Source: a virus. From it: DNA of 36,070 bases. Where the stretch lies: positions 1-36,070 of IMG/VR virus record IMGVR_UViG_3300018049_000064, one strand, 5' to 3'. Numbering within the stretch: position 1 is the first letter of the stretch; the number at the start of each line of letters is the position of its first letter. Below the pieces are notes generated by a model, which saw only the letters and a program-made list of their open reading frames with translations, ran no database searches and was not told where the DNA came from. The translations under genes and the position numbers were made by a program. Positions 1-36,070 of this stretch are shown piece after piece.

Positions 1-1419
1 GGTTCACGAGGATTTACTGGATCTAAAGGATTTACAGGATCAAAAGGTGATATCGGTTATACTGGATCTAAAGGTGATAGAGGATATACCGGATCAAAAG
101 GGGATATCGGTTATACTGGTTCACGAGGATTTACAGGATCAAAAGGTGATATCGGTTATACTGGATCTAAAGGTGATAGAGGATATACCGGATCAAAAGG
201 TGATGATGGTACATCTGTTACAATTGCTGGATCAGTAGCAGATGTTAATGTAAATCCTCCAAATAATCCTCAAACTACTTTAAACTCAGCTTTTCCTTCA
301 GCTTCGGCTGGTGATGGTGTGGTTGATCAGGCAACCGGTAGTCTTTGGGTTTATGATGGGTCAACTTGGAATAATGTTGGTCAGTTCGTTGGTTATACTG
401 GATCGAAAGGTGATCGAGGATATACAGGATCGAAAGGTGATATTGGTTATACTGGATCGAAAGGTGACAGAGGATATACTGGATCGAAAGGTGATCGAGG
501 ATATACAGGATCGAAAGGTGATCGAGGATATACTGGTTCACGAGGTTACACTGGATCAAGAGGTGTAACTGGATTCACTGGATCAAGAGGTGTAACTGGA
601 TTCACTGGTTCTAAAGGTGACCAAGGTGTTCAAGGATTAGCTGGAGCAAATGGATCAGGAGGAGGATATTTTGTTTATGTCGGTGAACAGGCAGGAACTT
701 GGTCTCAATATTTAGCTTTCGGCGACGGTGATAATAGCACAGGTCGTGGCCCACCCGTTCCAGTGGATTGTAATCTTGATAGAGTTTCAGTTGTTAGTGC
801 AGGTGCACCTACAGGCACAAATACTACGGTACAACTTTATAAAAATAATAGTTCAGTTGGTATGCCAACAATTACAATCAATGTAGGCTCGACTATCACT
901 GTTTCTAGTAGTTTAAATATATCTGCAAACGCAGGCGATCATTTTAACGCTAGAAGAGTAAGTGGTGGTTATCCTACATATCCTAAAGTTACTTTTTCTT
1001 TTGCTCATGATGGTGTAAAAGGTTATACTGGATCAAAAGGAGATCGAGGTTATACGGGGTCTAAAGGTGATACTGGTTATGATGGATCTAAAGGTGATAG
1101 AGGATTTACTGGATCTCAAGGTGATAGAGGATATACTGGTTCAAAAGGTGATACTGGCTTCACTGGATCAAAAGGAGATCGAGGATATACGGGCTCCAAA
1201 GGAGATCGAGGATATACGGGCTCAAAGGGAGATCGAGGTTATACTGGATCTAAAGGAAATCGAGGATATACAGGATCTAAAGGTGATAGAGGTTACACAG
1301 GATCAAAGGGAGATCGAGGATATACCGGATCTAAAGGTGATAGAGGTTACACAGGATCAAAAGGCGCAGATGGTGCAGGTATTGGTTTAGCAATCGCAAT
1401 GGCGTTAATTTTTGGATAA
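1..1419 (+). CDS. Collagen-like tail fibre/structural protein (5' partial)
   Basis: The reading frame is open from the first base to TAA at 1417-1419, so the N-terminus lies outside the window; 472 residues are visible. Three blocks of Gly-X-Y repeats, mainly of the unit GYTGSKGDR, lie at about residues 1-68, 131-215 and 339-459. They are separated by a non-repetitive linker (69-130, containing LWVYDGSTW) and a globular, probably beta-rich domain (about 221-338). The C-terminus ends in a hydrophobic AIAMALIFG tail, a kind of ending I associate with marine phage fibre proteins. Collagen-like repeats of this type form trimeric stalks in phage fibres, so a role as an adsorption fibre or fibrous virion decoration is inferred. 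It is followed by small structural genes and glycine-rich adhesins, which fits. A bacterial collagen-like protein outside a phage would look similar, but the context is clearly phage. Confidence 0.85.
   Translation, partial: GSRGFTGSKGFTGSKGDIGYTGSKGDRGYTGSKGDIGYTGSRGFTGSKGDIGYTGSKGDRGYTGSKGDDGTSVTIAGSVADVNVNPPNNPQTTLNSAFPSASAGDGVVDQATGSLWVYDGSTWNNVGQFVGYTGSKGDRGYTGSKGDIGYTGSKGDRGYTGSKGDRGYTGSKGDRGYTGSRGYTGSRGVTGFTGSRGVTGFTGSKGDQGVQGLAGANGSGGGYFVYVGEQAGTWSQYLAFGDGDNSTGRGPPVPVDCNLDRVSVVSAGAPTGTNTTVQLYKNNSSVGMPTITINVGSTITVSSSLNISANAGDHFNARRVSGGYPTYPKVTFSFAHDGVKGYTGSKGDRGYTGSKGDTGYDGSKGDRGFTGSQGDRGYTGSKGDTGFTGSKGDRGYTGSKGDRGYTGSKGDRGYTGSKGNRGYTGSKGDRGYTGSKGDRGYTGSKGDRGYTGSKGADGAGIGLAIAMALIFG
28..200 (+). 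repeat. 99-bp-period direct repeat in collagen block 1
   Basis: Bases 28-101 and 127-200 are identical over 74 bases, offset by 99 bases (11 nine-base Gly-X-Y triplets). The first difference is G102 against T201. Perfect identity at third codon positions points to recent duplication or recombination rather than protein-level selection alone. Confidence 0.85.
1015..1377 (+). repeat. Tandem ~27-bp collagen-coding repeats (block 3)
   Basis: About thirteen tandem copies of a 27-base unit encode GYTGSKGDR-like nonapeptides. Units vary mostly at wobble positions (GGA/GGT, TCA/TCT/TCC), and neighbouring copies such as those near 1186-1240 are almost identical. This fits expansion by slippage or unequal exchange. 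Confidence 0.8.
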
Positions 1420-1424
1420 GTATT

Positions 1425-1901
1425 ATGGTAGCAGGTGTATTAGATTTAGCAGCACTTACATCAGCAGGTGCGTATGATACGATAGAATTGCATACTGAGG
1501 TTGGAACTTTATCATCCAGTGCTACTATGACAATTTCTGCAACATCATCTAACGTTAATTATCATGAATTAAAAATTCTTCAAAGTTTGTACGTATGTAG
1601 TATAGATGCAAATAGTGATCCGCAGATTGCTCCTGGTTTAGAACTTGTAGAAGGATCTGTTGGTACTGAACATGTTACTAATACGGGCAATACAGGTTAT
1701 TTTGTAAGGCCCGCTTTTTGGTTTGGATTTGGAGAAACTTGGCATTATGTAGATAAAGCAAAACCTATATATTTAGAATCAGATCCTACAAGTACTTCAG
1801 ATTGGAAGCCTCTTCAACAAGCAATTATACGAAGATATGATGGATCAAGTGGAGATTTTGATATTATCGCATGTTATGCTCTTATAAGGAGATCTAAATA
1901 A
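1425..1901 (+). CDS. Small virion structural protein, paralogue array member 1
   Basis: 158 residues, ATG start five bases after the collagen-like gene. I do not recognise a named family. It is rich in Ser/Thr/Gly with alternating hydrophobic residues, suggesting a beta-sandwich. A KPIYLE segment in its C-terminal half has equivalents in the following genes (NPFYL, APIYA, CPIWL), suggesting that it belongs to an array of diverged paralogues. Its stop overlaps the ATG of the next gene by one base, so translation is probably coupled. Position among fibre genes suggests a fibre, tail-tip or decoration subunit; this is inference. Confidence 0.65.
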   Translation: MVAGVLDLAALTSAGAYDTIELHTEVGTLSSSATMTISATSSNVNYHELKILQSLYVCSIDANSDPQIAPGLELVEGSVGTEHVTNTGNTGYFVRPAFWFGFGETWHYVDKAKPIYLESDPTSTSDWKPLQQAIIRRYDGSSGDFDIIACYALIRRSK

Positions 1902-2335
1902 TGGCTAATCCAGTTGATTTTTTAAATGTAAGTGAAATTGTTCCACATTCAAAAGATTTAAATATCACTTCAAATGGTGCTTGGAATATTTTAATTTCTG
2001 GTACCAATATGGGTAGTAATAATGATGGTGGTGCAGCGCGCAATGGCATGACAACATCTTTAACTATTGAAAATCGTAGAGATTCAGATGCTACGTTTTC
2101 AATGAGAGTTTATGATGGTAGCACTCACCGAACAATGTTTAATAGAACAGGAATTGCTGGACATAGTGTATTACAAATTTTAGATAAACACACACCTGTT
2201 GTTATTGTGAGAGATAGTCCAGGGCAAGGTGCAAATTCCACTGGAATAGAACAAATACAATTTAGACTAGATTCGGGAGTAACTAATCATTTAACAGCAC
2301 AAGTTCAATACTTTTTATTTGATAGCGGGACTTAA
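1901..2335 (+). CDS. Small virion structural protein, paralogue array member 2
   Basis: 144 residues, with a good ribosome binding site AAGGAGA at 1886-1892. The N-terminus has the pattern FLNVSEI, comparable to the LNLT/LNMT patterns at the starts of later members. A TPVVIV segment sits where others have xPIYL. Composition is beta-rich and without cysteines, as expected for a virion surface subunit. It has no signal peptide or membrane segment. Function is unknown; a fibre or decoration role is inferred from position. Confidence 0.65.
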   Translation: MANPVDFLNVSEIVPHSKDLNITSNGAWNILISGTNMGSNNDGGAARNGMTTSLTIENRRDSDATFSMRVYDGSTHRTMFNRTGIAGHSVLQILDKHTPVVIVRDSPGQGANSTGIEQIQFRLDSGVTNHLTAQVQYFLFDSGT

Positions 2336-2336
2336 T

Positions 2337-2708
2337 ATGACTTTAGTAACTGGAACTAACAATTTTTTAGGTTTAACAAATATAAGAAGAATATCTTCGA
2401 CTGGTCAAGGTAATGTTTCATCTTATGCAGATATAATATCAAATCCAAATGGATCGGGTAAAACATTTGCTGTTAATTTTGTAGGTATTTCAAACACAGG
2501 AGCATCTGAAAACGCACAATATAGAATTTATCAATCGACAGGCAGTACTAATTATATGATGATGCAAATGACAATAACTAGAGGTATAATGAATCCTATT
2601 TTTACTAATGAAAATCCCTTTTATTTATTTCCAAATGATAAACTAAGACTTTATACTGATGCTGGTGGAATTACTAATTATTGGTGTACTTATACGGAGT
2701 TGTCATAA
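2337..2708 (+). CDS. Small virion structural protein, paralogue array member 3
   Basis: 123 residues. The frame allows a start at 2319, but the ATG at 2337, one base after the upstream stop (2333-2335), gives a start matching its paralogues (LGLTNI at residues 11-16). The NPFYLFPNDKLRL segment corresponds to the shared P-(I/F/V)-(Y/W)-L motif followed by a polar loop and a strand. Its stop overlaps the next ATG by one base. No enzyme motif is visible; a structural role is inferred from the cluster. Confidence 0.6.
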   Translation: MTLVTGTNNFLGLTNIRRISSTGQGNVSSYADIISNPNGSGKTFAVNFVGISNTGASENAQYRIYQSTGSTNYMMMQMTITRGIMNPIFTNENPFYLFPNDKLRLYTDAGGITNYWCTYTELS

Positions 2709-3082
2709 TGGCTGTCAATTTATTAACATTAAATGCTGCTAGTAATACAATATATGCTTGGAGAAAGCGATATGATATGACTACTACTGCAACTTCTGTT
2801 ATGACTTTTGCAAACGCTGAAACACATATAATAGAATCAATTGTTGTAGCTTGGGATGCTACAGCAACACCATCTGCTACTGATAACTTTTCAGTAAGAT
2901 TAAATACGCCAGGTGGGAATAGATATTTAGCATATAATCAAAAATTATTTAGATTTGATGCTGTTCAATTAGTGTATAAAGGTGCGCCAATTTATGCAGG
3001 AAATGGTGAAGTAACATCAATATCAGCTTTCGCATCTAGTGCAAATTATAGAATGTTTATAAACGGATTAAAGATAACATAA
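2708..3082 (+). CDS. Small virion structural protein, paralogue array member 4
   Basis: 124 residues. An in-frame start at 2681 lies inside the previous gene; the ATG at 2708, overlapping the previous TAA by one base, is preferred and gives the N-terminus MAVNLLTLN, close to MAVNYLNMT of member 6. It carries APIYAGNGEV as the counterpart of the shared xPIYL motif and ends in a short strand, YRMFINGLKI. Unrecognised family; probably a beta-sandwich subunit of the distal tail or a decoration. Confidence 0.6.
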   Translation: MAVNLLTLNAASNTIYAWRKRYDMTTTATSVMTFANAETHIIESIVVAWDATATPSATDNFSVRLNTPGGNRYLAYNQKLFRFDAVQLVYKGAPIYAGNGEVTSISAFASSANYRMFINGLKIT

Positions 3083-3481
3083 ATGTCATACAATATACTA
3101 AATCTTACAAAAATTGAGCCATTTCTACAAAGTGGCGTTTTAGGATCAACTAATACTACACTCTATCAAACAAGTGCGTCTGATGGATTAATTAGAATTA
3201 CTGATTTAGAATTTTTTAATGTGCATTCTAGTACTACTGCTACAATTTCCGTTAGAGCTTGGACAAATACCACGTCAAATATTACTGAAATTTATTTAAA
3301 TGATTTTCCATTATTACCAGGTGAAAATATTTTAGTAGCAGATGCATCTTGTCCCATATGGTTAGGTCCTCATAATGCTCATGAAGCATCAACAGGAGCT
3401 CATGGGCTTTATATTACCACATCTTTAACTGGTGCGACAAATGGAGTAAGATACATAATTAGTGGGGAGGAATTTGCATAA
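3083..3481 (+). CDS. Small virion structural protein, paralogue array member 5
   Basis: 132 residues, ATG directly abutting the previous stop. The N-terminus MSYNILNLTKIEP matches the LN(L/M)T pattern of its neighbours, and CPIWLGPHN is its version of the conserved proline-aromatic motif. Ser/Thr/Asn-rich with alternating hydrophobics, no cysteine cluster. The stop overlaps the next ATG by one base, with GGGGAGG at 3463-3469 serving the next gene. The role is inferred to be structural. Confidence 0.6.
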   Translation: MSYNILNLTKIEPFLQSGVLGSTNTTLYQTSASDGLIRITDLEFFNVHSSTTATISVRAWTNTTSNITEIYLNDFPLLPGENILVADASCPIWLGPHNAHEASTGAHGLYITTSLTGATNGVRYIISGEEFA

Positions 3482-3972
3482 TGGCTGTTAATTATTTAAA
3501 TATGACAAACGTATATACTTATTCATTTGCTGCTACAGGTGCTAATTCATCTGCTGATGATACTTGGCATGAATTAATTGATTTTGGTGAAGCTTTAGGA
3601 AGTACTAATGCTGTAAGTAATGATGCTATTAGAATAGTAAATTTAACTGTAACAGGAATGGAAGGATATGCTGATCAAGGAGCATTAATAGGAAATCATC
3701 CACCTTATTATCCTTCGTTAGGATTTAGAATACAACAAAGCAGTTATGGTGGTTCTTCTGCATGGGATTATGTTTGGAGTAGAGAGGATACTAACACACT
3801 TCAAGTGGCTGGCGCTAGGGGTGTTACCATTATTGATGCTGAAAATCCAGTTACTTTTCCAAATACAAAGGATTGGCGTTTGGATTGGAGATATTCAACA
3901 GAGCCTACAAGCGGGCAATGGACATACCGTCCAAGTATAATTTGTTCTTTTCAGAGGTTGATGACATCATGA
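3481..3972 (+). CDS. Small virion structural protein, paralogue array member 6
   Basis: 163 residues, the longest of the array, with a strong ribosome binding site (GGGGAGG, 3463-3469). It starts MAVNYLNMTNV, almost the same as member 4. A central NPVTFP takes the position of the xPIYL motif, and the tryptophan-rich C-terminal part (WRLDWRYS) has no counterpart in the shorter members. Its TGA stop overlaps the ATG of the glycine-rich gene (ATGA, 3969-3972). Function unknown; structural role inferred. Confidence 0.6.
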   Translation: MAVNYLNMTNVYTYSFAATGANSSADDTWHELIDFGEALGSTNAVSNDAIRIVNLTVTGMEGYADQGALIGNHPPYYPSLGFRIQQSSYGGSSAWDYVWSREDTNTLQVAGARGVTIIDAENPVTFPNTKDWRLDWRYSTEPTSGQWTYRPSIICSFQRLMTS

Positions 3973-5126
3973 GTAAAAGATTTAATTTCGGCGGAATATT
4001 GGGATCAAAAAGAGTTACGGGAGGCTTTAGTACAGGAGGATACCTAGGGCAAAAAGATCCTGGAATATATTCACTTAGAGCTTTAGCAGGGTTACATAAA
4101 CGGTGGGCAGCGCCGGCAATAGATGCATTTGATTTTTATTTAACATCAGCAGGCGCTGCAACGACAACAACATTACAAACTGGACCAACGACTGCTCAAA
4201 TAACAAGTCAAAGCGTACCAGCTGGTACTCTAGGTGGATCAAATGGTTATCAAGAATGGACAGTACCTGCAGCAGGTAATTATAGATTTACTTTAGAAGG
4301 AGCCAGAGGAGGTGTTTCTATAGCAACTAGCGCGTCCCGTGCAGCAATTAGCGGATGGAATCATTTTTCACCTGCTTCTAACCCTTCACAAAAAAGATGT
4401 GCTAGGGGCGCAAAAGTTCAAGGAGTAGTTAGTCTAAATGCTGGTGATGTTATTACTGTTCTTGTAGGTCAACAAGGAGCAGATGATCCAGGTAATGGTC
4501 AAAATCCAAGTGGAGGAGGTGGTACCTTTGTCTCTCTTGGTACTAAAGCTCAAGTGGAAGCTGGAAGTGATAATTTATTGTTTGCAGCTGGTGGTGCCGG
4601 TGGTTATGCTGGAGATGGTGGATCAGATAATTATACAGCTGGCGAAGGGCAATCAACAAATACAAATTCGAATGGCAATAGTGGAGCTAATGGATCGGTA
4701 GGAAATGGCGCTGCGCAGGCTACCAGTGACGGTAACTCTGGCGGAGGAGGAGGCTATCTTACTAATAGTTCGAATGGCAGTACTATAAACTTTACTGATA
4801 TTGAATTAACTGGACGTATAGCATATGGGTTTAGAAGAGGAGGACATGGCGCTGAACACACTTCTGGTTCTAATGATCAAGGAGGATTTGGTGGAGGTGG
4901 AGCAGGATCATCACAAACTGGTCTTGATGATGATAAAGGCGGCGGCGGTGGATATTCCGGTGGTGCTTATGCTTTTGATGCGTTTTCTTTTGGTGGAGGA
5001 GGTGGATCTTATGCTAATCCAGCCGCAACTAGTACAACTTTAACTAGAGGCGGAGCTCAATATAATAATGGTGCAACTGGTGTTTCTGAAGGAAATGGAA
5101 GTGTTTACATAGAATTTGGTTTTTAG
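3969..5126 (+). CDS. Glycine-rich adhesin-like tail protein (ALK-type Gly-rich domain)
   Basis: 385 residues. The frame extends upstream to 3873, but the ATG at 3969, forming an ATGA overlap with the previous stop, is the natural start (MSKRFNFGG). After an N-terminal attachment-like region (1-75), a segment EWTVPAAGNYRFTLEGARGG is followed by long glycine tracts (GGGG) alternating with short variable loops, and a LLFAAGGAGG stretch. This is the pattern of the glycine-rich domain seen in ALK-type proteins and many phage tail proteins. Polyglycine sandwiches form the receptor-binding tip of some T4-like adhesins (gp38 type). Host recognition is therefore a reasonable inference, supported by the adjacent second glycine-rich protein. 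Confidence 0.7.
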   Translation: MSKRFNFGGILGSKRVTGGFSTGGYLGQKDPGIYSLRALAGLHKRWAAPAIDAFDFYLTSAGAATTTTLQTGPTTAQITSQSVPAGTLGGSNGYQEWTVPAAGNYRFTLEGARGGVSIATSASRAAISGWNHFSPASNPSQKRCARGAKVQGVVSLNAGDVITVLVGQQGADDPGNGQNPSGGGGTFVSLGTKAQVEAGSDNLLFAAGGAGGYAGDGGSDNYTAGEGQSTNTNSNGNSGANGSVGNGAAQATSDGNSGGGGGYLTNSSNGSTINFTDIELTGRIAYGFRRGGHGAEHTSGSNDQGGFGGGGAGSSQTGLDDDKGGGGGYSGGAYAFDAFSFGGGGGSYANPAATSTTLTRGGAQYNNGATGVSEGNGSVYIEFGF

Positions 5127-5136
5127 GAGAAGATAA

Positions 5137-6168
5137 ATGGTGCAGAATCCTCTTGGTCAACATTTAGGAAATGAAAGCTTAAGACAGCTTAATATGGATA
5201 GTGATGAAGATGCTTTATATGGAACTAATTATTCTAGAGCGTTTGTCCACGGTGGCACATTCGATGCAGATTATGTACAGGAATGGTTTTACACTGGAGA
5301 TTCAAATAATTACTTAGGATTAGCCGCTCCTCCCGGTCAAACGATATTCACATCAACTGGAATATCACTTTTTACTGTTCCAACTGGAGTCGTTGAAGTT
5401 TCTGCTGTATGTGTAGGTGGAGGCGGTGGTGCGGCCGGCACAGGTAGTAACAGAGGTGGCGCAGGAGGAGGTGGTGGAGGTTTAGCTTACGGCACCTTTG
5501 CAGTAACACCTGGAGAAACTTTGACAGTTGAAGTTGGAACAGGTGGTCAAGGTGGTAGTAGTAGAGCATCTGCTGGGCAAAATGGTCAGAACACATCTAT
5601 TTCTAGAGGTGGTACATTGGTACTTGTTGGAGGCGGCGGCGGAGGTGGAAATATAGCAGGATCTTCAGGTACCCCACAAACCGCCAATGATGGCGATCCT
5701 GGAACATCAAGTGGAACTGAAAGAGACGGAGGGGGCACCGGTGGTAGAGGTGGATATGCTTCATATAATAACGCAGGTGGAGCCGGCGGAGGAGCCGGTG
5801 GTTATTCAGGAAATGGTGGAAATGGCGCATATACAAACAGTAACACCGGAGGGCAATCAGGTTCAGGTGGAGGAGGATCGGGTGGAACAGTCATTTCTTC
5901 AGCTTGTGGCGGAGGAGGAGGCGTAGGCCTTTTGGGTGAAGGAGCTTCTGGGTCATTACCTGGCGCTGGTCTAGGTGGAAGAGGAGGATCAGGTGGTGCT
6001 AATGGAACTGTGGGAAATTCAAACTCTAATGGTGGAGCATACGGAGGCGGTGGAGGTGCTGATGATGATGATTATACCGGAGCCGGTGGAGACGGCGGCC
6101 AAGGAGGAGCTAGAATTATTTGGGGAGTTGGCAGAGCGTATCCTTCAACTGGTACCGCAGACGTATAA
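5137..6168 (+). CDS. Glycine-rich tail fibre/adhesin protein
   Basis: 343 residues, ATG preceded by AGGAGA at 5125-5130. Residues 1-75 carry no glycine tracts and may be the attachment region. From about residue 76 the signature of phage glycine-rich tail proteins appears: a FTVPTGVVEVS strand, a first GGGGG tract, then GTFAVTPGETLTVEVGTGGQGG. About 200 residues of glycine tracts with short polar loops follow, ending GGARIIWG, a typical terminal strand of this domain. The opening differs from the preceding gene, so the two are related in style rather than simple duplicates. Probable role: receptor binding at the fibre or tail tip. Low-complexity composition makes exact homology uncertain. Confidence 0.7.
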   Translation: MVQNPLGQHLGNESLRQLNMDSDEDALYGTNYSRAFVHGGTFDADYVQEWFYTGDSNNYLGLAAPPGQTIFTSTGISLFTVPTGVVEVSAVCVGGGGGAAGTGSNRGGAGGGGGGLAYGTFAVTPGETLTVEVGTGGQGGSSRASAGQNGQNTSISRGGTLVLVGGGGGGGNIAGSSGTPQTANDGDPGTSSGTERDGGGTGGRGGYASYNNAGGAGGGAGGYSGNGGNGAYTNSNTGGQSGSGGGGSGGTVISSACGGGGGVGLLGEGASGSLPGAGLGGRGGSGGANGTVGNSNSNGGAYGGGGGADDDDYTGAGGDGGQGGARIIWGVGRAYPSTGTADV

Positions 6169-6174
6169 TAAATA
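6167..6174 (+). promoter_or_regulatory. Possible late promoter box (7/8)
   Basis: AATAAATA differs from the T4 late box TATAAATA at one base and lies about 22 bases before the glycosyltransferase start, overlapping the end of the adhesin gene. An AT-rich genome makes chance occurrence plausible. Confidence 0.35.
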
Positions 6175-6196
6175 GTTTAAAAATAAGGTTTATATT

Positions 6197-8785
6197 ATGA
6201 AAATTGCATTTATTGACCCTTTAGGCTTAGTATATGATGGTGATACACTTAGTAAACGTGGACTAGGTGGATCCGAATATGCAGTAGTAATGATGTCAAG
6301 AGAACTTCAAAAAATTGGATTTGAAGTTACTGTATTTAATAATTGTAATGATGAAACTTCTTCATCTGGAATCTATGATAATGTGAGATATGTCGATCAT
6401 AGTGAAGCAGATTTCAGCGAAAGATTTGATATCACTATAGTTTCTAGAACAACAATTCCTTTTCTTGAACCCCAAAGATATCATCACATGGTTATGGCTT
6501 CAAAGTACAGAGTAATGTGGTTACATGATACTTTTGCTTGGGGCGATGAATCAATACCGAACTTATTGGAAACTGGAGTAATACACCAGTTATTTACTTT
6601 ATCCGATTTCCACACAGTATATACTACAACAAGTGACCACTTTAACATTAAAAGAATGTTTGAAGTGATGAAACCTTATATTTTTCAAACTAGAAATGGC
6701 GCAACTAAGCATATAGATGAGGTTGATATATCTCAGAAAGATAAAAATCATTTTGTATATGCATCTGCTGTAACTAAAGGTCTTAATCCTTTATTACAAT
6801 TAATTTGGCCAAAAGTAAAAGAAAAAATACCTGATGCAAGACTAACAGTAGTAGGTGGATTTTACAAGTTTTCAGATAAAGCCGAGCCTGATAAACAAGA
6901 ACAAGATTTAATTCGTTACCAAAAAGAATTTGAAAATAGTAATTTAGATGTATCGTTTACTGGTGTAGTTTCACAACAAAAGGTGGCAGAAACAATTGCT
7001 AATGCTACCTTTATGTTATATCCAACTGAATATCCTGAAACATTTGGCATATCAACTTTAGAATCTCTTTTATATAAAACACCAGTTATTACAAATAATT
7101 TTGGTGCTTTAGAAGAAACAGCTATTGATTTAGCATGTTATAAAACTGATTATCCAATAGTTCCAAATGGATTATTTCCTTATATAAACGCAGAAGAACA
7201 ATCTAAAAAATTTGTAGATTTAGTATTAGAAGCTTATCATAATGATTATTTGCTTATGCAAAAACAAAATTATTGTGATGTAGTAAATGACATTTATTCA
7301 TGGTCTACTATAGCATTACAATGGAAGCAACATTTTTATAGAAAAGTTGAAGACTATTTACCAAAAATAGATTTTCAAAAAGTGAATAAAATTAATAAAG
7401 ACGTAGCAAGAATCTATGGAAGAAAATTTGTAAATGAAGATGATTTAATTGTCCATCCTAAAATTGGAACAGAAAGAAGAATAATAGTCGTTTCTCCATT
7501 TAGAAATGCAAATGATTATGTTTATACTCACTGTAAATCAGTTGAGCAGCAAGACTATAGTAATTATATTCATGTATTAATAGATGACGCATCAGAAGAT
7601 ACACCTATTATACCTGAAAATAAAAATAGAGCTGTGATAAGAAATTCTAAAAGAGAAGGCTGTATTGCAAATCAATTAAAAGCTATTAGTAAGTTTGTTA
7701 AAAAAGATGACATCGTTATGTTTTTAGACGGTGATGACTTTTTAGTTAGTAATAATACTTTATTTGATTATTATAATAGATTGTACGATGAAGGCTACGA
7801 ATTTACATATGGATCTATGTGGAGTTTAGCTGATGAAATTCCTTTGGTTGCTCAAGATTATCCTAAAAAGGTAAAAGAAAATAAAACTTATAGAGAGCAT
7901 TTATTTAATTGGAAAATTCCTTATACTCATTTACGAACAGTAAAAGGAGAATACTGTTTAGAATTAAATGAAGAAGTTTTTAAAGAAAATGGAAACTTTT
8001 TAATGAGTGGTATGGATAATCCATTATTTTATGAGTTAATTGAAAAGGTTCCACCCGAAAAAGTTAAAGCAGTAAAGGAAATAGTTTGTTACTATAATGA
8101 TATAAATCCTTTAAATGATTATAAAGTAAATACAATAGAACAAAATAAAAATGCTTCTATTTCATATAAGAAAGACTCTGAATTGAAAAAAATATTAATT
8201 GCTATACCAACAAACAAAAATATTGAATCTGATACATTTAAATCAATATATGATTTAAAAATTCCAGATGGATACAAAACACAATTAGAATTTTTTTATG
8301 GTTATCAAGTAGATCAAATAAGAAACTTAATAGCTGAATGGGGTAAGAATTATGATTTTGTATTACATGTAGATTCAGATATAGTATTACCAAATGACAC
8401 ATTACAGAGATTAATATCATATGATAAAGATATTGTTTCTGGTGTTTATGTTCAAAGAAATGATGAAAATAGACCTGAAATATTTTTAGATAATCCTCAA
8501 ACTGGAGGTTTAGACCATGCAATACTTGATGGATTGCCACATGGTTTAGTTCAAGTTGGTGGTTGTGGATTTGGTTGTGTGTTAGTTAAAGGTGAGGTTT
8601 ATAGAGCATTAGAATATCCTCATTTCTTATATAAGTCTGCGATAGATCATAAAAATACAATATCTGAAGATACTTATTTTTGTCAAAAAGCTCGCGCGGC
8701 GGGGTTTGAAGTTTGGGCTGATACAAGTTTAATGTGTGATCATATTGGACAAAGAGTTTTTAGACCAACAAAATCTTATAAATAG
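6197..8785 (+). CDS. Three-module glycosyltransferase (GT4-like + GT2-like + GT2-like)
   Basis: 862 residues, ATG with AAGG at 6185-6188. Residues 1-390 look like a GT-B glycosyltransferase of family 4/1 type: an early GLGGSE loop (22-27) and the E-x7-E nucleotide-sugar motif at E281-E289. Residues about 427-640 look like a GT-A family 2 domain, with DDAS at 463-466 and the metal-binding DGDD at 511-514. Residues about 665-862 form a third, GT-A-like unit with DSD at 726-728, SEDTYFC at 823-829 and a late DHIG histidine (849). All three sets of catalytic residues look intact, so three sugars or linkages could be handled by one chain. No membrane segment is visible. Position between the adhesin genes and the neck genes suggests glycosylation of virion proteins or host surface glycan, but the acceptor is unknown. 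Confidence 0.8.
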   Translation: MKIAFIDPLGLVYDGDTLSKRGLGGSEYAVVMMSRELQKIGFEVTVFNNCNDETSSSGIYDNVRYVDHSEADFSERFDITIVSRTTIPFLEPQRYHHMVMASKYRVMWLHDTFAWGDESIPNLLETGVIHQLFTLSDFHTVYTTTSDHFNIKRMFEVMKPYIFQTRNGATKHIDEVDISQKDKNHFVYASAVTKGLNPLLQLIWPKVKEKIPDARLTVVGGFYKFSDKAEPDKQEQDLIRYQKEFENSNLDVSFTGVVSQQKVAETIANATFMLYPTEYPETFGISTLESLLYKTPVITNNFGALEETAIDLACYKTDYPIVPNGLFPYINAEEQSKKFVDLVLEAYHNDYLLMQKQNYCDVVNDIYSWSTIALQWKQHFYRKVEDYLPKIDFQKVNKINKDVARIYGRKFVNEDDLIVHPKIGTERRIIVVSPFRNANDYVYTHCKSVEQQDYSNYIHVLIDDASEDTPIIPENKNRAVIRNSKREGCIANQLKAISKFVKKDDIVMFLDGDDFLVSNNTLFDYYNRLYDEGYEFTYGSMWSLADEIPLVAQDYPKKVKENKTYREHLFNWKIPYTHLRTVKGEYCLELNEEVFKENGNFLMSGMDNPLFYELIEKVPPEKVKAVKEIVCYYNDINPLNDYKVNTIEQNKNASISYKKDSELKKILIAIPTNKNIESDTFKSIYDLKIPDGYKTQLEFFYGYQVDQIRNLIAEWGKNYDFVLHVDSDIVLPNDTLQRLISYDKDIVSGVYVQRNDENRPEIFLDNPQTGGLDHAILDGLPHGLVQVGGCGFGCVLVKGEVYRALEYPHFLYKSAIDHKNTISEDTYFCQKARAAGFEVWADTSLMCDHIGQRVFRPTKSYK
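8777..8784 (+). promoter_or_regulatory. T4-type late promoter (TATAAATA)
   Basis: A perfect late box overlapping the glycosyltransferase stop, 29 bases before the gp13 start. It would be read by RNA polymerase carrying gp55 and would drive the neck/terminase block. Confidence 0.75.
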
Positions 8786-8813
8786 TCATAGATACTTTTA
8801 AGCGGAGAATACT

Positions 8814-9569
8814 ATGGCCAGTCCTGCAAGTAGAAATGATTTAATTGATTATTGTTTAAGGAAATTAGGTGATCCTGTTATTGAAATCAATGTAGATGTT
8901 GATCAAATAGAAGATCGCGTTGATGAAGCAATTCAATACTATCAAGAATTTCATTCAGATGCTACATTTAAAACATACTTAAAACATCAAGTTACTGCAA
9001 CTGATGTTAGCAATGAGTATATTCCTGTTTCTGCAGATATACTTTATGTACAAAGACTTTTTCCTCTTTCAAGTTCCTTTAATAACTCAATGAATTTTTT
9101 TGATATTAAATATCAAATGATGTTAAATGACATAGCAGATTTACAAACCTGGGCAGGTGATTTAGTTTATTTTGAAATGATGCAACAATACTTATCTTTA
9201 TTAGATATGAAATTAAATGGTGCTCCAATTGTTAATTTTGCTAGAAGACAAAATAGATTGTATATTCATGGAGATTTTGCAGATAAAGATATAAAAGAAG
9301 GTGATTATATTGTAGCTGAAGTTTATCAAACTGTAGATCCTGATACTCATACTTCGGTTTATAATGATATGTGGCTAAAAAAATATACTACAGCATTAAT
9401 AAAAAGACAATGGGGTGCTAACCTCATTAAATTTGAAGGAATGCAACTTCCAGGCGGTGTAACCATGAATGGTAGACAGATTTTTGAAGACGCTTTGACA
9501 GAAATAGAATCACTTGAAGAAAAAATTAGATTAGAACACGAACTTCCTCCAGCATTTTTTGTAGGTTAA
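8814..9569 (+). CDS. 13: Neck protein gp13
   Basis: 251 residues, ATG preceded by AGCGGAGAA. The N-terminus, with LIDYCLRKLGDPVIEINVD and a following helix EDRVDEAIQYYQEFH, is characteristic of T4-like gp13. T4 gp13 has 309 residues, and marine relatives are usually shorter, as here. gp13 assembles with gp14 at the portal vertex after DNA packaging to close the head and accept the tail. gp14 follows one base after the stop. The assignment rests on family patterns plus the conserved order 13-14-15-16-17. Confidence 0.9.
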   Translation: MASPASRNDLIDYCLRKLGDPVIEINVDVDQIEDRVDEAIQYYQEFHSDATFKTYLKHQVTATDVSNEYIPVSADILYVQRLFPLSSSFNNSMNFFDIKYQMMLNDIADLQTWAGDLVYFEMMQQYLSLLDMKLNGAPIVNFARRQNRLYIHGDFADKDIKEGDYIVAEVYQTVDPDTHTSVYNDMWLKKYTTALIKRQWGANLIKFEGMQLPGGVTMNGRQIFEDALTEIESLEEKIRLEHELPPAFFVG

Positions 9570-9570
9570 T

Positions 9571-10449
9571 ATGAGAAATCCATACTTCACTGACGGTAAA
9601 CGTTCAGAACAAAACTTATATGAAGATATTGTCATAGAATCTTTAAAAATCTATGGTCAAGATTTATATTACTTACCTAGAGATACTGTAGCAGAAGATA
9701 GAATATTTGGTGACGAAGTTCCAGCAAGATACAATTCAAATTATAAAATTGAAATGTATATTGAGAATGTTGAAGGTTTTGATGGAGAAGGTGACTTATT
9801 TACTAGGTTTGGTGTTGAAATTAGAGATGAAGCTACATTTATAGTTTCAAGAAGAAGATGGACACAAACTGTAGGTAGAGTTGATAATGAAATAAATTCT
9901 GTAAGACCTTTAGAAGGTGATTTAATTTATGTTCCATTATCTCGTTCGTTATTTCAAATTATGCATGTTGAACATGAACAACCCTTTTATCAATTAAGTA
10001 ATTTACCAGTTTATAAATTAAGAGCTCAACTATTCGAATATAATGATGAAGATTTAGATACTGGCTTAGAAACGGTAGACAATATAGAAACTAAATATGC
10101 ATACACTTATACATTAACAGTTTCAGATAATATTGCTGATGATGAAGATTTTGCTGCTGGCGATGTATTTACACAAGCATTAGCATCTACTACAATGAGA
10201 GGAGAGCTAGCAACATGGGATTTTGTTAACAATAAAATATCACTGGTTCATGTAGGTGCGGATGACGGAGCTTATCATGAATTCATTCCTGGAAGTATTG
10301 TTAACACGAGAACAAATACAACTTATACTGTAACTGCTGTGTCAGAAGATAATAAGATTTCTAACAATGAACAAAATGATGATTTCCAAACTACATTTAC
10401 AGACTTCTTAGACTTCAGTGAAGCAAACCCATTTGGAGATCCTAGCTAA
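9571..10449 (+). CDS. 14: Neck protein gp14
   Basis: 292 residues (T4: 256). The opening RNPYF followed by a segment with SEQNLYEDIVIESLKIYG and YYLPR is typical of gp14. A beta-rich body includes FGVEIRDEATFIVSRRRW, again a family hallmark. gp14 joins gp13 to form the neck that links head and tail. The acidic region from about residue 190 (DNIADDEDFAAGD onwards) may be an insertion relative to T4. The stop overlaps the gp15 ATG by one base. Confidence 0.9.
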   Translation: MRNPYFTDGKRSEQNLYEDIVIESLKIYGQDLYYLPRDTVAEDRIFGDEVPARYNSNYKIEMYIENVEGFDGEGDLFTRFGVEIRDEATFIVSRRRWTQTVGRVDNEINSVRPLEGDLIYVPLSRSLFQIMHVEHEQPFYQLSNLPVYKLRAQLFEYNDEDLDTGLETVDNIETKYAYTYTLTVSDNIADDEDFAAGDVFTQALASTTMRGELATWDFVNNKISLVHVGADDGAYHEFIPGSIVNTRTNTTYTVTAVSEDNKISNNEQNDDFQTTFTDFLDFSEANPFGDPS

Positions 10450-11240
10450 TGTTTAGTTATTTTTATCATCAAAAATTAAGAAAAAGTGTTGCTGTTTTTG
10501 GATCATTGTTTAATAACATATATGTTCTGAGAAAAAATAGTAGTGGTGCAACAATAAGTCAAGTTAAAGTTCCTCTATCATATGCTCCAAAAAATAAGTA
10601 TTTAGAAAGAATAAGAGAAGCACCTGACTTAGATACTGATACTACTCTAGCTTTAAAACTTCCTAGAATGTCATTTGAAATAACATCATTTCAATATGAT
10701 GCTGAAAGAAAGCTTCCTAAGTTAAATAACTTTATGAGATATACTGATGAATTAAATGGAAATAGAGCAGAAAGATTTTTTACTCCAGCACCATATTTAA
10801 TTAATTTTCAATTGAATGTGTATACTAAAACACAGGATGATGCTTTACAAATTGTAGAACAAATTTTACCATACTTTAATCCACAATATACAATTACTGT
10901 AAAACCTTTTGAAAGTTTTCAAGATGTAAAAGAAGATATTCCTATTACTATCGTATCAACATCCTTTAGTGATGATTTTGAAGGAGCTTTGGAAGCTAGA
11001 AGAACAATTATTTATACTTTAGATTTTGAAATGAGAGTTTCATTTTATGGACCTATTGATGATTTAAATGTAATTAGACAAGCTACAGCGGAAGTTGATT
11101 TAATTAAAGAAGACTCTGATGCTAAAGCAGCAACTATTGTTGTAGAACCTAACCCTATTGATTTAGATCCTTATGATGTAAGTGCAGATAGTGATTATGG
11201 ATTCACTACTACAATTACTGAAGTAGGTGGTGTAGGATAA
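10449..11240 (+). CDS. 15: Tail sheath stabiliser / tail terminator gp15
   Basis: 263 residues (T4: 272). The N-terminus FSYFYHQKLRKSVAVFGSLF, a central PRMSFEI segment and the phrase FNPQYTITVKP are typical of gp15. gp15 forms the hexameric ring that caps the finished tail and binds the neck. The C-terminal 40 residues are acidic and low in complexity. The start forms a TAATG overlap with gp14. Confidence 0.9.
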   Translation: MFSYFYHQKLRKSVAVFGSLFNNIYVLRKNSSGATISQVKVPLSYAPKNKYLERIREAPDLDTDTTLALKLPRMSFEITSFQYDAERKLPKLNNFMRYTDELNGNRAERFFTPAPYLINFQLNVYTKTQDDALQIVEQILPYFNPQYTITVKPFESFQDVKEDIPITIVSTSFSDDFEGALEARRTIIYTLDFEMRVSFYGPIDDLNVIRQATAEVDLIKEDSDAKAATIVVEPNPIDLDPYDVSADSDYGFTTTITEVGGVG

Positions 11241-11244
11241 AATA

Positions 11245-11613
11245 ATGAATGATTCAGATAATGCAAGAAATGATTTTGAATTTACGAGACAAGTATATCA
11301 CGATCTAATTAATAAACAATCAGCCGCTATTGAAGACATGATGGAAGTTGCTAGGAATACTGAACATCCTAGAGCATTTGAAGTTTTATCTCAAATGATA
11401 AAGCATGGTGCTGACATAAATGGTGACTTACTAGCAATGCATAAAAAGAAAAAAGAGCATTTTAAAGTAGACGATAAAAAACAAATTGGTCACCAAACAA
11501 ATAATCTTTTTGTAGGATCAACAACAGATTTGCAAAGATTACTAAAAGATGCTAAGAAAGTGAAAGAATCCGATAATGTCATTGACATCACCGATAGATT
11601 TACAGAAGAATGA
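11245..11613 (+). CDS. 16: Terminase small subunit gp16
   Basis: 122 residues (T4: 164). Helical throughout, with the pattern QVYHDLINKQSAAIEDMMEVAR and HPRAFEVLSQMIK seen in marine T4-like gp16 proteins, forming the ring-building coiled coil. It regulates gp17 and recognises concatemeric DNA for packaging. It sits directly before gp17 and overlaps it by 38 bases. No DNA-binding HTH can be claimed from the sequence. Confidence 0.85.
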   Translation: MNDSDNARNDFEFTRQVYHDLINKQSAAIEDMMEVARNTEHPRAFEVLSQMIKHGADINGDLLAMHKKKKEHFKVDDKKQIGHQTNNLFVGSTTDLQRLLKDAKKVKESDNVIDITDRFTEE

Positions 11614-13195
11614 TCAGCATTACTTAGGAAATCCTAATGTAAAGAAAGATGGTGTAGTTCAAAACTGGTCAGAAAACCAGATAAAAGAATACACCAAATG
11701 CATGGATGATCCAGTCTATTTTGCTAGAACATATTGTAAAGTTATTTCTCTTGATAGAGGATTAGTGCCATTTGATCTATATCCATATCAAGAGGAAATG
11801 TTCTCTAGGTTTAACGAAAATAGATTTAGCATTGTTTTAGCCTGCCGTCAGTCAGGTAAGTCTATTTCTTCCGTTGCTTACTTATTATGGTATGCTATTT
11901 TCAATTCAGAAAAAACAATTGCTATTCTTGCTAATAAAGGCGCAACTTCACGAGAAATGCTGGCTAGAATCACTCTAATGCTCGAGAATCTCCCTTTCTT
12001 CTTACAGCCTGGATGTAAAGCATTAAATAAAGGCTCAATTGAATTTTCAAATAATTCTAGAATAGTTGCTGCTGCGACATCGGGTTCATCTATTCGTGGT
12101 ATGTCTGTTTCTTTATTGTATCTTGACGAATTTGCATTTGTTGAAAACGATGCTACATTCTATACTTCAACATATCCTGTTATTTCATCAGGTATTGATA
12201 CAAAAGTTATTATTACTTCTACAGCAAATGGTATTGGCAATGTATTCCATAAAATATGGGAAGGAGCCGAACAAGGAACAAACGAATATAAATCATTTAG
12301 AGTTGATTGGTGGAATGTTCCAGGACGTGATGAACAATGGAAAGAACAAACAATTGCTAATACGTCTCAAATTCAATTTGATCAAGAATTTGGAAATACT
12401 TTCTTTGGTACCGGTGATACTTTAATTAATGCTGACACATTATTAAAATTGAGAAGGAAAGAACCTATAATGGTTACACCAGAAGGTGTAAAGATATATG
12501 AAGAAACTGAAAAAACACATGACTATGTATTAATGGTAGATGTTGCGAAGGGAAGAGGACAGGACTTTAGTACATTTAATGTGATCGACATTAGCGTAAG
12601 GCCCTTTAAGCAGGTTGCTGTATATCGCAACAATCTTATCTCTCCATTACTCTTCCCAAATATTATTTATAAATATGCAAATTCTTACAATGAAGCATTA
12701 ATTGTTGTAGAATCAAATGATGTAGGAATGGTTGTTTGTAATGGATTATATCATGATTTAGAATATGAAAATATGTTTGTAGAATCCACTATAAAATCAG
12801 ATTCTCTTGGAATTAATATGAATAGAAAAGTTAAAAGAATTGGCTGTTCATCTTTTAAAGATTTATTAGAAGAGAATAAACTAGATATTGTAGATGAAGA
12901 TACTATTTTAGAAGTATCTACCTTTGTAGCAAAAGGACAAAGCTTTGAAGCATCTGATGGTAATCATGATGATTTAGTAATGAATTTGGTTTTATTTGGT
13001 TATTTTGTTGGCACAAGTTATTTTGGAGAAGTTACCGATATTAATATAAAGAAAATGATGTTTGAACAAAGAATGAGAGAAATAGAAGATAATATGGTAC
13101 CATTTGGTTTTTATGATAATGGAATCGTTGAAGAAGCTGAGCCTTGGAAACCTGATGATCCTTGGCAAGTTAGAGAAGATCCGTGGGATATTTAA
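11576..13195 (+). CDS. 17: Terminase large subunit gp17 (packaging ATPase-nuclease)
   Basis: 539 residues (T4: 610). Residues 90-96 CRQSGKS form the Walker A loop and 180-186 LLYLDEF the Walker B strand with catalytic Glu. The C-terminal nuclease domain begins around D321 (MVDVAKGRGQD), continues with VVESN and ends near SDGNHDDLV, giving the expected acidic RNase-H-like triad. gp17 drives ATP-dependent packaging of DNA through the gp20 portal and cuts it headful. The only ATG upstream of the conserved region is at 11576, inside gp16, so the overlap is accepted. It ends 78 bases before gp18. Confidence 0.95.
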   Translation: MSLTSPIDLQKNDQHYLGNPNVKKDGVVQNWSENQIKEYTKCMDDPVYFARTYCKVISLDRGLVPFDLYPYQEEMFSRFNENRFSIVLACRQSGKSISSVAYLLWYAIFNSEKTIAILANKGATSREMLARITLMLENLPFFLQPGCKALNKGSIEFSNNSRIVAAATSGSSIRGMSVSLLYLDEFAFVENDATFYTSTYPVISSGIDTKVIITSTANGIGNVFHKIWEGAEQGTNEYKSFRVDWWNVPGRDEQWKEQTIANTSQIQFDQEFGNTFFGTGDTLINADTLLKLRRKEPIMVTPEGVKIYEETEKTHDYVLMVDVAKGRGQDFSTFNVIDISVRPFKQVAVYRNNLISPLLFPNIIYKYANSYNEALIVVESNDVGMVVCNGLYHDLEYENMFVESTIKSDSLGINMNRKVKRIGCSSFKDLLEENKLDIVDEDTILEVSTFVAKGQSFEASDGNHDDLVMNLVLFGYFVGTSYFGEVTDINIKKMMFEQRMREIEDNMVPFGFYDNGIVEEAEPWKPDDPWQVREDPWDI

Positions 13196-13199
13196 TTTT

Positions 13200-13207
13200 T
13201 ATAAATA
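13200..13207 (+). promoter_or_regulatory. T4-type late promoter (TATAAATA)
   Basis: A perfect late box in the 77-base gap between gp17 and gp18, 65 bases before the gp18 start. It fits a separate strong transcript for sheath and tube, which are needed in many copies. Confidence 0.8.
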
Positions 13208-13272
13208 GTAATAATTGAAAATTCGTATCATGTAAAAACTTATAATTAGAAAAATGGAAAAGGAAGAGACAT

Positions 13273-14889
13273 ATGGCATTCAATCCATCAGCGTCTCCAG
13301 CAGTCACGACAAGAGAAATTGACCTAACAAGTGTTGTTCCAGGAATTACTTCCCCTATTGGAGCATATGTAGGCGATTTCAATTGGGGTCCAGTTAGGGA
13401 ACCAATTCTTGTAAGTGATGAAGGAGTACTCGTACAAAAATTTGGTGCCCCTGAAGCAACTAATTCCGTAGACTTCCACTCAGCCGCATATTACTTAAGG
13501 TACTCTTCAGATTTATATGTGGTTAGAGAAGCTACAGCTGCAGCAGTTAATGCTGTAGACGCAGGGACCGCCAGACAAATTAGAAACGAGGCACATTTTG
13601 ATGTAAGCGAATCAGGCTTAGATTCAGATGGTGTTAGCCTCGCAGCTCGTTATCCAGGTACACTTGGTAACAGCTTAAAAGTTATTACAGCCGGACCAAA
13701 CAATTTTACAAGTCAATTTGATTCAGCACAGCAAGGTCAATTTGATGCGGCACCGGATAGTAATGAAGTTCACGTTTTAGTTATTGACGAAGACGGTGAT
13801 ATCACTGGTACCGCTGGTGAAGTGTTAGAAACATGGCAGTTCTTGTCAACTGTTTCTGGTACTAAAACAGCAGATGGTACTGACAATTATGCACCAAATG
13901 TTATCAATAATGGATCAAATTGGGTCTATGTGGTTGGAACATTAAGCGATAGCGTTAGTGCAAGCTTAGATTCTGGTGTTCAATCAGATTCTCTTACCAC
14001 AAGTGAATATGCAACAGGGTTTGATTTATTTGAAGATATCGACACTACTACTGTTGATTTCTTAATCGCACCTAGCATGTCATCTGCTTCTAATCATAGA
14101 ACAGTAGTAAATGATTTAGTAGCAATTGCACAAGACGGTAGACAAGATTGTATGGTGGTAGCATCGCCAAATAGAGCAGCGGTTGTAAATAATAGTGGTT
14201 CAGAAGTAACCGATACAACTACAGCACTAAATGGTTTAACAAGATCTTCATACTTAGCGGTAGATAATAACTTCCTAAAAGTATACGATAAATATAACGA
14301 TCAATACATCTTTATTCCTGCTGCATCTTCTACAGCGGGTATTATGGCATCAACTGCTGTTAATGCAGCACCTTGGTTCTCACCAGCAGGATCAAGAAGA
14401 GGCCAGTATTTAGGTGTTACATCGTTAGCATACAGTGCTAATAAAACAGAGCGAGACACTCTATATAAAGCGGGTATCAATCCTGTAGCAAATATTCCTG
14501 GTGAAGGAATCTTGTTATATGGTGATAAAACTCATTTATCTAGACCTTCTGCATTCGATAGAATTAATGTCCGTAGATTGTTCTTAGTTATTGAACGATC
14601 AATTGCGGCAGCAGCTAAGAATGTCTTGTTTGAATTTAATGACGAATTCACAAGAGCTGAGTTCGTAAGTATTGTTGAACCATTCTTGAGAGAAATTCAA
14701 GGTGGAAGAGGTATCACAGACTTTAGAGTTGTATGTGATGAAACTAACAATACAGCAGCTGTAATTGACAGAAACGAATTTATTTCGAACCTTTTCATTA
14801 AACCAGCACGTTCTATTAACTTTGTCACTCTTAATTTTGTGGCTGCTAGAACCGGTGTTGCGTTTGAAGAAATCGTCGGTACAGTGTAG
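13273..14889 (+). CDS. 18: Contractile tail sheath protein gp18
   Basis: 538 residues (T4: 659). The N-terminal TTREIDLTSVVPGITSPIGAYVG is the conserved sheath opening, and the C-terminal half contains NVRRLFLVIERSIAAAAKNVLFEFND, the best conserved part of contractile sheaths, followed by FRVVCDETNNT. A strong ribosome binding site AAGGAAGAG precedes ATG. The shorter length suggests a smaller surface domain than in T4. Codon use is richer in C- and G-ending codons than in the early genes, as expected for a highly expressed gene. Confidence 0.95.
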   Translation: MAFNPSASPAVTTREIDLTSVVPGITSPIGAYVGDFNWGPVREPILVSDEGVLVQKFGAPEATNSVDFHSAAYYLRYSSDLYVVREATAAAVNAVDAGTARQIRNEAHFDVSESGLDSDGVSLAARYPGTLGNSLKVITAGPNNFTSQFDSAQQGQFDAAPDSNEVHVLVIDEDGDITGTAGEVLETWQFLSTVSGTKTADGTDNYAPNVINNGSNWVYVVGTLSDSVSASLDSGVQSDSLTTSEYATGFDLFEDIDTTTVDFLIAPSMSSASNHRTVVNDLVAIAQDGRQDCMVVASPNRAAVVNNSGSEVTDTTTALNGLTRSSYLAVDNNFLKVYDKYNDQYIFIPAASSTAGIMASTAVNAAPWFSPAGSRRGQYLGVTSLAYSANKTERDTLYKAGINPVANIPGEGILLYGDKTHLSRPSAFDRINVRRLFLVIERSIAAAAKNVLFEFNDEFTRAEFVSIVEPFLREIQGGRGITDFRVVCDETNNTAAVIDRNEFISNLFIKPARSINFVTLNFVAARTGVAFEEIVGTV

Positions 14890-14901
14890 GGAGATTAGAA
14901 A

Positions 14902-15435
14902 ATGGCAATTCTTAGAATCGAAGATTTCAAATCTCAACTTAAAGGTGGCGGTGCACGCCCTAATCTGTTTCAATGTATTATTACATTTCCGCCAGCAGTT
15001 AATGCTCAAGGTGATGTAGTAAAAACTGCATTTATGGCAAAAGCAGCGCAATTACCGGCATCAACGATGTCATCAATTCCTGTTGGATTCCGTGGTAGAC
15101 AGTTACAAATCGCAGGAGACAGAACCTTTGAACCTTGGACAGTAACAATTATTAATGACACTGATTTTACTGTAAGAAACTCAATGGAACGTTGGATGAA
15201 TGCAATTAATGAACATGCAGCCAACACAGGTTTAACAAATCCAGCTGATTATCAAACTGATCTTTTTGTAGATCAATTGGATAAAGATGGTGTTAAACTA
15301 AAATCATATGTAATTAAAAGTGCTTTCCCAACTAATGTAAGCGCTATTGATTTAGCATATGATACGAACGACACAATTGAAGAGTTCACTGTTGAGTTCC
15401 AAATGCAGTACTGGGAGTCAAATACTACTAGTTAA
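14902..15435 (+). CDS. 19: Tail tube protein gp19
   Basis: 177 residues (T4: 163), ATG preceded by GGGAGAT. Conserved tube features include FQCIITFPP near the start, LPASTMSSIPVGFRGRQL, the GDRTFEPWTVTIIND strand pair and EFQMQYWES at the C-terminus. It polymerises into the inner tube through which DNA passes. It lies directly after the sheath gene, the usual pairing. A stem-loop follows the stop. Confidence 0.95.
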   Translation: MAILRIEDFKSQLKGGGARPNLFQCIITFPPAVNAQGDVVKTAFMAKAAQLPASTMSSIPVGFRGRQLQIAGDRTFEPWTVTIINDTDFTVRNSMERWMNAINEHAANTGLTNPADYQTDLFVDQLDKDGVKLKSYVIKSAFPTNVSAIDLAYDTNDTIEEFTVEFQMQYWESNTTS

Positions 15436-15440
15436 GGTTG

Positions 15441-15448
15441 TATAGATA
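15441..15448 (+). promoter_or_regulatory. Possible late promoter box (TATAGATA, 7/8)
   Basis: One mismatch to TATAAATA, 56 bases before gp20 and about 10 bases before a GC-rich stem-loop. The arrangement resembles the hsp20 leader, where a perfect box precedes a hairpin. Confidence 0.4.
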
Positions 15449-15457
15449 AAATAAAGC

Positions 15458-15480
15458 GGAGAGGGGTTACACCCCTCTCT
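15458..15480 (+). terminator. GC-rich stem-loop between gp19 and gp20
   Basis: GAGAGGGG (15459-15466) pairs perfectly with CCCCTCTC (15472-15479), with loop TTACA and an outer G-T pair. No T-run follows, so it may act as a weak terminator, an RNA-stabilising 5' hairpin for a gp20 transcript, or a processing barrier rather than a classical terminator. Confidence 0.55.
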
Positions 15481-15503
15481 GTAACTGTAATTAGGATAAA
15501 AAT

Positions 15504-17006
15504 ATGGCAGAACCAAATAGTGTAAAACTTTTCGGATTTGAGATTAGAAGATCTCCTAAAGTTGAAAAGGAAGAAAAGAAAAGAGTTTCTATTGTTCCAC
15601 CTCAAGACGAGGATGGTTCTGGATATGTCACTTCAGGTGCAGCTGGCCATTATGGTCAATATGTAGATATTAATGGTGATCAAGCTAAAGACAATGTTCA
15701 ATTAATTATGAAATACAGAGGGGTTTCAATGCACCCTGAAGTAGATATGGCTATTGAGGATATTGTAAACGAGTCAATTATTGCTGGTGGCTTAGATCAA
15801 ACCATAGAAATTAATTTAGATGATGTTGAAATGAAAGAGACTGTAAAGAAAACTATAAGTGATGAATTTAAAAACGTTTTAAATTTGCTAGATTTTTCAA
15901 ATAATGGTCATGATATTTTCCGTAGATGGTATACTGATGGCAGGCTATATCATCATTTAATTATTGATGATGCAAACCCTAAGCTTGGTATTCAAGAAGC
16001 AAGATATATTGATGCTACAAAAATAAGAAAAGTTAAAGAAGTTAAATCAAAACAAGATCCAAAGACTGGTGCTAAGATAATTGAAAAGGTAGATGAATAC
16101 TACATTTATCAAGAAAAACCAGGGAAAATGAACACTGGTGTTAAAATTTCTTCTGATGCTATTAGTTATATTACATCAGGTGTTTTAGATGAAACTAGAA
16201 AAAAGGTTGTTTCACATTTACATAAAGCTGTGAAACCAGTAAATCAATTAAGAATGATGGAAGACTCATTGGTCATCTATCGTTTAGCACGTGCTCCAGA
16301 ACGTAGAATATTCTATATTGATGTTGGTAATTTGCCTAAGGGTAAAGCTGAGGAGTATATGCAAAACATCATGGCAAAGTATCGTAACAAGCTTGTCTAT
16401 GATGCAAATTCTGGAGCAATAAAAGATGATCGTAAGCATATGTCTATGCTTGAAGATTTTTGGCTACCACGTAAAGAAGGTGGTAGAGGCACTGAAATTT
16501 CTACTCTCCCAGGCGGTGAAAACTTAGGCCAAATAGAAGATATTATCTATTTCCAAAAACGTGTATATCGTGCTTTAAATGTTCCAGTAAATAGATTAGA
16601 ACAAGAATCAGGTTTTAATCTTGGTCGGGCTACTGAAATTTCAAGAGATGAAATAAAATTTCAGAAATTTATTGACAGATTACGTCGTAGATTCTCTGGT
16701 TTATTTTTAGATATGTTACGTAAAAATCTCTTGTTAAAAAACATCATTACTGAAGAAGATTGGAACTCTTGGAAATATGATATTAAAGTAGATTTTGCTT
16801 TAGATAATCATTTCTCAGAATTAAAAGATACAGAGATTATGAGAGAACGCTTAACAAGTTTAGATCAAATATCTCAATATGTTGGTATGTATTTCTCCAG
16901 AGATTATGTAATGAAAAATATTTTACATTTTAGTGATGAAGACATTACTGAAATGGATAAGCAAATCAAAGCGGAACCTGATATGGAACCGCCTGAAGAA
17001 AATTAA
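15504..17006 (+). CDS. 20: Portal vertex protein gp20
   Basis: 500 residues (T4: 524). It shows typical gp20 features: KYRGVSMHPEVDMAIEDIVNE near residue 70, RIFYIDVGNLPKGKAEEYM, the downstream MLEDFWLPRKEGGRGTEI and TLPGG motifs, and YRALNVPVNRL. Twelve copies form the ring at one capsid vertex for DNA entry and neck attachment, and it nucleates the prohead. It starts at ATG 15504 after an AGGATAA site. The next gene, gp67, starts a new transcript. Confidence 0.96.
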   Translation: MAEPNSVKLFGFEIRRSPKVEKEEKKRVSIVPPQDEDGSGYVTSGAAGHYGQYVDINGDQAKDNVQLIMKYRGVSMHPEVDMAIEDIVNESIIAGGLDQTIEINLDDVEMKETVKKTISDEFKNVLNLLDFSNNGHDIFRRWYTDGRLYHHLIIDDANPKLGIQEARYIDATKIRKVKEVKSKQDPKTGAKIIEKVDEYYIYQEKPGKMNTGVKISSDAISYITSGVLDETRKKVVSHLHKAVKPVNQLRMMEDSLVIYRLARAPERRIFYIDVGNLPKGKAEEYMQNIMAKYRNKLVYDANSGAIKDDRKHMSMLEDFWLPRKEGGRGTEISTLPGGENLGQIEDIIYFQKRVYRALNVPVNRLEQESGFNLGRATEISRDEIKFQKFIDRLRRRFSGLFLDMLRKNLLLKNIITEEDWNSWKYDIKVDFALDNHFSELKDTEIMRERLTSLDQISQYVGMYFSRDYVMKNILHFSDEDITEMDKQIKAEPDMEPPEEN

Positions 17007-17034
17007 TATTCTAATAGTTAGAAAACTATTTTTA

Positions 17035-17042
17035 TATAAATA
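17035..17042 (+). promoter_or_regulatory. T4-type late promoter (TATAAATA)
   Basis: A perfect box in the 57-base gap after gp20, 22 bases before the gp67 ATG. It would start the prohead core/capsid transcript. Confidence 0.8.
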
Positions 17043-17063
17043 ATTGATAAATAGGAGATAATA

Positions 17064-17396
17064 ATGGAAGATATGAATAATTTTATTGATGCTATGGTTC
17101 AAAAAGATTATGCCCAAGCCAATGGTATATTCAATGAACTAATGGGTCAAAAAATTGATACTGCTTTGGACGCTGAAAAAATCAACGTGGCAGCGCAAGT
17201 ATTTAATGATGTTGAGCCAGAAGACGATGATGTCAGTGATGAAGAAATTGAAGCAATTGCTGATGAAGCTATCGAAGATGAAGAGGAATGGGAAGATGAC
17301 GCCGACTACGCCGAAGACGACGACAATATTGAAGATGTCGAAGAAGAAGGTGAACATCTTGAAGCAGAAGACGAATTCGAGGATGAAGAAGTTTAG
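17064..17396 (+). CDS. 67: Prohead core protein gp67
   Basis: 110 residues, ATG with AGGAG nearby (17053-17057). Residues 1-50 are a helical region of the kind seen in marine gp67 (FIDAMVQKDYAQANGIF, then AEKINVAAQVF). Residues 51-110 are extremely acidic, dominated by Asp and Glu. gp67 is part of the scaffold inside the prohead and is cleaved by gp21. It overlaps gp68 by 14 bases. The acidic tail alone is not diagnostic; the position between gp20 and gp21 settles the call. Confidence 0.8.
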   Translation: MEDMNNFIDAMVQKDYAQANGIFNELMGQKIDTALDAEKINVAAQVFNDVEPEDDDVSDEEIEAIADEAIEDEEEWEDDADYAEDDDNIEDVEEEGEHLEAEDEFEDEEV

Positions 17397-17571
17397 TGAT
17401 TTTCGAGAGCAAGTCATATTTAATAAGAAGATTGATAGAGTTTCTGTCAAGATTCAAAAGAAAGGTAATAAATTTGTAGCATATGTAGATGGTGACATGT
17501 TAGATACATACTCATCTGAAAAAGAAGCTAAGAAAATGGCTACAACATTTATTAAACAATATAAAGGTTAA
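17383..17571 (+). CDS. 68: Prohead core protein gp68
   Basis: 62 residues (T4 gp68 has 141; marine T4-like versions are short). The frame is open upstream to 17155, but that part is antiparallel to the meaning of gp67 and arginine/lysine-rich shadow sequence; the ATG at 17383 gives MKKFSDFREQ. The body contains KKGNKFVAYVDGDMLD and ends KEAKKMATTFIKQYKG, a small basic domain matching the marine gp68 pattern. It is a minor prohead core component. GAGG lies directly before the start, and translation is probably coupled to gp67. Confidence 0.7.
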   Translation: MKKFSDFREQVIFNKKIDRVSVKIQKKGNKFVAYVDGDMLDTYSSEKEAKKMATTFIKQYKG

Positions 17572-17575
17572 AACA

Positions 17576-18232
17576 ATGAAGCTTATTGCAGAATATATTG
17601 ATCAAGAAATTGGATACGTTACTGAAGCAAAAGGTGACGGTAGTAAATCATATACTATTGAAGGTATATTTGCACAAGCTGAAGGTAAAAATCGTAACGG
17701 TAGAGTATATCCAAAGGCTGTTATGGAATCAGCCGTTGACAAATACGTTACGGAACAAGTTAATACTAAGAGAGCTGTTGGTGAATTAAACCATCCAGAT
17801 GGTCCAACAGTAAACTTAGATAAAGTTTCTCATCGCATTACAGAACTTGATTGGGATGGTAATAATGTGATGGGCAAAGCGCTTATATTAGACACACCGA
17901 TGGGTAATATCGTAAAAGGTTTATTAGAGGGTGGTGTACAACTGGGCGTTTCAACTCGTGGTATGGGAAGTCTTGAGCAAAGGAACAATGCAATGTATGT
18001 TAAGGATGATTTTATGCTTAACACTGTTGACATCGTTCAAGATCCATCTGCACCTGATGCATTTGTTAATGGGATTATGGAAGGTGTTGAATGGGTTTGG
18101 AATAATGGAATTATTCAAGCACAAGAAATTGAAAGAATGGAGACTGAAATTAAACAAGCTCCGCGTACTTACTCTTATGAGACACAAGTTCGTGAGTTCA
18201 AAAATTTCCTCTCGTTACTGAAAAATAAATAA
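17576..18232 (+). CDS. 21: Prohead core protease gp21
   Basis: 218 residues (T4: 212). The herpesvirus-protease-like fold shows GRVYP (42-46), catalytic His in GELNHP (H73) and catalytic Ser in GVSTRGMG (S126), followed by VQDPSAPDA. It matures the prohead by cleaving gp22, gp67, gp68 and the capsid protein after Glu. It starts four bases after gp68 and ends 10 bases before gp22. Confidence 0.95.
   Translation: MKLIAEYIDQEIGYVTEAKGDGSKSYTIEGIFAQAEGKNRNGRVYPKAVMESAVDKYVTEQVNTKRAVGELNHPDGPTVNLDKVSHRITELDWDGNNVMGKALILDTPMGNIVKGLLEGGVQLGVSTRGMGSLEQRNNAMYVKDDFMLNTVDIVQDPSAPDAFVNGIMEGVEWVWNNGIIQAQEIERMETEIKQAPRTYSYETQVREFKNFLSLLKNK
18224..18231 (+). promoter_or_regulatory. Possible late promoter box (AATAAATA, 7/8)
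   Basis: One mismatch to the late box, overlapping the gp21 stop and just before the gp22 ribosome binding site. It is so close to the start (11 bases) that it may be no more than the AT-rich stop region. Confidence 0.2.
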
Positions 18233-18242
18233 GGAGTCAAGC

Positions 18243-19217
18243 ATGACTGATCAAATCGAAGAGCATGATCTTGAGCTCAATGAAAACGAGGAAATCGTTG
18301 ATGAAGCTCACGATCCTAAAAATGCGGAAAGCCAGAGTGTAGCTTCTGTGGATGCGGCTGGATCTAAAACCGGTACTGCTAAAAAGCGTAAAGGTGATAA
18401 GTCCAATTCTGAAAAAGCAGATAAACATACTCCAGGTGATCCTGATAAACACACAGCAAGCGTAAGAGATGCTGGTGCACAACCAAAAGAAGATTACGAT
18501 TTTTCTGATGATTTAAGTGCACTTATTTCTGAAGAAGCAACTCTATCTGAGGGTTTCAAAGATAAAGCAGCTCTAATTTTCGAAGCAGCAATTAATTCTA
18601 AAGTTGCCGCTGAAGTAAATCGCTTGGAAGAGCAGTACGAAGAACAATTGTCAGAAGCTTTAAAAACCGAAAAAGAAGAAATGGTTGAAAAAGTAGATGG
18701 CTATTTGAACTACGTAGTTGAACAATGGATGGAAGATAATAAACTTGCAATCCAAAACGGTCTACGTGCAGAAATTGCTGAGAACTTTATGAGCCAGTTG
18801 AAAGACTTGTTTGTAGAATCTCACATTGATGTACCAGACGAAAAAGTTGACCTAGTTGACGACCTATCTGAGCATGCAGAAGAACTAGAAGAAGCACTTA
18901 ACAAAGAGATCGAAACATCTATTGCGTTGAAAGAAGCCTTAGAAGCTCTTCAGCGTAAAGATATTCTCCGCGAAGCTTCCAAAGAACTTGCAGATACTCA
19001 AGCTGCTAAGCTTGAAGATTTGGCTGAAGGTGTTGAATTTGAATCAGCAGAGAAATTTGCTGAAAAAGTTGCAACATTAAAAGAGTCATATTTCAAATCT
19101 GAAAACAAAACCTCTGAGTCTATGACTGAAGAAGTTGAGGACGATGAAGGTACTGTTGAAGAAGTATCAGAAGCAATGAGCCAGTATGTCTCAGCTCTCA
19201 AAAGAACTCATAAATAA
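18243..19217 (+). CDS. 22: Prohead scaffold protein gp22
   Basis: 324 residues (T4: 269), ATG preceded by AAGGAG. Residues 1-85 are hydrophilic and low in complexity with alternating acidic and lysine-rich stretches. Residues about 88-115 (SALISEEATLSEGFKDKAALIFEAAI) are the conserved gp22 core motif; the rest is predicted coiled coil rich in Glu, Ala and Leu. It forms the temporary core on which gp23 assembles and is then digested by gp21. The extended N-terminus is longer than in T4. Confidence 0.92.
   Translation: MTDQIEEHDLELNENEEIVDEAHDPKNAESQSVASVDAAGSKTGTAKKRKGDKSNSEKADKHTPGDPDKHTASVRDAGAQPKEDYDFSDDLSALISEEATLSEGFKDKAALIFEAAINSKVAAEVNRLEEQYEEQLSEALKTEKEEMVEKVDGYLNYVVEQWMEDNKLAIQNGLRAEIAENFMSQLKDLFVESHIDVPDEKVDLVDDLSEHAEELEEALNKEIETSIALKEALEALQRKDILREASKELADTQAAKLEDLAEGVEFESAEKFAEKVATLKESYFKSENKTSESMTEEVEDDEGTVEEVSEAMSQYVSALKRTHK
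19209..19216 (+). promoter_or_regulatory. Possible late promoter box before gp23 (CATAAATA, 7/8)
   Basis: One mismatch to TATAAATA, overlapping the gp22 stop, 12 bases before the gp23 ATG. T4 gene 23 also has a nearby late promoter, but at this short distance the leader would be almost absent, so the call is weak. Confidence 0.25.
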
Positions 19218-19228
19218 GGGAAATACAA

Positions 19229-20560
19229 ATGGAAAATAATATCCAATACCAAGCAATGATGGAAAAGTGGGCTCCTGTTCTTAACGAGGAATCTGCTGGA
19301 AACATCAAAGACGCCCATCGTCGCGCGGTGACTGCAATGGTTCTTGAGAACCAAGAAAAAGCACTTCGCGAAGAAGGTCTGATTGCAGAAGCAGTTCCAG
19401 GAAATAACACTACTTCCGCTGCTAACTGGAATCCAATTCTAATCTCACTTGTACGTCGTGCAATGCCAAACATGATGGCATACGATGTATGTGGTGTTCA
19501 GCCAATGACTGGCCCAACTGGCTTGATCTTCGCAATGAAGTCACGCTACGATGGCGGTGATACTTCAAATACTGAAGCACTATTTAACGAAGCAGACACT
19601 AAATTCTCTGGTGATTCTTCTGCTACACACGGTGCTGATGGTTCTGGTCTATCTGGTCTAACCGACTCAAACTCTGACTCTTCTATCGATAATGATAGAA
19701 CTGGTCCAAGCTTTGGTGGCGGTATGGATACAGCAGACGCTGAAGGACTTGGTTCATCTGGTGCCGGTCCAGCATCTTCTTTCAACGAAATGGGTTTCAC
19801 CATTGAAAAAGCAACTGTGACTGCGAAGTCACGTGCGTTGAAAGCAGAGTACAGCCTAGAGCTTGCTCAAGATCTTAAAGCAATCCACGGGTTGGATGCT
19901 GAGACAGAATTAGCAAACATTCTGTCAACTGAGATCTTGGCTGAAATCAACCGCGAAGTAATTCGTACAATCAACAGCCAAGCTAAAACTGGTGCAGGTA
20001 CTGCTAACACTGCAATCAATGGTATCTTCGATCTTTCTACAGATGCAGATGGCCGTTGGTCAGTTGAGAAGTTTAAAGGCTTGATCGTTCAACTAGAGCG
20101 TGAAGCAAACACAATCGCAAAAGAAACTCGTAGAGGTCGTGGTAACTTTATCATCACTTCTTCTGATGTTGCTTCTGCATTGTCTGCAACAGGTATGTTG
20201 GATTACGCACCAGCGCTATCTACAAACTTGAATGTTGACGACACAGGCAACACATTTGCTGGTGTTCTTAACGGTCGTACTCGTGTATACATCGACCCAT
20301 ATGCAACTGTTGATTATATCACAGTTGGATACAAAGGTACTAACCCATATGACGCAGGCGTATTCTACTGCCCATACGTTCCACTAACAATGGTACGTGC
20401 TGTTGGGGAAGAAACCTTCCAACCAAAAATTGGTTTCAAAACTCGTTACGGCATGGTTTCAAACCCATTCGTAGGTGCAACACCATCAGATGGTCTAGCA
20501 GCAGCGAAATCAAACCAATACTACAGAATCTTCCGTGTCGACAATATCTTGACTACGTAG
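19229..20560 (+). CDS. 23: Major capsid protein gp23
   Basis: 443 residues (T4: 521), with AGGGAAA before ATG. The N-terminal peptide up to about residue 54 fits the part removed by gp21: LIAE at 51-54 followed by AVPGN matches the (L/I)-x-E cleavage rule, leaving about 389 residues. Downstream, NWNPILISLVRRAMPNMMAYDVCGVQPMTGPTG is the hallmark of T4-like capsid proteins. The gene is rich in C-ending codons (AAC, TTC, ATC), unlike the early genes, as expected for the most abundant protein. A strong terminator follows. Confidence 0.97.
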   Translation: MENNIQYQAMMEKWAPVLNEESAGNIKDAHRRAVTAMVLENQEKALREEGLIAEAVPGNNTTSAANWNPILISLVRRAMPNMMAYDVCGVQPMTGPTGLIFAMKSRYDGGDTSNTEALFNEADTKFSGDSSATHGADGSGLSGLTDSNSDSSIDNDRTGPSFGGGMDTADAEGLGSSGAGPASSFNEMGFTIEKATVTAKSRALKAEYSLELAQDLKAIHGLDAETELANILSTEILAEINREVIRTINSQAKTGAGTANTAINGIFDLSTDADGRWSVEKFKGLIVQLEREANTIAKETRRGRGNFIITSSDVASALSATGMLDYAPALSTNLNVDDTGNTFAGVLNGRTRVYIDPYATVDYITVGYKGTNPYDAGVFYCPYVPLTMVRAVGEETFQPKIGFKTRYGMVSNPFVGATPSDGLAAAKSNQYYRIFRVDNILTT

Positions 20561-20591
20561 GAATAATAAAAATAATAATAACAAAACTTTT

Positions 20592-20616
20592 GGGGCCAAA
20601 TTTGGCCCCTTTTTTT
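20592..20616 (+). terminator. Strong intrinsic terminator after gp23
   Basis: An 18-base perfect palindrome GGGGCCAAATTTGGCCCC (20592-20609) is followed by a run of seven T. It ends the capsid transcript just before the next late promoter. Confidence 0.92.
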
Positions 20617-20619
20617 CTG

Positions 20620-20627
20620 TATAAATA
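20620..20627 (+). promoter_or_regulatory. T4-type late promoter (TATAAATA)
   Basis: A perfect box directly downstream of the terminator T-run, 22 bases before the ATG at 20650. Terminator followed by promoter separates the capsid unit from the next one. Confidence 0.85.
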
Positions 20628-20649
20628 AAACAGAATAGCGAGGTGATTC

Positions 20650-21150
20650 ATGGCCGAAATAACTAAAAATATAAATTTATTACAAGCTACACAATTTCAG
20701 ATTTCAATTGATCGAAATTATGGCAATTTAACATATTTTGTCCAGAATGTAAACCATCCTGGTGCTTCAGTTAATCCCGTAACTATGCCAATTCCTAGAG
20801 TTTCTTCAATATCTCTAACAGGAGATACGTTAACAACTGATGAATTATCAATGGATGTGTTAGTTGATGAAGACATGAGTTCATACGTAGAAATGTATAA
20901 TTGGCTCATACAATCAGTGCAATCAAATTATGAAACACCAAGTTCTAGAGATCCGGACTCTACATTTGTACCTGAAGCCGACATTACATTGTTAGTAATG
21001 TCTAGTCATAATAATGTAGTTAGAAGAATTAAATATATAGATTGTGTACCAGTTTCAATTGGTACAATTTCTTTCCAATCTACATTAACAGAACCAACTC
21101 CCTTAACCTTTCCAATAACATTTAGAACAACACATTTTGAAATAAACTAA
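20650..21150 (+). CDS. Tail-tube-like protein at the gp3 position
   Basis: 166 residues, with GAGGTGA before ATG. Its layout follows gp19 of this genome: an early strand (FQISIDR), a proline-containing loop (VTMPIPRVSSISLTGD compared with STMSSIPVGFRGRQL), strands ELSMDVLVDEDM followed by a helix EMYNWLIQSV (compare ERWMNAI), and a C-terminal FRTTHFEIN (compare FQMQYWES). It therefore probably has the tail-tube fold. In marine T4-like phages the gene after gp23 is usually annotated as gp3, the tail completion protein. It could equally be a gp54-like tube initiator, though T4 gp54 is longer. It is driven by its own late promoter, supporting a structural role. Confidence 0.6.
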   Translation: MAEITKNINLLQATQFQISIDRNYGNLTYFVQNVNHPGASVNPVTMPIPRVSSISLTGDTLTTDELSMDVLVDEDMSSYVEMYNWLIQSVQSNYETPSSRDPDSTFVPEADITLLVMSSHNNVVRRIKYIDCVPVSIGTISFQSTLTEPTPLTFPITFRTTHFEIN

Positions 21151-21160
21151 GAGATATAAC

Positions 21161-22030
21161 ATGAGTGAAAAAGAAATTCAGTATGGACCACGTGTAGTCG
21201 ATGAGTATGTTAGACTATATAGAGCAATGATAGTGTGGTGTAATCAAAGAACTGGCGGTGGCAGATTTTTTGAATGGATGACAGTTGAACATCATAAGCT
21301 TACTATATGGAATGACTTATTTGATGCAGTAGAAAAAGCAGGATATACTATCAATAGAGATGACATGAGTGATACTATCTTTGATCCTGTTCATGGCGTT
21401 TTTAGAAACGTTTATGAGCAATACGAAAAAGATAAAGATTATCAAAAATTGTCACGCGCTGTTGCTATGATTCTTTGGCATCGGCCTTCATTTAGAATTA
21501 TAAATGAATATACCCCTGATACACTATGTCAATTAATTATACAAAAAGCAAATGATTATCATTATAGCAATATTTTCATATATAGACGTAATGCCATGAA
21601 TCGTTTACTATCTTTATATTGGGCTGAAGAAAGTCAAAATTGGACTGAAAATAATTGGGCGGTTTCTGATTTAAATCTATCTAAATGGAAACCAGAAGAA
21701 CCAGATGAAAAAAGATTAAACCAATTAAGAGATCAAGAAGTAAAAACTAGAGAAAAAAATATCATGGTTTGGCGATGGATGGGTAGATTTGGCTGTCGAT
21801 ACTCATCAACCTCATACGAAGATTTATATCAAGTCGGTGGTGATATGACAATTCTTCATATTACTTTTAGATGGCTGTTTTATAATATTTGGGACTTCAT
21901 GAGTTTGCAAGAAAAAGGTCATATAGGCGATAATAAATATTATATAAAGATGGATGCTTATGACAAATTAGAAGAATTGTTAAAGCACGAGCATCGGCCA
22001 ACTTTTTCTAATATGCATGTAGAGGTTTAA
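21161..22030 (+). CDS. Unrecognised 289-residue protein between gp3-position gene and uvsY
   Basis: 289 residues with AAGAGAT before ATG. I recognise no family. It is rich in Trp and Tyr (for example WMTVEHHKLTIWNDLF, MILWHRPSF, IMVWRWMGRFGC, ITFRWLFYNIWDF), mostly helical, with no clear membrane segment and no nucleotide-binding loop. The C-terminus contains a YSSTSYEDLYQVGGD stretch. The stop overlaps the uvsY ATG by one base (TAATG), so it is coupled to a recombination gene, but shares the late promoter upstream of the tube-like gene. A virion or DNA-metabolism role cannot be decided from the sequence. Confidence 0.75.
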   Translation: MSEKEIQYGPRVVDEYVRLYRAMIVWCNQRTGGGRFFEWMTVEHHKLTIWNDLFDAVEKAGYTINRDDMSDTIFDPVHGVFRNVYEQYEKDKDYQKLSRAVAMILWHRPSFRIINEYTPDTLCQLIIQKANDYHYSNIFIYRRNAMNRLLSLYWAEESQNWTENNWAVSDLNLSKWKPEEPDEKRLNQLRDQEVKTREKNIMVWRWMGRFGCRYSSTSYEDLYQVGGDMTILHITFRWLFYNIWDFMSLQEKGHIGDNKYYIKMDAYDKLEELLKHEHRPTFSNMHVEV

Positions 22031-22476
22031 TGATAAATTTAGATAATGTATTGAGTGATTGGAAAACTGATAGCGTTATTAATCAAAATGATTTAGCAAG
22101 ATCTTCGGTAGACACCGCAACACTCCACGCGAAATATTTACAGTTGTTAGCTATAGCAAAATTGCGATTGAAAAAAGTAAAGCTAGAGCAAAAAATTCTA
22201 TTAAAACAAAAATGGAAATATTATAATGGAAAAATGGACCAGTCCGAAATAGAAAAATTAGGATGGGATTACGATCCATTTGAAGGCTTAAAGGTAATGA
22301 AAGGTGAAATGGATTACTATTATGATTCAGATGTAGAAATCCAAAGAAGTGAAGAAAAAATTGAATATTGTAAAACATTAGTAGAAACTTTGCACGAAAT
22401 AGTAGAAACTTTAAGATGGCGACACCAAACAATTGGAAATATAATTAAGTGGAAACAATTCGAAAGTGGTGGATAA
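22030..22476 (+). CDS. uvsY: Recombination mediator UvsY
   Basis: 148 residues (T4: 137). The N-terminus has the UvsY signature of an early LSDWKTDS, then a LHAKYLQLL helix, and the C-terminus LRWRHQTIGNIIKWKQFESGG matches the conserved ending. UvsY loads the UvsX recombinase onto SSB-coated single-stranded DNA. Lysine-rich central helices fit DNA binding. It overlaps the start of uvsW by 11 bases, as in other marine T4-like phages where the two are neighbours. uvsX is not in the window. Confidence 0.88.
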   Translation: MINLDNVLSDWKTDSVINQNDLARSSVDTATLHAKYLQLLAIAKLRLKKVKLEQKILLKQKWKYYNGKMDQSEIEKLGWDYDPFEGLKVMKGEMDYYYDSDVEIQRSEEKIEYCKTLVETLHEIVETLRWRHQTIGNIIKWKQFESGG

Positions 22477-23977
22477 ATTAATCATACAAAAGAAAAATGA
22501 AAGCATTATGCTTGTAGGCTGTGATTTTGGTATTGCTGCTGAATTAAGTGAGTTTTTTTCTTTCTTTGTTCCTGGATATAAATTCATGCCTGCGTTTAGA
22601 AATAAAGTGTGGGATGGAAAGATAAGATTATTTAATGCTCAAACACACGAGTTAGCATTAGGATTATTACCATATGTAAAAGACTTTTGCAAAAAACGTA
22701 ATTATGAAATTGAATATGAAGATGGTCCATATGGTCCACCTGAAAATTTTAATAATATAAATCCAAAAGAAATCATGTCTTTTATAAAAAGTTTAGACTT
22801 ACGTAGCCGTAATGAAGAAATAGAAATAAGAGACTATCAGTTTAATGCTATATGTGAAGGAATTAGAAGAAAGAGAGCTGTACTCTTATCTCCAACTGGA
22901 TCTGGTAAATCTCTCGTTATTTACGCTTTAATGAGGTGGTACTTACATAATTACGATCAAAAGGTTTTAATTATAGTACCAACAACTTCTCTTGTTAGAC
23001 AAATGTATTCAGACTTTGAAGATTATTCTTCAGCAGATCAGTCTTGGATACCAAATGATGAGTGTCATGTGATTTACTCTGGTCAACCAAAGATAAATAT
23101 AAATGAAAGGGTGTTTATTAGTACATGGCAATCCATATATAAATTACCACCAACGTGGTTTGAACAATTTGGAATTGTGTTTGGTGATGAGTGTCATGGA
23201 TTTAAATCTAAATCTTTAACTTCGATTATGAACAAATCACGTAATGCATCCTATAGGTTTGGAACTACTGGCACTCTCGATGGAACACAGACCCACCAAT
23301 TGGTACTAGAAGGGTTATTTGGTAAACTATTAAAGGTTACAACCACAAAGCAGTTACAAGATGAAAATACTCTCGCTGATTTAAATATTTCAATGATAGT
23401 TTTTAAACACAGTGAAGAGACTCGAAAAAACTTTGGCCAATTATCATACCGCGATGAAATTGAACATTTAATTACTGATAAAAAAAGAAACACATTTATT
23501 AGAAATTTAGCATTAAAGCAAAAAGGAAACACATTAGTTTTATTTCAATTTGTTCAAAAGCATGGTAAAGTTTTATTTGATATGATAGAATCTAAAGCTG
23601 AAGAAGGTAGAAAAATTTTCTTTGTTTCTGGAAATACGGAAGCTTCTGACAGAGAAGCAATTAGAAAAATTACAGAAGGACAAAAAAATGCGATCATCGT
23701 GGCCTCCTTGGGAACTTTTAGCACTGGTATTAATATACGCAATCTTCATAATATCATATTCGCTAGTCCAAGTAAGTCACAAATTAAAGTCTTACAATCA
23801 ATCGGAAGAGGACTTAGGAAATCTGATGACGGTGCAGCCGCAAAATTATTCGACCTTGCAGATGACTTACATTGGAAAAACAGAAAAAACTATTCACTAT
23901 TACATGGGATAGAAAGATTAAAAATATATAAAAAAGAGAAATTCAAATATAAAATATATGAAGTGGAAGTTGAATGA
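22466..23977 (+). CDS. uvsW: Recombination helicase UvsW
   Basis: 503 residues (T4: 587). An SF2 helicase: Walker A SPTGSGKS at 142-149, DECH box at 241-244, TTGTLDG motif III-like region and QSIGRGLRK motif VI near residue 450. The N-terminal part (GYKFMPAFRNKVWDGKIRLF) is the conserved UvsW DNA-binding domain. It unwinds branched DNA and R-loops and helps switch from origin- to recombination-dependent replication. The start codon is GTG (22466, or the next codon, also GTG), inside the end of uvsY; the first ATG would delete conserved residues. Confidence 0.93.
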   Translation: MVDKLIIQKKNESIMLVGCDFGIAAELSEFFSFFVPGYKFMPAFRNKVWDGKIRLFNAQTHELALGLLPYVKDFCKKRNYEIEYEDGPYGPPENFNNINPKEIMSFIKSLDLRSRNEEIEIRDYQFNAICEGIRRKRAVLLSPTGSGKSLVIYALMRWYLHNYDQKVLIIVPTTSLVRQMYSDFEDYSSADQSWIPNDECHVIYSGQPKININERVFISTWQSIYKLPPTWFEQFGIVFGDECHGFKSKSLTSIMNKSRNASYRFGTTGTLDGTQTHQLVLEGLFGKLLKVTTTKQLQDENTLADLNISMIVFKHSEETRKNFGQLSYRDEIEHLITDKKRNTFIRNLALKQKGNTLVLFQFVQKHGKVLFDMIESKAEEGRKIFFVSGNTEASDREAIRKITEGQKNAIIVASLGTFSTGINIRNLHNIIFASPSKSQIKVLQSIGRGLRKSDDGAAAKLFDLADDLHWKNRKNYSLLHGIERLKIYKKEKFKYKIYEVEVE

Positions 23978-24393
23978 TTCGACAATTTAAATTTACAAAT
24001 GGCGAAGAAATTATATGTGAAGTAGTTTCAAGTGAGCCAGACGAAGATGAAATCATTGCACGCTTTTGCTTTAAAATTTTAAAATTAGAAGCTGCTCATG
24101 ACATAACGTATTATTCTTTTAGACCTTGGATGATGCTAAAAGATGAATTAGAAGAACCAGTTTCTATTAATGCTTATCATATAGTTGCAATGGCAAATCC
24201 ATCTTCAGAAATGCTTAAAGAATATAAGCAAGCTCTCATAAGATTTAAAACAGAAGATGAAGCCGCCGGCGGATCAATGAATATAGATGAAGCAATGGAC
24301 AAACTTGCAGCGTCGTTAGAGGACATAGATAATTTAGAAGAATCAAATGGAAACGTAATAGAATTTCCGTTTGACAAAGATAAACTACACTAG
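23974..24393 (+). CDS. Conserved marine T4-like small protein, possibly Sm-like
   Basis: 139 residues, with an ATGA overlap with uvsW. The first 75 residues (FKFTNGEEIICEVV, RFCFKILKLE, YYSFRPWM, SINAYHIVAMANPS) look like a small five-stranded barrel similar in outline to Sm/LSm proteins; the remainder is an acidic helix and tail ending EFPFDKDKLH. I know this pattern as a conserved hypothetical protein beside uvsW in marine T4-like phages; an RNA-binding function is only inferred from the fold-like pattern. It is the last gene of its transcript before a new promoter region. Confidence 0.65.
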   Translation: MIRQFKFTNGEEIICEVVSSEPDEDEIIARFCFKILKLEAAHDITYYSFRPWMMLKDELEEPVSINAYHIVAMANPSSEMLKEYKQALIRFKTEDEAAGGSMNIDEAMDKLAASLEDIDNLEESNGNVIEFPFDKDKLH

Positions 24394-24493
24394 TATATCC
24401 CCATCTCCAAAACCACTTTAATATTATACCACAGCTGTGCGAGATGTACACCCCTAAAACACACTTTTTTCAAAAAAAATGAAAAAAAAGTTG

Positions 24494-24522
24494 TTTACTT
24501 TTGGTGAAAAATATGGTAGTAT
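24494..24522 (+). promoter_or_regulatory. Host-sigma-type early/middle promoter before gp55
   Basis: TTTACT (24494-24499), a 17-base spacer ending in TATGG, then TAGTAT (24517-24522). The upstream region 24394-24493 holds no gene; it is strongly A/T-rich from 24466 on with an imperfect T/A inverted repeat. The same architecture occurs before two other genes in the window, which strengthens the call. Confidence 0.75.
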
Positions 24523-24552
24523 AGTAAAGTATGTTGAAGGAGAACTTATAAC

Positions 24553-25140
24553 ATGGCAAAGAAAAAAAATATACATTATGTAAACAATTCTGAGTTCTCT
24601 CAAGCAGTGGTTGATTATGTAAAAGAAGTTAATAAAGCAAAAGAAGCTGGAGAAAAATTACCAGTTGTTCCTGACTATATTGCTGTCTGTTTTCTAAAGA
24701 TCGCACAAAATTTATCTCATAAATCTAATTTTATACGTTATACTTATAGAGAAGAAATGGTAATGGATGCTGTAGAAAATTGCTTAAAGGCAATTGAAAA
24801 CTACAACATTAATGCTGCTACGAGAACTGGCAAACCGAATGCCTTTGCATATTTTACACAGATCATTTGGTACGCTTTTTTAAGACGTATTCAAAAAGAA
24901 AAGAAACAACAAGATATTAAACATAAGTTTATGACACAATCTGGAGCTGAAGCATTTTTATATTTTGGAGAAGAAGATGGTGCGGCTACTGTTGCAAATC
25001 ATTTTGTAGATGTGTTGAAAGATCGCATTGAAAAAGTAAAACATTATGATACGGAATTTAAAGAGTTTGCAAAGAAAGAAAAAATAAAACGTAAAACTAA
25101 AATTGCAGATTCTAATTTAGAGGAATTCTTTGAAGAATGA
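24553..25140 (+). CDS. 55: Late-transcription sigma factor gp55
   Basis: 195 residues (T4: 185), with AAGGAGAA before ATG. The protein is basic and helical; residues about 60-115 (RYTYREEMVMDAVENCLKAIENYN, then AFAYFTQIIWYAFLRRI) match the sigma region-2-like domain of gp55. It directs host RNA polymerase to TATAAATA late promoters, five perfect copies of which lie in leaders in this window. It is driven by its own host-type promoter and is joined to gp47 by an ATGA overlap. Confidence 0.93.
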   Translation: MAKKKNIHYVNNSEFSQAVVDYVKEVNKAKEAGEKLPVVPDYIAVCFLKIAQNLSHKSNFIRYTYREEMVMDAVENCLKAIENYNINAATRTGKPNAFAYFTQIIWYAFLRRIQKEKKQQDIKHKFMTQSGAEAFLYFGEEDGAATVANHFVDVLKDRIEKVKHYDTEFKEFAKKEKIKRKTKIADSNLEEFFEE

Positions 25141-26198
25141 AAATAGCTATTCTTAACGATACTCATTGTGGTATACGTAATAGCTCTAACATTTTCCTAG
25201 ACAACGCTGAAAAATTTTATAGTGAAGTATTTTTTCCATACTTACTAGAAAATAATATTAAGCACATTTTACATCTAGGAGACTATTATGATCATCGTAA
25301 GTTCATAAATTTTAGAGCTCTTAATAGAAACCGCCAACATTTTTTAGATAAATTAAGAGAACACAAGATTACTATGGACATCATTCCTGGTAATCATGAT
25401 ACGTTTTATAAAAATACAAATGAAGTAAATTCATTAAAAGAACTCCTTGGCCATTTTATGAATGAAATTCATATTGTAATGAAGCCAACTGTTATGACAT
25501 ATGGCAGCATGAAAATAGCATTGCTACCTTGGATTGCAAATGATAATTATGATGAATCTATTAACTTTGTAAAAACATGTAAAGCTGATTGGTTAGCTGG
25601 TCATTTAGAGTTAACTGGATTTGAAATGATGAGAGGTGTTAGAAACACTCATGGTATGGATCCAAAATTATTTTCACGGTTTGAAAATGTGCTAAGTGGC
25701 CACTATCATGTTGGATCTAAAGAAGGTAATATACATTACTTAGGATCTCAAATGGAATTCTTTTGGAGCGACGCTCATGATCCAAAACACTTTCACGTTT
25801 TAGATACAGAAACAAGACAGTTAACTCCAATTTTAAATCCACATACTTTATTTTATCGTATTAATTATGATGATAGAGTATTTAAACCAGATGAATTTGA
25901 TCTTTCTCTTGTTGATGAAAAATTTGTAAAAATAGTTGTATATAATAAAAGTGATATATTTACATTTGACTCATTTGTTGATAGAATACAAAATAGGCCA
26001 ATACATGAACTAAAGATAGCAGAAAACTTTAGCGATTTCGTTGGCTCAAATGTTGACGATGAAAACATATCAATAGAAGATACTAGTGTTTTACTCGATA
26101 GTTATATTGACGCAGTAGATACAGAATTAGATAAAGACATCATTAAGTCTAAAATGAGAAACTTAATGACAGAAGCTCAGGCGCTTGAAATTTTATGA
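25137..26198 (+). CDS. 47: Recombination nuclease subunit gp47 (Mre11-like)
   Basis: 353 residues (T4: 339). Metal-ligand motifs are all present: NDTH at 7-10, GDYYDH at 48-53, GNHD at 85-88 and GHYH near 187. It is a Mn-dependent nuclease that acts with gp46 in resecting double-strand ends for recombination and in degrading host DNA. It overlaps gp55 and gp46 by four bases each, forming a coupled set. Confidence 0.95.
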   Translation: MKIAILNDTHCGIRNSSNIFLDNAEKFYSEVFFPYLLENNIKHILHLGDYYDHRKFINFRALNRNRQHFLDKLREHKITMDIIPGNHDTFYKNTNEVNSLKELLGHFMNEIHIVMKPTVMTYGSMKIALLPWIANDNYDESINFVKTCKADWLAGHLELTGFEMMRGVRNTHGMDPKLFSRFENVLSGHYHVGSKEGNIHYLGSQMEFFWSDAHDPKHFHVLDTETRQLTPILNPHTLFYRINYDDRVFKPDEFDLSLVDEKFVKIVVYNKSDIFTFDSFVDRIQNRPIHELKIAENFSDFVGSNVDDENISIEDTSVLLDSYIDAVDTELDKDIIKSKMRNLMTEAQALEIL

Positions 26199-27943
26199 TT
26201 TTATTTAAAACTCTTAGATGGAAAAACTTTCTGTCAACAGGTAATACTTGGACAGAAATAAATTTAAATGATACAAAGTCTACATTAATTGTAGGTCAAA
26301 ATGGTGCAGGTAAATCTACACTATTGGATGCTTTGGCGTTTGCTTTATTTGGTAAACCACATCGAAATATTAATAAACCACAACTTATAAACTCAATCAA
26401 TAACAAAGATTGTCGTGTTGAAGTTTCCTTCAATGCTTTAGGATCTGAGTTTAAAATTATTAGAGGTATTAAACCAGGAATATTTGAAATTTGGCAAAAC
26501 GGAAAACTGCTTAATCAGTCTTCTCATGCCAAAGAGTACCAGAAGATCCTCGAACAAAACATCTTAAAACTTAATCACAAAAGTTTTCATCAAATTGTTG
26601 TGTTAGGCTCTTCCTCCTTCATTCCATTTATGCAACTGCCTTCACAACATAGAAGGGATGTTATCGAGGATCTTCTGGATATTAATATTTTTTCTAAGAT
26701 GAATCAACTATTAAAAGAACAAACAGGTTCATTAAAAGATACACTTAGTAAAATTGAATATGATTTGGAATTAACAAAAGAAAAAATAAGTCTGCAAGAA
26801 AAATATATTAAAGAAGTGGAGACTCTTAGCAATGATCAGGTGGAATACAAAGAAAATGAAATATTCCTCGCGGAAGCTGAAGTCACGGAACTACAGTTCA
26901 TCAATAGTGAAAAGGAATCCGAAATCAATCTTTTATCAGATGGGCTCGATGAAGCGCTTAAAAAAAGTCACAACAAAAAACAAGCTCTCTTACAATACAA
27001 GGCTGAATTCAATCAAAAAATCGCGACCCTCGTCAAAGACTCGAAATTTTACGAAGAAAATGATACATGCCCATCATGTTCCCAAGATATTAGTGAGAGT
27101 TTACGATCAGAGAAACTTTCCTCCTCCAAAGCTAAGGCAGCAGAGATTAAAAAAGCTCTCGACGATGTCGCTGAACAGTCAACTATTGTGGAACAAGATA
27201 TTGAGCGGCTCAATCAAACCGCTGCTAAAATACGAGAAACCACCGCATCTATTTCTAGCAACAATAAAGAAATCTTACGGTTGCAAGGACAGATTAGAAA
27301 TCTCACCGATGCCATATCAAAAATACGCGGCAATGATGGGGATGTGGTAAAATCACAGAAAGAATTAGAAAGATTAAATAATGATTCTAATGATTTTTGG
27401 CAAGCAAAGTTGCAGACAAATGAATCTTTAAACTATAATATGATAATGTCAGAAATGCTTAAAGATACTGGTATTAAAACAAAAATCATTAAACAATATT
27501 TACCAGTAATTAATAAACTAGTGAACAAGTATTTACAGATGCTTGACTTTTTTGTTTACTTTGATTTAGATGAAAGTTTTCAAGAAACAATTAAATCTAG
27601 ACATAGAGATTCTTTTTCATATGATTCATTTAGTGAAGGTGAAAAACAAAGAATCGACTTAGCACTATTGTTTACTTGGAGAATGGTAGCTAAAATGAAA
27701 AATAGTGTTTCAACTAATCTTTTAGTTTTAGATGAAACATTTGATAGTTCATTAGATCATGAAGGTGTAGATAATCTTATGAAAATTTTACATACACTTG
27801 ATGATGATACTAATGTATTTGTCATATCCCATAAAGGTGAAATATTAGATGGGAAGTTCAATAACAAGTTAGAGTTTGCAAAAGTAAAAAATTTCAGCAA
27901 ACTTGTAAATAATGGTGTTACAGATACTAATAATGTGGTATAA
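26195..27943 (+). CDS. 46: Recombination nuclease ATPase gp46 (Rad50-like)
   Basis: 582 residues (T4: 560). An SMC/Rad50-type ATPase: Walker A GQNGAGKST at 34-42, coiled coil on both sides of the zinc hook CPSC (292-295), ABC signature SEGEKQ near 480 and Walker B LLVLDETFD near 510-518. It works with gp47. The coiled-coil stretch, about 26480-27345, uses many C- and G-ending codons (CTC, GTC, ATC, GCG, CGG), unlike the flanking head domains, suggesting a mosaic origin. The stop is followed by 30 bases before gp45. Confidence 0.95.
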   Translation: MILFKTLRWKNFLSTGNTWTEINLNDTKSTLIVGQNGAGKSTLLDALAFALFGKPHRNINKPQLINSINNKDCRVEVSFNALGSEFKIIRGIKPGIFEIWQNGKLLNQSSHAKEYQKILEQNILKLNHKSFHQIVVLGSSSFIPFMQLPSQHRRDVIEDLLDINIFSKMNQLLKEQTGSLKDTLSKIEYDLELTKEKISLQEKYIKEVETLSNDQVEYKENEIFLAEAEVTELQFINSEKESEINLLSDGLDEALKKSHNKKQALLQYKAEFNQKIATLVKDSKFYEENDTCPSCSQDISESLRSEKLSSSKAKAAEIKKALDDVAEQSTIVEQDIERLNQTAAKIRETTASISSNNKEILRLQGQIRNLTDAISKIRGNDGDVVKSQKELERLNNDSNDFWQAKLQTNESLNYNMIMSEMLKDTGIKTKIIKQYLPVINKLVNKYLQMLDFFVYFDLDESFQETIKSRHRDSFSYDSFSEGEKQRIDLALLFTWRMVAKMKNSVSTNLLVLDETFDSSLDHEGVDNLMKILHTLDDDTNVFVISHKGEILDGKFNNKLEFAKVKNFSKLVNNGVTDTNNVV

Positions 27944-27973
27944 TAAATTAATTGACTTAAACAGGAGTATATT

Positions 27974-28651
27974 ATGGAACTAAGCGAATCAACTTTAGCA
28001 AAGTTGAAAAATTTTGCAGGGATTAATTCTAACCTTGTAATTAAAGAAGGCAATCAAATTTCAACTATTTCAGAAGCTAAGAACATTCTAGCTGTTGCAA
28101 ATGTAGAAGAAACATTTGATAAAACCTTTGGTATATACGATTTAAATGAATTTCTTGGTGTTTTAGGTTTAGTTGATAAACCTCGTATTCAACTAAAAGA
28201 TGATCATGCTGTTATTGGAGATTCAAGCGGCAGATCAAAGATTCGTTATTATTTCTCTGATGTAGAAATGTTAACTACACCAACAAAGACTGCATCAATG
28301 CCTTCAGTGGATGTTAAATTTCATTTAGACAATGATACATTAAATCGTATTAAACGTGCCGCAGCAGCACTTGGACACACTGAACTCACCGCTTCACCTG
28401 GCGGAGATGGTGTTGTATCACTTACTGTACAAAGCAGTGATAATTCGACTGCAAATACTTTCAGTATTGATGTAGTCGGCGAATCAAACACAGATAAATA
28501 TAATCTCATATTTAATATTGCTAATTTAAAAATGATGTCTGGTAATTATGATGTTGAGGTTTCATCTAAATTAATTTCGCAATTTACTAATACTGAAAAC
28601 AACTTAACCTACTGGATTGCAGTAGAAAAAAATTCTAATTATGGAGAATAA
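27974..28651 (+). CDS. 45: Sliding clamp gp45
   Basis: 225 residues (T4: 228), with CAGGAG before ATG. The N-terminus MELSESTLAKLKNFAGINSNLVIKEG matches gp45, as do SFLGVL-like NEFLGVLGLV and the C-terminal YWIAVEKNSNYGE. It is the trimeric clamp that makes gp43 processive and, in T4, also activates late transcription through gp55 and gp33. It is followed two bases later by a small gene and then gp44. Confidence 0.94.
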   Translation: MELSESTLAKLKNFAGINSNLVIKEGNQISTISEAKNILAVANVEETFDKTFGIYDLNEFLGVLGLVDKPRIQLKDDHAVIGDSSGRSKIRYYFSDVEMLTTPTKTASMPSVDVKFHLDNDTLNRIKRAAAALGHTELTASPGGDGVVSLTVQSSDNSTANTFSIDVVGESNTDKYNLIFNIANLKMMSGNYDVEVSSKLISQFTNTENNLTYWIAVEKNSNYGE

Positions 28652-28653
28652 GA

Positions 28654-28848
28654 ATGGATCATAAAAAAGCTTACGAACAAATGAATAATATTTGTCGTTC
28701 AACAATTGCAGTTATTGATACAGTAACACAGCGTGGTGGTTTTAGAGGAGAAGAACTTTCTACAATTGGTCAATTACGTGATCAGTGTACACAAGGTATT
28801 TCAATTGTGGAAGCCTTTAAACAAGAAGAAGACGAAGCTGACGAGTAG
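28654..28848 (+). CDS. Small conserved-looking protein between clamp and clamp loader
   Basis: 64 residues, GGAGAATAAG before ATG, starting two bases after gp45. I do not recognise it. It is helical and charged, with an arginine/glycine turn (TQRGGFRGEELSTIG) followed by a helix and an acidic tail EEDEADE. T4 has no gene between 45 and 44. Its place inside the replication operon suggests a role with the replisome or as a decoy for charged partners, but this is unproven. Confidence 0.65.
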   Translation: MDHKKAYEQMNNICRSTIAVIDTVTQRGGFRGEELSTIGQLRDQCTQGISIVEAFKQEEDEADE

Positions 28849-28876
28849 CGTTTGTCTTTTTAAAATGGAGTGATAT

Positions 28877-29815
28877 ATGAATAATGATTTTTTGTGGGTA
28901 GAAAAATATCGCCCACAATATGTGAAAGACACCATTTTACCTGAACAGCTTAAACAAGTATTTCAAAAGATTGTAGATTCTGGTGAAGTTCCTAATATGC
29001 TTTTCACTGGATCTGCTGGTCTTGGTAAAACAACTGTTGCGAAAGCAATATGTAATGAACTAGATTTAGATTACATTCTAGTTAACGGATCTGAAGAAGG
29101 CAACATTGAAACTCTTCGTACGAAGATAAAACAATTTGCTTCTTCAGTATCTTTATCCGGAGGATATAAAGTAGTCATCCTTGATGAGGCTGATTATCTT
29201 AATCCACAATCTACGCAACCCGCATTGCGTGGATTTATTGAAGAATTTGCAAACAATTGTAGATTCATTTTAACTTGCAATTTTAAGAATCGCATTATAG
29301 ATCCTTTACATTCTCGTTGTTCAGTGTATGAATTCAATACAGATCGCAAAACATTAGCTGGACTTTCTACACAAATGTTACAAAGACTAGAGGATGTTCT
29401 TAAACAAGAAAATGTAGAATATGAACGTAATACATTAGCTCAAGTTATTTTAAAACATGGACCTGATTGGAGACGTGTTCTTAATGAATGCCAACGATAT
29501 GCAATCAGTGGAAAAATTGATGCCGGAATACTTGTAAATTTATCTGATACATCATATCAAAATTTATTTACTTATCTTAAAGGTAAAGATTTTAAAAAGA
29601 TGAGACAATGGGTTACTAATAATATTGACACTGATGCGTCAAGTATTTTCCGTGGAATCTATGATAGAATGCAAGATAAAGTTAGACCACAATCAATTCC
29701 GCAACTTGTATTAATCTTGGCTGACTATCAATATAAAAATGCTTTTGTTGCAGATCATGAATTAAATGTTGTTGCATGCATGACTGAAATCATGGCAAAT
29801 GTGGAGATGCAATGA
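28877..29815 (+). CDS. 44: Clamp loader ATPase gp44
   Basis: 312 residues (T4: 319), with ATGGAGTG before ATG. AAA+ motifs: WVEKYRP opening, Walker A GSAGLGKT at 45-52, DEAD at 103-106 and the arginine-finger SRC at 146-148. Four copies with one gp62 open gp45 and load it on primer ends. It ends in an ATGA overlap with the exonuclease gene; the two clamp-loader genes are thus separated here by two other genes. Confidence 0.96.
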   Translation: MNNDFLWVEKYRPQYVKDTILPEQLKQVFQKIVDSGEVPNMLFTGSAGLGKTTVAKAICNELDLDYILVNGSEEGNIETLRTKIKQFASSVSLSGGYKVVILDEADYLNPQSTQPALRGFIEEFANNCRFILTCNFKNRIIDPLHSRCSVYEFNTDRKTLAGLSTQMLQRLEDVLKQENVEYERNTLAQVILKHGPDWRRVLNECQRYAISGKIDAGILVNLSDTSYQNLFTYLKGKDFKKMRQWVTNNIDTDASSIFRGIYDRMQDKVRPQSIPQLVLILADYQYKNAFVADHELNVVACMTEIMANVEMQ

Positions 29816-30423
29816 TGGTAGCATATGATGGTTTAAATAATGCTTGTATATTTGATTTTGAAACACTATCACAAGAACAAACAAATGGTGTAGTTGTTTC
29901 TATGGCAATGTTAAACTTTTCTGAATCACGTTTTACTAGTGATACAATTTCATATACGTTCGATGAATTAGTTGAACAAACTCATATGATTAAATTTGAT
30001 GTCCAAGATCAAGTTAAAAGTTATAAACGACATATAAACAAAGATACATTAAATTGGTGGATGGAACAAGGTGATTTAGCAAAAGAACAAATTAAACCTT
30101 CTTCTGATGATAAATCTATTTCAGAACTATATGGATTTTTTGTTGTAAACAAATCAGCCAATGTCAAAAAAGTTTATACAAGAGGAAATACTTTTGATCC
30201 TATCTTTCTTGAATATATAATGAGACAGACTGGAAATCCGATGCCTTATGAATGGTGGGAAGTTAGAGATACTCGCTCTATAATTGAAGGCTTAAGTTGG
30301 GGATCAGATTTAAAGAATAGTTTTATTCCACCTAACTGTGAAAACTTTATAGCTCATGATCCAAAGCATGATATTGCTATGGATGTTATGAGATTACAAA
30401 CATTAGTACAGGCAATTCAATGA
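29812..30423 (+). CDS. dexA: DexA-like 3'-5' exonuclease (DEDDh family)
   Basis: 203 residues (T4 DexA: 227). All DEDDh catalytic residues are visible: D15 and E17 in FDFETLS, D129 in RGNTFDP, and H182 with D187 in AHDPKHD. Similarity to T4 DexA extends beyond the motifs: FDELVE...IKFDVQDQ, the LNWWMEQ helix and the FIAHD...D ending. DexA degrades single-stranded DNA. ATG ATG at the start overlaps the gp44 stop by four bases. In T4 dexA lies elsewhere; here it is part of the clamp-loader operon. Confidence 0.85.
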   Translation: MMVAYDGLNNACIFDFETLSQEQTNGVVVSMAMLNFSESRFTSDTISYTFDELVEQTHMIKFDVQDQVKSYKRHINKDTLNWWMEQGDLAKEQIKPSSDDKSISELYGFFVVNKSANVKKVYTRGNTFDPIFLEYIMRQTGNPMPYEWWEVRDTRSIIEGLSWGSDLKNSFIPPNCENFIAHDPKHDIAMDVMRLQTLVQAIQ

Positions 30424-31094
30424 TAGTAGCAGCAGGTTGTGGGTACACAGCGCCAAATCCAAATGTTTCTTGGCAAAATTGGCCAGAAATTGTTGCAGAA
30501 AAATTAGATAAGCCTCTTTATAATTTTGCAAAATATGGATATGGAAATGATTATATTTTAGATAAAACACTTCCATTTATATCTCGTAATTATAAAGAGA
30601 TTGATTTAGTTATAATTGGTTGGACTGATGCTACTCGATTACATTTTTATTATAAACATCATTTTAATCCTACACGTTGGTTGGATGGTAAAGATGGAGA
30701 TGACTATTCTTCAGTTTATAATTTTTTAGGTGATCGTCCTTATTCTGTTGCACAAGCATTAATATCAAAAACAGATCCAAGCTTTTTTGCAGAAAAGTAT
30801 TATGATGAACTCGAAACTCTTACTGATATATGCGAAGCACTAAATATAAAATATATTTTTGCTCAAATGCTTCCACCTATTGATTATGAATATATACCTT
30901 TTAAATTTCCTCATAGAAATCTAGTGACTAAAGGATGGTTAAGACATCCAGTATATGATCAACCTATGTCTAAAGTGTTAGCAAGAAATAAAGAAAAATA
31001 TTTAATTTCAGATGAAGATCCACATCCAAATAAAGCTGGTCATGAATATATAGCTAGTATGTATTTAAAAAAATATAATAGACTTTATGGATAA
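30420..31094 (+). CDS. SGNH/GDSL-hydrolase-like protein lacking the nucleophilic serine
   Basis: 224 residues, ATGA overlap with dexA. It has the order of SGNH blocks: block I AAGCGYT (5-10), a block II-like NFAKYGYGND with G40 and N43, block III-like VIIGWTDATR (65-73), and block V DPHPNKAGHEYIA with D200 and H202. In the family, block I normally has Ser in the third position (GDS or GCS); here codon 8 is GGG, glycine. The rest looks well conserved, so it may be a pseudoenzyme or use a neighbouring Cys7. SGNH enzymes remove acetyl or acyl groups from sugars and lipids. Its position inside the clamp-loader operon is unusual. Confidence 0.6.
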   Translation: MIVAAGCGYTAPNPNVSWQNWPEIVAEKLDKPLYNFAKYGYGNDYILDKTLPFISRNYKEIDLVIIGWTDATRLHFYYKHHFNPTRWLDGKDGDDYSSVYNFLGDRPYSVAQALISKTDPSFFAEKYYDELETLTDICEALNIKYIFAQMLPPIDYEYIPFKFPHRNLVTKGWLRHPVYDQPMSKVLARNKEKYLISDEDPHPNKAGHEYIASMYLKKYNRLYG

Positions 31095-31100
31095 TATGTT

Positions 31101-31481
31101 ATGAATCATTTTGATTATTTAAATTCTATAAACACAACCAAGAAAGATATTATGGTTGATGATATAGCAGAAAAAGAATATAACCCCTTTATGGTTAATC
31201 GTGGTTTATCTTATTTTAATGATACTGTTATTCTTGCAAATGAAATGAATAAGTATCATAACATAGATAAGAAACTACAATATCATTTTCTTATAAATAT
31301 GGTTAGACAACGGAAACGTTTTAGTAAATGGTTTAAAGCGGAATCCGTAAGTGATATTGAAGCGGTTAAAGTGTACTATGGTTATAGTAATGAAAAAGCA
31401 AGAGTAGCTTTGACCCTTCTGTCGCCTGAACAAATAACTATAATAAAACAGAAGGTGAATAAAGGTGGAAGAAGAAAATAA
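31101..31481 (+). CDS. 62: Clamp loader small subunit gp62
   Basis: 126 residues (T4: 187; marine forms are short). The family pattern MVNRGLSYFNDTVILANEMN and QYHFLINMVRQRKRFSKWFK is clear. It forms the 1:4 complex with gp44. It starts six bases after the SGNH-like gene and overlaps regA by 17 bases. The RNA of its end contains the regA ribosome binding site, as in T4. Confidence 0.9.
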   Translation: MNHFDYLNSINTTKKDIMVDDIAEKEYNPFMVNRGLSYFNDTVILANEMNKYHNIDKKLQYHFLINMVRQRKRFSKWFKAESVSDIEAVKVYYGYSNEKARVALTLLSPEQITIIKQKVNKGGRRK

Positions 31482-31875
31482 TTTAATAGAATGGTCACCA
31501 GATCTTATGCTGGAAGTAACCATAGATGAGCCAGACGATTTTTTAAAAATTAAAGAAACACTAACAAGAATCGGTGTTGCATCTAGAAAAGATAAAAAGC
31601 TCTACCAGTCATGCCATATATTGCATAAACAAGGACGATATTTTATTGTCCACTTTAAAGAATTGTTTTTGCTTGATGGAAAAAAATCTAACTTAGAAGA
31701 AACAGATATTGCCCGTAGAAATACAATTACTACTTTACTAAGTGATTGGGGTTTACTTACTATAGAAAAGAAAGAAGCACTAGAATGTGCTCCATTAAGA
31801 ACTATAAAAATTATATCATTTAAAGATAAACACAATTGGGAGCTTTGTCCAAAATACAATATTGGAAGAAAGTAA
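31465..31875 (+). CDS. regA: Translational repressor RegA
   Basis: 136 residues (T4: 122). Typical motif YQSCHILHKQGRYFIVHFKELFLLDGK in the centre and ARRNTITTLLSDWGLL afterwards. RegA binds the start regions of many early mRNAs, including clamp and clamp-loader genes, and represses their translation. GTG start at 31465 with GAAGG at 31451-31455; no ATG is available in the N-terminal part. The stop directly abuts the GTG of the next gene. Confidence 0.93.
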   Translation: MEEENNLIEWSPDLMLEVTIDEPDDFLKIKETLTRIGVASRKDKKLYQSCHILHKQGRYFIVHFKELFLLDGKKSNLEETDIARRNTITTLLSDWGLLTIEKKEALECAPLRTIKIISFKDKHNWELCPKYNIGRK

Positions 31876-32289
31876 GTGGATTGTTTAATAGTAGTTGATG
31901 CATGGAAACAACTTAAAGATTATGATTTAGAAAAATATCCTTGGTTAAGTGATGAAACTACTTCTTTTGGAAAATACTTAAATACACAATTAAAACATAT
32001 TGATTGTGACATATTTAAGTATACTAAATACGATGAAGAACTTATGGATGAGATAACGGTTGGCAAACAAATAAATGAAATCCCTGAAGGTTATAATTAT
32101 TATTACTTTTGTGGATTTCATTTAGGAAGATGTATTCCAAAATTAACTCAAAACATAGAAAATTCTGGATGTGTTTTAAACTTAAGTCTTTTATTTCCTG
32201 AAGATTCTTTTGAATCAAAAAAACAAATGGACAAATATTTTTATTATAGTTATGCTAAAGGATTCGAACATATTAGCTTTGTGGCATGA
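31876..32289 (+). CDS. Possible isochorismatase-like (cysteine hydrolase fold) protein
   Basis: 137 residues, GTG start touching the regA stop. A LIVVDAWK strand puts an Asp (D8) at the place typical of the isochorismatase/cysteine hydrolase fold (usually LxxIDxQ), and YYFCGFHLGRCIPKLTQNIENSG puts a Cys (C86) in the GxxxxxC context of the catalytic cysteine, followed by a strand. The lysine of the triad is not clear (K51 or K64 possible), and the protein is shorter than usual (about 180). It might instead be an unrelated alpha/beta protein. It overlaps the next gene. Confidence 0.45.
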   Translation: MDCLIVVDAWKQLKDYDLEKYPWLSDETTSFGKYLNTQLKHIDCDIFKYTKYDEELMDEITVGKQINEIPEGYNYYYFCGFHLGRCIPKLTQNIENSGCVLNLSLLFPEDSFESKKQMDKYFYYSYAKGFEHISFVA

Positions 32290-33502
32290 TTACAAATCAC
32301 CTTTATATGATTTAAAAACACAAGACGAAATTGATTATGAAATAAGAGAACAGTTTCGTTATAAAAACTGGTCCATACAATATAAATCAATTGAGGATGA
32401 GCTTGACTCAAATAACAAAAATATAATTTTAATACCATGGGTAGTAATTCATGAACTTGAAAACATTACTCTGTGGTTAGAAAAACATTTTACTCCATCA
32501 TTAATACAATTCATTTTCTCTCGCTATATTGAGGTTGGCGTTATTTGGTGTTTAGAAGTTATTCCAGAAAACAGTTCTATAGTTAATGATATAATAAATT
32601 TCTTTAGAAAACATGATATTGATCATCACTTAAGTTTTTATGATAACCGTTATTCACTAGAAAGCGTAGAGCCACATATAAAAAAATATTTTAAATTATC
32701 TAAAACTAAAAATAGAATGTTGCCTAGATATAATTGGAATCATGATTATTATCTTAAAAGAACATTTAAAGATAGTCATCCTAATCTAGCAAAAAAAGTA
32801 TGTTATGTCATAGGAAAAGCAAGTTCCAACGAATTTAGAATTTTATCTATGCTTGAAGCATCTCGTAGAAATATTTTAAATCATGAAGATACTTTCTTTA
32901 CATTATGTGCAGACCAACCTGATACACCAATAGAAAATTATTTAGAAGATGTAAGAATAAAATTAAATAGTTTTATAAAAGAAACACCAGAACAATATAG
33001 AAGCTATTATTATGAAATTTTAAATAACAATTTATTATTTAAAGAAGTGTTTAAAATTAGACAAGTAGATAGGAATGGAAATACTGTTAAAGTGAATAGA
33101 GCTAATATTGATCAGTATGCCTCTTTTCCACAAACTGATTTAGCTTTATTGAATGTTTCTATAGAAACCAGACCATATGCAAATTCATTAACAGAAAAAA
33201 CATTAAAACATTTGAAGCATGGTAAACCTTTTTTAGTATTTGCAAAAATGGGAACAATGAAGTATCTTCAAGATGAAGGATACAAATTATATGATTGGAT
33301 AGATTATTCTTACGATAATATAGAAAATCATTACGAAAGATTTTATGCGCTCTTTGACGAAGTTGAAAGATTAGTTTATATGGATGATATGGATACAACT
33401 TTCGGTTATGATAAAAAAACACTAATGGTTAATGAACACAATAAAATGATATACCAACAAAAAGTAGTAGAGATGATAAACAATTCTGAAACTTTTTGGT
33501 AA
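32252..33502 (+). CDS. Unrecognised 416-residue protein, glycosyltransferase-like C-terminal pattern
   Basis: The frame opens at TTG 32210, but ATG 32252 is the first standard start; TTG 32279 would reduce the overlap with the previous gene from 38 to 11 bases, and no start has a good ribosome binding site. The N-terminal 270 residues are unrecognised, alpha/beta in pattern. About residues 325-400 contain VSIETRPYANSLTEKTLKHLKHGKPFLVF, then MKYLQDEGYKLYDWIDYSYD. This EKT...GKPF...YL...G pattern recurs in uncharacterised phage and bacterial proteins linked with glycan synthesis and resembles the acceptor half of GT-B enzymes; the function is not established. It is the last gene of the replication operon. 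Confidence 0.6.
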   Translation: MLKDSNILALWHDYKSPLYDLKTQDEIDYEIREQFRYKNWSIQYKSIEDELDSNNKNIILIPWVVIHELENITLWLEKHFTPSLIQFIFSRYIEVGVIWCLEVIPENSSIVNDIINFFRKHDIDHHLSFYDNRYSLESVEPHIKKYFKLSKTKNRMLPRYNWNHDYYLKRTFKDSHPNLAKKVCYVIGKASSNEFRILSMLEASRRNILNHEDTFFTLCADQPDTPIENYLEDVRIKLNSFIKETPEQYRSYYYEILNNNLLFKEVFKIRQVDRNGNTVKVNRANIDQYASFPQTDLALLNVSIETRPYANSLTEKTLKHLKHGKPFLVFAKMGTMKYLQDEGYKLYDWIDYSYDNIENHYERFYALFDEVERLVYMDDMDTTFGYDKKTLMVNEHNKMIYQQKVVEMINNSETFW

Positions 33503-33545
33503 AAAAATGACTACCGGCTATTTAAATTTGGTATAGCAATAACTA

Positions 33546-33553
33546 TATAAATA
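33546..33553 (+). promoter_or_regulatory. T4-type late promoter (TATAAATA) for hsp20
   Basis: A perfect late box in the 110-base gap, 59 bases before the hsp20 ATG. Transcription would start about 33559-33562, at the base of a hairpin. Confidence 0.8.
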
Positions 33554-33558
33554 CTATC

Positions 33559-33580
33559 GGAGTGCGGATAGTCCGGCTCC
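33559..33580 (+). other. 5'-leader hairpin of the hsp20 transcript
   Basis: GGAGT pairs with GCTCC (one T-G pair) and CGGA with TCCG around loop TAG, with a single bulged G. The hairpin would stand at the very 5' end of an mRNA from the late promoter just upstream, where such structures can block decay. Confidence 0.5.
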
Positions 33581-33612
33581 ATTTAATCTTGCTTGATCAA
33601 AAGGAGATAACA

Positions 33613-34086
33613 ATGACAGGCTTACAACAACTTTTTCCCCGTTCATCTTTTGTAGGATTCGATCATCTATTCAATGAACTTGAATGGACAGCAAAACATG
33701 CGAATGATCATTATCCACCTCACAATATTATTAAAGTAGGTGAAAGTGACTATTTAATTGAACTTGCAATTGCTGGATTTTCGAAAGACGAACTTTCTGT
33801 AGAAGTTAAAGATCGTACTTTAACTGTGGCTGGGGATCACAAGTCAAGAGGTCGTGAATTTATTCATCGTGGTATTTCTACCAAGAAGTTTAAACGCACG
33901 TTCCGGCTGTCTGAGCACGTACAAGTGCACGGAGCAGATATTCAGGATGGTATTCTTGCAATTGAATTGAAGTACGTCATCCCTGAAGAAATGCGTCCTC
34001 GTAAAATTAACATTGGAAAATTTAACGAGGTCGAAAATGACACAACACATACTGACAATAAGCAACTACTTACGGAATCCGATTGA
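33613..34086 (+). CDS. hsp20: Small heat shock protein Hsp20
   Basis: 157 residues. An in-frame GTG at 33562 lies within the leader hairpin; ATG 33613 with AAGGAGA (33601-33607) is the start. The alpha-crystallin domain spans about residues 35-135: YLIELAIAGFSKDELSVEVKDRTLTVAG, then FKRTFRLSEHVQV and the closing GILAIELKYVIPEE. Hsp20 is nearly universal in cyanophages and found in other marine T4-like phages. It is a chaperone holding unfolded proteins, perhaps in capsid assembly or host stress. Late promoter and position before small alphaproteobacterial-type genes are notable. The C-terminus overlaps the next gene by 50 bases. Confidence 0.93.
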   Translation: MTGLQQLFPRSSFVGFDHLFNELEWTAKHANDHYPPHNIIKVGESDYLIELAIAGFSKDELSVEVKDRTLTVAGDHKSRGREFIHRGISTKKFKRTFRLSEHVQVHGADIQDGILAIELKYVIPEEMRPRKINIGKFNEVENDTTHTDNKQLLTESD

Positions 34087-34276
34087 AAGTCTTTTGGATT
34101 TCTTCAAAACTTGGAATTCTTATGTAAAACGCCAAAGGCAATACAAAGATACCGTAAAAGAATTAAGTAGATTGACAGATGCAGAATTGAATGACATTGG
34201 TATAAATAGAGGTGATATTAGATCTATTGCCCGCGCTGATGTAGACATGAATCCTAATCTAAGAGGATGGGTGTAA
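34037..34276 (+). CDS. DUF1127 domain protein
   Basis: 79 residues. The frame allows TTG at 34013, but ATG 34037 with GAGG at 34027-34030 fits better. The C-terminal half, YKDTVKELSRLTDAELNDIGINRGDI, is the DUF1127 motif (arginine-rich helix, L-S-x-L-x-D-x-x-L-x-D-I-G-I-x-R-x-x-I). DUF1127 proteins are small, abundant in Alphaproteobacteria, and have been linked to RNA turnover and phosphate or stress regulation. This one is overlapped with hsp20 and coupled by TAATG to the next gene. A phage could use it to act on host RNA or metabolism; this is inference. It strongly hints at the host group. Confidence 0.8.
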   Translation: MTQHILTISNYLRNPIESLLDFFKTWNSYVKRQRQYKDTVKELSRLTDAELNDIGINRGDIRSIARADVDMNPNLRGWV

Positions 34277-34458
34277 TGTTCTATGTTGAAAGCGTTACTA
34301 TTGGTCGTCGTTCTATTATCTCCAGAATCTGGCAGGGGATTCAAAATACCTGTGAGATTATTGGATACAGCAGAGCAGCATCACATTTAGCTTCACTTGG
34401 TTATCATGAAGAAGCTAAAAATTGTATGATGGAAATTGCAAAGCTAAAGAAAAGCTGA
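34276..34458 (+). CDS. Small protein coupled to the DUF1127 gene
   Basis: 60 residues. ATG 34267 is in frame, but AAGAGG at 34261-34266 is spaced for ATG 34276, which overlaps the DUF1127 stop by one base. The first part (TIGRRSIISRIWQGIQN) is basic and amphipathic; the second (SRAASHLASLGYHEEAKNCMMEIAKL) is helical and reminiscent of short host proteins beside DUF1127 domains, though I cannot name the family. Function unknown; probably acts with the DUF1127 protein. Confidence 0.65.
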   Translation: MFYVESVTIGRRSIISRIWQGIQNTCEIIGYSRAASHLASLGYHEEAKNCMMEIAKLKKS

Positions 34459-34474
34459 CAGAAAAATCACAGCG

Positions 34475-34495
34475 GAGGGGCTGTCATGGCCCCTC
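34475..34495 (+). terminator. GC-rich stem-loop after the DUF1127 partner
   Basis: GAGGGGC (34475-34481) pairs perfectly with GCCCCTC (34489-34495), loop of seven. It is preceded by AGCG exactly as in the gp19/gp20 stem-loop. There is no T-run, so it could be a weak terminator or RNA processing/stability element. Confidence 0.45.
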
Positions 34496-34528
34496 AGGTC
34501 TAACACACACATAACACAGGAGACTTAA

Positions 34529-34759
34529 ATGTCAAATCCATATCAAATCCGCTATGATGTTTTAAACATGGCAAAAGAAATGCTAGACAAGCAATACGAC
34601 ATGCAAATGGAACTAGCATATAAAGCAATGGCAATGTATAAAGATAACACTGAACAAGCTTTAGAAGCTTATCAAAAATACATTCCAAAAGCGATTACTC
34701 CAGAAGAAATCAAAAATCAAGCTGATAAACTTTATGAGTTTGTTTCAGAAAAAAAGTAA
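34529..34759 (+). CDS. Conserved small helical protein of marine T4-like phages
   Basis: 76 residues with CAGGAGA before ATG. It starts MSNPYQIRYDVLNMAKEMLDKQYDM, a pattern I know from small conserved hypothetical proteins in marine T4-like phages, and ends ITPEEIKNQADKLYEFVSEKK. It is helical throughout and very charged. No catalytic motif; function unknown. A stem-loop lies upstream and a promoter region directly downstream. Confidence 0.75.
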   Translation: MSNPYQIRYDVLNMAKEMLDKQYDMQMELAYKAMAMYKDNTEQALEAYQKYIPKAITPEEIKNQADKLYEFVSEKK

Positions 34760-34764
34760 AAAAA

Positions 34765-34781
34765 ATGCAAATTAATTGCAT
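34765..34781 (+). repeat. Inverted repeat beside an early promoter
   Basis: ATGCAA and TTGCAT flank ATTAA, ending seven bases before the -35 box at 34789. A related perfect palindrome TAAATGCATTTA (35196-35207) lies before the next gene. They may be operators or decoys for one regulator; sequence alone cannot tell. Confidence 0.4.
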
Positions 34782-34788
34782 TTAATGG

Positions 34789-34817
34789 TGTACAATCGGT
34801 TTAAACTGTGGTAGTAT
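34789..34817 (+). promoter_or_regulatory. Host-sigma-type early/middle promoter
   Basis: TGTACA (34789-34794), 17-base spacer ending GTGG, then TAGTAT (34812-34817), 25 bases before the ATG at 34843. It shares the -10 box and its TGG extension with the gp55 and gp43 promoters. Confidence 0.7.
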
Positions 34818-34842
34818 AGTTATATCAAATGGAGAAAATGAT

Positions 34843-35184
34843 ATGACAAAATTTAACAAATCACAATTTACCTATCACGGCGGATATCTTGAGTACACAG
34901 GTACTTACGAAGGTCAACCTACATGGGATGAAGTTGCTCCAAACTGTCATCCAAGTCGGGTTGGCCAGCCTATGGAATTGTTCATTGCACGGTTTAAATA
35001 TAATGGACCATTTACAAAAGCAAAGTTTGTTAAAGAACTTATTAAAAATTTTACTGTTGAAGAATACGTTGAAGCACGAAACAAAAAAGGTTCAGACGGT
35101 GCTCCTTTAAATATACTAAAGAATAAAAACCCTGCATGGTATGAAAAAATAATTATGGACTGGAGGTCAAAAGCCTTAGCATAA
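34843..35184 (+). CDS. Unrecognised 113-residue early protein
   Basis: 113 residues with GGAGAAA before ATG and its own early-type promoter. No family recognised. The first half has short strands (YHGGYLEYTGTY, MELFIARFKY) and the second half is helical and basic, including FTVEEYVEARNKKGSDGAPLN and a C-terminal NPAWYEKIIMDWRSKAL. It is bounded by its own promoter and an intrinsic terminator, so it forms a single-gene unit. Early expression of a small protein suggests host takeover, but this is inference. Confidence 0.7.
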   Translation: MTKFNKSQFTYHGGYLEYTGTYEGQPTWDEVAPNCHPSRVGQPMELFIARFKYNGPFTKAKFVKELIKNFTVEEYVEARNKKGSDGAPLNILKNKNPAWYEKIIMDWRSKALA

Positions 35185-35195
35185 AAAATTTCAAT

Positions 35196-35207
35196 TAAAT
35201 GCATTTA
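35196..35207 (+). repeat. Perfect 12-base palindrome before the terminator
   Basis: TAAATGCATTTA reads the same on both strands and directly precedes the GGGGG stem of the terminator. Its TGCATTTA half also appears just before the promoter at 34789. Confidence 0.4.
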
Positions 35208-35231
35208 GGGGGTTTACAAACCCCCTTTTTT
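35208..35231 (+). terminator. Intrinsic terminator with TTTACA in its stem-loop
   Basis: GGGGGTT (35208-35214) pairs with AACCCCC (35219-35225), loop TACA, followed by six T. It ends the transcript of the 113-residue gene. The hairpin contains TTTACA, the -35 sequence of this phage's early promoters, and TAGTAT lies at 35231-35236, but with only 12 bases between them. Confidence 0.8.
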
Positions 35232-35267
35232 AGTATAGACTGTACTAATCAAAAAGGAGAAAACATT

Positions 35268-35483
35268 ATGACTTACGTTCTAATATCGGATATCGCCTAT
35301 ACTTCAACTAAATCAGAAATCAAACAATTCGCAAAAGAACATGGGTGTGCACTTTCACTATTCCAAACAAACGGACCAGGTGGTGGAAATCATGTGTGTA
35401 CTTTCACATCTAACAACTTAGATTATATCCAAGAATTATGCGATCAACTACAACTACCCCACTCAAAAATATTAACATCATAA
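35268..35483 (+). CDS. Unrecognised 71-residue protein
   Basis: 71 residues. The frame is open from 35199 across the terminator, but ATG 35268 with AAAGGAGAA is the real start. The protein has an alternating alpha/beta pattern (TYVLISDIAYTSTKSEIKQFAKEHGC, then HVCTFTSNNLDYIQELCDQL) like a small ferredoxin-like or ACT-like fold, with a GPGGGNH loop. I do not recognise a family. It lies alone between two repeated hairpin/promoter modules just before gp43. Confidence 0.65.
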   Translation: MTYVLISDIAYTSTKSEIKQFAKEHGCALSLFQTNGPGGGNHVCTFTSNNLDYIQELCDQLQLPHSKILTS

Positions 35484-35488
35484 ATAAA

Positions 35489-35504
35489 GGGGTTTACAAA
35501 CCCC
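35489..35504 (+). other. Hairpin carrying the gp43 -35 box
   Basis: GGGGTTT and AAACCCC form a perfect inverted repeat around AC. It is nearly identical to the terminator hairpin at 35208 but is followed by AAAAA instead of T. The -35 box TTTACA (35493-35498) lies within it, so a regulatory rather than terminating role is likely. Confidence 0.55.
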
Positions 35505-35521
35505 CAAAAATATGGTAGAAT
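35493..35521 (+). promoter_or_regulatory. Host-sigma-type early promoter of gp43
   Basis: TTTACA (35493-35498), a 17-base spacer ending TATGG, then TAGAAT (35516-35521). The start codon follows 24 bases later. A TATAAATC (35521-35528) overlaps the -10 region, only one base from a late box, so dual use is possible. Confidence 0.75.
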
Positions 35522-35545
35522 ATAAATCTAACTGGAGGTATTCTA

Positions 35546-36070
35546 TTGTCATTCTATACGTCTGTGAATCGTTATGGCAACACAATTATGTATCGTGGAT
35601 ACAATGATAGTGGCGCGTCTATTTCATATAAAGAAAAATTTAAACCAACTCTTTATACAAAGTCTCAAACTCCTACAAAGTTTATTTCTTTTGATGGTGG
35701 TTATGTAAAGCCAAGACCATGTGATAGTATGAAAGAAGCTAAAGAGTGGTTGGAATTTCACGGTGAAATGGAAGGCTTTAAAGCCTATGGTACTACAAAT
35801 TATATCCATCAATTCATTACAGATAAGTTTCCATCAGACATTAAATTTAATCCTAATCATATTAACATTGTAAACTTTGATATTGAGGTTGCTTCAGATG
35901 ATGGTTTTCCTATTCCAGAAGCAGCGGCTCATCCTATTACAGCAATTACTTTAAAGTCTAGTAAGTCATCTATATTTCAAGTTTGGGGTTTAGATAATTA
36001 TGATCCTTCTAAAACTGAACTAGATCTTGATGGAAGTCTTATTCAATATCACCATTGCAGGTCTGAAGAA
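35546..36070 (+). CDS. 43: DNA polymerase gp43 (3' partial, TTG start)
   Basis: 175 residues are visible before the right edge. The only good start is TTG at 35546, seven bases after a strong GGAGG (35534-35538); the next in-frame ATG would remove the conserved N-terminus. The N-terminal domain reads SFYTSVNRYGNTIMYRGY, and NIVNFDIEVASDDGFP near residue 110 contains exonuclease motif I (D-I-E) of family B polymerases. gp43 replicates the phage DNA with gp45, gp44/gp62. T4 gp43 represses its own translation through an RNA hairpin at its start; no equal hairpin is obvious directly at this start. Confidence 0.93.
   Translation, partial: MSFYTSVNRYGNTIMYRGYNDSGASISYKEKFKPTLYTKSQTPTKFISFDGGYVKPRPCDSMKEAKEWLEFHGEMEGFKAYGTTNYIHQFITDKFPSDIKFNPNHINIVNFDIEVASDDGFPIPEAAAHPITAITLKSSKSSIFQVWGLDNYDPSKTELDLDGSLIQYHHCRSEE

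Follow-up and report, generated by a model that had tools for sequence, protein, structure and literature searches.

Organization of the hsp20-DUF1127-partner cassette

The window, a 36,070-nt stretch of viral DNA (positions 1 to 36,070 of IMG/VR record IMGVR_UViG_3300018049_000064), carries three overlapping genes coding for a small heat-shock protein, a DUF1127 protein and a 60-residue protein that we call the partner (Table 1). The 50-base overlap and the TAATG coupling described in the first-pass annotation were exact to the nucleotide: the DUF1127 frame opens with an ATG at 34037 inside the hsp20 frame, overlaps it by exactly 50 nt up to the hsp20 stop at 34086, and ends with a TAA at 34276 that is fused to the partner start (TAATG, 34274-34278). 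An apparent 5' extension of DUF1127 in some loci was rejected as the start, since it falls in another frame at the end of hsp20. The G+C-rich hairpin that follows the partner is a possible transcript end or stabiliser; no + strand intrinsic terminator was listed at that position after the partner stop.

Table 1. Features of the cassette, in window coordinates
Feature	Position	Strand	Evidence or remark
T4-type late promoter motif TATAAATA	33546..33553	+	67 nt 5' of the hsp20 ATG
ROSE-like two-hairpin leader of hsp20	33556..33618	+	Subthreshold Rfam ROSE_3 match, covariation, shuffle comparison
hsp20, small heat-shock protein, 157 aa	33613..34086	+	PF00011 E 2.6e-16; phrog_432 5.3e-35; nearest NCBIfam model IbpA
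DUF1127 gene, 79 aa	34037..34276	+	PF06568 E 7.8e-14; phrog_26566 1.9e-10
C-terminal tail of DUF1127, NPNLRGWV	34250..34273	+	AGA GGA codons (34262-34267) are the partner's Shine-Dalgarno
Partner gene, 60 aa, new phage family	34276..34458	+	Profile searches; no family above cut-off
G+C-rich hairpin directly 3' of the partner stop	34475..34495	+	z -3.0; + strand without T run

The identification of the source as a T4-like phage was confirmed by PHROG matches to structural and replication proteins in the window (portal, major head protein, tail sheath, clamp, clamp loader subunits, RegA and the start of the DNA polymerase). Replication genes surround the cassette, which is located within the module 45-44-62-regA-...-43. 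By its portal, the closest GenBank phage is C48C1 (62.7% identity), followed at ~55% by Pelagibacter phage Mosig, a cyanophage and Methylophilales phage Melnitz. No tRNA or tmRNA genes were found in the window. Between RegA and hsp20 there is a 430-aa frame (32210-33502) that matched no PHROG family, and 5' of the DNA polymerase a small ORF ending at 35483 is flanked by terminator-like hairpins of the GGGGGTTT type (35207-35226 and 35488-35505).

The DUF1127 protein

Assignment of the 79-residue protein to DUF1127 was borne out by an HMM search, in which PF06568 scored 51.6 bits against a curated Pfam cut-off of 23.3. AlphaFold predicted a long helix (residues 3-45) followed by two shorter ones (48-53 and 58-69) with a mean pLDDT of 76. 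With the small DUF1127 proteins of bacteria (A. tumefaciens SDP1-3, E. coli and Salmonella YjiS, R. sphaeroides CcaF1) the phage protein shares the PF06568 domain with its ELxxLTDxELNDIGIxRGDI core, small size and, by overall charge, a basic character. It differs from them in a longer N-terminal helix, an NxNL[KR]G[WF]V tail, a lower arginine share and a co-encoded partner. The core of the window protein contains 11.5% arginine and has a net charge of +2. The cores of paired phage proteins average 9.3% arginine compared to 15.5% in cellular ones, with equal K+R content (0.188 vs 0.187) and a mean net charge of +2.0 vs +2.4. PHROG 26566, a phage family of unknown function, matches the window protein over the DUF1127 core; neither the partner family nor the pairing is recorded in PHROGs. 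Structure searches with the models of DUF1127 and partner returned short-helix matches only, none of them significant, and sequence searches of the PDB gave no credible match.

The partner family and the two-gene module

A DUF1127 protein scan of viral contigs and a scan with a partner profile each yielded 80 loci, in overlapping sets. Local profile searches gave 54 distinct partners, distinctness being defined by the last 45 residues, and 53 of these could be judged for their neighbourhood (flank present or neighbour found). In all 53, a DUF1127 gene adjoins the partner. The survey of gene order that the first-pass annotation called for found the order of the window in 45 of the 54 distinct relatives, with hsp20 directly upstream of and overlapping DUF1127. 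In the remaining relatives the pair is mostly located elsewhere, and a few loci are cut by contig ends; pairs without adjacent hsp20 are found in L044, L046-L049, L097, L137, L147 and L155. The order is reversed once, partner before DUF1127 and again with a 1-nt overlap, in the cultured OM43 phage Melnitz. Because the pair occurs in two gene orders and in contexts without adjacent hsp20, we regard the pair, not the trio, as the unit, and judged by its sequences DUF1127 and its 60-aa neighbour are one conserved two-gene module. Both small genes are under purifying selection, with dN clearly below dS in comparisons with several relatives (dN/dS about 0.1-0.4 where measurable). The recurring three-gene order together with these values indicates a cassette conserved beyond chance.

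The closest described counterpart is genes 45-46 of Melnitz, a hypothetical protein and a DUF1127 protein. The first is homologous to the partner (46.7% over 45 aa), the DUF1127 core is 65.5% identical to that of the window over 29 aa, and the stop/start overlap of 1 nt is common to both phages. Melnitz differs in that the order is reversed, the pair lies downstream of nucleotide-reductase genes and hsp20 is elsewhere. The Melnitz genome paper does not mention DUF1127 (PMC9004378).

In Pfam, PHROG and NCBIfam no family matched the partner above threshold, and as delimited by our profile searches it is a new, previously unnamed family of 54 distinct sequences. AlphaFold predicted a two-helix hairpin (helices 15-41 and 44-59, mean pLDDT 80.5), and the partner has an invariant face with the residues G-Y-x-R-A-A / K-x-C-M. 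Two relationships were considered and rejected. A tetratricopeptide repeat (TPR_8 E 0.049, 14.3 vs 25.7 bits; best E 2.4e-4 among 20 members) is resembled by the C-terminal helix pair only, and a diverged copy of DUF1127 received an hhalign probability of 3.6%.

The partner appears to be confined to phages, going by its distribution: it was found in 0 of 693 sampled cellular genomes (295 from a single family, 398 from the phylum), using a profile that does recover known positives, and in 84,980 species genomes a strict pattern scan confirmed no relative. With the profile, the partner was located in one metagenome-assembled genome, Rhodobacteraceae bacterium Water_Bin34, of which at least contig L156 is plainly phage, with clamp loader, DNA polymerase and hsp20. 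Several contigs of this assembly carry the phage-type pair (L156, L159, L160).

A second group of phage DUF1127 genes (loci L051-L080 and L050) has no partner and often lies directly 5' of ribonucleotide reductase (tested in L053 and L075) or thyX (tested in L050), and most of its members form a supported tree cluster of their own. Since this group has its own neighbours and cluster, phage DUF1127 genes occur in at least two settings, of which the partner marks one.

The slot after hsp20 seems to hold varied small overlapping genes. In cyanophage syn9, gp169 (L199 1365-1565) likewise shares exactly 50 nt with the end of hsp20; by eye it is unrelated, and it has a membrane-spanning appearance.

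Coupling through the DUF1127 tail

Wherever the partner occurs in this gene order, a purine-rich Shine-Dalgarno of the AAAGGA or AGAGGA type lies inside the DUF1127 tail, just 5' of the partner ATG. In most loci the tail follows the consensus NxNL[KR]G[WF]V, and the purine-rich stretch is provided by the [KR]-G codons. The tail doubles as the Shine-Dalgarno of the partner. The tail seems to be selected as protein also, because the N-x-N positions vary synonymously. One clade has SLKRGVN instead and keeps the Shine-Dalgarno. Locus L026, which retains hsp20-DUF1127, has neither partner nor tail, and Melnitz, in which the partner comes first, is without the NxNL part.

ROSE-like leader and late promoter motif upstream of hsp20

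Of 49 distinct leaders, whose median gapless identity is 39%, 41 carry the octamer TATAAATA, the T4 late promoter consensus, at -62 to -73, compared to 3.8% expected per region under a Markov model. Most leaders without the exact octamer show close variants. Over the whole window its count does not exceed chance (10 vs 7.05); significance is confined to its constant placement 5' of hsp20. Despite the location in the replication module, this conserved position supports the earlier description of the genes as a late cassette. The motif was not found just upstream of pairs without hsp20, and for that reason we do not claim late timing for them.

Between the motif and hsp20, the leader in the window is predicted to form hairpin I (GGAG-TG-CGGA-TAG-TCCG-G-CTCC), followed by UUGCU facing the AAGGAG Shine-Dalgarno. 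Across relatives the UG/G internal loop of hairpin I is constant and the stems are variable, with four pairs showing double changes in RNAalifold; the hairpin is more stable than shuffles in 37 of 43 leaders. CUUGCUU facing AAGGAG is invariant in all 32 aligned leaders. The top Rfam match in the cassette region was ROSE_3 (RF02523) at 22.8 bits, below the gathering score of 43. In relatives, among them C48C1 and, with the best score, Melnitz (34.1 bits, E 9.5e-4), ROSE_3 matched at the corresponding position with 22-34 bits.

The short ROSE-like thermometers of Pseudomonas ibpA have a U(U/C)GCU motif and two hairpins (PMC3669281). With these and with Rfam ROSE_3 the phage leader shares two hairpins, UUGCU facing the Shine-Dalgarno and an ibpA-like hsp20 directly after, and the ROSE_3 anatomy, UYGCU opposite the hsp20 Shine-Dalgarno behind a stable hairpin, was present. 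The phage leader differs from them in scoring below the Rfam gathering score and in standing behind a phage late promoter motif; in many phage hsp20 leaders with UYGCU facing the Shine-Dalgarno, the T4 late promoter motif is found 5'. Melting was predicted by ViennaRNA for the L139 leader and not for that of the window, under a model without the G-G pair of ROSE. We hypothesise that the hsp20 leader senses temperature, and the presence of such leaders before phage hsp20 genes suggests that phages may regulate chaperone genes by RNA thermometers; in the literature searched we found no paper on an RNA thermometer of a phage hsp20.

ROSE-like hsp20 leaders were also observed in Melnitz (L197, about 1393-1455), C48C1 (L083, about 4924-4991), L199 and L198. 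By eye, cyanophage syn9 (L199) and pelagiphage HTVC115P have UCGCU at the same place before hsp20.

Host of the phage

The DUF1127 family is commonest in Alphaproteobacteria, and the first-pass annotation had taken the gene as a predictor of the host group. As a predictor the gene proved weak, although other evidence leans to Alphaproteobacteria. A phylogeny from 52 usable columns left the window protein unplaced among alphaproteobacterial and other phage sequences, E. coli also holds a PF06568 protein, and the only cultured phage with both genes, Melnitz, has as its host OM43, which PMC9004378 assigns to Gammaproteobacteria. The same paper argues that the tRNAs and tmRNA of Melnitz are common to SAR11-type lineages, so we do not count Melnitz as strong counter-evidence on the host. 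On the other side, 36 of 37 cellular matches, obtained with a narrow pattern, are alphaproteobacterial by title. DUF1127 also occurs in cultured roseophages and Sinorhizobium phages, and one phage contig that holds all three genes was binned with a Rhodobacteraceae metagenome-assembled genome. Alpha-type permuted tmRNA is present in pair-bearing contigs (L014 1-158, L027 3501-3866, L137 6106-6449, L155 6905-7308); a two-piece phage tmRNA was already known from Melnitz (PMC9004378). Taken on genomic grounds, an alphaproteobacterial host is likely.

The DUF1127 gene of Rhodobacteraceae SB2 (L162 3977-4225) encodes a phage-like tail, NPNLVGAV, and groups with the phage copies at starred tree support; its contig neighbourhood includes sugar-metabolism genes and a transposase match. 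The gene may have been exchanged between phage and host.

What the pair may do

The pair probably lets this marine phage re-tune host regulatory machinery. The action on host RNA or phosphate response that the first-pass annotation proposed may apply, and it has parallels in bacterial DUF1127 proteins that bind RNA or PhoR (PMC12501420). Starting from what can be read in the DNA (the genes, their coupling, pairing and selection, and the conservation of promoter motif and leader), we infer a single mRNA, a protein complex, a target, an effect and late timing in vivo. In our leading reading, to which we give roughly one chance in three, the DUF1127 protein is an adaptor that docks on a PhoR-like host sensor kinase with its dedicated helical partner. 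One mRNA and coupled translation would supply the two proteins in roughly equal amounts, and late in infection they would assemble into a small helical complex. The DUF1127 part might then dock on a host sensor kinase like its bacterial relatives, with PhoR the best documented target, and the helix hairpin of the partner might stabilise or redirect it, shifting host nutrient signalling to the advantage of the phage; these last two steps are the least certain.

Kinase binding was reported for the A. tumefaciens DUF1127 proteins and E. coli YjiS, with PhoR bound in both species and with cross-species complementation; SsrA binding was reported for YjiS, and the basic charge was proposed to bind an acidic region of PhoR (PMC12501420). 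The phage domain keeps the core and this basic charge. The PF06568 match, the pairing in 53 of 53 cases, the two gene orders, purifying selection and the conserved late motif all favour the kinase adaptor. Against it stand the partnerless phage copies beside ribonucleotide reductase or thyX, which imply that the domain can act without the partner, and L026, which has lost neither hsp20 nor DUF1127 and is without partner and tail. Cellular DUF1127 restrains phosphate uptake; the benefit to a phage is not obvious, and no Pho gene was found in the examined part of the genome.

Close behind the kinase adaptor, and likewise tentative, comes an RNA-binding regulator: DUF1127 would bind host or phage RNA, with the partner aiding binding or selection late in infection. 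The basic domain is conserved, regA, which codes for a translational repressor, is close to the cassette, and CcaF1 of Rhodobacter sphaeroides binds RNA and alters mRNA stability, as summarised in PMC12501420. However, arginine is lower in the phage domains (0.093 vs 0.155), though total K+R is equal, and for Salmonella YjiS there is no evidence of RNA binding. Whether DUF1127 acts by kinase or RNA binding is disputed for these small, widespread regulators, and a phage DUF1127 with an obligate partner kept in two gene orders offers a direct handle on the binding target of the domain. Should the complex indeed act on PhoR or host RNA, nutrient signalling in the host would be open to control by marine phages through a new route. 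We consider it doubtful, as a whole, that DUF1127 and its phage-only helix-hairpin partner are a dedicated complex modulating host signalling (sensor kinases or RNA) and are also made with Hsp20 from a late mRNA whose ROSE-type thermometer leader would couple host control and chaperone supply to temperature.

It is unlikely that the partner is instead an antagonist or delivery factor that sequesters phage and host DUF1127 and so blocks host regulators rather than imitating them. Obligate pairing would fit, as would the absence of the partner from sampled bacterial genomes (positive control found) and the several DUF1127 copies that cellular genomes often hold, but a pure inhibitor would need no adjacent DUF1127 copy, and neither protein matched a toxin-antitoxin family or the defence-system library. 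Slightly less likely again is an assembly helper, with the pair acting on behalf of the virion or of the chaperone Hsp20 and DUF1127 being only a small helical scaffold. The late promoter motif and the position directly 3' of hsp20 in 45 of 54 relatives speak for such a role; several relatives, however, have the pair far from hsp20 without a late motif just upstream, and in Melnitz it follows nucleotide-reductase genes, far from hsp20. A neutral passenger, in which drift would have maintained a host gene taken up together with its neighbour, is already disfavoured and very improbable: hypothetical small genes in the slot do differ between phages (syn9 gp169, C48C1), but both genes are under purifying selection and the pair is widely distributed in independent contexts.
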